Positions 1-62,348 of a stretch of DNA of 62,348 nt are shown here, one piece after another. The stretch is from Balneolaceae bacterium. Lineage in GTDB: Bacteria; Bacteroidota; Rhodothermia; Balneolales; Cyclonatronaceae. The stretch covers positions 1-62,348 of the forward strand of contig RECM01000197.1 of NCBI GenBank assembly GCA_007694035.1, read 5' to 3'. The first letter of the stretch is position 1, and every line of letters starts with the position of its first letter. The notes under the pieces are model-generated. The model was not told where the DNA came from. It ran no database searches and was given only the letters and a program-made list of their open reading frames with translations. A program made the translations under genes and the position numbers.

Positions 1-909
1 GTACATGATATTGGCCACGCCGACACCGGCAATAATCAATGTGAACAAACCGATAGTTAACATGAATATCTGCAGGCCCATGCTCACCTGGCGGTTCATT
101 TTTTCAGCTTCAATAAAATCCCACATCCTTATGGCCTGTTCATCTGATGGATCAAATTTATATTTGGCCGCCATCACCCGCCTGAATTCGCTGTTGATGA
201 GCTCCTGATGATCGGCATCTGTGGGCCTGAGCAGAATAGAACTGAGGTAACGGTGCCCATACATGGTACGGAATGTTGTATAGGGAATAACAACCCGGTC
301 AGAATCAGGACCATAGTTCATACCTGTCTGCAGTTTCGGCTCCATAACCCCAATTACAACAAACGGTGTTTGATCCACATATATCTCCTGCCCTATGGGA
401 TTTTCCTCGCCATATAAACGCTCGGCAATGTTGTTGCCAATAAAGGCTACCCTGCGCCGGTAGGTAACGTCGTTTTCATTCAGAAAACGCCCGCCGGCAG
501 CCGGATACATCGTACGCATGATCTCAAAATCGGGATTGACACCTTCCATATAGGTATTGGTTCTTTCGGATCCGGCGCCGATACTGGTAAAACGACCATA
601 CTGGGGCGATATGCTTTCTATATAGGGTACTGTTCTGGATACCAGGTCGATGTCTTCTTCCACAAAACGGATCCGCCGGCCTATATCGAGGCCCTCGTAT
701 GATATACTCGTCTGGCCGCCATATATCATCATAATCCTGTTGCCGGCCCCCAGCATGCCCTTGATCATCTGGTTTGACAGACCCTCACCGAACGACAGCA
801 GAATAACTACGGCAAATGTGCCCCAGGTGATTGCCATCAGCGTGAGGAAGGTGCGGAGTTTCTGGCTTCGCAGATCTGAAAAAAATTCCACCAACAAAAT
901 TCGCCACAT
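1..909 (-). CDS. ABC transporter permease (MacB/FtsX-like), partial, runs off the left edge
   Basis: Minus-strand reading from ATG at 909 gives MWRILLVEFFSDLRSQKLRTFLTLMAITWGTFAVVILLSFGEGL..., parallel to the next gene; no stop before the window edge (so absent from the ORF track). Confidence 0.85.
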   Translation of the reverse strand, partial: MWRILLVEFFSDLRSQKLRTFLTLMAITWGTFAVVILLSFGEGLSNQMIKGMLGAGNRIMMIYGGQTSISYEGLDIGRRIRFVEEDIDLVSRTVPYIESISPQYGRFTSIGAGSERTNTYMEGVNPDFEIMRTMYPAAGGRFLNENDVTYRRRVAFIGNNIAERLYGEENPIGQEIYVDQTPFVVIGVMEPKLQTGMNYGPDSDRVVIPYTTFRTMYGHRYLSSILLRPTDADHQELINSEFRRVMAAKYKFDPSDEQAIRMWDFIEAEKMNRQVSMGLQIFMLTIGLFTLIIAGVGVANIMY

Positions 910-912
910 AGC

Positions 913-2145
913 TTAACTCCTTAAACAGTCAACAATGTCCATACGGGATGCCCTCCAGGCAGGCATCAGACCAGATGCAAAACCGATCATGGCGAGTACT
1001 ACAAATGCGATGAGGCCAACTTCAGGCGTAAAAACCGGTACACCCACAAATTCCTTTATGGGATTGTATGCAAGGCCCTTAACCACCAGCCAACCTATGC
1101 CGTAACCCATGGCAGCGCCCAGGCCCACGAGCATGAACGTTTCGCCGAAAAACTGTCCCATAATGGTTAGCCTTCTGGCACCGGCTGCCCTGCGTATTCC
1201 GATCTCTTTCATGCGTTCCTGTACAACCACGAACATGATATTGGCGACTCCGATGCCGCCAACGGCAAGTGTAAACACCCCGATCACACCCAGAAAGATG
1301 TTGAATCCCAGAAAGAAGTAGTGGATGAACTTGAAAAACTCGTTGGTATCCCATACAAATACAGCCTCGCGGTCGGCAGCATTAAATGTATATTTCCTTC
1401 CTAGCACCTCGTATACGGCATCTTTTGTCTGGTCGGCAAGGGTTACATCATGCAGATCGAAAATCATATTGTTCACATAGGTGGCACCGAACAAGGTGGC
1501 ATAGGTACTTATTGGCATGAATGCCTTGTCGTGATCGCGTGCACTGTAGGATGAGTTCTGGATTTTCGGCTGCATTACGCCAATTACCGTGAACGGAATG
1601 CTGCCCACCATCACCTGCCGGCCAACCGCGTCCTCCTCACCAAAAAGCAGTGTTTTTAGCTGATCACCCAGAAACACCACACGCCTGCGTTGCTCGAGGT
1701 CTTTTTCATTGATCCATCGTCCGCCCGGCTGGGCAAACACATTCCTCATCTCACCGTAAACCACGTTCACACCCGATATGCTTGGTGTATTCCGCCGGTC
1801 GCCGTTTGAAAACTGTATATTGTTTCGCTGATATTCAGGCGATATGTTTTTGATATTGCTCACCTGCGATTTGAGCAGCCCGGCATCCGATTCCCGGAAA
1901 CGGATCTGCCTGCCGATTCCGTAGCCCTGAAATGCCTGGGTGGTGCGACCCGGGAACATTATGAGGATGTTGTCGCCCATTCCCCGCATGTTCTGTTCCA
2001 TCTGAACACGGAAGCCGAACCCGAACGCCAGGAGTATAATCAGAGTGGCTGTTCCCCACATTATGCCGAATACCGTGAGGAACGTTCGGAGACGCTGGGA
2101 AGCTATGCTCCGGAAGAAGTCAATGATGATCATCAATAATCCCAT
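913..2145 (-). CDS. ABC transporter permease (MacB/FtsX-like)
   Basis: ORF 913..2211; likely start at MGLLMIIIDFFRSIASQRLRTFLTVFGIMWGT; MacB periplasmic core and C-terminal FtsX-like TM region (GGIGVANIMFVVVQERMKEIGIRRAAGA). Confidence 0.9.
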   Translation of the reverse strand: MGLLMIIIDFFRSIASQRLRTFLTVFGIMWGTATLIILLAFGFGFRVQMEQNMRGMGDNILIMFPGRTTQAFQGYGIGRQIRFRESDAGLLKSQVSNIKNISPEYQRNNIQFSNGDRRNTPSISGVNVVYGEMRNVFAQPGGRWINEKDLEQRRRVVFLGDQLKTLLFGEEDAVGRQVMVGSIPFTVIGVMQPKIQNSSYSARDHDKAFMPISTYATLFGATYVNNMIFDLHDVTLADQTKDAVYEVLGRKYTFNAADREAVFVWDTNEFFKFIHYFFLGFNIFLGVIGVFTLAVGGIGVANIMFVVVQERMKEIGIRRAAGARRLTIMGQFFGETFMLVGLGAAMGYGIGWLVVKGLAYNPIKEFVGVPVFTPEVGLIAFVVLAMIGFASGLMPAWRASRMDIVDCLRS

Positions 2146-2262
2146 TATTATTAATCTCCTGACGTTTACAACCAGATATTCTGCAACATTTACTGATGGA
2201 ACTGATGGCAAAAAACGGCAGTGCTGATTCCATCCTGTTACAGCTTCTCAGGTACATCATCC

Positions 2263-3369
2263 TCAATCAGCTGTAAGTTTACGTACGGGCTTTTCGAGCA
2301 CTCTATCACCCTTTTTCAACCCATCTTTCACCTCAATGTTGATGGCGTCGCTCAGACCGGTTTTAATTTCATGCTCCACTCTTGCCTGAGGTGTACTGCC
2401 CTGCAACTCAACCATACTTATACCATCGGTGAATGTGATAACCCGTTCCGGCACGATCAGTATGTTTTCACGTCTTTCTATGATGATGTCGGCATTGGCC
2501 GAAAACCCGGCCCTGAGGGTGTGGCCATTTGTATTATCGATCACTATTTCAACCGGGAAGACGATGGCATTTTCCTGGCGCTGCGCCTTGAGCGATATCT
2601 TGTCGAGATGCCCTGTTATTACCACACCCGGCATTGCCCCGATTTTGATTTCGGCCGGCATACCTTCGAAAAGTTTGCCTACATCGATCTCATCAACAGT
2701 ACCCTTGAATAACAGGTTATCCATCGCGGCCATGGTCATGAGCGCGGTACCGGCCTGGAACGAGGTAAGGGGCACAACAGGGTCGCCGATATCGACCATT
2801 TTTTCCAGGATATATCCGCTGATAGGCGCTTTGATGATGCTCTCGATTTCAGTTCCGGCTATATTGACACGGCCCGATTCCAGCAGCTGAAGCCGCTCGC
2901 GATTCATCTGATCGCGGAGAACGGCATCGTCATGACGGCGGATAAACTCTTCATATTCCCTCTCCGATATCAGGTTGCGGTCTTTGAGCTGTGTCATGCG
3001 GTCCAGTTCCCTCCTGGCCGTATTCACATCAATAGCCGACATCTCCAGGTTCCGCTTGGCTTCGGCCAGTTCCAGGGGGGTGGGATCGGGTTCAATTTCT
3101 ATGAGTGGCTGGCCCCTTTCTATATATGAACCCGGTTCTGCATAAATCCGGCTAACCACACCAGATATTTTTGATTTTACCTGTATTTCATTCTGTGGCT
3201 CTATTGTTCCGACAGCGAGGGCTTTTTCGACGATGGTACCTTCTTCGACGGTTACATAAGGCTGGGAACTCTCTTTTTCACTGGCTGAAGCCCCGTCTTT
3301 TGTGACAAAAAAAACGGCTGCCCCAATTGCGCCGGCAATACCTATGCCTAATATTATTTTCCTGGTCAT
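2263..3369 (-). CDS. HlyD/MacA-family efflux periplasmic adaptor
   Basis: MTRKIILGIGIAGAIGAAVFF signal/TM, biotinyl-lipoyl-like and barrel-sandwich motifs (VSRIYAEPGSYIERGQPLIEIE); start shifted inward from ORF 3480. Confidence 0.88.
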   Translation of the reverse strand: MTRKIILGIGIAGAIGAAVFFVTKDGASASEKESSQPYVTVEEGTIVEKALAVGTIEPQNEIQVKSKISGVVSRIYAEPGSYIERGQPLIEIEPDPTPLELAEAKRNLEMSAIDVNTARRELDRMTQLKDRNLISEREYEEFIRRHDDAVLRDQMNRERLQLLESGRVNIAGTEIESIIKAPISGYILEKMVDIGDPVVPLTSFQAGTALMTMAAMDNLLFKGTVDEIDVGKLFEGMPAEIKIGAMPGVVITGHLDKISLKAQRQENAIVFPVEIVIDNTNGHTLRAGFSANADIIIERRENILIVPERVITFTDGISMVELQGSTPQARVEHEIKTGLSDAINIEVKDGLKKGDRVLEKPVRKLTAD

Positions 3370-3632
3370 GGTCAAAACAATCTTTTTTTGTGATGAAGGT
3401 GAGTTACCCGACCTATACGACACAAGGTTGATAATAGTTACAATAAAAGCCGTACCACCTTCCGTGAAAAGCACTTGCACTAATGTTATCAGGAATCTGC
3501 TGCCGCTGTATTTAATTTAACCCCTGCGGCTGCCACCCCTGATCAACGAAAAAACCGAACCTCATTATTTGTTACGGAGGTTATCACCTGTTCTTGTTTT
3601 AAGAGGTTATCACCTGCCGTAAAATAGTGCTG

Positions 3633-4694
3633 TCAGATTCCGTACAGTTGCTGGGTAATGCAATGAACCGATCCCTGGCCCCACACCAGGTCGGCACAGG
3701 GAATGGGGGCTATGTGCCTGTCGGGAAAATAGTGCTGCATCATCTCCACAACACCGCCGTCATATTTTTTGTCATAAACTGGTAATACGACCACATCATT
3801 GGCGATGTAGAAATTGGCATAACTGGCCGGCACATATTCAGAACCGTCGACAGTTGTACCTTCAATCCTGGTTTCGGGCAGATGTACGGGAATGATTTCA
3901 TAGCGGCTGCCGTCGGATCGCCGCAGGTCTCTGAGCTGTTCCAGGTTTTCGTTCAATGCACGGTAGTTTACATCAGCGGCATCCTCACACACCATCGTCA
4001 TCAGGGTGTGTGGATTCAGGAAACGGGTGAGGTCATCGATATGCCCGTCGGTATCGTCTCCGGCAAGGCCGTCGCCGAGCCAGATGATCCGGTCCATACC
4101 CAGATACTCTTTTAAATAGTATTCGATTTTTTCGGCGGTCAGCCCGGGGTTCCGGTTTGGGTTCAGCAGAACCGATTTCGTGGTTATAAGTGTACCCTCC
4201 CCGTCGGTTTCAATTGATCCGCCCTCAAGTATAATACCGGGGTTGAACCGCTTTATGCCATACTTAGCAGCAAAATATTCCGGTATCCGGTTATCGTCAT
4301 CATAAGGCGGGTACTTGCCGCCCCAGGCGTTGTACCCCCAGTCGGTGATAATCGCTGACCCGGCTTTTTTCAGCATTATTGGTCCGCAGTCTCTCACCCA
4401 AACGTCATTTGTCGGGATGCGGTGCAGTATAAGATTGGCTGTGTTCACAGAACGGTCTTTCAGTATCCTGCGCATCCTAACCTCTGTGGTATTGTCGGGA
4501 ATGAGCAGGTGTACCGGTTCAAATCGGCAGAGAGTCTCCACAATATTGCCATATACCTTTTCAACACGGTTGAGCCGCTCTCCCGGCCAGGTTTCGCGGT
4601 TAGCCGGCCAGCTCAACAGCGTTCCGCTGTGACGCGACCACTCGGCAGGCATACGATAGCCAAGCGATCTGGGGGTTGTTGCAGAATCGTTCAT
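3633..4694 (-). CDS. aguA: agmatine deiminase family protein
   Basis: MPAEWSRHSGTLLSWPANRETWPG, NDVWVRDCGPIML, LEGGSIETDGEGT, GDDTDGHIDDLTRF, WGQGSVHCITQQ motifs. Confidence 0.93.
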   Translation of the reverse strand: MNDSATTPRSLGYRMPAEWSRHSGTLLSWPANRETWPGERLNRVEKVYGNIVETLCRFEPVHLLIPDNTTEVRMRRILKDRSVNTANLILHRIPTNDVWVRDCGPIMLKKAGSAIITDWGYNAWGGKYPPYDDDNRIPEYFAAKYGIKRFNPGIILEGGSIETDGEGTLITTKSVLLNPNRNPGLTAEKIEYYLKEYLGMDRIIWLGDGLAGDDTDGHIDDLTRFLNPHTLMTMVCEDAADVNYRALNENLEQLRDLRRSDGSRYEIIPVHLPETRIEGTTVDGSEYVPASYANFYIANDVVVLPVYDKKYDGGVVEMMQHYFPDRHIAPIPCADLVWGQGSVHCITQQLYGI

Positions 4695-4709
4695 GGATCG
4701 GTAGCGGGA

Positions 4710-5633
4710 TTACTTATCAGATGTGTTGAACCGTTGCAGGATGGGCCCGTAAGATTCAATTCTCCTGTCGCGCAGGTACGGCCATGTTCGGCGCTGTTTG
4801 TCGATGGTGCCCGGATCGATATCGCAATACAAAATTTCATCCCCTGATCCGGCACGCGCCAGAACTTTCCCGAACGGACCGGCTACAAAAGAGTCGCCCC
4901 AGAACCTGATGTTGCCCTCGGTACCGGTACGGTTAACGGATGCTACAAAAACGCCATTTGCAATGGCATGGCTCCGCTGAATAACTTCCCATGCATCCAC
5001 AAAATCGCGCATTTCCTCTTCGCTCTCATGCGACAGCCCCCCGATTGCGGTCGGGTACACCAGTAAATCCGCACCCATCGTAGCTGTAATGCGCGCCGCC
5101 TCAGGGTACCACTGATCCCAGCAAATGAGAACGCCAATTTTCGCGTAACGGGTATTGAATACCTTGTAACCCAGATCGCCCGGTGTGAAATAGTATTTTT
5201 CGTGGAACCCCGGATCCTCCGGTATGTGCATTTTCCGGTACTTGCCCAGATAGCTGCCGTCGGCATCCAGCACAGCTGCTGTATTGTGATACAGCCCGGG
5301 AGCGCGGTATTCAAACAGGGAAGCCACAATTACAACCTGCAGTTTCCGTGCCAGATTGCCCAGAATCTCAGTGGAAGGACCTGGAATTTCTTCAGCCAGA
5401 TCGAAATTGCTTTCATCAACCTGCTGGCAGAAATATAGTGAGTTGAAAAGCTCCTGGAGAAGGATAATCCTGGCACCGCCTCCGGCCGCTTTTTCAATGA
5501 GGCCTGTAGCCTTTTCCATATTCTGCACGGGATCGCTTGTGCACGACATCTGCACTAGTCCCAGTTTTACGGATCTGTTCAAATGAAATCGGATTTTTGA
5601 TAATGTATTTTGGGAATACCAAAGATACGGCAC
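4710..5633 (-). CDS. aguB: N-carbamoylputrescine amidohydrolase (nitrilase superfamily); true start probably internal near VKLGLVQMSC
   Basis: Nitrilase Glu-Lys-Cys motifs: LLQELFNSLYFCQQ, YRKMHIPEDPGFHEKYYFTPGD, GVLICWDQWYPEAAR; adjacent to agmatine deiminase. Confidence 0.92.
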   Translation of the reverse strand: MPYLWYSQNTLSKIRFHLNRSVKLGLVQMSCTSDPVQNMEKATGLIEKAAGGGARIILLQELFNSLYFCQQVDESNFDLAEEIPGPSTEILGNLARKLQVVIVASLFEYRAPGLYHNTAAVLDADGSYLGKYRKMHIPEDPGFHEKYYFTPGDLGYKVFNTRYAKIGVLICWDQWYPEAARITATMGADLLVYPTAIGGLSHESEEEMRDFVDAWEVIQRSHAIANGVFVASVNRTGTEGNIRFWGDSFVAGPFGKVLARAGSGDEILYCDIDPGTIDKQRRTWPYLRDRRIESYGPILQRFNTSDK

Positions 5634-5647
5634 TTTGCGCAGTGCTC

Positions 5648-5688
5648 ATCAAAAAAAAAGCCATCGTACCAACAGGCAGACGGCTTTT
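5648..5688 (-). terminator. intrinsic terminator after the ankyrin gene
   Basis: Minus strand AAAAGCCGTC...GATGGCTTTTTTTTT; 10-bp stem with one G-T pair and a T run. Confidence 0.7.
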
Positions 5689-5709
5689 ATTGTTCAAGGT
5701 TAGTGATTG

Positions 5710-6108
5710 CTACCCCGTTTTTTCGGCGGCCATTGCTTTTTCAAGCAGAGCTACAATCGCATTATCGCCGGTCGATTTGGCATGGTCCATAATATTCCAG
5801 CCCCTGTCGTCGATAACATGAATATCAGCTTCGTGGTCTATTAAAAGCTCAGTAATGTCTTTGTGGTGATTGGCTACTGCCCAATACAATGCAGTGGTTC
5901 CTCGATTGTCCCTGTTGTTAACGTCGGCGCCATTGTCAAGCAACAGTTTAACGATATCCATATGACCGTGCTTGGCTGATTTCATGAGGGCTGTGCGATC
6001 GTGCTCATCCATGCTGTCTACATCAGCGGATTCGGAGATGAGTTTTTTTACTGTTTCCAGATCGCCGTTCTCTGCCGCGTCAAGGAATATATTATCCTCC
6101 ATAGGCAT
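5710..6108 (-). CDS. ankyrin repeat protein
   Basis: Repeats such as DEHDRTALMKSAKHGHMDIVKLLLDNGADVNNRDNRGTTALYWAVANHHKDITELLIDHEADI. Confidence 0.92.
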   Translation of the reverse strand: MPMEDNIFLDAAENGDLETVKKLISESADVDSMDEHDRTALMKSAKHGHMDIVKLLLDNGADVNNRDNRGTTALYWAVANHHKDITELLIDHEADIHVIDDRGWNIMDHAKSTGDNAIVALLEKAMAAEKTG

Positions 6109-6319
6109 CTCCTTTATTTAGAATTGGTACTTAAGTGCATCAGCATTGTAATATTTTTGGCAATGCTTTGCAACTAAAAGATGCACAAAGTAATGACGTG
6201 AATATTCCTGTACAGATGTAAACGGCTCCACATTTCAGACATAAAACCCAAATGCCGGTTCAGTATGCCCACTATTTTTTGTAACTTTGCCCTTCATTTT
6301 AATTAAGAAAGAAACAGTC

Positions 6320-7993
6320 TTGAGCGATCAGAAAATTATATTCTCTATGGTGGGTGTAGGCAAGGTCTACAAACCCAATAAACAGGTACTGAAAAATATC
6401 TACCTCTCGTTTTTTTATGGTGCCAAGATCGGTGTACTCGGTCTTAACGGATCAGGTAAAAGTACACTATTAAAAATTATTGCCGGCCAGGACAAAGACT
6501 ATCTCGGCGAGATCAGTGCCCAGAAAGGGATCACCTTCGGGTACCTTCCCCAGGAACCTGTGCTCGATCCCGGCAAAACAGTAAGACAGGTTGTTGAGGA
6601 GGGTGTGCAGGAAACCGTGAATCTTCTCAAGCAATTCGAAGATATCAACGCGAAATTCGCCGAACCGGATGCTGATTTTGATGCGCTGATCGCCAAGCAG
6701 TCCAAATTACAGGAAGAGATCGACCGCATTGATGCATGGGATCTCGACAGCCGCCTCGAGATGGCCATGGATGCCCTTCGCTGTCCGCCTCCGGAAACCG
6801 AAGTGAAGGTGCTCTCGGGTGGTGAACGGCGCAGGGTGGCACTTTGCAGGCTGCTGCTCAAAAAGCCGGATGTTCTTCTGCTCGATGAGCCAACCAACCA
6901 TCTCGATGCCGAGTCGGTCGGCTGGCTTGAACAGCACCTGGCCCGCTATGAGGGAACCGTGATTGCCGTAACCCACGACCGCTATTTTCTCGACAATGTG
7001 GCCGGATGGATCCTGGAGCTTGACCGTGGTGAGGGTATTCCCTTCAAGGGCAATTACAGTTCTTGGCTGAGCCAGAAAAAAGCCCGGCTTGAAGTTGAAG
7101 AGAAGCAGGAGTCGAAGCGGCAGCGGGCTCTGCAGAGGGAACTGGAATGGATTCAGACCAATCCCAAAGGTCGTCAGACAAAAAGCAAAGCCCGGGTATC
7201 TGCCTACGAGGAACTACTCTCCGACAAGCATGAAAAACAGCGCGAGGACCTCGAAATCTACATCCCCCCCGGACCACGCCTTGGCAACAAGGTGATCGAA
7301 GCCAGGAATGTGAAAAAAGGATTTGGCGACAGGCTGCTGGTCGACAATATGGAATTCAGTCTCCCTCCCGGTGGTATTGTGGGAATAATCGGACCTAACG
7401 GTGCCGGTAAAACCACGCTTTTCCGAATGATAGCGGGCAGGGAAAAGCCTGATTCCGGTACATTGGTGGTCGGCGATACGGTTAAGCTCGGTTTTGTTGA
7501 CCAGGACCGCCCGCTTGATCCTTCAAAAACGATCTGGGAAGAGATTTCAGGAGGGCAGGAACTTTTAAAACTGGGCAACCGGGAGATCAACTCAAGGGCC
7601 TATGTGGCCAGGTTCAATTTTTCCGGAACAGATCAGCAGAAAAAGGTTACGGAACTGTCGGGGGGCGAGCGTAACCGCGTGCATCTGGCCAAAATGCTGA
7701 AAGAAGGTGCAAATGTTCTGCTTATGGATGAGCCCACCAACGACCTTGATGTTAACACGCTCCGGGCACTTGAAGAGGCATTGCTTGAATTTGCCGGCTG
7801 TGCTGTTATTATCTCTCACGACAGGTGGTTCCTCGACCGCGTTGCCACGCATATTATGGCATTCGAGGGAAACAGCGAAGTCTATTGGTTTGAAGGCAAT
7901 TATAAAATGTATGAGGAGAATTATCACATGCGGAAGGGCACCAATGCCGATCAGCCTCACCGCATTCAATATAAAAAACTTGTGAGGGAGTAA
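6320..7993 (+). CDS. ettA: ABC-F ATPase, energy-dependent translational throttle EttA type (TTG start at 6320 likely)
   Basis: Two Walker A/ABC signature sets (GLNGSGKST, LSGGERRRVALCRLLL; GPNGAGKTT, LSGGERNRVHLAKML); N-terminus IIFSMVGVGKVYKPNKQVLKNIYLSFFYGAKIGVLG. Confidence 0.94.
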   Translation: MSDQKIIFSMVGVGKVYKPNKQVLKNIYLSFFYGAKIGVLGLNGSGKSTLLKIIAGQDKDYLGEISAQKGITFGYLPQEPVLDPGKTVRQVVEEGVQETVNLLKQFEDINAKFAEPDADFDALIAKQSKLQEEIDRIDAWDLDSRLEMAMDALRCPPPETEVKVLSGGERRRVALCRLLLKKPDVLLLDEPTNHLDAESVGWLEQHLARYEGTVIAVTHDRYFLDNVAGWILELDRGEGIPFKGNYSSWLSQKKARLEVEEKQESKRQRALQRELEWIQTNPKGRQTKSKARVSAYEELLSDKHEKQREDLEIYIPPGPRLGNKVIEARNVKKGFGDRLLVDNMEFSLPPGGIVGIIGPNGAGKTTLFRMIAGREKPDSGTLVVGDTVKLGFVDQDRPLDPSKTIWEEISGGQELLKLGNREINSRAYVARFNFSGTDQQKKVTELSGGERNRVHLAKMLKEGANVLLMDEPTNDLDVNTLRALEEALLEFAGCAVIISHDRWFLDRVATHIMAFEGNSEVYWFEGNYKMYEENYHMRKGTNADQPHRIQYKKLVRE

Positions 7994-8460
7994 TGCCACA
8001 GGCCAATACCAGCGTTCAACTGACAGCACTTGCCAAAAATCTGGATCAGCTAACTCCCGATACAGCACCGCTTTGGGGCGAAATGACCGCTCAGCACATG
8101 GTAGAACATCTTACCAGCGCCCTCAAGCTTAGTAACGGCGAGATCGCCATAGAGCAGTTTTCTGAAGAAAAGAAAATTCCGGCACTGCGGGCTTTTCTGA
8201 TGAGCGACAAGCCCATGCCCCGGAATTTTAAAAGCCCGGCTAACGCTGGTGGTCTGCCGCCTCTCAGGCACCCTGATCTTGAAAAAGCAATCGCCTCACT
8301 ATTTAAGGCCCTTGCCCGTTTCCACCAGTACCATGAAACAAATCCCGGAGCAAAACCCGTTAACCCGGTATTCGGTCCGCTTTCATATGAAGAGTGGATT
8401 CATTTTCATCAAAAACATTTTCAACACCATCTCTCACAATTCGGCTTAATCAACAATTGA
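7993..8460 (+). CDS. DUF1569/DinB-like small protein
   Basis: WGEMTAQHMVEHLTSALKLSNG ... NPVFGPLSYEEWIHFHQKHFQHHLSQFGL pattern; overlaps the ettA stop by one base. Confidence 0.7.
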   Translation: MPQANTSVQLTALAKNLDQLTPDTAPLWGEMTAQHMVEHLTSALKLSNGEIAIEQFSEEKKIPALRAFLMSDKPMPRNFKSPANAGGLPPLRHPDLEKAIASLFKALARFHQYHETNPGAKPVNPVFGPLSYEEWIHFHQKHFQHHLSQFGLINN

Positions 8461-8468
8461 ATACAGCT

Positions 8469-8681
8469 ATGAGCAACCATACCTATAAAACCATCGAACT
8501 CACAGGCACATCCAATAAGTCGGTCGAAGAAGCGATACAGAATGCCGTTTCAAGGGCCTCAAGAACCATTGAGGAGATGCGCTGGTTCGAAGTGACCGAA
8601 ATCCGGGGAAATATCAATAAAAACCTGGTCAATCAATGGCAGGTATCGTTCAAGGTCGGGTTTACCATTAAGGACGAATAA
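8469..8681 (+). CDS. dodecin family flavin-binding protein
   Basis: MSNHTYKTIELTGTSNKSVEEAIQNAVSRASRTIEEMRWFEVTEIRGNI; start inside ORF 8394. Confidence 0.92.
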   Translation: MSNHTYKTIELTGTSNKSVEEAIQNAVSRASRTIEEMRWFEVTEIRGNINKNLVNQWQVSFKVGFTIKDE

Positions 8682-8730
8682 CTGCATCCAGTATAAGCTA
8701 ACCACTGCAGCCATAATCAGTTAACTGCAG

Positions 8731-11700
8731 TCATCGATCTGCCGGGATGCCTTTTCCGGCCCCTTCACGGCTGAAACGAAGGGTAAAGGTGGCCCCTTTT
8801 CCGTTCTTGAAATCCAGCGTGCCTTTTAACTGACTGGTAAGGCCGGTAATCAGGTTCATACCAAGCGAGTTGGCATTTTCCAGGTTCAGCTGGTGGGGCA
8901 GGCCCTTCCCGTTGTCTTTTACAGTTAGTACGAATTCGTTGCCCTTCCGTATAAAACTGACTTTAATCCATCCCTTCTTTTTGCCGTTAAACGCATGCTT
9001 GTAAGCATTGGTGATCAGTTCATTGAGAATTAAACCGCAGGGAACAGCGTCATTAATATCCAGATAGATATTTGCGGAATCGATCTCAATACTCACATTC
9101 GACTGCTCCTGATTGTAGAAATCATCAATGGTTTCAACCAGGCTTTTAATGTAAGAGCCGAAGTCAATACTGGCAAATGTCTCATTCTGGTAAAGCATCT
9201 CATGGATCATGGCCATTGAACGGATCCTGTTGCTGCTTTCATGCAGAAGAATGCGGGTATCTTCGCTCTCGACCAGGTCTGCCTTCAGGTGAAGAAGACC
9301 GGATATGATCGCCATATTGTTTTTTACCCGGTGATGGATTTCCTTGAGCAGTACCTCCTTCTCGTGGAGCGAGTCCTTGATCATTTTCTCTGATCGTTTC
9401 TGTTCGGTGATATCTGAAATGATCTCGATAAATGCCACAACATCATTATTGGCATTCATTATGGGAGCCATCGATACACTGATATCGACCTGGGTACCGT
9501 CTTTTCTGACACCTTTAAGTTCACCGCTGCTTATTCCGTGCCCGCTCAGAATTTTTTCCTGAAGCCTGGTATGTTCCTTCTTCGACTGCCGGTGGATCAT
9601 CGGCAGGGCACGGCCTGCCATTTCGGACTCTTCCCATCCAAACAGACTGGTGGCCGCCACATTGCTGGAATAGACCTTACCTTTTTCATCAACGGTAATA
9701 ATAGCCAGTGGTGAAGCCTGGATGAGGGCCCGTTGCTTTTCGTTGCTCTCCCGAAGGGCCTCCTCAGCGAGTTTGCGCTCGGTAATATCGTAAAGTGAAC
9801 CGGTTGTTCCATTGACCAGTCCGTCGTTGTCAAGAATAAGCCGTGCATAGATTTCGAGCCATCGAACACTTCCGTCTTTCACCAGAATTCTGATCTCCTC
9901 CTCGCAGTACCATATATCGCTGTCGACGAGCGATTTATACAGCTCTTCGAATGCGGGCCGGTCTTCAGGATGGATAAAATCAAAAAATCTCTTACCAAGT
10001 GTCTCTTCCCTTGAATAACCGGTTATCTCGGTCCACGAGGAATTCATAAATACCCAGTTCCCGAATTCATCGGTCTGGAAAATAACTTCCTTAATGCTTT
10101 CCACTACTTCGCGGTACTGCTTTTCACTGTTGCGTAGATTCTCCTCCACCCTCTGCTTTTCAATAAAATTACCGATTGTTCCGGCCATGGCCTGCAGAAT
10201 GCCCGATTCGCTTTTTGTCCAGGATCGCTGCAGGCTGCAGTCATCAAATGTTACAAATCCCCAGAGCCGGTCTTTCAGGATCACCGGTACAATCAGTTGC
10301 GACTGAATATCGTCGTTGAAAAGAAGCTTGTGTTTTTTCCGGACCTCCTTCGGTGATGCCGCGGCAACCGAGATTCCCGTGGCAAGCTTGCTGAACCATT
10401 CCGGTTTTGAATCAATGATAATGAGCTGCGAGGATTCCTTTTCTTCCAGAGATCCGGCTTTCAGGTTGTGCCATTCATATATAATGCTGGTTGCTTTTTT
10501 ACCCGAAAACGGATCTTCATGATTCTCATAGATACATACACGGTCGACCACTGAAGCCACCCCCAGTATTTCAAGGGCCAGGTTAATGCCATCACTAACA
10601 TCTTCAGCCACAATCAACCGGTTTGTAGCATCGGCCACAGCCCTGAGCAGATCGTCTCTTTTTAAAAGTTCAATTTGTGCTTCTTTTTTCTGGGTGATGT
10701 CCTGAACCGTGCCCTCCAGATAGAGAGCCTTGCCGTTTTCGTCTCTGATGCAAAGTGTAGACTCTTCTATCCAGATAACGGAACCGTCTTTGCGGTACAT
10801 CCTCGATTCTACATTTTTGACCTCTCCCTCTTTTTCGATCATCTTGATGATCTCATCCCTGCGCCCCTCATCAGCATATAACTGGCTGTCGATACTATCG
10901 GTGGAACGTATCAGATCTTGCTCCGAATCATATCCAAGAATGGAAACAAGGGCCGGATTCGCACTTATAAACCGGCCTTCGGGCGTACTCTGCACAATGC
11001 CCTCAAGCGCATTTTCATAAATCTTGCGGTACTGTTCCCTCGATTGCAGCAAATCGGATTCAGATTGCCTGATGTTTCTGAGTATCCTGCGTGTAGAGAT
11101 GCCGGCAATAATCAGCAGAAAGCCGATTGTAAAGAACATTATCCAGTTGAGCAGAGATTCAATCTGCCTTGCGGTATAGCCAAGATGGCTGGAAAACTGA
11201 TTCTGTAAAGGCGACAACTTACTGTTCAGCACGTAAATATCCGACATGAGCATAGCCAGCCTGAGGGAATCGGGCTGCTTTGAAATCACTTCCTCGTATA
11301 TAATAGATGCGGTACTGTCGATGGCAAATACCAGTTCATCGCCCCGCTCCCAAATATCGATGGCCGTGTCCATGAACCCCACGTTTCGGTAATTTCTGAA
11401 CAGCTTGATAATCCTGTCGAGATTTTCCGGGTGGTTCATGCCCTGCAGAAGGCCTTCCCGCACAATTTTGTAATCAGGTTTCTCCTTTTCCAGTTCGAGC
11501 CTCGCTACTGAATTGCCGAGAGGTACAGAAATGGCTTCCCTGTACATCCAGTAATACTTCGGGTCGCGTTCTTCCACAAATTGAATGAGATGGGTAAAAG
11601 AATCTTTCTGATATCGTGAGTAGTAGCCTTCACCCTCTATATAGGCATTCAGCGACATGAAAAGGCCGGCGGTATACATCCATAGCAAACCCAGCAGGAG

Positions 11701-11781
11701 AATTACAGCTCCAAAAAGCGAGATAATGGTAACGACCCGCTTTGTTGTATTGGTTCTGATATTAAGTGGATGCTGCTCCAT
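8731..11781 (-). CDS. multi-PAS/GAF sensor histidine kinase, HisKA_2 type
   Basis: Two TM segments, PAS/PAC motifs, GAF-like region, LLKEIHHRVKNNMAIISGLLHLKAD H-box, ATPase motif NELITNAYKHAF and DNGKGLP. Confidence 0.9.
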   Translation of the reverse strand: MEQHPLNIRTNTTKRVVTIISLFGAVILLLGLLWMYTAGLFMSLNAYIEGEGYYSRYQKDSFTHLIQFVEERDPKYYWMYREAISVPLGNSVARLELEKEKPDYKIVREGLLQGMNHPENLDRIIKLFRNYRNVGFMDTAIDIWERGDELVFAIDSTASIIYEEVISKQPDSLRLAMLMSDIYVLNSKLSPLQNQFSSHLGYTARQIESLLNWIMFFTIGFLLIIAGISTRRILRNIRQSESDLLQSREQYRKIYENALEGIVQSTPEGRFISANPALVSILGYDSEQDLIRSTDSIDSQLYADEGRRDEIIKMIEKEGEVKNVESRMYRKDGSVIWIEESTLCIRDENGKALYLEGTVQDITQKKEAQIELLKRDDLLRAVADATNRLIVAEDVSDGINLALEILGVASVVDRVCIYENHEDPFSGKKATSIIYEWHNLKAGSLEEKESSQLIIIDSKPEWFSKLATGISVAAASPKEVRKKHKLLFNDDIQSQLIVPVILKDRLWGFVTFDDCSLQRSWTKSESGILQAMAGTIGNFIEKQRVEENLRNSEKQYREVVESIKEVIFQTDEFGNWVFMNSSWTEITGYSREETLGKRFFDFIHPEDRPAFEELYKSLVDSDIWYCEEEIRILVKDGSVRWLEIYARLILDNDGLVNGTTGSLYDITERKLAEEALRESNEKQRALIQASPLAIITVDEKGKVYSSNVAATSLFGWEESEMAGRALPMIHRQSKKEHTRLQEKILSGHGISSGELKGVRKDGTQVDISVSMAPIMNANNDVVAFIEIISDITEQKRSEKMIKDSLHEKEVLLKEIHHRVKNNMAIISGLLHLKADLVESEDTRILLHESSNRIRSMAMIHEMLYQNETFASIDFGSYIKSLVETIDDFYNQEQSNVSIEIDSANIYLDINDAVPCGLILNELITNAYKHAFNGKKKGWIKVSFIRKGNEFVLTVKDNGKGLPHQLNLENANSLGMNLITGLTSQLKGTLDFKNGKGATFTLRFSREGAGKGIPADR

Positions 11782-12127
11782 ATGGGAACAGTTAATGATT
11801 TGTTTGCAGTCCTGAATGTTTTGATTTCTTCACAGCATATAAGGGAACTTACTACTCTATTATCAATTTCCGGCGGGTTTGTTGCATTTTTTTTACTGTC
11901 AGGCCCGCAATGTTAACGTTATGTTAAGAAACTCCCGGCAACCGATTTATCTTGAAATTCTAATTTCAAACTTATATATTCTAATGACAATTTAGATATG
12001 ACCAAAACAATTGACATATTACGTAAAACCCACCCCGGGTTAAACGAAATCGGCCGAAACAATAATACGGAATGATCAGATATTTTTATTCGGATTAACG
12101 TATTTAACCTACAATATGGAGACTTAA

Positions 12128-13987
12128 ATGGATTATTCAGACCAAGTAAAGAATAAAGAACTTACCAAATGGGTAAATGAAATGCAGGAGCTTCTCAAAC
12201 CAGATAATGTTCACTGGTGTGACGGTTCCGAAGAAGAAAATAACAGATTAACGGAACTGATGGTCGAGGGCGGAACATTCAAGCGCCTGAACCCCGAAAA
12301 AAGGCCCAACAGCTTTTTAGCCTTTTCCGATCCCAGTGATGTAGCCAGGGTTGAAGACCGCACCTATATTTGCAGCCTTCGCAAGCAGGATGCAGGCCCA
12401 ACCAACAACTGGGAAGAGCCTGCTGTTATGAAGGAAAAACTCAGCAAGTTGTTTGACGGAGCCATGAAGGGCCGCACCATGTACGTTATCCCCTTCTCGA
12501 TGGGTCCGCTCGGATCTCCCATTTCCCACATTGGTATAGAAATAACCGACTCCCCTTATGTTGTTGTTAACATGCGTATTATGACCCGGATGGGCAAAGC
12601 TGTTATTGACACTCTGGGCAACGGCGAATTTGTAAAATGCCTTCATTCAGTAGGTGCGCCTCTTGAAAAAGGTGAAAAAGACAAACCATGGCCATGCAAT
12701 CCGGAAACCAAGTACATTGTACACTTCCCGGAAGAGAAATCGATCATGAGCTACGGCAGTGGTTACGGTGGCAACGCCCTGCTCGGCAAAAAGTGCTTCG
12801 CACTGCGTATCGCCTCAACTATGGCCCGCGATCAGGGCTGGCTCGCAGAACACATGCTCATTCTTGGTGTGGAATCACCCGAGGGAGAAAAAACCTATGT
12901 GGCTGCCGCATTCCCGAGTGCCTGCGGTAAAACCAACTTTGCCATGCTCATCCCACCGAAAGAGATGGATGGCTGGAAAGTAACCACTGTAGGTGATGAC
13001 ATTGCATGGATCAAACCAGGACCCGACGGCCGCCTTTACGCGATCAACCCTGAGTATGGATATTTTGGTGTCGCTCCGGGCACAAACTATCTTACCAACC
13101 CCAATGCCATGGAGTCTATCAACAAGAATACCATATTTACCAACGTGGCACTTACGCCCGATGGTGATGTGTGGTGGGAAGATATGACCAAAGAGAAACC
13201 GAAAGAGCTGATCGACTGGCGCGGAAACAAGTGGACACCGGAATCCACAACCCCGGCCGCTCACCCGAACGCCCGCTTTACTGCTCCTGCCTCCCAGTGC
13301 CCCGTAATCGATTCCGCCTGGGAAGATCCTGCAGGTGTACCGATAAGCGCGTTTGTATTTGGCGGTCGCAGAAGTACTACTGTGCCCCTGGTTTATCAGT
13401 CGGCCAACTGGAATTTTGGTGTGTACATGGCAGCGACCATGGGCTCCGAGATGACGGCTGCCGCCTTCGGTGAACTTGGCAAGGTAAGGCGCGACCCGTT
13501 CGCCATGCTGCCCTTCAGCGGTTACCACATGGGCGACTACTTTAACCACTGGCTGCAATTTGGCCGTGAACTGCCAAACCCGCCGCGGATTTTCGGTGTG
13601 AACTGGTTCCGCAAGGACGAAAATGGCAAATTCATGTGGCCCGGTTTTGGTGAAAACATGCGCATCCTTAAGTGGATCGTCGACCGTGTGCGCGGTAAAA
13701 CCGCCGCTGTTGAAAGTCCGCTCGGATGGATGCCCCGCTACGAAGATATCGACTGGAGAGGTCTCGATGGTTTTTCCAGAGCCGACTTCCTGAAACTCAT
13801 GAATGTGGACCGTGAAGCCTGGAAACAGGAAGTAATGTCGCATGAGGAGTTGTTCTCGAAACTGTACGACAGAATTCCCAAGGAATTCCTGTTCATGCGG
13901 GAACTGATACTTTCAAGCCTGTGGCGCTCACCTGAAAACTGGGAACTCGCACCAGAAAGAAGTGAAGTCGCTCATAAAAATCACTGA
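12128..13987 (+). CDS. pckG: phosphoenolpyruvate carboxykinase (GTP)
   Basis: [15 protein letters not shown] kinase-1 loop, [55 protein letters not shown]. Confidence 0.97.
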
Positions 13988-14053
13988 TGTTACTCTGTAC
14001 ACAGTGTACTTGAAAACTGATTTTTAACACGCAAAACTGCATTCTTAAGCAAC

Positions 14054-14088
14054 GAAGGGCACCCTGATACGGTGCCCTTCTTCTTTTG
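14054..14088 (+). terminator. intrinsic terminator downstream of pckG
   Basis: GAAGGGCACC-ctgatac-GGTGCCCTTC followed by ttctttt. Confidence 0.85.
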
Positions 14089-14341
14089 TCGTTATTTTTA
14101 ACTTCAGGAATTTTTTTCCAACATGTAGTTGACAGTTGACGTACCAACTGCCCGATGCCATCTGAAAATTTCATATACCCAAGTGATCAGAAGGAACTCT
14201 GCTCGTTTGTGATATCCGATATTGGATATTCGACTTTTTGGGGGCAAATTGTTTCTGATGAAATACCTTCATTATATATGAGGAAACACCCGCGGGCAGT
14301 CAATCCTGATAGCAGGCGGGCGGAATTAACCGAAAAATGTT

Positions 14342-14896
14342 GTGCAAAATTCAATAATTGAAATTATCCCGTTTTCGTCGGAACTGGACGCCAGGGTTTG
14401 CGCAGAAGTAATGTGTTCAACCGAGCCCTGGATTACGCTGCAATTAACCTTCGATAAAGCGATGCAGATCAGTACCGATCTGGTTCTGGAACGGTATGTA
14501 GCCATGCAGGGTGATGATCGTGCCGGATTTATTCTTATAAACACGGGCGCACAGTTTCCCGGCTATATAAAGATTCTGTGCGTATCGCCGGGGTTCCGTG
14601 GCAAAGGTGTTGGCAGAAAGCTGATGCAATTTGCCGAGGACCGGATTTTCAGGGATTTCCCCAATATGTTTCTGTGTGTATCATCATTCAACACCGGCGC
14701 ACAGCGGTTCTACAAATCCCTGGGATTTCATGTAGTGGGAGAACTCACCGATTACCTCGTCGAAGGGCATTCCGAAATACTGCTGCGTAAAACGATCGGT
14801 CCGCGTTCCACCTTTAAACCTGCGGGAACTGCCGGAACTGCCGGGACTACCGGGACTGCCGGGACTGCCGGGACTGCCGGGACTGCCAAAAACTAG
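14342..14896 (+). CDS. GNAT family N-acetyltransferase with C-terminal Gly-Thr-Ala repeat tail
   Basis: IKILCVSPGFRGKGVGRKLMQFAEDRIFRDFPNMFLCVSSFNTGAQRFYKSLGFHVVGEL; tail GTAGTAGTTGTAGTAGTAGTAKN. Confidence 0.88.
   Translation: MQNSIIEIIPFSSELDARVCAEVMCSTEPWITLQLTFDKAMQISTDLVLERYVAMQGDDRAGFILINTGAQFPGYIKILCVSPGFRGKGVGRKLMQFAEDRIFRDFPNMFLCVSSFNTGAQRFYKSLGFHVVGELTDYLVEGHSEILLRKTIGPRSTFKPAGTAGTAGTTGTAGTAGTAGTAKN
14825..14887 (+). repeat. 9-nt tandem repeat (ggRactRcc) x7 in the 3' end of the GNAT gene
   Basis: ggaactgcc x2, gggactacc, gggactgcc x4, read directly. Confidence 0.95.
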
Positions 14897-14940
14897 CCTC
14901 AGAACACAAAATTTCACATCCCATTGCCAGGGTGTATGCC

Positions 14941-16470
14941 CTACCAGCCGGGTTCGATATAGGTGATGTCTTCGATAACGAATTGCCACTGGCCCCTGAA
15001 CGTGCCCAGCCTTCCGATAAATGAAATCTGCTCGCCACTGCCTGCCAGGCCGGCAAATTCATTGCGCACGTTGAAGGTGGGTGAATATAAGCCGTAGGTT
15101 TCACCATTCACTGTTACCTCAAATCCACCTGAAATTGCAGACGTGATATACATCAGTTTATTGAAATTTTCTGCTGTTCTGAGACTGGATGATCCATAGG
15201 TGCCGGGCATGATCACATCCCCGGGGTCAGGCATCATATAACGGATCGGAATAGGCTCCCATTTGTCGTCATCATTGTAACCAGGGCTCTCCAGGGTTAG
15301 CTTACGCTCGGGGTCGTCAGCGTCGGTTATGGTAAATTTCATACTGATCGGCAGGTGATCGGAATAGCCGCCGCCGGAATCGAATGAATGCCATCTGTTC
15401 GGGGCCAGGCTGTTCGTATGAACATTCTTGCCGGGGAAACGCCCCACATCAAATGAATTGTCGACATACTGTACACCCCGGTAGTCGTATAGGCCGGGGC
15501 TAATCATGATCTGCATAAGCGTACCCCAATAGCCACGGAAAGTATCTGATCCCCTTTTATTTATATCATGTTCATACCACAGATTATAAACGGCATCCGT
15601 ATTTCCAAGCTTTACTTTTCTTTCATCCCCTACCGATCTGAGTACATCATTTACCGCAGTTACTTCCATGTAGGGATACCGGTGCGACTGGTTGTAGTCG
15701 CTGTTGAAATCCCCGCCCAGAATAAAATCGACGCCCGGATCATCGGCCCGCAGTTCATCCAGCCTGTTTTTAAGAACGGTCGCATTCTGCACACGTGTTT
15801 TTTCTACATCGGCGTTGGATGCCTGCGATTTCCAGTGATTGTTGAACAGAACCAGATTGTGCCCGTGAACATCTACCCATACTTCAAGTATGGGCCTGGC
15901 ATCTTCCACCGGGTGTGACCGGGTCTTATCGTGATCAACAGGCAGCCGTGAATAAATCACATTTTTCTGTACATGCCGTGGCCGCAGGTTCTCGTCCCTG
16001 TCGTAGGCTACGGCCAGATCGTAGCCGGTAAGCCCGAAATCCTCAAATGCCTTCAGCAGCAATATTTCAGATGGCAGATCGCGGATTTCATCATCCAGGT
16101 AGTCGCCAAGCATCTGCGAAACACTCACATCGCTGTACCTCGCCAGAATCGTATGGTGATCCCATCTTTCCCCATCGGCAAGGGGTGTGAAATCACTCTC
16201 CATTTCCACCATCATGATAATGTCGGGGCCCCTGCCATCATTGTACCTTGCCATAAGGCGGGCCGTATTCTCAAGCTTCGTTAGTACCTGAGCGGGTGTA
16301 TATTGCGGATTTCCATCAGAATCGTAGGGGCGGTAATCCTGAAAAACGGCATATCCATCAAGATCAAACAGGTTTTCAACATTGTGCACCACCAGTTTAT
16401 ACGGTTGCGCATAGCAGGTGACGGAAAGTACAGCAAGAAGCATTACTGCAGGTATTGTTTTCCTGAACAT
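14941..16470 (-). CDS. endonuclease/exonuclease/phosphatase family protein, exported, with C-terminal OB-like domain
   Basis: Signal peptide; HNVENLFDL, MVEMESD, LFNNHWKSQ, FILGGDFNSDY, SDHLPISMKF motifs. Confidence 0.88.
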   Translation of the reverse strand: MFRKTIPAVMLLAVLSVTCYAQPYKLVVHNVENLFDLDGYAVFQDYRPYDSDGNPQYTPAQVLTKLENTARLMARYNDGRGPDIIMMVEMESDFTPLADGERWDHHTILARYSDVSVSQMLGDYLDDEIRDLPSEILLLKAFEDFGLTGYDLAVAYDRDENLRPRHVQKNVIYSRLPVDHDKTRSHPVEDARPILEVWVDVHGHNLVLFNNHWKSQASNADVEKTRVQNATVLKNRLDELRADDPGVDFILGGDFNSDYNQSHRYPYMEVTAVNDVLRSVGDERKVKLGNTDAVYNLWYEHDINKRGSDTFRGYWGTLMQIMISPGLYDYRGVQYVDNSFDVGRFPGKNVHTNSLAPNRWHSFDSGGGYSDHLPISMKFTITDADDPERKLTLESPGYNDDDKWEPIPIRYMMPDPGDVIMPGTYGSSSLRTAENFNKLMYITSAISGGFEVTVNGETYGLYSPTFNVRNEFAGLAGSGEQISFIGRLGTFRGQWQFVIEDITYIEPGW

Positions 16471-16772
16471 AATATAAATGTGCGGTTAAGGGTGTACTTA
16501 AAAATCAGATGATGTAATACGGTTGGCAGCTCACGGAAACCAGATTGGAATAAAAAATGAGGACACCCCGGTTTTTTTTCTTGATATGTGCAAGTAGTGA
16601 GTTGTTGAGGTTGACTTCCGGAGTGCCCTCTGTTTCCATTTGATGCAAATCAATCACGGGTATTCAGATTTAGAATCCCACCGGATCAATTGTACATCAC
16701 AATTTAATAACGCATGATAAGAATTTTTATGGTCAACTGGCCTGAGCGGAACGACAATAATGTAGTAGTAAA

Positions 16773-17003
16773 TCAGATATTGGACTTGTTGTACCTGGTA
16801 AACCTGCTCGCCCTTCGGATTTCTGAGGCATAGTTCAGATCGCTGTCAAGCACACCCGAAGAACGTTTCAGATTTGTATGTTTCGGTGGTAAATCACCCC
16901 TTTTTTCCAATGCCCAAAGTGTTGATTTACCTGCATAAAACTTTGATGCGATTACCGATGGCCTGAGAAGTTTCATCATCCCACCTCGCTTGTTTAGGTA
17001 CAT
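16773..17003 (-). CDS. small HTH protein, AlpA/excisionase-like
   Basis: LRPSVIASKFYAGKSTLWALEKRGDLPPKHTNLKRSSGVLDSDLNY resembles the AlpA-type winged HTH pattern. Confidence 0.5.
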   Translation of the reverse strand: MYLNKRGGMMKLLRPSVIASKFYAGKSTLWALEKRGDLPPKHTNLKRSSGVLDSDLNYASEIRRASRFTRYNKSNI

Positions 17004-17254
17004 TCAAAGTATCTGTTTTCAATATACAATATTTCGGAATTATTGCCTCCGTATTCACCTGAAATCCTGATCTGCCCGCCAGTTCCTGTTAGCTTATATA
17101 GCTGTTATAAATTGTTTTATAATGGGTATTAAACAACATTATAACCGGAAAGAATTGATTTGGGACAAGCCCGGAAATAAAAAGTAATCCTCCCGTTTTT
17201 TATTTCATTTCCACTGAACAAATCCCTCTGCATGAAGTATATTAAGAAAACTTA

Positions 17255-19444
17255 ATGCTTATGAACTTTTCCCGGCACCTCCACATAGCGGCCTTCATGA
17301 TCCTGTTCCTGAATATGTTATCCTGCGATTCATCGCAGAAGCACATTCGGGATGCGGTTACTGATGACACTTATACCGTCGAGTTTGATGCCCTGAATGA
17401 TTATCTGAGAAAAGGCTATTTTGAGCGTGCCGATTCACTCATTCTCAAACTCACTGATCTTGCCCGGCAGACCGGCGATGATCAGTTGCGGATACGGGCC
17501 CTGTTAATGAAGGCCGAGATTCACCAGAATCTGAGGCAGGCCCAATCCGGTATTGAACTCATCGAAAATGCCCGGGATCTGATCGGTACATCCGGCACCA
17601 TACGTCAGTCAATCCAGTCAGATATACTGCTGTCGAACCTCTACATGATGGACGGCCGTACCAGTGAAAGCCTCAGGCTTATTGAAACCGCGCTGGATCA
17701 GGCCCGGCAGATCCGAAACAGTGAGCTGATCATGTCTGCCCTTACATCCAAAGCCGTATCCCTTAGTGCAACCTATAACTATGCCGGGGCTCTTGAAACC
17801 TACATTCAGGCTCTCGGGATCTTTGAAGAAGAGGGAGGCGATACCAATCATAAGGCCATTATCATTAACAACATTGGCATGAACTATCACAATGTTGGCA
17901 ATTATGAAGAAGCACTCGACAATTACCGGATTGCATATTCCATAAATCATCAGAACGGAAACCTGAAGGAGCTGGGTACCAATCTGAATAACATGGCCAA
18001 TTCGCTGAAAATACTGGGCCGCCTGGAAGAAGCAGCTGATTCCCTGCTCAGTGCCGTTGCACTCGAGCCAAACGCGAATATGAACAGCAGAATGATCAGG
18101 TATTATTTCAACCTGGGTTCGATTTACGGGAAAGCCGGGAACTACGATCAGGCCGGATATTATCTGCATACTGCCTATGAAGTGAGCCGGGACATGGGTT
18201 TTTTACCCGGTATAATGTATACAGCATCGGGCCTTGCAAGCCTGTACCTTGAAACCGACTCGCTGCATGCGGCAAAACAGTTTGCCGTAATCGCCCGGGA
18301 ACTCGCGGAACAATCCGGCAACCTTGTAATACTGGCTTCCATGTGGGAAGCCTTATCAAAAATTGCAGAAAGTACCGGTGAAACAACAGCGGCCCTTGCC
18401 GCATACAAAGAATTTCATGCATGGTCCGACAGCCTCAATAAACTTACCAATGCCAGGGCTATTGAAGAGGTACGAATTCAAAAGGATGCTTCACTTACAC
18501 AAACCGAAAACGAGCTGTTACGGCGTGAACTCGCCTATAGTGGCGACATAAACCGCAAACAGAACCAGTTGCTCGCCATACTTACCGCCGGTATTGTAAT
18601 TACTATCGTACTTCTGGTGATTGCGTTCAACAGCCGGCGGAAATTGAAGCTGACCTACGAGACACTTGCCAGCCAGTCGGCCGAAATATCCCGTAAAAAC
18701 AGGCAGCTCCAGCAACTCAACCGCGACAACGATACACTGGTAAGTGTGATCGTTCATGATTTGCGGAATCCCCTGTCCGGTTTGCTTGGTGCAATTGAGC
18801 TTGTGCAGATGAATTTGGATTCCGATGCCGAATCGTCTGAGCTGCTTGCCCTGGCATACGATAACGGTAGACGGCTGAAATCCCAGATAGATGAACTGCT
18901 TGAAGTTACATCCATCGATAAAAAGAATATAAATGGTGAGTCTGTTGTGATACCCGTGCAGCCCACCGTACAGGATGTGCTGAAAATTTACCGGCACTCT
19001 GCCGACAAGAAATCGATTTGCATTGAAGAACAGCTGCAGCCGCTGCTGGTGTCAACCCATAAAGATTATCTGGTCAGAATCATAGATAATCTCGTATCCA
19101 ACGCGATCAAATACTCGCCAAAGGGTGCAACTATATCCGTAAATACCTCATTTATCGGGGCAAGCTACTGGCAGCTCGAGGTGCAGGATGAGGGACCCGG
19201 ATTCAATGATTGGGACAAGGAAAATCTGTTCAAGCTATTTGGAAGGCTCTCCGGAAAACCGACCGGAAATGAAGTATCGACAGGGCTTGGCCTTTATACT
19301 GTGAAAATGCTGGTCGACAAACTGAACGGAACAATCTCTCTCGAGAGTGAACCCGGGAAAGGATCAACTTTTATCTGCCGCTTCCCGGGAGTTGTCGATT
19401 CCGCACCCGTGTTCAGCAATACAGCCGATCAGGCCGCTATTTAG
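17255..19444 (+). CDS. TPR-containing sensor histidine kinase (lipoprotein-type N-terminus)
   Basis: TPR repeats (NNIGMNYHNVGNYEEALDNYRIAYSIN), TM, VSVIVHDLRNPLSGLLGAIE H-box, DNLVSNAIKYSPKG N-box, DEGPGF. Confidence 0.93.
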   Translation: MLMNFSRHLHIAAFMILFLNMLSCDSSQKHIRDAVTDDTYTVEFDALNDYLRKGYFERADSLILKLTDLARQTGDDQLRIRALLMKAEIHQNLRQAQSGIELIENARDLIGTSGTIRQSIQSDILLSNLYMMDGRTSESLRLIETALDQARQIRNSELIMSALTSKAVSLSATYNYAGALETYIQALGIFEEEGGDTNHKAIIINNIGMNYHNVGNYEEALDNYRIAYSINHQNGNLKELGTNLNNMANSLKILGRLEEAADSLLSAVALEPNANMNSRMIRYYFNLGSIYGKAGNYDQAGYYLHTAYEVSRDMGFLPGIMYTASGLASLYLETDSLHAAKQFAVIARELAEQSGNLVILASMWEALSKIAESTGETTAALAAYKEFHAWSDSLNKLTNARAIEEVRIQKDASLTQTENELLRRELAYSGDINRKQNQLLAILTAGIVITIVLLVIAFNSRRKLKLTYETLASQSAEISRKNRQLQQLNRDNDTLVSVIVHDLRNPLSGLLGAIELVQMNLDSDAESSELLALAYDNGRRLKSQIDELLEVTSIDKKNINGESVVIPVQPTVQDVLKIYRHSADKKSICIEEQLQPLLVSTHKDYLVRIIDNLVSNAIKYSPKGATISVNTSFIGASYWQLEVQDEGPGFNDWDKENLFKLFGRLSGKPTGNEVSTGLGLYTVKMLVDKLNGTISLESEPGKGSTFICRFPGVVDSAPVFSNTADQAAI

Positions 19445-19457
19445 CTTTCCGTTGCCA

Positions 19458-20534
19458 TTATTCAACTATGGCACTCAGTTTTTCCAGGTTTTCGGCCAGT
19501 TTAAGCGCCTTTACCACATCCCCGATATTGCCCTTCATGATATCATCCAGGTTATATAGGGTGAGCCCGATCCGGTGGTCGGTTAACCTGCCCTGCGGGA
19601 AATTGTAAGTACGGATTTTCGCGCTCCGGTCGCCGGTCGACACCTGCGATTTTCTTGCGGCGGCCCGTTCCGACCTCAGTTTTTCATACTCGGCTTCATA
19701 GAGCTTTGTGCGAAGCATAACCAGGGCTTTTTCCCTGTTTTTGTGCTGTGAGCGCTCCTCCTGGCAGGTCACTACAACACCCGACGGAACATGCCGTATA
19801 CGCACGGCCGAGTCGGTGGTATTGATGTGCTGACCGCCGGCACCGGTTGCCCGGTACGCTTCGAATTCCAGATCGGCGGGATTAATCTGTATATCGACCT
19901 CCTCAGCTTCGGGAAGCACCGCCACAGTGGCGGCCGATGTGTGTACCCTGCCCTGGGTCTCCGTCTCCGGGACCCTCTGCACCCGGTGTACGCCGCTTTC
20001 GTACTTGAAATTCCCAAAAACCTCCTTGCCGGACAGCTTGAAAATGATCTCCTTAAAACCGCCCTTCCCTGATTCACTCCCGCTAAGGGGTTCCAGGTTC
20101 CAGCCCTTCTGATCGGCAAACCGCCGGTACATATTGTAGAGGTCTCCGGCAAAAATGGCGGCCTCATCGCCACCGGTTCCTGCACGGATTTCCACGATGG
20201 CATTCTTGGTATCTTCCGGGTCGGCAGGAACGATCGCTATCTTGATTTCACTCTCCAGGCTTTCAAGTTCCTCTTCCAGGGAATCCGCCTCCTCCTTTGC
20301 CATTTCAAGCAGTTCCCTGTCTGTTTCTGTCGAGAGCATAACCCTGGCATTTTTCAGATCGCCCCTTACCTTCTTCCACCTTTCGTAGATGGAAATTATA
20401 TCGGAAAGTTCGCTGTGTTCCTTGCTCGTTTCAGCGTATTTTTTGGAGTCATCAAAAATTGAAGGGTCGCTCAGGGCCGTGGTCAGTTCCTCGTAGCGCG
20501 ATTTCAGCTGTTCTAACTTGTTTTCTATATTCAT
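19458..20534 (-). CDS. prfA: peptide chain release factor 1
   Basis: GTGGDEAAIFAGDLYNMYRRF, RATGAGGQHINTTDSAVRIRH (GGQ), SAKIRTYNFPQGRLTDHRIGLTLYNLDDIM. Confidence 0.97.
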   Translation of the reverse strand: MNIENKLEQLKSRYEELTTALSDPSIFDDSKKYAETSKEHSELSDIISIYERWKKVRGDLKNARVMLSTETDRELLEMAKEEADSLEEELESLESEIKIAIVPADPEDTKNAIVEIRAGTGGDEAAIFAGDLYNMYRRFADQKGWNLEPLSGSESGKGGFKEIIFKLSGKEVFGNFKYESGVHRVQRVPETETQGRVHTSAATVAVLPEAEEVDIQINPADLEFEAYRATGAGGQHINTTDSAVRIRHVPSGVVVTCQEERSQHKNREKALVMLRTKLYEAEYEKLRSERAAARKSQVSTGDRSAKIRTYNFPQGRLTDHRIGLTLYNLDDIMKGNIGDVVKALKLAENLEKLSAIVE

Positions 20535-20722
20535 GCCGACTTTTTTTCTGGATGTGCGTCAAAAATACGAATATTTTCAGCTCTCTTTTTAACCGGGTTA
20601 CTAACAAGATAACCCGTTACAAACCTGAAATGAATATATCTGACCAAAAATGCTCCGGCTTTAACGATGTTTATCCATCTGCTGCCGTACAGCCACACAG
20701 AATCTGAACTAATTAACATTTA

Positions 20723-21889
20723 ATGAACCACTCAGTGAATCCGCTTCGCCCCGACTTCAGGCTTGGTTTTATCGGCGGAGGTCAGCTGGCCCGGATGTCG
20801 GCCTACTCGGCTTTCCGGTTCGGCATGCAGGTGGTTGGATACACCGGTACCGGGGTTCCCGAGCCCCTCTCCTTTTCAACGCCCCATATCGAAAAGGGCG
20901 GGCTGAACGATATCCGCGCCCTTTTGCGGTTTGCCGGCGCCTGTGATGTGATTACCCTCGAAAATGAATTCATCGATGCTGACATACTTCTGCAGTTGCG
21001 TGATGAAAGCGGCATCCCCGTCTTCCCTTCACCCGAAAGTTTCCGGCTTATCTCCGACAAAATTACGGAAAAGGAGACCTTCAGCCGGGCCGGGATACCT
21101 GTAGTGCCTTTCAGCAAAATATCAGAACCTGCCGGTATCATTACATTTGCAGGTGAGCATGGCTGGCCGGTTGTCCTCAAATCATCAAAGGGCGGATACG
21201 ACGGGTACGGCAACGTGACCGTTCACAGCGAACCGGAGTGTGATGCCGCTTTCAGGCAGCTTGGTGGCCATGAAGGGCGTGAACTGCTTGCGGAAGCCTT
21301 CATCCCTTTTACAAAAGAGCTGGCAGTAATGGTAGCAAGGAACCACCTGGGCACCTGCGTCTACCCCTGCGTGGAAACGATCCAGGAGAATCATATCTGC
21401 CGAACCGTAATCGCGCCGGCCCCGATTGATCCGGAACTCAGGCAAAAGGCATGTGATCTGGCACTGGCCGCCACCGAAGCCATTGACGGTACCGGGGTGT
21501 TCGGGTATGAGTTTTTTCTGACCGAAAGCGGGGAAATCCTGCTCAACGAATCGGCCCCGCGGCCCCATAATTCGGGCCACTATACCATGGAGGCCTGTGT
21601 AACATCCCAGTTTGAAAACCATGTGCGTACCGTAACCGGCCTGCATCCGGGCAGTTCAGAAATGCGACGCCCAGCCGCGGTAATGGTGAATCTGCTCGGT
21701 CTTTCGAACGGTAAAACCGTCACCCGCAATACGCACGAGCTGATGCAGACACCCGACGCGCATCTGCATATATACGGTAAACTCCTCAGCAAGGCGGGCC
21801 GTAAAATGGGCCACATCACCCTGCTTGGAGACGACATCGACGAAACGTTAACCCGGGCTGCAAGGCTCGCCAAACAGATTGAGTTGTAA
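20723..21889 (+). CDS. purK: 5-(carboxyamino)imidazole ribonucleotide synthase
   Basis: [25 protein letters not shown]-grasp, [28 protein letters not shown]. Confidence 0.95.
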
Positions 21890-21891
21890 GT

Positions 21892-22389
21892 ATGAATACA
21901 AAAGAAGAACAGCCCCGGGCCGGCATCATTATGGGAAGCGATTCCGACTGGCCGGTAATGCAGAAAGCCGCTGAAATTCTCGACCATTTTGGTGTGACCT
22001 ACGAGAAGCGGGTCGTTTCAGCCCACCGCACACCCGATCTGATGGCTGAATATGGAAAAAGCGCACGCTCACGCGGCCTTCAGGTCATTATAGCCGGTGC
22101 CGGCGGGGCCGCACATCTTCCCGGCATGACCGCCTCATATACCACACTTCCGGTAATTGGCGTTCCGGTTGAAACCCGGCAGCTCAAAGGCATGGACAGC
22201 CTGCTGTCGATCGTACAGATGCCGCGCGGAATCCCGGTAGCGACTGTGGCTATCAACAACGCTGCCAATGCCGGGCTGCTGGCCGTTCAGATCCTGTCAA
22301 TTTATGATGATTCGCTCGCGGGTAAGCTGGATATTTACCGCAAGCAGATGCATGAAGAATCGGTTGGCAAAAGCGGGAACCTCACTTAA
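21892..22389 (+). CDS. purE: 5-(carboxyamino)imidazole ribonucleotide mutase
   Basis: [45 protein letters not shown]. Confidence 0.97.
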
Positions 22390-23098
22390 CGGATTCCACC
22401 ATGGATCGCATCCCCTCAAAAACCAGGTCGGGATGTACCGTAACAGCTCCACCCAGATATTTTTTCACGTTAGCGGCATCACCGCCGGTTACCCAAACGC
22501 TGAGGTCGCCGAACTGATCGCGGTACCGCTCAACGATCCATCGTACCGATTGCACAAACAGACCAGTAACGCCCCACTGTATGGCTTCGGTCGTTGATTT
22601 GCCCGGCCAGTGCTCCGGGATTCTGCGCTCGACACCGGGAAGTTCGGGGGCATGAAACTTCAGCGTACTTTCAAGCGCTTTCAGCCCCGGCATGATAACC
22701 CCACCGTGAAAAACACCATGATGATCCATAATATCGACGGTGCAGGCAGAACCCGCATCAATAACGGTAACCGGTTCGCCCCCTGATACCACTCTGGCCC
22801 CCTCGCATGCAAGAACACGGTCAACTCCCAGTGTTTCGGGCGTGAGGTAGTTAATCCGGTTCTTTCCGAAGTCTGATACCGTAATAAAACGCAGATCAGC
22901 CCCGGCACACTGTTCACGTATCACCCGGGTTATATCCTTCCTCACACTGGCAATCCATACGGTTTCGCCTGCCCGGTCGTTGATCAATGAGACCACACTG
23001 GCTGCATCGTCGGGCGAAACACGCAGCAATTCCGTCCAGCTGTTGCCAAGCGGGGTCTTCATTTTTAGATTACTGTTCCCGATATCCAGATATAGCAT
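22382..23098 (-). CDS. coaX: type III pantothenate kinase
   Basis: [56 protein letters not shown]. Confidence 0.93.
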
Positions 23099-23205
23099 CA
23101 GTTATATTTTGAATGATGACCGCTCAGGCGTAGTTTCAGTTGGAGTCGATTCAGACTCGGGTATGAAATAAAGAAACGGATTATATCAAGATTAAATGGA
23201 AAAAC

Positions 23206-23928
23206 ATGAACCTTACAGAAAAAATTGCAATTGTTACCGGTGCCAGTAGTGGTATCGGTGCGGAATTCAGCCGGGCGCTTGTCGGCAAAGGTGCCACGGT
23301 GTACGGACTGGCCCGCAGGGGATCCAAACTTGAAGCGATCCGGAAGGAACTTGGGGAGCAGTTTAAACCTGTTGTAATCGACATCACCGATGCCGGGTAT
23401 GTGCAGAACTGGGTAACCTCCACTTTTGTCAAGGGCCTGGTGCCCCACATACTGGTCAACAATGCCGGCACAGGACTTTTCAACAAGGTGGAAGATATGA
23501 CCCTCGACGAATGGCATACAATGATGAACATCAATTTGTCGGGTGTATTTTATATGACCAAATACGTTGTACCTCTGATGAAGTTAAACCCGGACGTTTG
23601 CCATATCATCAATATATCATCGGTTGCGGGGCTCATTGGCAATCCGAGCATCAGCGGGTACAATGCCACCAAATTCGGTGTACGGGGCTTCAGTGAAGCG
23701 CTTATGAAAGAACTGCGGTACGACGGGATCAAGGTCAGCTGCATGTTTCCAGGTTCCATTGCCACCGAATTTTTCGACAAGGCGGGCTCAGAAACACATC
23801 CCAATATGATGATGGGCAGGGATGTGGCCACCGTGCTGATAAACCTGCTGGAACTTCCCGACAATTTCCTGATCGATGAAGTGACCATGAGGCCACTGAA
23901 TCCGAAGCCACCTGAAAAACGGCAATGA
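23206..23928 (+). CDS. SDR family NAD(P)-dependent oxidoreductase
   Basis: AIVTGASSGIGAEFSRAL, LVNNAGTG, NISSVAG, YNATKFGVRGFSEAL. Confidence 0.95.
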   Translation: MNLTEKIAIVTGASSGIGAEFSRALVGKGATVYGLARRGSKLEAIRKELGEQFKPVVIDITDAGYVQNWVTSTFVKGLVPHILVNNAGTGLFNKVEDMTLDEWHTMMNINLSGVFYMTKYVVPLMKLNPDVCHIINISSVAGLIGNPSISGYNATKFGVRGFSEALMKELRYDGIKVSCMFPGSIATEFFDKAGSETHPNMMMGRDVATVLINLLELPDNFLIDEVTMRPLNPKPPEKRQ

Positions 23929-24260
23929 GATACCTTCCCTTATATCTGATTTTAACGGTTCTTCTGTTGGCCTCCTGTTCTGAAAGCAAACCGGATGATC
24001 TCATCGAAAAAGAAGATTTCATCAATCTGCTGGTTGAGTTTGAACTGTTGCGTACTTTCCAGCGGACAGAGGGCGACTCGCTTAGAACGGCCGAAATCAC
24101 CAATGCGGTACTCGACCGTTACGGGATTACGTTCGATCAGTTCGAGCGCAGCAAAGAATTCTACCTGATCGATTCTGAAGAATACCGCCAGCTCTACCGT
24201 GAGGCCATTGAGCAGCTGAATATGGAGATCGGCAGGCTCAGGTCGCCCGATCCGGATTAA
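23925..24260 (+). CDS. DUF4296-like lipoprotein
   Basis: LTVLLLASCSESKPDDLIEKEDFINLLVEFELLRTFQ ... VLDRYGITFDQFERSKEFYLID; overlaps the SDR stop. Confidence 0.65.
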   Translation: MRYLPLYLILTVLLLASCSESKPDDLIEKEDFINLLVEFELLRTFQRTEGDSLRTAEITNAVLDRYGITFDQFERSKEFYLIDSEEYRQLYREAIEQLNMEIGRLRSPDPD

Positions 24261-24315
24261 CCGGATTCGAAATCCCTACCTGTACCTGCCAAACACCACC
24301 GGCCCGGTCAGGGCA

Positions 24316-26247
24316 TCATCGACGTACCAGTCTGTATCTAACCGGCGACTGGTTTGTATAGCTGATTTTATTCTCTTTCAGCAGCCAGTTCAGCGACAGG
24401 TAAACCGCAGTACTTTCCAGTCCGCTTTTATCCATTATCTCTACAGCCGTGGATGGCCGTTGACTCAAAATACCGGCAATCAGGCCTATCTGTTTATCGT
24501 CCAGGAATTCGGCTTTCCCCTTTTTCATGCAGTTATCGCACATGCCACAGGCTTCCGGGTCCTGCTCTCCGAAATAGACCCGCAGATAGACACTCCGGCA
24601 GGAATCCGTTACGGCATATCCTTTCATATAGTCCAGCTTTTTGAGCAGTATATGCCGGTATTCCTCCGCATCGTGAACGGAAATCGGAAGTTTCGTCTGC
24701 CGGGGTTCGATCAGCCGGGCCAGGGGGTTATCCTTTCTGAATTCAAAATCGAGGATGTGGTCCTGTTTCAGTACTTCAAGTCCCTTCAGCAGCGCATTTG
24801 GTGTAAGGTTCATCCTGGCAGACAGGGGTTTGATTTCCATGAATTCATAACCGTCGCCGGCCACAGGCGGAAACAGCCGGAACATGTTATCTACGAATTC
24901 CTTTTTGGCCTGGTTTGCCATGCTTTCAATAAGGCTGTGAACCCCATCGCGGTCGATGGTAAAATGTACCCCTACCGATGGCTCGTAACCTGTTGCCAGT
25001 TCAATAACCCCGCACCTGTTCAGTACCTTCAGGCCTCCCGAAATCGTACGTTCATCAAGTTTACTTCTTTTTTTCAGCGATTCCATATCAACACTATGCA
25101 TCTGCTGCATGGATGCCCCCGTTGCAATCTGCCAGCTGTCGCAAAGTACCGTATATATCGTTGAGAGAATCGCGTGGTCCGGGTAACTGTCGATGATCGA
25201 TTTTTCCAGGCGCTTGTGATCGGTATCCCGGTAGAGCAACACCGGGAAACTGAGCCCGCCGTCCCTGCCAGCCCGGCCAGCCTCCTGGTAATAGGCTTCA
25301 AGCGATGCCGGCATATCATAGTGTATTACAAATCGGCAATCGGGTTTGTCGATTCCCATCCCGAATGCATTGGTTGCAGCCACAAGCGGTGTTTTCCCGG
25401 TAACCCACCGTTCCTGAATCCTGGCCCTTTCGCCAGACTCTACGCCGGCGTGGTAGGCCTCTGTCTGAATTCCGGTTCCCGTAAGCCATTCCGCCAGTTC
25501 CCGGCAAGCCCTGCGGGTGCCTGCATAGATGAGACCGCTGCCATGCGAGCGTTTGAGATACTGTTGCAGACGCTCCTTTTTACGGGGATGGGTGTCGACC
25601 CACCATTTCAGATTTGGGCGGTCGAAACCGCGGGATATCACATTGGGTTCATTGAATTCCAGTACCGATAGTATGTCGTTCCTAACCTCCGGTGTTGCGG
25701 TGGCCGTAAGGGCCATCCATCGGGGCTCAACTCCGGCCTCGCTCATCGATTGCCGGATTAGCCTGTACGGCGGACGGAAATCATGCCCCCATTCCGAAAT
25801 GCAGTGGGCTTCATCAACAGCAACGAATTCGATATTGAGCCCGGCGGCCATGTTCTGCCACAACGGTGTCTGCAGCCGCTCCGGCGAGCAGTACAGCAAT
25901 TTGTACATCCCGTTACGGGCATTGATGAGGCGCTGCTCCACCTCAAAGCTGCTGATTACGCTGTTGATGCTTGTTGCCGGTATACCTCTTGCCGTAAGCT
26001 GATCTACCTGGTCCTGCATGAGTGCAATGAGCGGTGATATCACAATCGTAAGACCATCCAGCACGGTAGACGGAACCTGGTAACACAGCGATTTGCCGCC
26101 GCCGGTCGGGAACAGCACCAGCGTTTCCCTGCCCTCAAACACCGATTTTACCACATCTTCCTGGCCCGGACGGAATGCATCATAACCCCAGAATTTTTTC
26201 AGATTCTGCCTGGCTTTTACGATCTGATCATCCAAATTCATAGCCAT
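24316..26247 (-). CDS. recQ: ATP-dependent DNA helicase RecQ
   Basis: FWGYDAFRPGQEDVVKSVFEGRETLVLFPTGGGKSLCYQVP, DEAHC, QEAGRAGRDG, Zn-binding CGMCDNC. Confidence 0.95.
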   Translation of the reverse strand: MAMNLDDQIVKARQNLKKFWGYDAFRPGQEDVVKSVFEGRETLVLFPTGGGKSLCYQVPSTVLDGLTIVISPLIALMQDQVDQLTARGIPATSINSVISSFEVEQRLINARNGMYKLLYCSPERLQTPLWQNMAAGLNIEFVAVDEAHCISEWGHDFRPPYRLIRQSMSEAGVEPRWMALTATATPEVRNDILSVLEFNEPNVISRGFDRPNLKWWVDTHPRKKERLQQYLKRSHGSGLIYAGTRRACRELAEWLTGTGIQTEAYHAGVESGERARIQERWVTGKTPLVAATNAFGMGIDKPDCRFVIHYDMPASLEAYYQEAGRAGRDGGLSFPVLLYRDTDHKRLEKSIIDSYPDHAILSTIYTVLCDSWQIATGASMQQMHSVDMESLKKRSKLDERTISGGLKVLNRCGVIELATGYEPSVGVHFTIDRDGVHSLIESMANQAKKEFVDNMFRLFPPVAGDGYEFMEIKPLSARMNLTPNALLKGLEVLKQDHILDFEFRKDNPLARLIEPRQTKLPISVHDAEEYRHILLKKLDYMKGYAVTDSCRSVYLRVYFGEQDPEACGMCDNCMKKGKAEFLDDKQIGLIAGILSQRPSTAVEIMDKSGLESTAVYLSLNWLLKENKISYTNQSPVRYRLVRR

Positions 26248-26377
26248 CAGCTTATTATTTTATACCATCGCTGCCTTCGACAGTTAAGGCGCACACTGTT
26301 ATGACGCAGTAACTCCGAACACCCGGATTTCCGCAAACCCACTGGATCATTGATTCAGTAAATAACTTGCCATAAGC

Positions 26378-27091
26378 TCATTGCTGAGCCTCAGGGCTGC
26401 CAAATACACGCCGGAGCAGATCTGTTACCCGTTTGGCCGGATCCCTTCGAATCTCGGCCTCTTCCCTTTCAACAAGCAGGAACAGGCCATCCATCGCAGA
26501 TTCTGTGGCGTATCCCACCAGGTCGGGATTTACCTGCCGTACAAGCGGAATCCGGTTATAGGTGCCAATCAGATCACTCCAGTACCGTGTGGCGGCCGTT
26601 TCATTGAGTTTGGATGTTATGACAGGAGTAAACGCCTGTATCAATTCGGCTTCTGTATTAGTTCGGAGGTACATGGTTGCGGCATTGGATTCACCCTGCA
26701 GGATTTCAAGACCATCGCGGATTGTCATATTCCTCACAGCATTCACAAATATCGGAGCAGCTTCGCGGGCGGCCAGTTCGGCGGAGCGGTTAAGGCTCGT
26801 CACAAAATCGTCGACCAGGTGCCCAAAGCCAAGATCCCGTAACTGCTTATCGACAAATGAAGCCTCTTCGGGGAACCTGATAAAAAGATCGGCATTGTTC
26901 AGATAGCCCCCTTCCCTTGATGCGGTTACCGCAGCATTTTGCGCAGATACTTCCAGGGCTTGCTTCAGTCCGTTAATAATTTCAGCCTGTGTGAGCGGGC
27001 GCGGCCCGGTATTCTGCTCCAGCAGATCTTCCAGACCAGCACAGGATACCGTCAATAATAGCAGTGTAATAACAGTAAATGATCGTCGCAT
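26378..27091 (-). CDS. DUF4197 domain-containing lipoprotein
   Basis: LTVSCAGLEDLL, GLKQALEVSAQNAAVTASREGGYLNNADLFIRFPEE, DGLEILQGESNAATMYLRTNTEAEL. Confidence 0.8.
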   Translation of the reverse strand: MRRSFTVITLLLLTVSCAGLEDLLEQNTGPRPLTQAEIINGLKQALEVSAQNAAVTASREGGYLNNADLFIRFPEEASFVDKQLRDLGFGHLVDDFVTSLNRSAELAAREAAPIFVNAVRNMTIRDGLEILQGESNAATMYLRTNTEAELIQAFTPVITSKLNETAATRYWSDLIGTYNRIPLVRQVNPDLVGYATESAMDGLFLLVEREEAEIRRDPAKRVTDLLRRVFGSPEAQQ

Positions 27092-27729
27092 AACTTAGAT
27101 AATTGGTAATTAAAATTCCGTTTGCCAAAAGATACCCCGCTGATTTCAATTCCGCACTATGTAACATCCACCGATAAGTACAAGCCGGGTTTATGCAGAT
27201 TTAACATTCTTAACCTGCTATACAAAATCCTGAATCCAATAAGAAGCATACAACAGTCCAAAATCAGGGTTGGATCAAAAACAGGGATAACCGTTAACGA
27301 AACACTACCGGCATTTTTAGGTTAATTTGCATAGCAAACAGCGGTGCAGAATAATACCCCGGTAATGCCTTAACAGGTCTGAACCAAATACCAGACTTGT
27401 TTTTACCCAATTATACAGAGCTTCCCCGCATGGGTATAAAAAAAATTCCACTAACTGCGGAACACAGCAGAAAAAATCAGGTAATACCTATTAATTAAAA
27501 AACTCTCATAAATAACGCTGATTGATCTGTGAGTTGTGTACGTTCCGAATTTAAAATTAAATTTTCTTAATTTTTTTAGGGTATTCGCAGATATAATGCG
27601 TAACAAGTTGGGAGTCAGTTACTCATTAATAATAAGTAATCAGACAGGAATCGCGGGAAACTCTGAAGTACGAAGCAAATCTGGCTGGTTATCAGTATGA
27701 ACGAAAAATAAACCTGGTTTGAGGGAAAT

Positions 27730-29562
27730 ATGAGCTTATCGGAATCATTTGTGATGAAAACTGTTGAGATTGAGTCAAAACTCGATACCCTGTACGAGTC
27801 GACTCCCGCAGCACGCATCAACAGCAAATTTCTAAGCGACATTGGCTTTGAAAAGCCCAATGACGTGCTATATGAAGCATTGCTTAAAGACCTTGGCCTT
27901 ATCGATAAGGACTCGATACCGACAGACAGGTACAAGCGGTTCAAGCACAAAAACATGAACCGAATCATTATTGCAGAGGCTATAAAGGATGCCTATTCCG
28001 ATCTTTTTGATCTGAACGATAATGCCCAGAATCTGAATACCAACGATCTGAAGCATGAACTCAGGAGAATCGTGAGCGAAAAGAAATCCGATACCCTGGT
28101 CAGCTTTATTTCCAACACATTCTCTGCCCTCGCCTCCTATGCCGACTGGGACGGATATGAAAATTATCTGAAAGGTGAGCTGGAAAAAGCCGCCGAAAAC
28201 GATGCCTCCGACGAATTTATTGATGACCTTATTACCGGTTATTCCAGAGAGTCGACCAAGGCCAAAGCCGTTGCCGAAGTAACTGAAGAGCAACTGGTTG
28301 AAACAAAAGAAAAAGTTCTGGCAACTGCCGGCGATGCCGATGTGCTTGAAGCTGATATCGACGCCGATTACGGCGATATTAGCCTTGATGATTCCGGCGA
28401 CGACCTGATAGAAGGGGATTACGATCAGGACGAACCTGAAGCAAAAAAGCAGGATCATGATGAATCCGGCGATGATGCGGGGGAAACTGAAGCCAGGGAG
28501 TCAAAAAAGGAAAAATCCAAAAAAGACGCTGCTGAGGCTGAGGCCGAAGCCGAAAACGGTGAAGAATCTAAAGCGGATGCTGAAACCGAAGCGAACGACA
28601 AAAAGGATAAAGCCGACAAAGATAAAAAAGGAAAGGCTGAAAAATCCGGCGAAGCCGTTGAATCTACCGGCGATATGAAGGTAATGGTTTCCCGTTCGAT
28701 GGTCAGCAAAGCCGACATCCTGCTTAAGCTTCAACGATATGACGATGCCCTGAATGCCTATTCCACCCTCATAGCCAAGTTTGGTGAATCCGACTCCGAC
28801 GACGACAAGAACAATGTGAAGAAAGCGGTTATAAACCGCGCCGATATACTCGGTAAACTTGAGCGGCATGAAGAAGCAGTAACCGCTTACGAAGATTTGC
28901 TCAAATACCTGAATGGCACGTCCGACGATAGTGAAAAGCAACTTGTGTCGAATGCCATTGTAAACCGTGCCGGTATTTACGACCGGCTCGAAAAGCTGGA
29001 AGAAGCTGCCGCTGCCTACGAAGATGTGATCCGTCATTTTGAAAAATCAAAAGACAATGAGGATAAAAATCACGTAAAACATGCCGTGATCCGCAAAGCC
29101 GACATCTTCTTCAAACTGGAAAAATTCGAGGATGCGGCCGTTGCCTACAGCGATGTAGCCGAGCTTCTGAAAGGCAGCAAAGACAAGCAGGAAATTCACC
29201 TTCTTGCCACCTCTCTGCACAGGCAGGGCGAATTGTTCAGCAAGGCCGGCGATAACGAAAAATCGACTGCTGCTTACGAAAAACTGCTGTCCGATTTTGA
29301 AAAGAACGATGATGACCAGATCCGTGCGATGTGCCGGGAAGCAGTGGTTAAAGTAGCTCAGGTCCTGGAAAATTCAGATAATCCGGATGATGCCCTCAAA
29401 GCACACGACAGGATAATCAGCTTCCTGAATGGTTCCGAATCGGAAGAAGAGATCGGGCTGGTATCAAAAGCGATGTACAACAAAGCCGCCCTGCTCGAGA
29501 AACTGGAGCGATTCGAAGAAGCACTTGAGGCTCACGAACAGTTCATAACCAGGTTTGGATGA
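27730..29562 (+). CDS. hypothetical TPR-like repeat protein with long acidic/Lys-rich linker
   Basis: Repeated ADILxKLxRxExAxxAYxxLL units after a low-complexity E/D/K/A segment. Confidence 0.8.
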   Translation: MSLSESFVMKTVEIESKLDTLYESTPAARINSKFLSDIGFEKPNDVLYEALLKDLGLIDKDSIPTDRYKRFKHKNMNRIIIAEAIKDAYSDLFDLNDNAQNLNTNDLKHELRRIVSEKKSDTLVSFISNTFSALASYADWDGYENYLKGELEKAAENDASDEFIDDLITGYSRESTKAKAVAEVTEEQLVETKEKVLATAGDADVLEADIDADYGDISLDDSGDDLIEGDYDQDEPEAKKQDHDESGDDAGETEARESKKEKSKKDAAEAEAEAENGEESKADAETEANDKKDKADKDKKGKAEKSGEAVESTGDMKVMVSRSMVSKADILLKLQRYDDALNAYSTLIAKFGESDSDDDKNNVKKAVINRADILGKLERHEEAVTAYEDLLKYLNGTSDDSEKQLVSNAIVNRAGIYDRLEKLEEAAAAYEDVIRHFEKSKDNEDKNHVKHAVIRKADIFFKLEKFEDAAVAYSDVAELLKGSKDKQEIHLLATSLHRQGELFSKAGDNEKSTAAYEKLLSDFEKNDDDQIRAMCREAVVKVAQVLENSDNPDDALKAHDRIISFLNGSESEEEIGLVSKAMYNKAALLEKLERFEEALEAHEQFITRFG

Positions 29563-29595
29563 TCAACTAATTAATAACCCGATTTAGGGTAACAG

Positions 29596-29630
29596 GGAGT
29601 ATTCTGGGATCAGAGTACTCCTTTTTTTTT
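29596..29630 (+). terminator. intrinsic terminator after the TPR gene
   Basis: GGAGTATTCTG-ggat-CAGAGTACTCC then T9. Confidence 0.88.
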
Positions 29631-29924
29631 GAGCCGATTCCGATAATCATCTTTTGAGGATGCCGACAATTTGCTATTTGGGGGGATATCGTATATTGTA
29701 TGATAATTTCATTTACTGATACCTCTGTTCATCAGAGCCGGCATCGATATCTCATACAATCCCGGAATCTTTAAAAAATTTGACATCCGGCTGTGCTGAA
29801 TACAGCATTACTCTGCCAACAGAACAGGTTTACTGAAGTTTCAGATTCAGGGTTTTAACAAAGCCAAATGTGGCTTAGAATCATTTACTAAAGTGATCCG
29901 GGAATCAGTTTAATTCCGCAACCG

Positions 29925-32039
29925 ATGAACTTTCTGGCCCCAATCAAAACCGTTTCACTTACACCGGGCATCCTCATTCTGCTGCTGCTCACCGTGGCAG
30001 GCAGGTATGATGTACACGCTGTTGCAGAGCTGCAACCGGAGCCCGTAGCCATCTACCTTACCTGGCAGCGCAGCCCTCACACTACAATGACTGTTCACTG
30101 GATTACAGATACCCGACCGGAGACGTCAAAAGTCTCATACCGGAAGGATGGAGAGCCTGAATGGTCTATTGTATCGGGCAACTCACAGAGAATCCCATAC
30201 CTGAGCGAATGGGTTAATACGGTTGAAATTACCGGTTTGGAATCTGACCGGATATACAAATTTATGGTTAACCAGGGCAATATCCACAGATTCCGGACCA
30301 TGCCCGCACGGCTTGACAGGCCGGTACGTTTTATAGCCGGTGGCGACATTTACCACCGTGAAGACTGGATGAATACCCTGAATGCCCTGGCTGCTTCAAA
30401 AAACCCGGAATTTATCCTGATTGGTGGTGATCTGGCTTATGAAGATGCCAAACCCGAACTTGCCGGGCGGTGGCTGGTTATGCTGAAAAGTTTTTACCGC
30501 CACTTTGTAACAGACGACGGGCTGACCATTCCAATTGTAGTAAGCATCGGCAACCATGAGGTAGCAGGCGGATTTAATCAGACCCCTGACAAAGCTCCCG
30601 GTTTTTACTCATTGTTTTCATTTCCCGGGCTGCCGGGCTACAACCACCTCGATTTTGGAGATTACTTGAGCCTTTTCGTTCTCGACACCCAGCATACCAA
30701 TCCGATTGAAGGGCCCCAGACCAAGTGGCTGGCTGCATCAATGGAAGAACGCAGGCATGTAAACCACAAATTCGCGCTCTACCATGTGCCGGCCTACCCG
30801 TCATTCAGGGATTTTGACTATATATATTCCAGGTTTGTAAGAACACACTGGGTACCCCTGTTCGAACATTTCGGACTGGATTTCGCATTTGAAAATCATG
30901 ATCACGCTTTTAAGAGAACCTATCCAATTACTGCCAACAGGCCAGCCAACAGCGGTGTGGTTTATCTGGGTGACGGTGCATGGGGTGTGTCAACCCGAAA
31001 GCTGTTGCCGGGTGATCACAGATGGTATCTCAGAAAGCACTCAGACGACCGCCATTTTCACCATGTAAGTATAACGGGCGATCGCCGAAGTGTGCGGGTA
31101 TATAACGAACAGGGTGAACTTATCGACCATTTTTCACAAAGGGTTAAACCGGTCGATCCATGGCCCCTTCGCAATGAGCCTTTCAGGCTATTCGATTTCA
31201 TAGGACAGCATGGGCTTGCGGATAACGGCCCGATTATGCCCGAACTGACCGACCATAGTCACCCGGAACTGGCGGATGAAACCCTGTACCATTCGGCCGG
31301 ACCTGGCACAGTTGAACTTCCGTTTACGGTCAGCCCTGAAAGCGGTATAACGTTTTCAAACAAACATATGGGCGACCGGTATACAACCGGTGTAAGTATT
31401 GCACTCGACACCAGGGGATCGGGCAATATACAGGTGGAATGGACTGCATCAATGATTGAAAGCGGCAGCCTTGAATACGGTCTGCGCCTGCAGTACCGGA
31501 CCGGCTGGACGGATACATTTACCGATATCCTGATGGATGAACATCCTGTGGAGTATTTGTATACCAGGGATTCCGAATCTGTGAATTACCAAATAACACT
31601 GACTGTGGAGTTGGAAAACCAGCCCTATGCCGAGCTTAGATGGAAATACTATTACACCGGAACGCGCGAACGCAACAGGGACCGCGATGGAGATGTAATC
31701 CGGCTTTCTGATATCAGTATAACTTCTGCCATAACAACCAGTACCATATCGAGGCCACCCACGCGCCAGGTTCCGGCGGAAGTAACACTTGAGCAGAATT
31801 ATCCCAACCCGTTTAACCCTGTAACCGTGATCCGTTATGCCGTTCCCGAACAAAGCAGGGTTACCCTTCAGGTATTCACATCCGGAGGTATTAAAGTAGC
31901 AACACTCGCAGACGGTACGGTTCCTGCCGGGTATCACTCGGTTTCGTTTGATGCAAGGGGAATGGCGAGCGGGGTTTACCTGTACAGATTGCAGACAGGC
32001 GATACAGTAATTACCAAACGTATGATTCTTGTTAAATAG
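29925..32039 (+). CDS. purple-acid-phosphatase-like metallophosphoesterase with T9SS type A sorting domain
   Basis: GGDIYHREDW, GGDLAYED, SIGNHEV, ENHDHAF; C-terminal EQNYPNPFNPVTVIRYAVPE...ASGVYLYRLQTGDTVITKRMILVK. Confidence 0.92.
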   Translation: MNFLAPIKTVSLTPGILILLLLTVAGRYDVHAVAELQPEPVAIYLTWQRSPHTTMTVHWITDTRPETSKVSYRKDGEPEWSIVSGNSQRIPYLSEWVNTVEITGLESDRIYKFMVNQGNIHRFRTMPARLDRPVRFIAGGDIYHREDWMNTLNALAASKNPEFILIGGDLAYEDAKPELAGRWLVMLKSFYRHFVTDDGLTIPIVVSIGNHEVAGGFNQTPDKAPGFYSLFSFPGLPGYNHLDFGDYLSLFVLDTQHTNPIEGPQTKWLAASMEERRHVNHKFALYHVPAYPSFRDFDYIYSRFVRTHWVPLFEHFGLDFAFENHDHAFKRTYPITANRPANSGVVYLGDGAWGVSTRKLLPGDHRWYLRKHSDDRHFHHVSITGDRRSVRVYNEQGELIDHFSQRVKPVDPWPLRNEPFRLFDFIGQHGLADNGPIMPELTDHSHPELADETLYHSAGPGTVELPFTVSPESGITFSNKHMGDRYTTGVSIALDTRGSGNIQVEWTASMIESGSLEYGLRLQYRTGWTDTFTDILMDEHPVEYLYTRDSESVNYQITLTVELENQPYAELRWKYYYTGTRERNRDRDGDVIRLSDISITSAITTSTISRPPTRQVPAEVTLEQNYPNPFNPVTVIRYAVPEQSRVTLQVFTSGGIKVATLADGTVPAGYHSVSFDARGMASGVYLYRLQTGDTVITKRMILVK

Positions 32040-32097
32040 ACTTTCCGCCAGCCAGTACCAAGGTTTCCCTGCTGCTCCGCGGCATACATCAGCCATT

Positions 32098-33186
32098 TTA
32101 CCTGGCGATTGCCCGGCCCAGGTAATAGCCCTCATCCCGCAGCCGCCTGTCTTCCCGTCTAAAGAAATTCTGAATCGCTTTCATCGAAACCGGAATTGTT
32201 ATGCCGTATTCAATCTGGGTTATCACATCGAGGAATACTTCGCCTGTATAGGACTGGTGAAAAGCATAATCTTCAACATTCTTCTCAACCGGTACCAGAA
32301 CCACTTTGGAACTTGCAGAAGCGGCCCTTGCCATACCTACCCATTCCATCTCGCCGGTTTCAGCCCTGATTGCCAGGATCAGGCCACCGCTTATGCCCTC
32401 ATTAAACTGCCCGTCGATGAGAAATCCGGAGAGCCTGTCGCGATTGGGATCACTTACTATTGCCCTGCTCACCATTTTATAGCCTTTAGGATATCCAAAA
32501 ACATACACAAAAGAACCCCAGTTGAGCTTTTCGGGATCGCCGATCCCCACACTCAGAATACTTGTTCGCTGAAGGCTTTCTTCATCAGGAATCTTGACCG
32601 CAATGAGTGCAATATCGTTGTTTTTATCCCTAGAAACGATTTGAAACGGACCAAATCTGGGCATGTCGAAAATCATATTAATCTGGCTTACCCGAATCGA
32701 AATGCGTTCAACAATTTTTTCGCTTGCCCGGCCTCTCCTGCCCGTTTGCTGCTCATCCTGATCATAAAAAAATACAAGTGTATCAGGGAAACTCACCACA
32801 TGATCGTTGGTTATAAGAATCAGATTATTGTCGGATCTCGCAATTACTGTGGCCGTACCGGCCTTTGACTGTGTGTAGGCGAACTGGGACACGGCTTTAT
32901 TGTACGTTTCAGCCCGGTTTACATCTTTTTCTGTTACACCGGCGTCTTCACTGAAAAGAAACGTGCTGTAATAACCCACAACATTAACCCTCTTTACAGA
33001 CTCAAAAATTTTGGCGATATCTCTGGAGGTATCCTGCAGCGGATGGTTGGTCTGATAATAAGCCTGTACACCCATATCTGTAATTACATACCTGGTTTGA
33101 CAGGCAACAGATAAACCGGCAACAAATAGTATAAACAGCAACACCAGCCTGCTGAATCCGGGGCGCAATCTGTTACGGGTATACAT
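32098..33186 (-). CDS. trypsin-like serine peptidase, lipoprotein
   Basis: LVLLFILFVAGLSVACQ lipobox; LITNDHVVSF (His), NNDIALIAVKIP (Asp), FNEGISGGLIL (Ser); start shifted inward to 33186. Confidence 0.75.
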   Translation of the reverse strand: MYTRNRLRPGFSRLVLLFILFVAGLSVACQTRYVITDMGVQAYYQTNHPLQDTSRDIAKIFESVKRVNVVGYYSTFLFSEDAGVTEKDVNRAETYNKAVSQFAYTQSKAGTATVIARSDNNLILITNDHVVSFPDTLVFFYDQDEQQTGRRGRASEKIVERISIRVSQINMIFDMPRFGPFQIVSRDKNNDIALIAVKIPDEESLQRTSILSVGIGDPEKLNWGSFVYVFGYPKGYKMVSRAIVSDPNRDRLSGFLIDGQFNEGISGGLILAIRAETGEMEWVGMARAASASSKVVLVPVEKNVEDYAFHQSYTGEVFLDVITQIEYGITIPVSMKAIQNFFRREDRRLRDEGYYLGRAIAR

Positions 33187-33355
33187 AAAATTGGTATTTG
33201 CGTTACGTTTCACTTGCAGTGTATGAGTTATCGTACATAATCCATGCTTTTTATCAAAAATCCAATATATATCCATCCGCTGCTACGGAATTCGCAATCG
33301 AATTGTTCAGTTCTGCAGATATTTCCATAAGTTTGCAAGCTATCTAAAAAAAAAC

Positions 33356-34585
33356 ATGAAAGAATTAGTATTAATCAACATATCGGGCAAAGACAAGCCC
33401 GGCCTCACCAGTTCGCTTACCGGAATTCTGGCCAAATACAATGTTAACATTCTGGATATAGGCCAGGCTGTTATACACGATGAGCTGTCGCTGGGGATAC
33501 TGGTTGAAGTACCGGCCGAAAGCGAATCCTCACCCGTACTCAGGGATGTACTGTTCAGGGCGTACGAGCTGGGCGTGAACATGCGGTTCTCCCCTATCAG
33601 TGAAGGCGAATATGAACACTGGGTGGGCCTTCAGGGAAGGGAGCGCTTCATCATAACCCTTTTGGGCCCAAAAATAACGGCACATCAGCTGAGCAGTGTA
33701 AGCAGGATTATAACCGGAAACCGTCTGAACATCGACAGTATTAAACGTCTGTCGGGAAGAGTGCCGCTTAATAAGTCCGGCAATCAGAGCCGATCCTGTA
33801 TAGAGCTTTCAGTGCGGGGAACCCCGGAAGATGCCGGGAAGATGCGGGCCGATTTCGTGAATGTAACACGCGAGCTGGGCATCGACATCGCCTTCCAGCT
33901 CGATAATATGTACAGGCGTAACCGGCGGATGGTTGCCTTCGACATGGATTCGACCCTGATTCAGGCCGAAGTGATCGACGAACTGGCCAAAGCGGCCGGC
34001 GCCGGCGAGCAGGTAGCCAGTATAACAGAGCAGGCGATGGCCGGCCAGCTGGATTTCCGGGAGAGCTTCACCAAAAGGCTGGGGCTTCTCAAGGGCCTGG
34101 ATGAAAAACATCTTGAAAAAATAGCCCGGGAGTTGCCTATAACCGACGGCACAGAGCACCTGATTAAAACGCTGAGGCATATCGGATATAAAACCGCCAT
34201 TATTTCAGGCGGTTTCCGTTACTTCGGAGAGTACCTGCAGAAAAAGCTCAAGATAGATTATGTGTTTGCCAACGAACTGGAGATTGTGAACGGCAAGGTT
34301 ACCGGCAACGTAAAAGGAGACGTGATTGACGGTGAACGCAAGGCCCTGATCCTCAGGCAGCTTGCCGAAAAAGAGGGCATCAGTCTTGAACAGGTTATCG
34401 CTGTGGGCGACGGGGCGAATGATCTGCCCATGCTGGGAATTGCAGGGCTGGGTATCGCCTTTCATGCCAAACCCGTTGTAAAGGAAAAGGCAGGCCAGTC
34501 GATATCAAGTCTCGGCCTCGACAGCATTCTGTATCTGCTGGGTATGAGAGACCGCGACACCGGCATAATAAAACCGGGAGAATGA
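33356..34585 (+). CDS. serB: phosphoserine phosphatase with N-terminal ACT domains
   Basis: ACT-like N-terminus; FDMDSTLIQAEVIDELAKAAG, GDGANDLPMLGIAGLGIAFHAKP. Confidence 0.95.
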   Translation: MKELVLINISGKDKPGLTSSLTGILAKYNVNILDIGQAVIHDELSLGILVEVPAESESSPVLRDVLFRAYELGVNMRFSPISEGEYEHWVGLQGRERFIITLLGPKITAHQLSSVSRIITGNRLNIDSIKRLSGRVPLNKSGNQSRSCIELSVRGTPEDAGKMRADFVNVTRELGIDIAFQLDNMYRRNRRMVAFDMDSTLIQAEVIDELAKAAGAGEQVASITEQAMAGQLDFRESFTKRLGLLKGLDEKHLEKIARELPITDGTEHLIKTLRHIGYKTAIISGGFRYFGEYLQKKLKIDYVFANELEIVNGKVTGNVKGDVIDGERKALILRQLAEKEGISLEQVIAVGDGANDLPMLGIAGLGIAFHAKPVVKEKAGQSISSLGLDSILYLLGMRDRDTGIIKPGE

Positions 34586-34809
34586 TGTCAACCCGGTTCC
34601 TGCTTTCTATTACCGGAATTATTTCCGGAATTAATGCCGGAAACAATACTGGTACGATCCCCCGATATGTATTCTTATTCAACACCGGCCAACTCTATGC
34701 CGGCGTTTGTTGGGAATAGATTGTACCAAACGCTATATTTGGGATGTTCTGTAAAGTCTGGTTTGAACAGGTGGGTGGCAGCCCTGCCCTGTACAAGATC
34801 AAACCACCT

Positions 34810-34893
34810 GCCCGGGTGGCGGAATTGGTAGACGCGGTGGTCTCAAACACCACTGGTGGCAACACCTTGCCGGTTCGAGTCCGGCCCCGGGTA
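34810..34893 (+). tRNA. tRNA-Leu (anticodon CAA)
   Basis: Acceptor GCCCGGG/CCCGGGT, anticodon arm GTGGT-CTCAAAC-ACCAC, long variable arm, T-arm GCCGGTTCGAGTCCGGC. Confidence 0.95.
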
Positions 34894-35029
34894 CGATTTT
34901 ACTGTGAATTAACCATTTCTGCCATAACCCTGTTGCAAACAATAAAGGCGCCCGGTTGAAGGCGTCCCCGCCGTCAGGTGCATGGGAGATTTTCAATCCC
35001 AAGTGAATGCAATCTGCAGGTCGCACCAA

Positions 35030-35071
35030 ATAAAAAAAAAGGGAACACAAACGATGTTGTATTCCCTTTTC
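35030..35071 (-). terminator. terminator downstream of tRNA-Asn (possibly bidirectional)
   Basis: Minus strand AAAAGGGAATACAA-catcg-TTTGTGTTCCCTTTTTTTTT. Confidence 0.8.
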
Positions 35072-35146
35072 TGGCTCCCCGGGCTGGACTCGAACCAGCA
35101 ACCCTGCGGTTAACAGCCGCATGCTCTGCCATTGAGCTACCGAGGA
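35072..35146 (-). tRNA. tRNA-Asn (anticodon GTT), CCA encoded
   Basis: Minus strand TCCTCGGTAGCTCAATGGCAGAGCATGCGGCTGTTAACCGCAGGGTTGCTGGTTCGAGTCCAGCCCGGGGAGCCA. Confidence 0.96.
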
Positions 35147-35505
35147 ATGGAAATCTTTGGCAAAAAAAATGAAGAACCCTTTGTTCTCCAAGACTCCAAA
35201 TATATAGACTCTATCCTATACAAGTCAATATGTTTTTCCCGGAAAGCGGTTTAATTCATCCGGGTACAGCTATTTATACTTTACATTATACCGGCAGACT
35301 GAACTGCTGCTACCGGTAAAAACTTCCCCCCTTCAATACCGGTTAACTGGCAGAATTGTTATCTTGTTAATCCAGATTGAAACCGCTTTTCCATAAGCGG
35401 GTAAAACATTTTACACAAACACAATTTGTTTATTAGAAATTAGTTATTATATTTGTAACAGGTAACAATAATAACCCCTTTAATCGGCATAACCGGGAGG
35501 TTACC

Positions 35506-36174
35506 ATGAAAGCATTAAACAGAGATCAAAAAGCAGATATACACAGATATTACAGAGTTAAGATCCAGGTCGGCTTAATTGTAAGTTTACTGGCATTTAT
35601 AATTCTGTTCAGGGTCAATCTTACGTTCGACAGCGAATTTGAGATTTTTACCTATGAACAGGAAACAATCGAGATGGAAGAGATTATCCAGACCGAGCAC
35701 ACGCAACCGCCTCCTCCCCCACCGAGGCCACCTGTGCCGGTAGCTGTTCCAAACGATGCAATCATCGATGAAGACATCATGCTCTTCGATTCAGAATTTC
35801 TGATGGACGAAGCGTTTGAGCTTCCTCCTCCACCAGCAGCGGCTCAAGATGAAGAAGAAGAGCCGGAAGTATTTATTACGGTAGAAACCATGCCCGAACT
35901 CATCGGCGGCATTCAATCCGTTCAGGAACGCGTACAGTATCCTGAAATAGCCAGGAGAGCCGGAATCGAAGGTCGGGTTGTCGTTCAGTTCGTAATTGAC
36001 GAACAAGGGCGCGTCACGAATCCGGTTGTCGTTCGGGGGATCGGCGGCGGATGCGACGAGGCCGCAGTGGAAGCTGTAAAACAAGCACGATTTACACCCG
36101 GCTTACAACGGGGTAGACCAGTAAAAGTTAGATATAGCATTCCGGTTACCTTCAGACTGACAAAAGCCGATTAA
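35506..36174 (+). CDS. TonB-family energy transducer protein
   Basis: Single TM, PPPPPPRPPVPV linker, C-terminal YPEIARRAGIEGRVVVQFVIDEQGRVTNPVVVRGIGGGCDEAAVEAVKQARFTPG. Confidence 0.93.
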   Translation: MKALNRDQKADIHRYYRVKIQVGLIVSLLAFIILFRVNLTFDSEFEIFTYEQETIEMEEIIQTEHTQPPPPPPRPPVPVAVPNDAIIDEDIMLFDSEFLMDEAFELPPPPAAAQDEEEEPEVFITVETMPELIGGIQSVQERVQYPEIARRAGIEGRVVVQFVIDEQGRVTNPVVVRGIGGGCDEAAVEAVKQARFTPGLQRGRPVKVRYSIPVTFRLTKAD

Positions 36175-36180
36175 TACGTC

Positions 36181-36218
36181 AACGGTCCGGCTGGCGGAAG
36201 CTGCCGGACCGTTCTTTT
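36181..36218 (+). terminator. first of two consecutive terminator hairpins after the tonB-like gene
   Basis: AACGGTCCGGC...GCCGGACCGTT followed by cttttcc. Confidence 0.8.
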
Positions 36219-36232
36219 CCTCTTGGCAACAG

Positions 36233-36260
36233 GGCCGGCGTTGTACCGGCCTTTTTCTTT
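36233..36260 (+). terminator. second consecutive terminator hairpin
   Basis: GGCCGG-cgttgta-CCGGCC-tttttctttt. Confidence 0.8.
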
Positions 36261-36290
36261 TAACTAATCGGCTACCCCTGTAACACAATC

Positions 36291-37043
36291 TTACCAGGGC
36301 TCTAAAACGCCCTGTTCATATGTCACACTTTCCAGTACCAGTCCGCTTGCCGGGGCCGTAAATCCGGATTTCTCATTAGCAGGATTATGAAGTGCCTCCT
36401 CAAACCACTCAGGTTCAAATTTGCCTCTTCCTGTTTTTACTACCGCACCCACCAGCATTCTCACCATCGACCGCAGAAAACGGTTTGCCGTAATTCCCAA
36501 TAGAAACCCGGTCTCATTTTCCTCAAAAGCCGCTTCAGTAATCACGCACCGGTAGTGTGGCATCATCGGATCACGCCGGCAGAAATTTGAAAAATCGTGC
36601 TCACCGGGGAGTATGTGCCAGCACTGCTTCATCAGCCCGGTATCGAGATTGTGCGGAATGAACCACGACTGATCCGCCAGGAGCGGGTCCGGCTGCGTGA
36701 TAATCCTGAAACGGTACGTCCGGGAAACGGCGCTGAAACGGGCATGGAACGTGTCGGGCACCTCCTGTATACCAGTCACGGCAATATCGCGGGGAAGAAG
36801 ACCGTACAAACTTCTGAGAAAGCGTACACTGTCGATAGGCCCATCGAAATCGAAATGGGCTATCTGCCCTTCTGCGTGAACCCCGGCATCGGTCCGCCCC
36901 GCACCGGTAAGTATTATTTCATCCGTGAGTATGGTTCTGATTGCCTGGTACAATTCCCCCTGAACTGTGCGGGCATCGGGCTGAATTTGCCAGCCGGCAT
37001 ACGCGCTTCCCTTATAGGCCACCCGTATCGCATAGCGGGACAT
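36291..37043 (-). CDS. truA: tRNA pseudouridine(38-40) synthase TruA
   Basis: VAYKGSAYAGWQIQPDARTVQGEL, GAGRTDAGVHAEGQIAHF, RFLRSMVRMLVGAVVKTGRGK. Confidence 0.96.
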   Translation of the reverse strand: MSRYAIRVAYKGSAYAGWQIQPDARTVQGELYQAIRTILTDEIILTGAGRTDAGVHAEGQIAHFDFDGPIDSVRFLRSLYGLLPRDIAVTGIQEVPDTFHARFSAVSRTYRFRIITQPDPLLADQSWFIPHNLDTGLMKQCWHILPGEHDFSNFCRRDPMMPHYRCVITEAAFEENETGFLLGITANRFLRSMVRMLVGAVVKTGRGKFEPEWFEEALHNPANEKSGFTAPASGLVLESVTYEQGVLEPW

Positions 37044-37044
37044 A

Positions 37045-37719
37045 TCAGAACCTGAAGCTTACCGTAGCAAGAACACTTTTTGCATCACCGTAATACGGCA
37101 AACTCAGAGATACCTCAGGAATTGAAGCCGACATACGCCTTGCCGACATAAACGCGTGCACGCCACTTATTATCCGGTTGGCCACCATGAGCGTGGCGAT
37201 GGCCGGAAGCTGCTGCCGGCTTCGGTCTACCCGGTTGCGGATGTCCTGATAATCGAAACGGTTCTGTTCAGATTGCCACATCCACTGGTTCTGCGGCACG
37301 TTTTCGAGGATCTCATTCCACTGGCGCGATCTCTCCTGGAAATCGTTATAGGCTGCCAGTGAATTATGCGCGGCTACTGCAAGCTGAAATGACCGGCTGC
37401 GGCTGCTGATATCGATTCCGGCATATCTCTTCACGTGCGCGTACATGTTGTTTTCGAGCGATCCGGCATTATAGTGAAGCCAGAGGTACGATGTGATGAG
37501 GGTGGCTTCAACACCAAGGTGCATGGCACCCCTCCTGTTGAACTCCCCGCCCAGGCTTAGCTGGCCCCAGCCTGGTAAAACGAACGACCTGATCATGGCT
37601 CCGGCGGGGCTTACGGTACGCCGGTCGAGCCTGAGCTCAGCCAATGGTTCGGCCTGCTGCCCCATAGCAGGTACAGCAAGCATGATTACCGCAAGAAAAA
37701 TCAGCGCATATCTGGCCAT
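37045..37719 (-). CDS. DUF5683-like membrane protein
   Basis: MARYALIFLAVIMLAVPAMGQQ signal; SFVLPGWGQLSLGGEFNRRGAMHLGVEATL typical of the family. Confidence 0.7.
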   Translation of the reverse strand: MARYALIFLAVIMLAVPAMGQQAEPLAELRLDRRTVSPAGAMIRSFVLPGWGQLSLGGEFNRRGAMHLGVEATLITSYLWLHYNAGSLENNMYAHVKRYAGIDISSRSRSFQLAVAAHNSLAAYNDFQERSRQWNEILENVPQNQWMWQSEQNRFDYQDIRNRVDRSRQQLPAIATLMVANRIISGVHAFMSARRMSASIPEVSLSLPYYGDAKSVLATVSFRF

Positions 37720-37726
37720 AATAAAA

Positions 37727-40354
37727 TTACCTGATTTCATCACTCAATTCACTGCCGGTCTCGAAGTCGGGACCGCCGGCCGGATCATCGGCCAGACCTA
37801 TGCTTTCATCTTCGTTTCTGTTGCGTACCGGCTTCTCATGCCGACGTGCCTGTTTCTTGCCTTCGCGTTTTTTCTGATCGTTCCAGCGATGGAATATGGC
37901 GACGGAAAAACCAAACATCAACATGAACGTTCCCAGCCATACTATCGATACAAACGGTTTGCGCTCAACGGTAATCAGTATCCATTCCTGATCACGGAAA
38001 GCTTCAAGGCCCTCTATGTGTACCTCGATCTGATCTCTTGTCGGATCAATGCCCGTGAAACGGATACTCAGTTCCGGGTCATCAATTTCAAGCAATGGTG
38101 AATAGTACGATCGTTCACCTTCGCTGGCCACTATGGCGAACACGGGCTCTGCCGTAAATTCCCTGCCGGTTTCCCTGTTTCTGAATTCAAGTTTCGCCTT
38201 CACGGCCACGATCGAGTTTTCGGGCTGCTCCTCTTCGCTCAGATTGATAAACTCACTGAAGGTGATCGTGAACTGGCCTGAAACCACGCTGCCGCCCCTT
38301 CTCACTTTAAAATGGTTTTCACCCTCATTTCCGGCGGGTGGTTCCTCACCAAGCACACGGGCAACCGCCTGTATGGTCGCTTCATTTTCAATACGCGCTG
38401 TTTCTCTCTGTACAAGCGATGAACCGCCAACATACAGATAGATATCAGAGAAAAGCCCGGTTCGCACTTCGGGATCGACCGTCCAGCTGATGTTGCCCGG
38501 CGATGAATTTGCGAGCATCGGATAAACGACCGGTTCAAGGATAAACGGCCTGCCTTTACCATCGAGGCGTTCAAAACGGAGCGTGTATTTCTGCTCACCC
38601 GGCCGGTTATGGTTGGTTACCTCATTGGCCAGGTAGGTCACAATAAATTCATTGCCCAGAATCTTGGGGCTGTCCATCTCGAGCTGGATCACATCAATAG
38701 TCTGGAACTGCGGGAATCCTTCATCATCGAATACCTCGCCCCGCAGCACGGCCGCGTTATAGGCCACTGTTTCGCGGTCGAGCAACGGCCTGTCGTAGGC
38801 TGATCCGAGAATTCCGAGCAGCATAATACCGAATCCAATATGGGTAATTGTGCCCCCTACTATTTTGGGATTGTTCCTGAGCAGGGTGAGCATCACCGCA
38901 CCGTTCCCCACAACGGCAAAGAAGCCGGCAAACAGAAAAATCATGTGGCCCAGATCGCGGATGTTACCCGTAATTACCACTGCCACGGTTATGATGGATG
39001 TAAGCAGGGTTGGCAGAATCAGTGCCCCCGACAGCGTTTCAAGCGTGTGCTTTTTCCACCAGAGATACTGGGTAGCTACCATCATCAGTGCAATTAGGAT
39101 TGCAAATGGCATGGTCCACTGGTTGTAGAAGGACATTTCCGGCGGGGTGGGATTGGCCACGAACAGACGGCCAATAATAGGCGTACTTGTACCCAGAATG
39201 ATGATCAGCCCCGTTACAAACAGGACCATGGATCCGGCAATCATCATAAATTCGCGGCTGATAACCGGCGAATCGGTCTCCGCCTTAGGCATTCTCTTAT
39301 AGCGGTAGAAGAACATACCGAAACCGATGATGATCATTACCAGCATGAAGATGAGCAACTGATTATACAGGCCCAGATCCACAAAACTGTGTACCGACGA
39401 GTCGCCGAGCACGCCCGACCTTGTGAGAAAGGTTTCGTATACAATGGTCATGTAGGCCAGCAATGCAAATACAATGGATGCCTTGACCGATGCGTTGCTT
39501 TTGCGCTGTATGAGCATGGCATGAATGCCTGCCACCCCGAAAATCCAGGGCACAAGAGATGCGTTTTCTACAGGGTCCCATGCCCAGTAGCCACCAAAAG
39601 AAAGTGTTTCATAGGCCCAGTATCCGCCCAGAAAAATCGCTGTAAGCAGAGCCAGGTTTGCACCAAGTGTCCATGGCAATGCGGGATATACCCACTGGCG
39701 GTACTGCTCCCTCCACAGGGCGGCCATTGCAAAAGCATAGGGCACGGTCATCATCGCAAATCCCACGAATAGTATCGGCGGATGGATCACAATCCACGGG
39801 CTCCGGAGCAGGTCGTTCAGCCCGCTGCCGTCAGCCGGTACAAAACCTGGGTTGGTCTGAAATATGGGGGCGTCGGGCATGGCTTCGGCCAGGGTCCTGA
39901 AAGGTGAAATCCCAACCTTGATACCAAATAAATCAACCCCGAGAAGCATCCACAGCAGAAAAATCTGGGTGAGTGTCATGAAAAACATGACCGGGGCACG
40001 ATAGGTAGCCGATGTCCATTTTATGAGGGCAAGCCCGACAAAGAATGAGCACAGGATCCAGAGCATAAGGCTGCCCTCCTGGCCGCTGTAGAATGCCGCG
40101 ATCAGATAGCGGGTCTGCAGGTCAAGACTGGTATAGTTATAGACGTAGAAAAACTGGAAAGAATTGGTCAGAATCAGGTACATAAGAAGTACCGATGCCA
40201 CTATCATGAATACGCCTTTCAGCCCGAACAGCCAGTTGGCTGTTGTTAAAAAGCGTTCTTTTTCATTGCGCGCGGCCAGAAAATAGAATATGGCGGAGGT
40301 TACGCTGAACAAAAAAGCCAGCATTATGGAAAGATTGCCTATGGTACCGATCAT
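37727..40354 (-). CDS. ccmF: cytochrome c biogenesis heme lyase CcmF-like
   Basis: YSGQEGSLMLWILCSFFVGLAL, tryptophan-rich GGYWAWDPVENASLVPWIFGVAGIHAMLIQRK. Confidence 0.93.
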   Translation of the reverse strand: MIGTIGNLSIMLAFLFSVTSAIFYFLAARNEKERFLTTANWLFGLKGVFMIVASVLLMYLILTNSFQFFYVYNYTSLDLQTRYLIAAFYSGQEGSLMLWILCSFFVGLALIKWTSATYRAPVMFFMTLTQIFLLWMLLGVDLFGIKVGISPFRTLAEAMPDAPIFQTNPGFVPADGSGLNDLLRSPWIVIHPPILFVGFAMMTVPYAFAMAALWREQYRQWVYPALPWTLGANLALLTAIFLGGYWAYETLSFGGYWAWDPVENASLVPWIFGVAGIHAMLIQRKSNASVKASIVFALLAYMTIVYETFLTRSGVLGDSSVHSFVDLGLYNQLLIFMLVMIIIGFGMFFYRYKRMPKAETDSPVISREFMMIAGSMVLFVTGLIIILGTSTPIIGRLFVANPTPPEMSFYNQWTMPFAILIALMMVATQYLWWKKHTLETLSGALILPTLLTSIITVAVVITGNIRDLGHMIFLFAGFFAVVGNGAVMLTLLRNNPKIVGGTITHIGFGIMLLGILGSAYDRPLLDRETVAYNAAVLRGEVFDDEGFPQFQTIDVIQLEMDSPKILGNEFIVTYLANEVTNHNRPGEQKYTLRFERLDGKGRPFILEPVVYPMLANSSPGNISWTVDPEVRTGLFSDIYLYVGGSSLVQRETARIENEATIQAVARVLGEEPPAGNEGENHFKVRRGGSVVSGQFTITFSEFINLSEEEQPENSIVAVKAKLEFRNRETGREFTAEPVFAIVASEGERSYYSPLLEIDDPELSIRFTGIDPTRDQIEVHIEGLEAFRDQEWILITVERKPFVSIVWLGTFMLMFGFSVAIFHRWNDQKKREGKKQARRHEKPVRNRNEDESIGLADDPAGGPDFETGSELSDEIR

Positions 40355-40361
40355 GATTCAG

Positions 40362-40757
40362 TTATTGGGCTGCCGTCAGTTCAAATTCAGATGCGTCGTT
40401 GTACTTCGACGGACATTTAATAAGCATATCATCGCTGTAGAAAATCCCGTTTCGGATTTTACCGATCACTACCAGGCGCTCTGCATCATCAAAGTTTGAT
40501 GGTTTGGGCTTGTTATAGTTCACCCGTCTTACATTTCCTTTTTCGTCTTCCATATGAAAGGAAAAGATCCGGGTCTGGGTGTTGTAGCCGTGCGGCATAT
40601 CGGGCACAAAATTGCCAACCACATAAACGCGGTTTCCATAGCGGTTTTCGGCCTCGTCAAAATCGACATATGAGTCGATACTCTGGCCCAGGTTAATCAT
40701 CAGAACTGATGTAAATCCAATTATGGCAACTACGCCGATTATGACCCTTGGTTTCAT
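40362..40757 (-). CDS. ccmE: cytochrome c maturation protein CcmE
   Basis: Membrane anchor, NRVYVVGNFVPDMPHGYNTQTRIFSFHMEDEKGNVRRVNYNKPKPSNFDDAERLVVIGKI, in the ccm cluster. Confidence 0.88.
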   Translation of the reverse strand: MKPRVIIGVVAIIGFTSVLMINLGQSIDSYVDFDEAENRYGNRVYVVGNFVPDMPHGYNTQTRIFSFHMEDEKGNVRRVNYNKPKPSNFDDAERLVVIGKIRNGIFYSDDMLIKCPSKYNDASEFELTAAQ

Positions 40758-41020
40758 GGATGGTCCTCTTTTGATTCTAAAGCTTCAGTTTGTCTGTGTT
40801 CGAGCAGGGCGAGTTTTTTTTCGATCCTGAACAGGAATAAAAGGATCACAAACCAGATGATCAGGCTCACGCCCAGTACTACAAATATAAGGTCATTCGA
40901 CGACATAAATTGCACAAAGGCGCCGGCTGTTTCAACCTCGTCGGATGCGACCCACTTATCGGAGTAGGCACTGCTTAGCGTATCTGCCAGACCTGTATAA
41001 TCCGGTTTATTCATTGTCAT
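40754..41020 (-). CDS. CcmD-family small membrane protein
   Basis: Single TM (LIFVVLGVSLIIWFVILLFLFRIEKKLALLE) between ccmE and ccmC. Confidence 0.75.
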   Translation of the reverse strand: MTMNKPDYTGLADTLSSAYSDKWVASDEVETAGAFVQFMSSNDLIFVVLGVSLIIWFVILLFLFRIEKKLALLEHRQTEALESKEDHP

Positions 41021-41022
41021 GT

Positions 41023-41760
41023 TCAGTCAATCGTGTGTTCAAGTTGATAATTCAGCTTTTTGTAGCGGTACACAATATCCATGAGCCAGATGCTCAGGCC
41101 AATGAAACCAATTACAGCCGGATAGAAAATAATGCGCAGCTCGGGAGCAGTCATGTCGCTGAAGGCCGGGTTGCCGTCGGCTCCGGGATGCAGGCTCGGC
41201 AGCTGCCGTGGAATCACATACAACAGAAACGGAATGGTTGTGACCGCAAAAATATTGTATACAGCGGCAAAACGGGCCCGCTTTTCCGGATCATCGAAGG
41301 CGGTACGAAGAATGAAGTAAGCCACAAATATCAGCAGGGCCACAGCCGCAAGATTCATTTTGGGTTCGGCGAATGTCCACCAGGTACCCCAGGTAAAACG
41401 GGCCCAGAGCGAACCGGTAAGCAGGCCGCACAGGCCAAAAACCACCCCAACCTGGGTTGCCGTTTCCGCCTTAATGTCGAGGTCAATCTTGCCGGAATTC
41501 AGGTAACGGATGCTGTACACCATGCCGGTAAGGAACGCGATATACATGGTAAACCACATTGGCACATGGAAGTACAGATTTCTGGCCGACTCCTTCAGTA
41601 TCTGTATCTGTGGAATATCAATCAGAAAGCCGAATATAATGACCAGTGTGAGCCACGCTGCCACACCGTATTTCCAGAACTTCACTTTTCGCGGGGTATC
41701 ATTTATATTAACATGTGCTGAAAATTTCCCGTGCACACAACACTGCTTAAACGACACCAA
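41023..41760 (-). CDS. ccmC: cytochrome c biogenesis protein CcmC/CcsA-like
   Basis: NLYFHVPMWFTMYIAFLTGMVYSIRYL, WARFTWGTWWTFAEPKMNLAAVALL. Confidence 0.92.
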   Translation of the reverse strand: MVSFKQCCVHGKFSAHVNINDTPRKVKFWKYGVAAWLTLVIIFGFLIDIPQIQILKESARNLYFHVPMWFTMYIAFLTGMVYSIRYLNSGKIDLDIKAETATQVGVVFGLCGLLTGSLWARFTWGTWWTFAEPKMNLAAVALLIFVAYFILRTAFDDPEKRARFAAVYNIFAVTTIPFLLYVIPRQLPSLHPGADGNPAFSDMTAPELRIIFYPAVIGFIGLSIWLMDIVYRYKKLNYQLEHTID

Positions 41761-41911
41761 ATATACAAAAATTCCCCCCTTTTTTTTAAGAAATGAACGA
41801 TTTTTGACTGCCTCTGCATTCTCAATCGTGTGGCATCACCTGGTATTGCTCAATAACTCTATCTCTCACATATACTTTCTTTCACCTGAAAAACAAAGCC
41901 CCAGAGCCCGG

Positions 41912-42451
41912 ATGAACAACGACGAACAAAACACGTTTTCCCTGCAACCCGAGTTTCAGCACTACATCATTCAATTCGCTATCGCTATGGTGCTTATTCC
42001 GGTATTCTTTATCGGCATGTTTATTATTTACTACTATCGTACCCTGATGCGGGAAACCTGGTACCATATAAGCAATGATCGGATTACCCGGACATTCAGA
42101 AAGAAAAGTTCGCAGATTCTGCTATCGGAGATCAGTGAACTGGATGTAAGCTACAACAGGCTGCATCAAAAATTCGGCCTTGGAAATGTGCACATAAGAG
42201 GGGGCGGCAAGGAAGTAGTTCTGGAGGGAGTGGGCAATCCCCTGCAACTGATGGAGACTATTCAGCTGGCGGTTGACCAGTTAAAACGTTACAAGCAGAT
42301 CGACCTTAACCCTAAAAGTGATTTTGACGATTTAAAAACAGGTGCAGCTGAGCAGATGAACTATCTTGTAGGTCTTTGGCAGCAGGGTCTTATCACAAAC
42401 GAGGAATTTGAGCTCGAGCGGGAAAAATATATCCGCCCCATCCGGGAGTAA
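41912..42451 (+). CDS. PH-domain-like membrane protein with C-terminal SHOCT motif
   Basis: In-frame ATG at 41912 (MNNDEQNTFSLQPEFQHYIIQFAIAMVLIPVFFIGMFII); WYHISNDRITRTFRKKSSQILLSEISELDV; C-terminus YLVGLWQQGLITNEEFELEREKYI. Confidence 0.72.
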   Translation: MNNDEQNTFSLQPEFQHYIIQFAIAMVLIPVFFIGMFIIYYYRTLMRETWYHISNDRITRTFRKKSSQILLSEISELDVSYNRLHQKFGLGNVHIRGGGKEVVLEGVGNPLQLMETIQLAVDQLKRYKQIDLNPKSDFDDLKTGAAEQMNYLVGLWQQGLITNEEFELEREKYIRPIRE

Positions 42452-42862
42452 CATTCCCGTACAGCCCGGTTGATCAGCGATTGGCAACTTTATGCTCCAT
42501 AGCCGGTAAGACTGTGCCGGTGTGCCGGTTACAATCACAGGTTCCAGCTAATTAAGAATAACCGTTCCGGAAAGATAGGCGGAAATGGCGCTGTCATAAG
42601 TCCTTTTTTTATGTGATGCAGCCCTGATTTTTAACAGAAAATGCCTGTTTTCATGGCCTGGATGTTATCATTTCGACACAAATTTAAGTTTTTTATATAT
42701 TTATGACATTTAAGTGTCGAAGCGCTTCCCAACCGCATCTTGATTAAGAAACATTGCATAATAATCGTAATTTATTTAGGCATAAACATCTTTTTACCTA
42801 ATTATTTTACTGCCCCTCCGGGCATAATCTATGCACATGTGAACTTATTTGTATAGAAAGGG

Positions 42863-43108
42863 TTGACATGTTGTGCCGAATTGACAATACTACAGCCGGA
42901 CAACACGCCTGATCTTAATCAACGCTGCTTGGATACTCAGAACACATATAACCGCAACATCCCGAACGGAAATCCGACTTCCGCGGGCAATACTGTGGTT
43001 TCTGCTGTCCCTGCCTTCAATGGTGCCACCCCCGACATCATTATCAGCATTATTATTATCAGCCTACTAGTCCTAGGGATTTTCTCTGAGCTAATTATTA
43101 TTAGCTGA
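42863..43108 (+). CDS. probable branched-chain amino acid leader peptide for the ilv-leu operon (start codon uncertain: TTG/GTG only)
   Basis: Ends DIIISIIIISLLVLGIFSELIIIS*, upstream of ilvB; dense Ile, Leu, Val codons just before stop at 43108. Confidence 0.65.
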   Translation: MTCCAELTILQPDNTPDLNQRCLDTQNTYNRNIPNGNPTSAGNTVVSAVPAFNGATPDIIISIIIISLLVLGIFSELIIIS

Positions 43109-43220
43109 AATAAAGAGGTCATCCCTTAGCCTGCCTTCCGCAACACTGCATTCTCACTCACTTACAAGACAAGCACCAAGGGTTGACCTCAGAAGAAAAC
43201 TGTGAACTTCATAAGGTCAA
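43089..43220 (+). promoter_or_regulatory. candidate attenuator RNA with alternative pairings
   Basis: AGCTAAT-TATT-ATTAGCT hairpin (43089-43106); GAGGTCATCCCTT (43115-43127) pairs with AAGGGTTGACCTC (43178-43190, one mismatch); TTGACCT (43183-43189) alternatively pairs with AGGTCAA (43214-43220). Confidence 0.55.
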
Positions 43221-43410
43221 AAATGCAAAACCAACGAATCAAAAACGGAACACCCAAAGGCTCTACGCCGGCAATTACGGTACTGTATCCAAATTCTGAC
43301 AGTGATTTACTACGCTATGCCCGCTGCTGCATGATCCAAACCGGAGACTTTTTAACCGGTTTTCACCGATAAATCCGATATCACTTCACCGATTCAAAAC
43401 ACCCATCATT

Positions 43411-45177
43411 ATGTCCGTCACAGTAAAAACATCACAACAGGCTCAGGTAAAAACTGAAACAAACGGCCACGCTGCAGGAATTACCACCAAAACAATGACC
43501 GGCGGCGAGATTCTCATTCAAAGCCTTATTGATATGGAAGTCGATACGGTTTTTGGCTATCCCGGTGGTGTGGTGCTCGGGGTTTACGACGATCTCTACA
43601 GGCATCCGGAACTCCGGCACATTCTTGTTCGCCATGAACAGGGCGGCACCCATGCCGCCGAAGGCTATGCCCGAATGACCGGAAAACCAGGCGTTGTGCT
43701 GGTCACATCCGGGCCCGGCGCCACCAATACGGTTACCGGCATCGCCAATGCCTACATGGATTCCATCCCCATGGTCATTTTTACAGGCCAGGTGCCATCT
43801 ACCATGATCGGCAACGACGCGTTCCAGGAGGCCGACATTGTGGGCATCACCCGGCCGATTACCAAGCACAGTTATCTGGTTAAAAAGGTTGAAGACCTGC
43901 CGAAAATTATCCGTGAGGCGTTTCATATAGCCGCCACCGGCCGTCCCGGACCTGTACTGGTGGACCTTCCCAAAGACATGCTTTTCAGCAAAGGTGAGTA
44001 TCAGAAGAATCATCCTATTAAAATTCGCGGTTACCACCAGGAGGTGGATGGAAACGCCGCACAGATCCGGAAAGCAGCCGAACTGATCCGTGTGGCAGAA
44101 CGTCCGCTGATCTATGCCGGTGGTGGTGTGGTAACCGGCGAGGCCTGGGAAGAGCTCCGTGAGCTGGCATACAAAACGGGTATTCCCGTAACCACAACCC
44201 TTATGGGCCTGGGAACCTTCCCGGAATCGCATCCCCAGGCACTGGGCATGCTGGGCATGCACGGCACATGGTACGCCAACATGGCGATTCAGAGCTGTGA
44301 TGTGCTCATTGCCGTGGGAGCCCGATTCGACGACCGTGTTACCGGCCGTGTGAAGGACTTCTCCCCCCTTTCCCGCAAAATTCATATCGACATTGATCCC
44401 GCCTGTATCAATAAAAACGTGGAAGTGGAAGTACCGGTAATCGGCCATGTGAAAAACGTACTCACACAGCTCATACCGCAGGTAGGAAAAGCCGAAATAA
44501 GCGGTTGGATCAGCCAGCTTGATACCTGGAGAAAAGAACATCCGCTCAGGTGCCCGATGGAGAAGGATGTGATCACCCCCCAGTGGATGATCCGCCGGAT
44601 TTCAGAATTCACCAATGGTGATGCCATCGTGGTTACCGATGTGGGCCAGCACCAGATGTGGGCGGCCCAACACTACACCTACAACCATCCGCGCTCCTGG
44701 ATATCCTCGGGCGGGCTTGGTACTATGGGTTTCGGCTTCCCGGCGGCAATGGGTGCCAAGATCGCCTGCCCCGACCGCGAGGTGGTTTGCATTACCGGCG
44801 ACGGCGGATATCAGATGACCACCTTTGAGCTGGCAACGGCCGTTCATTACAAAGTGCCCGTGAAGATTGCCATTATGAACAACGGCTACCTCGGCATGGT
44901 AAGGCAGTGGCAGCAGCTTTTCTACGGCGGGCGCTACTCCCACTCCCACCTGGCTCCGGCCAACCCCGATTTCGTGAAGATGGCCGAAAGCTATGGTGCA
45001 GTCGGCATGCGGGCCCGTACCCCGGAAGAGCTCGACAAGGTGCTCGAAGAGGCCATGAAGATTACCGATGTACCGGTGGTGATGGATATCGTTGTGCCGG
45101 AGGGTTATAACGTATATCCGATGATCCCACCCGGAGCGGCTGTACACGAAATGGTTGAAGAAGACCCCAAACCCTGA
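43411..45177 (+). CDS. ilvB: acetolactate synthase large subunit
   Basis: [66 protein letters not shown], ThDP motif [29 protein letters not shown]. Confidence 0.98.
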
Positions 45178-45183
45178 TCCGGC

Positions 45184-45717
45184 ATGTCTCAGCAAACCAT
45201 AATATCACAACCCCGAAATAAAATGGCGAAACGCCACACCATCTCGCTCAAGGCCGTTTACGGATTTAACGCCCTCTCGCGAATCTCCGGCCTGTTCAGT
45301 GGCCGGGGGTTCAGCATCGACAGCATTTCGTTCGGCGATGCCGAAGAACCTGAAACCTCGAGGGTAACCATAACCACCAGCGGCGACGAGCGCATCATTG
45401 AGCAGATCACATTTCAGCTCGAAAAACTGGTGGATGTGGTCGAAGTAAAAGACCTCACCTATGTGCCACACGTGGAACGGGAGCTCGCACTTGTCAAAGT
45501 TGGCTGCAGTATGGCCAACCGGTCCGAAATCATGCAGATCGCCAATGTTTTCCGCGCCAAGGTGATCGACATCAGTCCCGAAAGCATGACTCTTGAAATT
45601 ACCGGCAGCCGCGACAAGGTGGATGCATCCATTACCATGCTTGAGCCCTACGGACTTCGCGAAGTGGCCAGGACCGGCACCGTGGCGCTGCCCAGAGAAT
45701 ATCAACCCAAAGATTAA
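45184..45717 (+). CDS. ilvN: acetolactate synthase small subunit
   Basis: [51 protein letters not shown] domain. Confidence 0.95.
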
Positions 45718-45746
45718 ACCCAAATCAAACGCAAAAACCTCCGGAT

Positions 45747-46778
45747 ATGAAACTCTATTATGACAACGACGCCAACATCAATTACCTCGACGGCAAGACC
45801 GTGGCCATTCTCGGCTACGGCAGCCAGGGACACGCGCATGCGCTGAACCTGCGCGACAGCGGGGTCGACGTGGTGGTTGGCCTCCGCAAAGACAGCAAAT
45901 CGTGGCACAAGGCCGAAGAAGACGGTGTACGTGTAGCAGAAACCGCCGAAGCGGCAAAACAGGCCGATATTGTAATGATCCTGATGCCCGATCAGATCCA
46001 GGCTGATATCTATGAGAAAGACATCCGTCCGAACATGAAGCCCGGCAACGCGCTTGCTTTTGCCCATGGTTTCAACATCCATTTCAACCAGATCAAGCCA
46101 AGCCCCGATGTGGATGTATTCATGGTAGCCCCCAAAGGTCCCGGCCACCTGGTGCGGCGTGTATTCACCGAGGGCCAGGGTGTGCCCTGTCTGTTCGCTG
46201 TTTATCAGGATGCCAGCGGCGCGGCGCGCGATATGGCCATGGGCTATGCCAAGGCCATCGGCGGTACCCGTGCCGGAATCATCGAAACCAATTTCCGGGA
46301 AGAGACCGAAACCGACCTTTTTGGCGAGCAGGCCGTGCTTTGCGGCGGTGTGACCGAACTAATCAAATACGGATTTGAAACCCTCGTAGAGGCCGGATAC
46401 AAGCCTGAAGTGGCTTATTTCGAATGCCTGCACGAGCTTAAGCTCATTGTCGACCTTTTTTACGAAGGCGGCATTGCCGGAATGTACTATTCGGTAAGTG
46501 AAACCGCTGAATACGGCGGCATGATTGCCGGGCCGAAGGTTGTTGACGCCGGCACCAAAGACCGGATGAAAAAAGTACTCAACGCTGTTCAGAACGGCGA
46601 ATTTGCCCGTGAGTTTATTCTGGAGAACAAGGCCAACCAGCCTGTGATGAACGCCCTGCGCAGGGCCCATAACGAGCACCCGATCGAAGTAGTTGGTGCC
46701 AAACTGCGCCCCATGATGAGCTGGATAAAAAACACCAAATCCAAAGATGATGCCAAAACAGTCAATACTACTGTTTGA
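45747..46778 (+). CDS. ilvC: ketol-acid reductoisomerase
   Basis: [51 protein letters not shown]. Confidence 0.98.
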
Positions 46779-48354
46779 CACGACCCTAAGGGACGGGACC
46801 CAGGGCGAAGGAATCTGCTTTTCCGCCGAGGACAAGCTGAGGATCGCCCGTCGGCTCGACGCGTTCGGTATACACTATATCGAGGGCGGATGGCCGGGCT
46901 CCAACCCGAACGATCTCAGATTCTTTGAGAAGGCGCGCCGCGAGCACTTCCGTCACGCACGCATTGTTGCATTTGGGAGCACTATGCGATCCGGAGGCCG
47001 CGTCGAGGAGGATGCAAATGTGCGCGCCCTCCTCGAAGCGGAAACCCCTGCGGTATCCGTGTTCGGAAAAAGCTGGCTGCTCCATGTGGAGCAGGCGCTG
47101 GCCATTACCCCCGACGACAATTTGCATCTGATCCGGCAGACGGTAGCATACCTGAAAGCGCATGGACGGGAAGTGATCTACGACGCAGAACACTTCTTCG
47201 ACGGTTATAAAAGCAACCCCGGCTACGCCGTCGCCACGCTAAAGGAAGCTTCCGAAGCCGGAGCAGATGTACTCACGCTCTGCGATACCAACGGGGGCAC
47301 CATGCCCTCAGAGGTAGCCGCTATAGTGGCGGATGTAGTATCACAGATCGATACACCGATCGGTATCCACACGCATAACGACTGTGAGATGGCGGTTGCC
47401 AACACCATTGCGGCCGTTCAGAACGGGTGTACCCTTGTGCAGGGAACCATCAACGGTTACGGTGAGCGCTGCGGCAATGCCAATCTCTGCTCAATAATAC
47501 CCAACCTGCAGCTCAAGCTCGGCTATAATGCCATTCCTGAAAAAAATATGGCCCAGCTCGCTTCCCTCTCCCATTTTGTAAGTGAACTGGCCAACATGGC
47601 GCCTGCCACTAACCATGCATTTGTCGGGAAGAGCGCATTTGCCCACAAGGGCGGTATTCATGTGAGCGCAGTAATGAAAAATCCGGATACCTACGAACAC
47701 ATCGCGCCGGAGCAGGTTGGCAATGAACGCAGGGTTCTTGTGTCTGACCTTTCAGGACGCAGCAATGTACTCTACAAGGCCAAAGAACTCGATTTCGACC
47801 TGGAAATGGACAAAGAGACCGCATCCGGCATCGTAAAAGAGCTCAAGGAGCTGGAAAACAACGGCTATAACTATGAAGCGGCCGACGCCTCACTCGATCT
47901 TCTCATCCGAAGGCACACCGGAAGTGAGGAGCCCATATTCGGCATCGAGGGCTTCCGCCTGCTCTGCGAGAAAGACGAGGCAAATAACATGCGCTCGGAA
48001 GCGACCATCCGTGTATCGGTACATGGCGTAACCGAGCATACCGCCGCCGAAGGATGCGGGCCTGTACACGCGCTCGACATGGCCATGCGAAAAGCCCTGA
48101 GCAAATTCTTCCCTGAAATTGATGATATGCGGCTCAACGATTATAAAGTAAGGGTACTGAACGAACAGGAAGGCACCCGGGCCCGTGTACGTGTACTCAT
48201 CGACTCCGGCTGCAAGTCAGCCACCTGGGGAACAGTCGGCGTATCCGACAACATCATCGATGCCAGCTGGCAGGCACTGATGGAAAGTTACGCCTACTTC
48301 CTTCACCATTTCGCAGAAACAACCCATAACAGCATCAAACAAAAAGTATCATGA
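46750..48354 (+). CDS. cimA: (R)-citramalate synthase
   Basis: [69 protein letters not shown]; overlaps ilvC by 29 bp. Confidence 0.93.
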
Positions 48355-49559
48355 AACGACAGATCCAGATTTTCGACACCACCCTGCGCGACGGAGAACA
48401 GTCGCCGGGATTCAGTATGAATGTGAAAGAAAAACTGCGTCTGGCACTACAACTCGAAAAGCTTGGTGTTGACATAATCGAGGCCGGTTTCCCCATAAGT
48501 TCGGAGGGTGATTTCCGCGCTGTGAAAGAGATTTCTGCAGCCATTGAGAAAACGACTATTGCCGGGCTTTGCCGTGCCCGGAACGCCGATATCGACCGTG
48601 CCTGGGATGCGCTCCGGTATGCGAAAAAACCCCGAATCCATACGTTTATCGCCACATCCGACATCCACATGGAGCACAAACTTCGGAAAAACCGGTCGGA
48701 AGTGCTCAGCGACGCGGTCAACGCCGTGTCGCACGCCAAACAGTACTGCAACGACATCGAATTTTCGGCCGAGGATGCCACCCGGAGCGATCCGGAGTTC
48801 CTGTTCGAGATATTCGAGGCCGTTATTTCGGCCGGGGCAACGGTGATCAATGTACCCGATACGGTCGGCTACGGGCTTCCCTGGGAGTTTGGCAAACTGA
48901 TTGCCGATATCCGTGCCCGGGTCCCTAATATTGGCAAGGCGGTGATCAGTGCCCACTGCCACAATGATCTCGGTTTTGGTGTGGCCAACTCGATCATGGC
49001 CGTTCAGAACGGCGCCGGCCAGGTTGAATGCACAATCAACGGGATCGGCGAGCGGGCCGGCAACGCCGCACTTGAGGAGATAGTAATGGCCATGCGGGTG
49101 CGCCACCAGGAGTTTGAATGCGATACAAGGGTAAAGCAGGAAGAGCTCTACCCAACCAGCCAGATGCTCACCCGGATTACCGGAGTCGGTGTTCAGCCCA
49201 ACAAGGCAATCGTTGGCGACAACGCATTCGCCCATGAGGCCGGCATCCATCAGGACGGAATGCTTAAAAACCCGCTCACCTATGAAATCATGACGCCGCA
49301 GTCGGTGGGGGTACCCGAAAACAAACTGGTACTTGGCAAACACTCCGGGCGCAACGCCCTGAATGAGCGCCTGAAGCACCTCGGTTTTGACTTCTCACGC
49401 GACGAGCTGAACAAGGTGTACGAAGGCTTCATCCGGATTGCCGACGAGAAAAAAGTTGTGCTCGACGAAGACCTGGTTTCACTGTCAACGAATGGTGTTA
49501 CTGAAGTTGGCAACAGGTTTGTTCAGCAGGATATGCAGCGTTATTTGAATAAGTATTGA
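48351..49559 (+). CDS. leuA: 2-isopropylmalate synthase
   Basis: [84 protein letters not shown]. Confidence 0.95.
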
Positions 49560-49609
49560 GTAGTGAGTATTGAGTATTGAGACACAAGACACAAGACACA
49601 AGACATAAG
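49554..49609 (+). repeat. heptanucleotide array A, 8 contiguous units
   Basis: tattgag tagtgag tattgag tattgag acacaag acacaag acacaag acataag; first unit contains the leuA stop TGA. Confidence 0.95.
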
Positions 49610-49779
49610 ACTTTTTTTAATTCCGGTTAAGAAAAAGGAAAGTGATACTCACCACTTTTAATTTTGCGGTGTGGTATGTACAGTTTCGGCTCCACAGTAA
49701 TTTGACGGGCGGAAATCAGGTTCGGCGAAATGAAGACAACCATTTTTAACAATCCATAATAAAATACGAGTAATTAGAG

Positions 49780-51087
49780 ATGACCCTTACAGAAAAACTG
49801 CTTGCCCGGGCTGCGGGCAAATCATTGGCCGCTCCCGGAGATAATATTTGGGTGGACGTAGACGTATTGCTCACCCACGACGTTTGCGGGCCACCCGCCA
49901 TCGGCATTTTTAAGAAACAGTTCGGTGAAAACGCCAAAGTGTGGGACAAAGACAAGCTGGTGATTATTCCCGACCATTACATTTTTACCAAAGACACCTA
50001 CGCCAACCGGAACATCGACATCCTGCGGGAATTTGCCAAGGAGCAGGATCTCCCCCACTACTATGATGTGGGCACCGACCGGTACAAGGGCGTGTGCCAT
50101 GTGGCGCTTCCTGAAGAGGGTTTTACGAGGCCGGGCGAAATTCTGTTCGGAACCGATTCCCATACCTGTACGGCCGGTGCGTTCGGCCAGTTTGCCACTG
50201 GTATCGGGAATACCGATGCCGCTTTTATTATGGGAACCGGCAAGCTTTGGGTAAAGGTACCCGAGACCATGAAATTTATTTTTGAGGGTGAAATCCCATC
50301 CTATATCATGGCCAAAGACCTGATTTTGCAGATAATCGGCGACATCGGGGTTGACGGGGCTACGTACCGGGCCATGGAATTTGCCGGCGACGGCGTGATG
50401 CGCATGGATATGGAAGGACGCATGACCCTGACCAATATGGTTATTGAGGCCGGCGGCAAGAATGGGGTTATCGAGCCGGACGATGTGACCTTCAACTATG
50501 TACGTCAGCGCACCGACAAGGAGCTTCACCCCCTTTTCAACAGCCCTGATGCGAAATACCACAGTGTTCGGGTTTACAAGTCGCAGGACCTCGAGCCAAT
50601 GGTGGCCAAGCCGCACTCGCCCGACAACAAGGCGACTGTTACCGAGGTAAAGGGCACAAAACTGACCCGGGCCTATATCGGTTCATGTACGGGCGGCAAG
50701 CTGTCAGATTTTGTTGCCGCAGCAAAGATCATCGACGGACATCAGGTACATGTGGAGACCTACGTAGTTCCGGCCACAACCCAGATAGCCAACGAACTGT
50801 ACACCGAAAAGGTTAATGGCCGCACGCTGATCGACATCTTTGCCGGTGCCGGTTGCAAGATCGGGCGGGCTTCATGCGCTGCTTGCCTCGGTGGTCCCAG
50901 CGATACCTTCGGGCGCCTTCAGTCCGATGAAATCTGCATCTCGACCACCAACCGGAATTTCCCCGGCAGGATGGGATCAAAAGCGGCACAGGTATACCTG
51001 GCATCGCCCTACACCGTAGCGGCCTCGGCCATCACAGGTGTAATCACCGATCCGCGTGATTACCTGCCTGTTGAGACTACGGTGTGA
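49780..51087 (+). CDS. leuC: 3-isopropylmalate dehydratase large subunit
   Basis: TLTEKLLARAAGKSL, FGTDSHTCTAGAFGQFATGIGNTDAA, YIGSCTGGKLSDF, ASCAACLGG. Confidence 0.95.
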   Translation: MTLTEKLLARAAGKSLAAPGDNIWVDVDVLLTHDVCGPPAIGIFKKQFGENAKVWDKDKLVIIPDHYIFTKDTYANRNIDILREFAKEQDLPHYYDVGTDRYKGVCHVALPEEGFTRPGEILFGTDSHTCTAGAFGQFATGIGNTDAAFIMGTGKLWVKVPETMKFIFEGEIPSYIMAKDLILQIIGDIGVDGATYRAMEFAGDGVMRMDMEGRMTLTNMVIEAGGKNGVIEPDDVTFNYVRQRTDKELHPLFNSPDAKYHSVRVYKSQDLEPMVAKPHSPDNKATVTEVKGTKLTRAYIGSCTGGKLSDFVAAAKIIDGHQVHVETYVVPATTQIANELYTEKVNGRTLIDIFAGAGCKIGRASCAACLGGPSDTFGRLQSDEICISTTNRNFPGRMGSKAAQVYLASPYTVAASAITGVITDPRDYLPVETTV

Positions 51088-51137
51088 GTAGTGAGTAGTG
51101 AGTAGTGAGTAGTGAGTAGTGAGTAGTGAGTAGTGAG
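51082..51137 (+). repeat. heptanucleotide array B, 7 perfect tagtgag units plus one imperfect
   Basis: gtgtgag then tagtgag x7 (51089-51137); imperfect first unit carries the leuC stop TGA (51085-51087). Confidence 0.95.
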
Positions 51138-51216
51138 ACTTGAATTTACCGCGGATGGGAAAAGCCGGGCACCTGCGTGAGTCCGGAGTGAAACGGAGGA
51201 CCTCGAAGAGTGGCCG

Positions 51217-51244
51217 GTTGTGTGGCACTTAAGTGCCACACAAC
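51217..51244. repeat. 28-bp perfect palindrome in the leuC-leuD spacer
   Basis: GTTGTGTGGCACTT/AAGTGCCACACAAC. Confidence 0.95.
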
Positions 51245-51348
51245 GGTGCCTCACATGCCCCACACGCCCCACTTGTCTCACCCTACCCAAAAAACCAAAA
51301 ACTGAATCTGAAACACCTGTTTAACAAAAAGCCCATAAGGGCGACAAA

Positions 51349-51912
51349 TTGAAAACAAATATGAAAATCCAAGGAAAAGCATTCGTCCTCGGCGACGATA
51401 TCGACACCGACCAGATCATACCTGCCCAGCATCTGGTGTACAGTCTCGAAAACCCCGAGGAGAAAAAATTTTACGGGCGCTATGCCCTCTCCGGGGTACC
51501 CGATGTGCAGTCAGGCCTGCCCGCAGGCAACATCCCCTTCACCCGGGAGGATGAATTTGAATCGGACTTTACCGTAATCATCGCGGGAACCAATTTCGGA
51601 TGCGGATCATCGCGGGAACATGCTCCGTTCGCCCTTCAGGTTGCCGGGGCGCGTGCCGTGGTAGCAGAAACGTATGCGCGGATATTTTACCGCAATGCAG
51701 TTGATGGCGGCTTCGTTGTGCCCTATGAAACCGATGTAAAACTGAACGACAAAATAAAAACAGGCGATGATGTGGTTATCGACCGGGATACGGGCTACCT
51801 GTTCAATGTTACCACAGGAGATGAGTTCCAACTCAAGGGTCTCGGAGATGTTGCCGAAATTATTGATGCCGGCGGAATTTTTGAATATGCACGTCTAAAG
51901 AAAATGGTCTGA
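51349..51912 (+). CDS. leuD: 3-isopropylmalate dehydratase small subunit
   Basis: [66 protein letters not shown]. Confidence 0.95.
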
Positions 51913-51914
51913 AT

Positions 51915-53024
51915 ATGATTAAGCGAATTGTGAGCCTGCCCGGCGACGGCATCGGCCCCGAAGTTAACAACCAGGCAATAAAGGTACTTAAAGCCTGCGC
52001 CGAAATAGCCGGTTTCCAGGTCGAAATCGACGAACATGATATCGGCGGCATATCCATCGACAAACACGGTATACCTCTTACCGAATCCACCATTCAAGCA
52101 TGTTTAGCAGCCGACGCGGTGCTGCTCGGAGCAGTCGGCGGGCCTAAATGGGACACCCTGGAGGGTCATCTGCGTCCCGAATCGGGTTTGCTCGGCATCC
52201 GTAAAGCACTGGGGCTGTATACCAACCTGAGGCCCGTAAAAGTTTTTGACGCCCTCAAAGACGCATCCACCCTTAAGCCGGAAGTTATTTCGGGAGTGGA
52301 TATGATGGTGGTTAGAGAGCTGACGGGCGGCCTCTATTTCGGCCAGCCAAAAGGCCCGAGAACCGTGAACGGCCACGATGATGTGGTTGATACGATGGCC
52401 TATACCGAAGCCGAGGTTGAGCGGATCGCACACGCTGCTTTCAAACTAGCCATGACCCGGCGAAAAAAGGTGACCTCTGTCGATAAGGCCAACGTACTGG
52501 CAACATCCCGCATGTGGCGGAGCGTTGTTGAACGTGTTGCATCAGAATATCCCGGTATTGAACTCGAGCATATGCTGGTCGATAACTGCGCGATGCAGCT
52601 CGTACGGAATCCGCGGCAGTTCGATGTAGTGGTTACTGAAAACATGTTCGGCGACATCCTGAGCGATGAGGCCGCAATGCTGACCGGTTCAATCGGGATG
52701 CTGCCCTCGGCCAGCCTTGGTGAAAGCGGCGGACTGTATGAGCCGGTACACGGATCCGCTCCCGATATAGCCGGACAGAACAAGGCCAACCCTCTGGCTG
52801 CTATTGCTTCGGTGGGGCTTATGCTTCGCTATTCATTTGGTGAACATAATGCAGCTGATCTTCTCGACAAAGCCCTTGAAGGTATCCTTTCACGCGGCTG
52901 GCGCTGTGCCGACATCCCGCTTCACGCAACCGTGATACTGGGTACGGAAGAAATGGGTGATGCTGTTGTTGAAGATCTGTATGATTTCGCCAGGCTTAAC
53001 AACGGAGCGAAAGAAATCGTCTAA
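51915..53024 (+). CDS. leuB: 3-isopropylmalate dehydrogenase
   Basis: [78 protein letters not shown]. Confidence 0.97.
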
Positions 53025-53044
53025 AAATATTCTTGCCTGAATTT

Positions 53045-53090
53045 AAGCCGGGATTACCGAATTATTTATAACGGTTTTTCCGGCTTTTTA
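53045..53090 (+). terminator. candidate intrinsic terminator of the ilv-leu operon
   Basis: AAGCCGG-gatt-ACCG...CGGT-tttt-CCGGCTTTTTA 20 nt after leuB. Confidence 0.7.
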
Positions 53091-53157
53091 TAATCAGAGA
53101 CAGATTGTGATACAGACTACAAATAACTATCAATTCATATCTGTTCAACCATTATTG

Positions 53158-53285
53158 CCTGTCCGGATGCTTTACAAGCTTGCCTGGACACAACAAAAGC
53201 TTGTCAGGACATAATTCAAGCCTCTTCCTGACACAACACAAAACGGGTCCTGACACTACATGAGCCTGTTCCGGTGATAATGATG
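53158..53285. repeat. degenerate ~21-nt tandem repeat, about 6 units
   Basis: cctgtccggatgctttacaag / cttgcctggacacaacaaaag / cttgtcaggacataattcaag / cctcttcctgacacaacacaa / aacgggtcctgacactacatgag / cctgttccggtgataatgatg. Confidence 0.6.
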
Positions 53286-53433
53286 ATGTCATGATTGGTG
53301 GATCGATTGAGAGGATAACGCATTATCTGATTCTGCTGCCCATTGGCATCCATTCTGACTGTATATTCATTTCGATAAACTTTTTTTTACTAAATCATTT
53401 GAACCTGAGAACCTCCGTACCCGTTAACAAGAT

Positions 53434-54555
53434 ATGTCTCTGCATCTAAAATTAATTATTATCGCTATTCTGTTCGGCGGGTGCCATTATACGAGCGACC
53501 GGTCCGGAGTACCAGTTAACACATCCACCGAAATGCCGTATGTGGCAGCCAGCTTGCAGCCCGGTGTTACAAATGTCCATACTCTTTATCAGAATTCTGA
53601 TTTCCCTGCCGTTTCCGGGAACGACCTTGAGCAGGCGATACGGTCCATCCCGGAATTTTCCTCATTCATACTGTACCGCGACGGTGAAATTATCAGCGAG
53701 ATGTACAAAAACGGCGGTGCAGCAAACAGACCGGCCAACATTAAATCGGCTTCAAAAAGTATTTTATCGGCCCTTACGGGAATCGCTCTCAGAGAAGGGT
53801 TTATTGAAAGTATTGATGATCCGCTATCCGGATACCTGCCCGGTTATTTTGATGGCATTGATGATTCCCTGAAGCATCAGATTACCATAAGGCATCTTTT
53901 GATGATGAAATCCGGCCTGCGGTCGACCAGTTTCGGAAATTACGGTGCGTGGGTTGTGAGCCGCGACTGGGTGGGCTATGCTATCCGCGGACCACAGGTA
54001 CATCCGCCAGGCAGAAGCATGGCATACAGTACCGGCGATACCCATATCCTTTCGGCTGTATTGTCGGAAGCCTCGGGCATGAGTACCAGGCAGCTCGCTG
54101 AGCGGTATCTTTTCACACCGATGAACCAGGGGATTGGCGGCTGGGACCGTGACCCCCAGGGATACTTCTTTGGCGGTAACAATATGGCACTCAGTCCCTA
54201 TGCCCTGCTTGAGTTTGGAAGACTTTACCTGAACGGCGGAATGTATAACGGGGTGCAGGTACTTGACCCGGAATGGATACAGAAATCTCTTACAACCTAC
54301 CAGCATGGGATCAGTTTCAACAGCCGCAGACACGATTACGGCTACCTATGGTGGCATAACACCTTTGGCGGGCACAGCGTCTGGTTCGCATGGGGTTACG
54401 GCGGACAGTACCTTTTTCTGATCCCTGAAATGGACGCGGTTGTTGTATTGACCGGAAATCCGGATACGCGCTCAAGGGGCATGAACAACCGGATTTACTC
54501 CATCATGGAGACGACTGTGATACCATATCTTGCAGGATCAACTAAAAGAGATTAG
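53434..54555 (+). CDS. serine hydrolase (class C beta-lactamase/penicillin-binding-like)
   Basis: IKSASKSILSALTGIAL (SxxK), GRSMAYSTGDTHILSAVLSEASG (YxT), lipoprotein-like N-terminus. Confidence 0.9.
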   Translation: MSLHLKLIIIAILFGGCHYTSDRSGVPVNTSTEMPYVAASLQPGVTNVHTLYQNSDFPAVSGNDLEQAIRSIPEFSSFILYRDGEIISEMYKNGGAANRPANIKSASKSILSALTGIALREGFIESIDDPLSGYLPGYFDGIDDSLKHQITIRHLLMMKSGLRSTSFGNYGAWVVSRDWVGYAIRGPQVHPPGRSMAYSTGDTHILSAVLSEASGMSTRQLAERYLFTPMNQGIGGWDRDPQGYFFGGNNMALSPYALLEFGRLYLNGGMYNGVQVLDPEWIQKSLTTYQHGISFNSRRHDYGYLWWHNTFGGHSVWFAWGYGGQYLFLIPEMDAVVVLTGNPDTRSRGMNNRIYSIMETTVIPYLAGSTKRD

Positions 54556-54778
54556 TACATCAGCTGGAATGCATGCATTTGACCAGCATCCGCATCCCGG
54601 TTTCTGGTGCGCATAACCCGAATACGACGTGATCCGATCTGCTCAATCTGATCCGTTAAGCCCGATGTGCCCAATCCGGTTTACTGGTAATGATGGACTC
54701 CGGTTTGTCAATGTATCATTATGCTGCAAACCGAAGTGGGTTACCTGGTATTTGGGCATTTGTGGGCTTATCAGCACA

Positions 54779-55129
54779 TCATCTTGCCCCAACCGTTGCA
54801 GCCACTTCGCGTGCAACACCAAGATTATAGTCGAAAGCCAGTGTTTTGTAGTTCACAAGGTCTACGATTGTACCGATAAAACAGAGGCCGGCTGTAAACA
54901 GATAGAGCAGGCCCATGCCGATCTGCCCGAGCAGAAAGCGCTGAACGCCTGCTATTATGAAAAAGCCGAGGAGTGTAGTGAGAAGGATCAGCATAGGATC
55001 TTTGCGCCGCGACAGGTACACATTGGTAAATCTGCGTGCGGTTTCATCGTCCATATTATTTATGATGGCCTGAACATTGACCATCTCCTCGCCCTCAAGC
55101 TGGGGCATCAGATCGTTTACATTAGGCAT
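54779..55129 (-). CDS. TM2 domain-containing protein
   Basis: MPNVNDLMPQ start; DPMLILLTTLLGFFIIAGVQRFLLGQIGMGLLYLFTAGLCFIGTIVDLVNY. Confidence 0.85.
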   Translation of the reverse strand: MPNVNDLMPQLEGEEMVNVQAIINNMDDETARRFTNVYLSRRKDPMLILLTTLLGFFIIAGVQRFLLGQIGMGLLYLFTAGLCFIGTIVDLVNYKTLAFDYNLGVAREVAATVGAR

Positions 55130-55478
55130 GTTGTTGTTCTCCGTGTTTGTTGATAGGATTGAATATTGTTTTATTTGGAATCGTAATGAGGGCAAGAGTC
55201 AGTATCCGGTAAAAAATGATCAGTACAGCGGGTATCCCGAACCAGTGAGATTTGAGTGAAGCTGTGATATCACCATGCAGAAAATGGGCCATTGACCGAC
55301 CGATGCCGCACCCCGGGCACCAGGCAATGCCTATATGGTGGAAAAGGCAGAGCGTAACCCCCTCACCCTCTGTTGGATACATCAGATAAAGCACAATCAG
55401 AGCCAGTGACCATATAACCGGTTCACTGTATCGCACCACCTTTTGCATATCTGGAAACCCTGTCATTTTCATTGACAT
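55122..55478 (-). CDS. DUF2752 domain-containing membrane protein
   Basis: CLFHHIGIAWCPGCGIGRSMAHFLHGDITASLKSHWFGIPAVLIIFYRI. Confidence 0.87.
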   Translation of the reverse strand: MSMKMTGFPDMQKVVRYSEPVIWSLALIVLYLMYPTEGEGVTLCLFHHIGIAWCPGCGIGRSMAHFLHGDITASLKSHWFGIPAVLIIFYRILTLALITIPNKTIFNPINKHGEQQHA

Positions 55479-55606
55479 TGAGATCTGTTATTACCGCCCA
55501 TCAGATAACAAGCTATTTACACTACGTAATCCGACAAAGTTAATGTTTCACATCAAATAAACAACCGGAAACTGGAATTACCGAAACAGGGTATACTGTG
55601 TTGGGT

Positions 55607-56956
55607 TTAATCGCTCCGGATCAGGATCAGTTCCTCCTGCGGTTCGGTGAGATACTCCGCTCCTGAAGCGGTTACCACGGCCATCTCCTCGACAGAGATG
55701 GTTTTGGTGCCCCCCTCTATTTCCCACTTGTAGAAGCCGTCGAAGGCGAAAACATTCCCCTCGCGCAGTTGCCGGAAGGATGCGGGATGCGCCTCTCGGT
55801 CGAGTTGACCCCCGCCCAGCCGCGGTCCAACATCGTGTGCCACATACCCAACGGGGTGACCCGTGCTCCAGAAAACCTCCAGCGATCCGTTTTCCCGCAT
55901 CCATTCCCGCTGCGCCACATCCACCTCAAGTCCGGTGGCGCCCGGACGCATGGTGGCCAGTGCTTTCCGGTTGCCTTCGCGCGCAACCTCCCAGTAGCGC
56001 CGGATGTCTGCCGGCGGTTCTGTTTCACCCGGATGCAGCACATAGGCAAACCTCTGTATATCGGTAACCCACATGCCGTAGACTTTAATACCGAAGTCGA
56101 TCTGGATCACATCGCCGGCTCTGATCACCCTGTCGGTAGAGTGCGCGTGGCCACGGTCGGGACCGGAATTAACCAGCGGATTCTGGTCAGGTGCCCATGC
56201 GTCGCCCACCCCGATCTCCCGCATCCGCGACTTCAGGTAATCGGCAATATCCCGGTCGGTACTCACACCGGGCACCACCTGTGCATAGGCTTCCTCCTGC
56301 CAACGTGCGGTGATGTCAGCTGCACGGCGCATGATGTCGACCTCGGCGGGAAGTTTTACCGACAACCACTCATATACAAGCCCGGCGGATGAGACCACAC
56401 GGTTGCGCAGTTCCGGTGATAATGCCCCGGTAAAATGCCGGTACTGAGTATGGCTGAGACCGTCGGCAATCTCGTTGTCCTCGCTGAAGTTGAGCGCGAG
56501 CCTCCCCTTCACATTCCGGTTGATATACGCAGCAGCGGCCACAACTGCTCCGGTGTTATAGTCCACTACGGCTACACTGTCCTGCAGACCGAGTTCCACG
56601 AGTGCCGCAGCCTCACCAGGTGGTGAAAATGCGATGGTAAAGACCTCCTCACCCCGTAGTTCGAAGTAAAAAACGGCCGGTGCCACAGCGTTCTCGCACC
56701 CCACATGCATGGCAAGCGGATCGTTATTGTTTGACCGGCACACCACGGCCCAGGCAGTTACGCCGGCGCGCTGCATGGCTGCAGGTAACAACGTGTTTAT
56801 GCGCTCACGGCGGATTTCCTTCCAGGGGCCGGGCCCATCGAACGGGTTAACCGCCGGAGGGACATCCTGAGAACATGACGGAAGCATGAATAGAAGGATC
56901 AGACCGAGAACGCCTGTTTGAGTACGTTTCATTTTGACAGCAATTTCAGTAGTCAA
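55607..56956 (-). CDS. M24 family metallopeptidase (Xaa-Pro aminopeptidase-like), lipoprotein
   Basis: GLILLFMLPSCSQ lipobox; GDVIQIDFGIKVYGMWVTDIQR, STGHPVGYVAHDVGPRL, GGTKTISVEEMAVVTASG. Confidence 0.88.
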   Translation of the reverse strand: MTTEIAVKMKRTQTGVLGLILLFMLPSCSQDVPPAVNPFDGPGPWKEIRRERINTLLPAAMQRAGVTAWAVVCRSNNNDPLAMHVGCENAVAPAVFYFELRGEEVFTIAFSPPGEAAALVELGLQDSVAVVDYNTGAVVAAAAYINRNVKGRLALNFSEDNEIADGLSHTQYRHFTGALSPELRNRVVSSAGLVYEWLSVKLPAEVDIMRRAADITARWQEEAYAQVVPGVSTDRDIADYLKSRMREIGVGDAWAPDQNPLVNSGPDRGHAHSTDRVIRAGDVIQIDFGIKVYGMWVTDIQRFAYVLHPGETEPPADIRRYWEVAREGNRKALATMRPGATGLEVDVAQREWMRENGSLEVFWSTGHPVGYVAHDVGPRLGGGQLDREAHPASFRQLREGNVFAFDGFYKWEIEGGTKTISVEEMAVVTASGAEYLTEPQEELILIRSD

Positions 56957-57035
56957 TATTATGAAGTATAGTTAAACGTAAAAGTGCACAAGGATTATAT
57001 CCCTGTGCACTTTAGGTATTCAGTAATTTTATTAA

Positions 57036-58313
57036 GGGGCCTTTGAAAAACCTCTGTTAATTTAACATTTAAATTACCGGCTTTGGTTATACTTTCGTAT
57101 CTTGTAAGCATAATAATAGCAAACACATAGCCGGTTAAAATTATGCCAAAAGATACTCAACTCAGCCTGGCCGACCAACTCTTCCATCCACACAAGCACA
57201 ACACTAGAACTGCCCAGTTTCTCATGAGCATGGACAAGGTAATCGACTGGAATGCACTGGTCAGTATCATCAGTGTACTCGATCAAACTGGCACCGCTCG
57301 CGGTGGCCGCCCCCGGCATAGTCCCCTGTTGATGGTCAAAGCCTTGTTTTTGCAGCATTTCTACGGGCTGAGTGATCCCCAGCTCGAAGAGCAGCTCAAC
57401 GACCGGCTGTCCTTTCAACGATTCACCGGAATGAGCCTGGGCCACCGGGCTCCGGACTTCACCAGCTTCTGGAAATTCAAAGATGAACTGGCCAAAGCGG
57501 GCCTGACCGAGAAGCTCTTCGAGGAGGTCAACCGGCAGCTGGACGCCAAAGGGCTGTTTGTACGCAAGGGAACCATAGTGGATGCCACCATGATCGAATC
57601 GACCAACCGGCCGATGAAGGGCGAAAAGCAGCAGCAGCCAGAGGCGGTTGCCAACCCGCAGAAGGACACCGAGGCGCGTTCCTCTAAAAAGGGAAATCGC
57701 CATTACTTCGGATACAAGGGCCATATCGGGGTGGATATGGGCAGTAAGCTCATCAATCGGCGAATATTCACCCCGGCCAACGATCACGACAGCAATTTCA
57801 CCGAACAGCTCGCCGACCCTGAAGCGCAGGCCCTGTTCGGGGATAAAGGTTATGCCGATGACCGCATCAAAAAAATGGCCCGGCAGTTCGGCTGGTTCTA
57901 TGGCATACTCGATAAAGCCCGGAAGGGCCAAAAACTCAGCGGCTCTCAAGTCAAACGCAATACACGAATGGGCCGGATCCGGGCTGTAGTGGAACATCCC
58001 TTTGCCTGGATGAAGACCCAAGCGGGTGGGCTCAGGGCCAGTGCACGGAGCATGATCAAAAACGCGTTGACTTTCGACTTCAAGTGTATGTGTTGGAACT
58101 TGAAACAGGCCGGATTGCTGTTGGCCAGGCATCCCTGATGGGTGAAGTATGTCTATGAACCACGAAAAGCACATAAAATGGTCGAAAACACCACCCGATA
58201 GGGTGCCGGATAGGTCATTTTGGTCGATATTCAGAGTGGTGGTTTCGAACACAATGAAAAATATTCCATCAATTGTTTAACAAGGATAATTCAAGAGGTT
58301 TTTATTAGGCCCC
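57036..58313 (+). mobile_element. IS5-family insertion sequence, complete, with 5-bp ATTAA target duplication
   Basis: Ends GGGGCCTttgAAAAACCTCT and complement of AGAGGTTTTTattAGGCCCC; flanks attaa 57031-57035 and 58314-58318. Confidence 0.92.
57143..58138 (+). CDS. IS5-family transposase
   Basis: SPLLMVKALFLQHFYGLSDPQLEEQLNDRLSFQRFTGM, GTIVDATMIES, HFGYKGHIGVD-type DDE region (YFGYKGHIGVDMGSKLI), LFGDKGYADDRIK, MGRIRAVVEHPFAWMKTQ. Confidence 0.95.
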   Translation: MPKDTQLSLADQLFHPHKHNTRTAQFLMSMDKVIDWNALVSIISVLDQTGTARGGRPRHSPLLMVKALFLQHFYGLSDPQLEEQLNDRLSFQRFTGMSLGHRAPDFTSFWKFKDELAKAGLTEKLFEEVNRQLDAKGLFVRKGTIVDATMIESTNRPMKGEKQQQPEAVANPQKDTEARSSKKGNRHYFGYKGHIGVDMGSKLINRRIFTPANDHDSNFTEQLADPEAQALFGDKGYADDRIKKMARQFGWFYGILDKARKGQKLSGSQVKRNTRMGRIRAVVEHPFAWMKTQAGGLRASARSMIKNALTFDFKCMCWNLKQAGLLLARHP

Positions 58314-58371
58314 ATTAAATGAATTTCTCAAACCATCTACAAGATATCAGTTTTATGTTAGGAATTCTTAC

Positions 58372-58683
58372 TCATGTATTAACTACTAAAGAATTGCTGA
58401 TTTTTTTGCTACACTTGGCTGAGTAATAAAAAACAGTAAGTATAGTATCAGCTATTATACCGAACCCAGCTGCGATTGCATAAATAGCTGGAACAGGATC
58501 AAGTGCTAATGATCCTAAGATTACGCCAAACAGTAGAATAGCTTGTTCGACATAAAATCCAAATGGAAGGATTAATCTTAAATCATTAAAATGATTCAAT
58601 TCATTTATATATGTTTTAATCCTAAATATGCGGTATCCAATTATTACAACTACCGCCAAAAGTATTACAAGTATCGTAGGCAT
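58372..58683 (-). CDS. hypothetical small membrane protein
   Basis: Multiple hydrophobic stretches (ILVILLAVVVIIGY, AILLFGVILGSLAL, IYAIAAGFGIIADTILTVFYY). Confidence 0.6.
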   Translation of the reverse strand: MPTILVILLAVVVIIGYRIFRIKTYINELNHFNDLRLILPFGFYVEQAILLFGVILGSLALDPVPAIYAIAAGFGIIADTILTVFYYSAKCSKKISNSLVVNT

Positions 58684-58704
58684 AATTTTAGAAATAAAGT
58701 ATTA

Positions 58705-59226
58705 TTAATCACAATAAATAACTCGTTCATACCCAGCTAATATCTCAGCTGCACAAACGGCTGCTAAAGTAGTCATACATCATTTTGCACCTGCAAGGCA
58801 AGCAAAACATTAAAGAGCTCCAGCATCTCTACAATGATCTTCCATGCAACCCAAAACATTATCAGAGGTACAACTCAATAGTCTAACATCGTCATCTTTA
58901 TTACCTAAATCCGAGGTTCTACCTGAGCCCAGAAGATTAAAATTACTATCGTACATTTGAATAATTTCATTTTGTGGTTTTGTTTGGTTAGCATGTGAAT
59001 CAAGCAAATAATCGCTCAATTCATTTTGTTCAATGCTAAAATTTAGGTAAAACATTTCATTATTCCTTTGCTCCCGTAAAACTCTTTGGATATCAAGGTC
59101 AACTGTTTTTTCACTTAGAAAATTGCTAACATTATCATCAGAATCAGAAAAATTATAAAGTATCCTAATTCCGTGAGGATTATTAATTATTAGATATCTA
59201 AAGATACATTGATTCCAGAATACGGT
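58705..59226 (-). pseudogene. interrupted/truncated Cys-rich small protein, bacteriocin-like C-terminus
   Basis: One continuous frame: ...RYLIINNPHGIRILYNFSDSDDN...LLSCTSDNVLGCMEDHCRDAGAL[TAA]CFACLAGAK[TGA]CMTTLAAVCAAEILAGYERVIYCD*; no ATG near the 5' end. Confidence 0.5.
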
Positions 59227-59305
59227 TTACATCCGGTTTAAACGAGCAACATCAGAGGTGACGCTGTGTATCCACACTAGTAAAAATGCATCTTTAGGCA
59301 ACAAC

Positions 59306-60562
59306 CTACGCAACAACAGGTTCCGGTTCCTGATACATCATTTCCCGCCGGGCAACGGTGTTCAGCCATGTAATTCCGATCACCACCAGAATAATTGCAA
59401 AAAGCACTATGGTCTGGTTGATGTTCAGGATATTGAACTCAAGCAGAAGCGCCGCGATCACCACGGAAACCGATTCGCAGAAAGTAAGGTACAGCCACTC
59501 CGAACTAAAAATTCGTCCGCGGAAACTGTCGGGGGCACGTTTCTGGATCAATACTGTACTCATCACCCAGTTGGCCCCCGAACCACAGTGGGCAATAAAC
59601 ACAAAAAGAAGCATCACACCCAGGCTGCCTGTGAACCCGACCACCACATAGGCTGTTCCTGCCGTGATCATGGCGAAACCGGTGGCCCTGATCCAGTTCC
59701 GCTCATCCTTGAAGAAGCGGCGGATCATGATAGGCCCGACCGCTGTGCCGAGTCCGCGACTGGAGTAAAGCAGCCCGATTCCGATGCTGCCCATTAGCAG
59801 TACCTCCTCCGACAGCAGGATGAGCAGATAGACCAGGCCCCCGAGCATAATCGAGAACGATCCTTTGGCCAGCGACGGCCGCAGGATCTGGGGACTGTTA
59901 ACCAGGAAAGCCAGCCCGTCTTTAATGCCACGGAACGGATTTGACAGGTTGGCGATCTGTTCCGCATCGCGTACATGCGGGATGACCGCCTTCCAGATGA
60001 ACCAGGCGGAGAGCACATAGGTTACAGCGTTGGTCATAAAAACCACGTCCCGGCCCAGCAGGGCTGTTGCAAGTCCGCCGATACCCATTCCCATGGTGAA
60101 GATTACGCTCCAGCTCAGGTTCGAAAGGATATTGGCATAAACCAGCTCATCAGGCGTGGTCACATTCGGAATGGAGGACGATTTGGCCGGCTCAAAAACA
60201 GCCGAACCCATCATTTGCAGGGCGGTTAACACAAAAGCGGCCCAGAGCCACTCCGGCGTACCGATAAACAAAAATCCCAGTACCACAACTGCCCGGAAGA
60301 GATCGCAAAGAATCATTAGCGTACGCCGGTCGAAACGGTCGGAAACATAGCCGGCCAGTGGCGAAAAAACGGCAAAACTGATCATTTTCACCACAATAAG
60401 CGCGCCCAGTACCAGTTCGGAATCGGAATAGTCGACCACAAGGGCATAGATGGCAAGCAGGCCGAACCAGTCTCCAAAGTTGGAAACAACCTGGCTCAGC
60501 CAGAGGCGGCGGTAGTTATGGTTGTACCTGACAAGGTCGAGGTATGGACGGAAGGTGCGCAA
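59306..60562 (-). CDS. MFS transporter
   Basis: RPYLDLVRYNHNYRRLWLSQVVSNFGDWFGLLAIYALV, GYVSDRFDRRTLMILCDLFRA, multiple TM; TTG start. Confidence 0.92.
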   Translation of the reverse strand: MRTFRPYLDLVRYNHNYRRLWLSQVVSNFGDWFGLLAIYALVVDYSDSELVLGALIVVKMISFAVFSPLAGYVSDRFDRRTLMILCDLFRAVVVLGFLFIGTPEWLWAAFVLTALQMMGSAVFEPAKSSSIPNVTTPDELVYANILSNLSWSVIFTMGMGIGGLATALLGRDVVFMTNAVTYVLSAWFIWKAVIPHVRDAEQIANLSNPFRGIKDGLAFLVNSPQILRPSLAKGSFSIMLGGLVYLLILLSEEVLLMGSIGIGLLYSSRGLGTAVGPIMIRRFFKDERNWIRATGFAMITAGTAYVVVGFTGSLGVMLLFVFIAHCGSGANWVMSTVLIQKRAPDSFRGRIFSSEWLYLTFCESVSVVIAALLLEFNILNINQTIVLFAIILVVIGITWLNTVARREMMYQEPEPVVA

Positions 60563-60572
60563 TGGGGGGATT

Positions 60573-60677
60573 TAGTGGGTAGTGGGTAGTGGGTAGTGAG
60601 TATTGAGACACAAGACTCAAGACTCAAGACACAAGACATAAGACATAAGACGTGAGACATCAGATATCAGGGTTCAG
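60573..60677. repeat. heptanucleotide array C, about 15 contiguous units
   Basis: tagtggg x3, tagtgag, tattgag, acacaag, actcaag x2, acacaag, acataag x2, acgtgag, acatcag, atatcag, ggttcag, all in one 7-nt register. Confidence 0.93.
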
Positions 60678-60903
60678 GGATTGGTTGGGGTTGGAGCGGG
60701 GTGGTTGTGGAAGATCAGGTACTGACGGTTTGTGAAAGTTATGGGTTTTGAAGGTAAATAGGGTAGGATTCGTTCCCCTGGGAAATTTGTGGGGGGATGC
60801 ACTGACTGAAAAACTGAATTCTTTCTGTTTCAACTATCATTTGCCATTTCGGGTAATGAATTTCATGTGATGAACAGGGCGGGCGATTTCCTATTTTACG
60901 TGT

Positions 60904-62064
60904 ATGGCTGATTTTACACGACAGGGTACGATTTCGCTATCGTGCCCGAAGCTTTTATCGGGATTTCTGGAGCAGGAGGTCATTGAGCTTGGATACAAAC
61001 CGTTGAGGGTGCGTCCTACCGGCATCGACATCAAGGGGTCGCTGAACGACTGCATAGGGCTTAACCTGAACCTGCGTACCGCTCACCGCGTTCATTATCT
61101 GATCAGTGAAAAGCCGGTTGCGGATCCGAACGAGCTCTACGAGTGGCTCGTACAGATTCCATGGGAGGAATGGATCGACCCCGACGGCTATTTTTCGGTG
61201 ACATCCAGGATCAGCCATCCGAGCATCAACAACACTCAGTTTGCCAATCTTAAATGCAAGGATGCGATTGTAGACCGCATACGCAAGACCAGCGGGCGCC
61301 GGCCCGACACCGGAGCCGACCTGAACCGGACAGTGGTTTTCCTGTTCTGGAACCAGCAGAGCGCACGAATTTTCATGGATACATCCGGAGAATCGCTGTC
61401 GAGGCGTGGTTACCGTCAGGAGAGCTCAATGGCCCCAATGCAGGAAAGCCTGGCTTCGGCCCTGCTGATGGCATCCGGGTGGAACCCGGGGATGCATTTT
61501 GTTAACCCGATGTGCGGCAGCGGAACCATTGCCATTGAAGCGGCCATCATGGCCCGCGGATTCGAGCCCGGAGCGGTCCGGAAAAACTACGGCTTCATGC
61601 ATATCCCCGGTTATGACCGGGATCTCTATAAAAAAGTACGGCTTCACAACCGTGTGAACCGCATACAGGAGCCCTCCTGCCGGATTATCGCCACCGATAA
61701 TTACCCAGGGGCCATCTCTGCGGCCAGGAAAAATGCGGCCACGGCAGGTGTAGAAGAGCTGATCGAGTTCAGTGTATGCGATTTCGCTGATACACCTGTA
61801 CCCGACGGGGATGCCATAATTATGATGAATCCACCCTACGGCGAGCGCATGGGCGAGATACAACAGCTTGAGCAGCTCTATAACCGGATAGGTACTTTCC
61901 TGAAACACTCTTGTGCAGGTAAAACCGGGTTTGTGTTTACCGGCAATATGGAGCTGGCAAAAAAAATCGGGCTGAAAGCATCAAAACGAATTCCGTTTTA
62001 TAATTCGACCATCGAATGCCGGCTGCTTGAGTTTGAACTGTTTGAGGGGAAGAAAAGGCAGTAA
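60904..62064 (+). CDS. THUMP domain class I SAM-dependent RNA methyltransferase (RlmL/RlmK-N-like)
   Basis: N-terminal THUMP-like region; FVNPMCGSGTIAIEAAIMARG, IIMMNPPYGERMG. Confidence 0.92.
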   Translation: MADFTRQGTISLSCPKLLSGFLEQEVIELGYKPLRVRPTGIDIKGSLNDCIGLNLNLRTAHRVHYLISEKPVADPNELYEWLVQIPWEEWIDPDGYFSVTSRISHPSINNTQFANLKCKDAIVDRIRKTSGRRPDTGADLNRTVVFLFWNQQSARIFMDTSGESLSRRGYRQESSMAPMQESLASALLMASGWNPGMHFVNPMCGSGTIAIEAAIMARGFEPGAVRKNYGFMHIPGYDRDLYKKVRLHNRVNRIQEPSCRIIATDNYPGAISAARKNAATAGVEELIEFSVCDFADTPVPDGDAIIMMNPPYGERMGEIQQLEQLYNRIGTFLKHSCAGKTGFVFTGNMELAKKIGLKASKRIPFYNSTIECRLLEFELFEGKKRQ

Positions 62065-62088
62065 AATGGCGGCGAAAAGGCAGTAAAA
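62052..62088. repeat. 15-nt direct repeat spanning the methyltransferase stop codon
   Basis: gaaaaggcagtaaaa at 62052-62066 and 62074-62088. Confidence 0.9.
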
Positions 62089-62102
62089 AGGCAAAAGTGG
62101 GG

Positions 62103-62151
62103 AGCAGAAGGCAGAAGGCAGAAAGCAGAAGTTAGAAGGCATGAGGCAAAA
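62103..62151. repeat. heptanucleotide array D, 7 units
   Basis: agcagaa ggcagaa ggcagaa agcagaa gttagaa ggcatga ggcaaaa. Confidence 0.88.
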
Positions 62152-62159
62152 GGGGCCAA

Positions 62160-62189
62160 CCCATACCAATCGATCCCATACCAATCGAT
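62160..62189. repeat. 15-nt perfect tandem duplication
   Basis: cccataccaatcgat x2. Confidence 0.95.
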
Positions 62190-62202
62190 ATAGAACACCT
62201 GG

Positions 62203-62335
62203 GCACAGCTTAAGCTGTGCCTACGTGCTTCGACTTCGGGCTGCGCCCTGCGCCCTTTGACTACAGCCTGCTGCGCAGGCTTGCGCTCAGGACTGCGCTC
62301 AGGCCATGCTCAGCATGACGTTTGGAGGCAACACT
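62203..62335. repeat. REP-like palindromic intergenic element
   Basis: GCACAGCTT/AAGCTGTGC perfect 18-bp palindrome, GCCTGC-tgc-GCAGGC, tgcgctcagg x2, CATGC-tca-GCATG. Confidence 0.6.
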
Positions 62336-62348
62336 TCCGAACTCAATT

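Follow-up and report, generated by a model that had tools for sequence, protein, structure and literature searches.

We analyzed a window of 62,348 nucleotides (the whole stretch of DNA under study, contig RECM01000197.1 of a Balneolaceae bacterium) in which a branched-chain amino acid operon begins on the forward strand with ilvB, the gene for the acetolactate synthase large subunit (43411..45177; NCBIfam TIGR00118, 854 bits). Behind ilvB we identified ilvN, ilvC, citramalate synthase, 2-isopropylmalate synthase, a gene of the isopropylmalate dehydratase large subunit family and leuB, in the order ilvB-ilvN-ilvC-cimA-leuA-(leuC-like)-...-leuB. An earlier sequence-only reading had proposed a stalling leader peptide in front of such an operon, and both the operon and the frame to which it pointed are present. 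The frame occupies 42863-43108 of the forward strand, ends with DIIISIIIISLLVLGIFSELIIIS immediately before the stop codon, and is separated from the ilvB ATG at 43411 by 302 nt, in line with the distance of about 300 nt that had been claimed. As that reading had also stated, the frame contains no ATG; its in-frame starts are TTG 42863, TTG 42881, TTG 42929 and GTG 42995. The claimed concentration of Ile, Leu and Val codons before the stop holds as well. These amino acids account for 16 of the final 24 codons (regulatory codons, 43034..43105, forward strand; ATT eight times, ATC three times, CTA four times and GTC once), which ranks the frame first when all stop-ended frames in the window with 24 codons or more (1,508) are compared; the runner-up has 13. 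A short ORF with a run of end-product codons thus precedes an operon that makes the same amino acids (ilvB-N-C, citramalate synthase, leuA and leuB). Another frame across the run, starting at ATG 43020, was set aside, as it has only 16 codons and fewer relevant ones.

The leader probably starts at TTG 42929 and not at 42863, so that the frame of the earlier reading stands and its start does not. This placement follows from an in-frame TGA immediately upstream of the equivalent TTG in a genome of the same genus (G001), which leaves a 59-codon frame, from the ATG found 60-62 codons upstream of the leader stop in relatives of a sister family (f3), and from a likely -35 box at 42863. TTG 42863 was rejected as a start, since it forms part of this TTGACA and, in G001, a stop codon cuts off the upstream part of the frame. 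The resulting leader ORF (42929..43108, forward strand) comprises 59 codons with a TTG start and a TGA stop, and an equivalent frame exists in 45 Balneolales loci. TTGACA at 42863-42868 is followed after 17 nt by AATACT at 42886-42891; together the two hexamers agree with the sigma-70-like consensus in 10 of 12 positions, and both are identical in G001. They probably constitute a promoter (42863..42891, forward strand) with a transcription start expected near 42898, and because of this conserved match the stretch 42863-42897 probably lies outside the transcript. Farther upstream, about 120-175 nt 5' of the promoter, a block TTTTTTATATATTTA.GACATTTAAGTGTC.AAGCGCTTCCCAACCGCATC was observed at 42689-42740 of the window and at the same place in locus L030. 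Nearly identical in both species of the genus, while the DNA after it has diverged, it is a possible regulator site. Upstream in L025-L027, a GGAAGCGCTTTT block was seen.

Conservation of the leader was examined across ilvB genes of Balneolales, which fall into two types: type A is 65-72% identical to the window ilvB and type B 44-47%, the latter sitting behind ilvD at the loci examined for gene order. The Ile/Leu/Val tail is present in every type-A Balneolales locus with enough upstream DNA (45 of 45, namely a set of 26, L032 and 18 more; L032 and L113 apparently derive from one genome), and the leaders end 68-412 nt upstream of the start of the ilvB match. When the window is compared with G001, the tail is almost constant, its few changes remaining hydrophobic (F to I, I to L), and the N-terminal half of the leader drifts while the tail is kept, both in this comparison and in the 26-locus set. 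The alignment of relatives that had been suggested as a check on the leader therefore came out in its favor. No such leader was found before any of the 12 type-B ilvB genes checked; in type-B locus L163, a chance run of 10 such residues in 15 lies inside a frame that overlaps the upstream gene. Besides, four genomes of the window's own family (G006-G009), estimated to be 93-100% complete, have no match to a biosynthetic ilvB, which suggests that part of this family has lost branched-chain synthesis.

Codon choice in the tail differs sharply from that in ilvB. Within the last 24 codons of the 45 leaders, CTA makes up 74% of Leu codons compared with 2% in ilvB, and ATT makes up 85% of Ile codons compared with 42%. 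Such an extreme synonymous bias points to codons rather than the peptide as what is sensed. The enterobacterial leu attenuator is alike in this respect, as its Leu control codons are the rare CUA, the replacement of which by CUG lowered sensitivity (PMC1183508). The same bias bears on whether the tail could be a sequence-specific nascent-chain arrest peptide of the SecM/TnaC type, sensing a small molecule instead of codon supply. Motifs near the end do recur within lineages (SGLLILIK, DLLIGIL, SGILILNLII), as expected of such a peptide; yet they vary between lineages and coincide with an RNA pairing segment (segment 1, below), Ile, Leu and Val are freely exchanged, and the codon bias favors codon sensing, so we regard an arrest peptide as very improbable.

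Four RNA segments capable of alternative pairing, all on the forward strand, were delineated between the tail and the next start codon. Segment 1 (CTAGGGATTTTCTCT, 43073..43087) lies inside the regulatory codons and pairs with segment 2 (AGAGGTCATCCCTTAG, 43114..43129), located just 3' of the leader stop, in a duplex of -15.6 kcal/mol. Segment 2 can pair instead with segment 3 (AAGGGTTGACCTC, 43178..43190; 2:3 duplex, -24.6 kcal/mol), and segment 3 alternatively with segment 4 (CTTCATAAGGTCAA, 43207..43220). The partner of segment 4 is 43183-43195 (TTGACCTCAGAAG), and the segment ends 2 nt before the ATG at 43223. For a swap test, pairing partners were exchanged between genomes at 27 loci, and cognate and non-cognate energies were compared with 20,000 permutations. 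The cognate combinations were more stable for 1:2 (-18.6 vs -13.5 kcal/mol), 2:3 (-26.2 vs -21.7 kcal/mol) and 3:4 (-16.0 vs -12.6 kcal/mol, with segments 3 and 4 overlapping by three bases in this 27-locus test), a difference reached in 0 of 20,000 permutations in each case. No cognate advantage was seen for the control pairings 1:3, 1:4 and 2:4 at the same 27 loci, and since these have the same ancestry, relatedness is ruled out as the cause of the co-variation. The result holds when each of 15 genera is represented by a single sequence and the segments no longer overlap: the median permutation fraction is 0 and the worst fractions are 0, 0 and 0.002, compared with control medians of 0.16 to 0.90.

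Pair counting in an alignment of 27 sequences (A1) likewise revealed that 82.6% of cells in the 2:3 helix are paired and that 18 cells have changed on both sides, compared with 9.0 in shuffles (0 of 500); sliding one partner along lowers pairing to at most 48%. RNAalifold on the full alignment returned only 5 pairs, because loop lengths differ among the loci. Mutually exclusive pairings that co-vary and overlap the regulatory codons are therefore a property of this region. Together with the conserved tail and the CTA preference, they support the leader-peptide interpretation of the sequence-only reading, and the element is very probably a ribosome-mediated leader-peptide attenuator of the ilv-leu operon. 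At the gathering score, Rfam 15 has no match to the leader region of the window or of ten relatives; with E values up to 10, only chance snoRNA and lncRNA matches appear in the region.

Of 61 genomes searched with a covariance model built from segments 2 and 3, 28 gave a match, at one locus each. Matches were reported on both strands in five genomes, because the element is nearly palindromic. Wherever ilvB is assembled, the match lies at the leader site before it, and the match in G004 falls at a contig end. The model has no match in G006-G009, which belong to the same family and lack ilvB, or in type-B genomes, and it missed one divergent type-A locus (L021, in G059). These results can be set against a reading of the frame as a small hydrophobic membrane protein whose tail is a membrane segment and whose proximity to ilvB is incidental. 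The tail is indeed hydrophobic, its length is close to that of a membrane helix, and the peptide has no Pfam family match, but rare CTA codons are selected in the tail, co-varying RNA pairs overlap its codons, the N-terminal part is not conserved, and each genome has a single locus, in every case ahead of the first ilv gene; a membrane protein is thus the least credible of the explanations considered, and extremely unlikely.

We then compared this arrangement with the enterobacterial leu, ilvGMEDA and ilvBN attenuators, which are alike in having a leader rich in end-product amino acids and competing pairings ordered 1:2, 2:3 and 3:4. The difference lies in what follows. No U-tract is present 3' of the 3:4 pairing, and no conserved intrinsic terminator was found between the leader stop and ilvB, where a hairpin with a T-rich stretch occurs in only 3 of 59 loci and at unrelated places. 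The likeness to enterobacterial ilv attenuators that had been claimed therefore extends to the leader peptide, with its tail, codon bias and co-varying pairings, but not to the layout, which has no U-tract terminator. Here, moreover, segment 4 abuts a start codon, the leader runs to about 60 codons and starts with TTG, GTG or ATG, and the regulatory codons reach the stop.

The missing terminator is meaningful because U-tract terminators are recognizable in the same order: in type-B Balneolaceae operons, a U-tract attenuator was detected before ilvD in 10 of 10 sampled loci (L187-L196). The type-B leaders are short (for example MLSTVISLVIIRVIGIQYRPGRLCSK and MLSIIISLVIIQVIGIPYQPGKVL) and unlike the type-A leader, and their hairpin (for example AAGCCTTCCC..GGAAGGC) is followed by at least six T, typically nine, before ilvD. 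As judged from its sequence, the type-B element is a textbook transcription attenuator, separate from and unrelated to the type-A element; none of the described families matched it here. A classical intrinsic-terminator attenuator like those of the enterobacterial ilv operons would account for the Ile/Leu/Val leader and for mutually exclusive 1:2, 2:3 and 3:4 pairings in the classical order. Considering that 3:4 has no U-tract, that the terminator-like sites are confined to the three loci and differ in place, and that this order does build U-tract attenuators elsewhere, such a mechanism is improbable for the type-A element, which is very likely a leader-peptide attenuator without an intrinsic terminator.

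Further examination of the region behind the switch focused on start codons. An AUG lies 9-43 nt 3' of segment 3 in 22 of 26 loci and is ilvB's own start in 12 of them, and L011 has no AUG near segment 4. In the window, the AUG behind segment 4 opens ORF2 (43223..43372, forward strand), a 49-codon frame whose ATG directly follows the segment. This frame is a candidate relay ORF or second leader, and from its ATG it is another 188 nt to ilvB. The position of this ATG is conserved in G001 and the sequence is not; a 7-nt indel and the lack of sequence conservation relative to G001 give no support to ORF2 as a conserved protein in the window's genus. The recurrent placement of a start codon behind segment 3 suggests that initiation there is the regulated step. 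In 24 of 26 loci, the start region is predicted to be more open when 2:3 forms (0.65 vs 0.49). The effect shrank to a small one when non-cognate and shuffled versions of segment 3 served as controls: openness is 0.57 with a cognate segment 3, compared with 0.62 for a non-cognate one (P = 0.014, 17 of 23 loci), and most of the start-opening effect is generic, because a non-cognate segment 3 closes the start nearly as much.

Small ORFs at this place were also observed in other genera. Genus g9 (L002 and L003) has an ORF2 between segment 4 and ilvB, with a GTG start 21-25 nt 3' of segment 3. The two proteins are 53% identical, sharing the pattern MN-I--HN--I-C-SRN-LKR---CD, and their genes differ by many synonymous changes; because of this protein-level conservation, the g9 ORF2 is probably translated. 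In genus g13 (L005, L006, L007 and L012), all four loci have an ORF2 of 25 codons, and three of these end in YSI before the stop. The ORF2 stop codon overlaps a CATCTG that could base-pair with the CAGATG around the ilvB start, as though ilvB were opened when ORF2 translation terminates.

Four things were shown by computation: the leader frame, the bias in its codons, co-variation of the three pairings, and the lack of a conserved terminator. From these we propose the following mechanism. A leader of about 59 residues would be translated from TTG 42929, its last codons being mostly those for Ile (ATT) and the rare Leu codon CTA. If charged Ile or Leu tRNA were short, the ribosome would stall in the codon run and cover segment 1; segment 2 would then pair with segment 3, the 3:4 pairing would be blocked and the operon would be expressed. 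With an ample supply, the ribosome would depart, 1:2 would form, 3:4 would form beside the next start codon, and expression would be low. A stall in the last Ile or Leu codons would cover segment 1 and free segment 2 in every genome. A simple response is not assured, since 145 Ile/Leu codons are positioned to mask segment 1 and 151 lie further upstream, where stalls would leave it free. From this arrangement we infer, with reasonable confidence, that stalling occurs and that it turns the operon on through 2:3.

As there is no U-tract, the final step would not be intrinsic termination but lowered translation initiation at the AUG behind segment 4, which is that of ilvB in many relatives and that of ORF2, and then ilvB, in the window. 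We infer, leaning only slightly this way, that the output is translation initiation rather than transcription. Rho may afterwards end transcription of the untranslated message. Rho could also be the output itself: with the same leader and switch, termination between the leader stop and ilvB would be Rho-dependent, and the ribosome position or the choice between 2:3 and 3:4 would decide whether Rho loads on a C-rich, G-poor stretch. The lack of a conserved intrinsic terminator (only the 3 of 59 loci above) agrees with this, as does the excess of C over G seen between leader and ilvB at 55 of 59 loci (mean asymmetry 0.17 vs 0.00 in ilvB coding sequence), and mycobacterial cys leaders without terminators have tentatively been explained in the same way (PMC1262725). 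Nevertheless, C richness is weak evidence because Rho sites are not reliably recognizable by sequence, and Rho alone leaves the co-variation of 3:4 and its adjacency to the start codon unexplained. Rho-dependent termination is the main rival for the output, rather unlikely but with a real chance of being correct.

The same layout was found outside Balneolales. Among other Rhodothermia it occurs in 11 of 28 sampled ilvB loci, and additionally in L037 and L050; there, segment 2 reads GGTCAATCCC and segment 3 GGGATTGACC, or each a close variant. Among the ilvB loci examined from other phyla, a stop-proximal run followed by this hairpin was detected in Rhodothermales, in Rhodothermus and in a single Ignavibacteria genome, and in no others. 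One Ignavibacteria locus (L049) looks similar. Of ten Rhodothermia in which another gene directly precedes ilvB, eight have the leader in front of ilvD; therefore, the element travels with the first gene of the operon. A small GGGG-TTGAC-CCCC hairpin, made of segments 3 and 4, is frequent a short distance ahead of the ilvD start in ilvD-first loci of Rhodothermia (L177-L184). It is conceivable, at slightly less than an even chance, that throughout Rhodothermia, and possibly in Ignavibacteria too, the attenuator acts on translation initiation: a stall at rare CTA/ATT codons would switch the four-segment RNA and thereby open the next AUG, be it the start of ilvB, of ilvD or of a relay ORF whose translation is coupled to that of ilvB.

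Several described systems share parts of this design. The ilvB-II motif of Corynebacterium, the ilvB-OMG motif and the Leptospira ilvB motif are RNAs before ilvB with a branched-chain-rich upstream ORF, and ilvB-II has been reported to act by transcription attenuation (PMC10272879); no Rfam model matches this region of the window or of the ten relatives, and the known ilvB motifs are covered by this comparison if Rfam contains them. The actinobacterial LEU element before leuA and the mycobacterial cys leaders have an ORF of end-product codons and no obvious terminator (PMC1262725), but LEU is a pseudoknot in Actinobacteria, whereas four segments with linear alternative pairing are found here in Bacteroidota. 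In the erm translational attenuators, a stall in the leader rearranges the RNA and frees the downstream start, and a second small ORF may take part (ermBL with the second leader ermBL2; PMC8274638). The erm signal is an antibiotic together with peptide-specific arrest, whereas a shortage of charged tRNA is proposed here. We found no open-access paper and no Rfam family describing amino acid operons of Balneolales or Rhodothermia that are controlled through a leader peptide. Leader-peptide attenuation itself is known, and the form seen here has no intrinsic terminator.

The element is an old RNA switch with strong co-variation that nevertheless does not have the terminator by which the textbook form is defined, although that form is also present in the same order. 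It allows a direct test of leader-peptide stalling that is read out without an intrinsic terminator. Bacteroidota mostly lack Shine-Dalgarno sites, and the element also allows a test of how starts are gated where translation does not depend on Shine-Dalgarno pairing. If the proposed mechanism is true, it would represent an attenuator that senses codons and controls the translation of an amino acid operon, in bacteria where initiation mostly proceeds without Shine-Dalgarno sites.

Follow-up and report, generated by a model that had tools for sequence, protein, structure and literature searches.

What controls the branched-chain amino acid genes of a Balneolales-type genome is the question raised by the DNA upstream of ilvB in the window, that is, the whole stretch of 62,348 nucleotides analyzed here (G000:C141, from a genome of 4.0 Mb). 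The nearest named relatives of its IlvB are metagenome-assembled genomes of Balneolales. A putative switch element lies 5' of the genes ilvB-ilvN-ilvC-leuA/cimA, and an earlier note on this DNA had described it as a leader followed by three RNA segments, A, B and C, arranged as an attenuator. The promoter, the leader and the genes are as follows.

42863..42891, + strand: probable sigma-70-type promoter (TTGACA, 17 nt, AATACT; 10/12 matches in a consensus scan), retained in the sister species G009
42932..43108, + strand: Ile/Leu/Val-rich leader ORF ending in TPDIIISIIIISLLVLGIFSELIIIS and a stop; start uncertain, TTG 42932 preferred
43411..45177, + strand: ilvB, acetolactate synthase large subunit (Pfam TPP_enzyme N, M and C)
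45184-45717, + strand: ilvN (Pfam ALS_ss_C)
45747-46778, + strand: ilvC (Pfam KARI)
46747-48354, + strand: leuA/cimA-like gene, 535 aa (Pfam HMGL-like and LeuA_dimer)

The genes ilvN, ilvC and the leuA/cimA-like gene (45184..48354) are probably the remainder of the ilvB operon. The leuA-like gene at 46747-48354 may be a citramalate synthase gene (cimA), which, if so, would fit with the Ile-heavy leader. We also observed a noncoding, single-copy block at 42676-42757, which is 91% identical to G009 between poorly conserved flanks and contains a palindrome, GAAGCGCTTC, and a near-palindrome, GACATTTAAGTGTC; this block is possibly a second promoter or operator.

The leader ends at a TGA codon (43106-43108), and its Ile/Leu/Val-rich end is found in the window and in 57/57 relatives. 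Starting from TTG 42932, the leader would have 59 codons, and many relatives of family f5 have leaders of 60 to 62 codons starting from ATG. The TTG is preferred because G009 has an in-frame stop immediately 5' of the same TTG. An ATG-started, Leu-rich ORF overlaps the leader in the +1 frame at 43020-43070 (MVPPPTSLSALLLSAY and a stop) and is open in G009 too (MLSPPTSLSALLLSAY and a stop); it was rejected as the leader, since the Ile/Leu/Val frame is the one conserved in other species.

The segments that follow from the sequence of the window are given below, with a segment 1 added inside the leader.

43073..43087, + strand: segment 1, in leader codons; CTAGGGAT (43073-43080) pairs with ATCCCTTAG, and TCTCT (43083-43087) pairs with AGAGG
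43089..43106, + strand: perfect 7-bp hairpin over the last leader codons
43115..43127, + strand: segment A, GAGGTCATCCCTT, with pairing to B in 57/57 relatives
43178..43190, + strand: segment B, AAGGGTTGACCTC, complementary to A and to C
43207..43220, + strand: segment C and its inner CTTC arm, from folding, with a start codon adjoining in nearly all relatives

On re-check, the coordinates of A, B and C and the 6-nt spacing between the leader stop and A proved exact. The two pairings described before were confirmed as well: A:B pairs at 12/13 positions, and B:C joins TTGACCT (43183-43189) with AGGTCAA (43214-43220), extended by GAAG (43192-43195) with CTTC (43207-43210). The comparative data described below indicate that all three segments are real; a fourth had been missed, since leader codons 43073-43087 (CTAGGGAT plus TCTCT) pair with AGAGGTCATCCCTTAG in A, and the 1:A duplex folds with -15.6 kcal/mol. 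Because 1:A, A:B and B:C are all present, segments 1, A, B and C are, on their complementarities, a four-segment attenuator, with mutually exclusive 1:2, 2:3 and 3:4 pairings, segment 1 inside the leader and, in the window, a weak segment 1. The 7-bp hairpin at 43089-43106, which the earlier note had also pointed out, is poorly conserved (about 5 bp in G009) and is probably accessory.

Complementarities of this kind could have arisen in the window by chance, and single-sequence folding does little to distinguish the region (z of only about -1, with values of -1.1 and -0.8 for the window RNA); the energy of B:C by itself gave a p of 0.16. The A:B helix score of the window exceeded those of all 100 dinucleotide shuffles of the region. 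Against chance also stands the sister species G009, which is of the same genus (the N-terminal half of IlvB is 96% identical) and retains the leader end, with a single change in A and none in B or C, next to scrambled DNA between C and ilvB. This contrast suggests that the leader end and the three segments are under selection. Furthermore, 59 Balneolales ilvB upstream regions were collected, two of which were too short to judge; the leader of one region, L114, was assigned by hand, guided by its neighbor L111. All 57 judgeable regions have an Ile/Leu/Val-rich ORF end, a stop, a few nucleotides and then A, B and C, and in 55 of them A:B scored no lower than the 95th percentile of the shuffled sequences. 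In the largest family, f2, A (GCCAGAGGTTAGA) and B (TGACCTCTGGC) are very conserved, and the loop between A and B differs in length and sequence among relatives.

The architecture extends beyond the order. About 10 of the 31 genomes sampled from the class outside Balneolales have a matching layout in unrelated letters (e.g., GGCCAATCCCTT with AGGGGATTGGCC as A:B), as do the named Rhodothermus and Rhodothermales records L007 and L020. In another family of the class (L164, L165 and L171-L173), the A-B loop has AGGTATCG, complementary to CGATGCCT 3' of B, so that the third pairing is apparently made another way. When 250 genomes of the class were scanned, a covariance model, R1, built on 27 relatives with the window excluded, gave 54 matches, about one per genome. 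From the coordinates, as we read them, 47/54 lie directly 5' of ilvB, and the others are on separate (probably broken) contigs, are opposite-strand echoes or, in one case, a weak stray. In the 62-kb window, the sole match of this model (43061-43193) falls exactly at the element, although weakly (13.7 bits, E 0.63), and under strict filters G000 was absent from the matches of the class scan; the window is therefore a divergent member. Given the retention in G009, the order-wide architecture and its recurrence with other letters, we regard a chance origin as extremely improbable.

Covariation, which the earlier note had proposed as a check, was then evaluated in two ways. Within f2, the covariation score of B:C (0.188) was reached by only 1/500 shuffles, with pairing in 72% of the cells of the alignment and compensated variants present in the inner stem. 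The covariation of 1:A and A:B within f2 was not above that of shuffles; these helices hardly vary there, which makes within-family covariation uninformative, and, therefore, energies of matched pairs were compared with those of pairs swapped between families. In f2, the leader codons ATTCTAATTTCTGGC (Ile-Leu-Ile-Ser-Gly) are complementary to GCCAGAGGTTAGAA, and in two f3 species, the leader sequence TCAGGAAT is complementary to ATTCCTGA. Leader:A was more stable when matched than when swapped in f2 (-20.4 versus -12.1 kcal/mol), f1 (-21.2 versus -15.1 kcal/mol) and f5 (-18.2 versus -14.3 kcal/mol), with a slight gain in f3 (-13.2 versus -12.1 kcal/mol). Matched A:B pairs were also better than swapped ones, clearly so in f2 and f3.

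How a ribosome on the leader might affect these pairings was evaluated by a ribosome walk, in which a ribosome was placed at each codon in turn and assumed to mask 12 nt 3' of its A-site codon (footprint from PMC4833913). The RNA beyond it was then folded, and the energy needed to open the ribosome-binding site that follows C was computed for 55 species. The family means were 3.7 to 7.1 kcal/mol with no ribosome, about 2.3 to 3.2 kcal/mol with the A site no more than roughly 11 codons upstream of the leader stop, and 5.1 to 7.5 kcal/mol with the ribosome at the stop. The site thus opens while the ribosome is about 12 to 2 codons short of the stop and shuts at the stop. The difference between stop and stall was 2.8 to 5.0 kcal/mol for the real sequences versus 0.1 to 0.5 kcal/mol when the region after the stop was shuffled. 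This opening and then shutting of the ribosome-binding site was seen in four Balneolales families, with Ile/Leu/Val codons occupying the gating interval of the leader; 3/55 species had the reverse of the expected walk. In the window, A:B had a probability of about 1 and B:C one of 0 for every tested A-site codon as far as 43100; moving the A site to 43103 raised B:C to 0.9, and at the stop codon (43106) it was about 1. The folding thus bears out the earlier proposal that a finished leader favors B:C and a stalled one favors A:B. Without a ribosome, A:B is favored at equilibrium in the window because segment 1 is weak there, and the modeled default state of the window may be on, unlike that of f2 and most relatives.

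A conserved hairpin or a ligand-binding riboswitch, with an Ile/Leu/Val-rich ORF that is not the sensor, would account for the strong conservation of A and B in f2. However, the variable length and sequence of the A-B loop argue against it, and no relevant Rfam match was obtained, either at the gathering score or at E values up to 10. In addition, the leader frame is kept and Ile/Leu/Val-rich in all families, its Ile/Leu/Val codons fall within the gating interval, and the leader coding sequence is itself one arm of the switch. We therefore consider such a riboswitch or hairpin very unlikely.

Next, the position of C bears on the output of the element. In 35/35 f2 species, a candidate ilvB start lies 17 to 37 nt 3' of B, mostly 20 to 25 nt, too close for a terminator to fit between them; in several f1 and f5 species, the candidate ilvB start is 14 to 46 nt 3' of B. 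Segment C overlaps the ribosome-binding site (GAGGTCATATG and similar), and since in f2 this site belongs to ilvB's own start, a translational output is expected there. In the window, the AAGGTCA in C is the ribosome-binding region of ATG 43223, and the genome has a standard anti-SD, GATCACCTCCTT. A scan of the window found no T run or terminator-like site 3' of B:C, and no T run follows B:C in the relatives. The element has the Ile/Leu/Val-rich leader of a classical attenuator, lacks a 3:4 intrinsic terminator with a U tract and, as in a translational attenuator, uses one of its alternative pairings to sequester the next ORF's ribosome-binding site. The earlier suggestion of a translational output was right about the missing T run; in the window, the ribosome-binding site at C fronts ORF2 and not ilvB.

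A transcriptional attenuator, in which B:C or a downstream structure terminates in an unusual way or via Rho and the next ORF is translated only as a by-product, has precedents to recommend it. The leader-peptide systems of ilv genes described in the papers cited here rely on terminators or use antitermination (PMC10272879, PMC1262725; for S. aureus, as cited in PMC13009471), the spacer past C is rich in C and poor in G (29% C, 15% G), which would suit Rho, and regulated Rho polarity of such a kind is known from toiL-topAI (PMC12121999). Yet B:C lacks a following T run in both the window and the relatives, the f2 spacing places C at the ribosome-binding site, and the same species have plain T-run terminators elsewhere. 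Indeed, 29/30 Balneolales trp upstream regions have a Trp-run (WWW) leader and then a classical T-run terminator, and the thirtieth is truncated by a contig end; the absence of a T run at ilv is therefore a property of the element and not of the group. Among these trp regions (L205-L234), that of the window's own genome (L206, G000:C279) has the leader NIWWWSIR, a stop and a T-run intrinsic terminator. A Rho effect, moreover, would sit downstream of a translational switch and would not replace it. Altogether, we judge a transcriptional attenuator to be improbable. Upstream of hisG (L175-L204), about 24/30 regions have His-rich ORFs, mostly without a terminator-like hairpin downstream.

The ORF that follows C is a short one, and not ilvB, in the window, in G009, in f3 and in most f5 species.

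43223..43372, + strand: ORF2, 49 aa, candidate relay ORF; open in G009 (48 aa), ending 38 nt 5' of ilvB in the window

This arrangement requires that the signal be relayed. ORF2 has nearly no amino acid conservation between the window and G009 beyond the first residues, and the gap between ORF2 and ilvB is 38 nt in the window, 48 nt in G009 and 12 to 28 nt in several others. The ilvB start of the window lacks an evident SD and is unstructured (1.1 kcal/mol), i.e., not occluded. We infer that translation of ORF2 probably relays the signal to ilvB, by reinitiation across the 38 nt or by Rho exclusion. A two-step upstream-ORF cascade, in which the leader gates ORF2 and the act of translating ORF2, not its product, turns on ilvB by reinitiation or Rho shielding, is a tentative proposal that we rate slightly below even. 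We also looked for a coupling hairpin at the start of ilvB. The window and G009 have none (about 1 kcal/mol); it is suggestive in some f5 species (from 7.4 to 3.6 kcal/mol in L094) and is not general. In the f5 species L093-L095 and L100, ORF2 is conserved and 25 codons long. Its product terminates in most cases with YGYSI or a similar sequence, and the final codons can base-pair with the start of ilvB (CATCTG with CAGATG), which suggests, from these complementarities, translational coupling between ORF2 and ilvB.

Overall, we hold it highly probable that the element is a ribosome-mediated translational attenuator of the ilv operon. In the proposed mechanism, the sensor would be a ribosome translating the Ile/Leu/Val-rich leader peptide. 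When Ile, Leu and Val are ample, the ribosome would reach the stop and cover the 5' half of A, so that B:C could form and hide the ribosome-binding site (off). A stall at Ile/Leu/Val codons would cover segment 1 and leave A free to pair with B, exposing C (on) and presumably raising expression. On a ribosome-free leader, segment 1 could hold A, and B:C would stay formed in most relatives. The gated site would be ilvB's own ribosome-binding site in most relatives and that of ORF2 in the window genome.

If true, much of a bacterial class controls branched-chain synthesis by ribosome-gated access to a start codon, with textbook terminator attenuation of tryptophan kept within those same cells, which raises the question of why the ilv output is translational and the trp output transcriptional. 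The element would also supply a deep sequence alignment for a three-way RNA switch with one arm forced to be protein-coding, as well as an example of a relay ORF that is open to testing. A search of mainly open-access literature yielded neither a description of the element nor any translational attenuator of branched-chain amino acid genes reported from the Balneolales group. Ribosome-binding-site variants may reportedly have been discussed already by Lopatovskaya et al. in 2010, in work on attenuation in bacteria.

Among known systems, the classical ilv/leu/trp/his leader-peptide attenuators (E. coli type; the Corynebacterium ilvB-II motif, PMC10272879; the Actinobacteria ilvB leaders, PMC1262725) share the amino-acid-rich leader ORF and the competing 1:2, 2:3 and 3:4 pairings set by the ribosome and, in the case of the ilv attenuators (PMC10272879, PMC1262725), the target operon. 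However, their 3:4 is a U-tract terminator, whereas here 3:4 sequesters a ribosome-binding site, and the sequences are unrelated. The S. aureus rbfL leader (PMC13009471) likewise governs translation initiation through a leader peptide that responds to an amino acid, in that case arginine, but differs in amino acid, target and phylum. In E. coli toiL-topAI (PMC12121999), stalling on an upstream ORF also controls translation of the next ORF; that system senses antibiotics, controls toxin-antitoxin genes and has Rho termination as a second output, which for the ilv element is only a possibility. Finally, erm-type translational attenuators (ermB, PMC8274638) share the freeing of a sequestered ribosome-binding site by a stall in the leader ORF, but they answer antibiotics, whereas the signal here would be Ile/Leu/Val tRNA charging, i.e., codon hunger.
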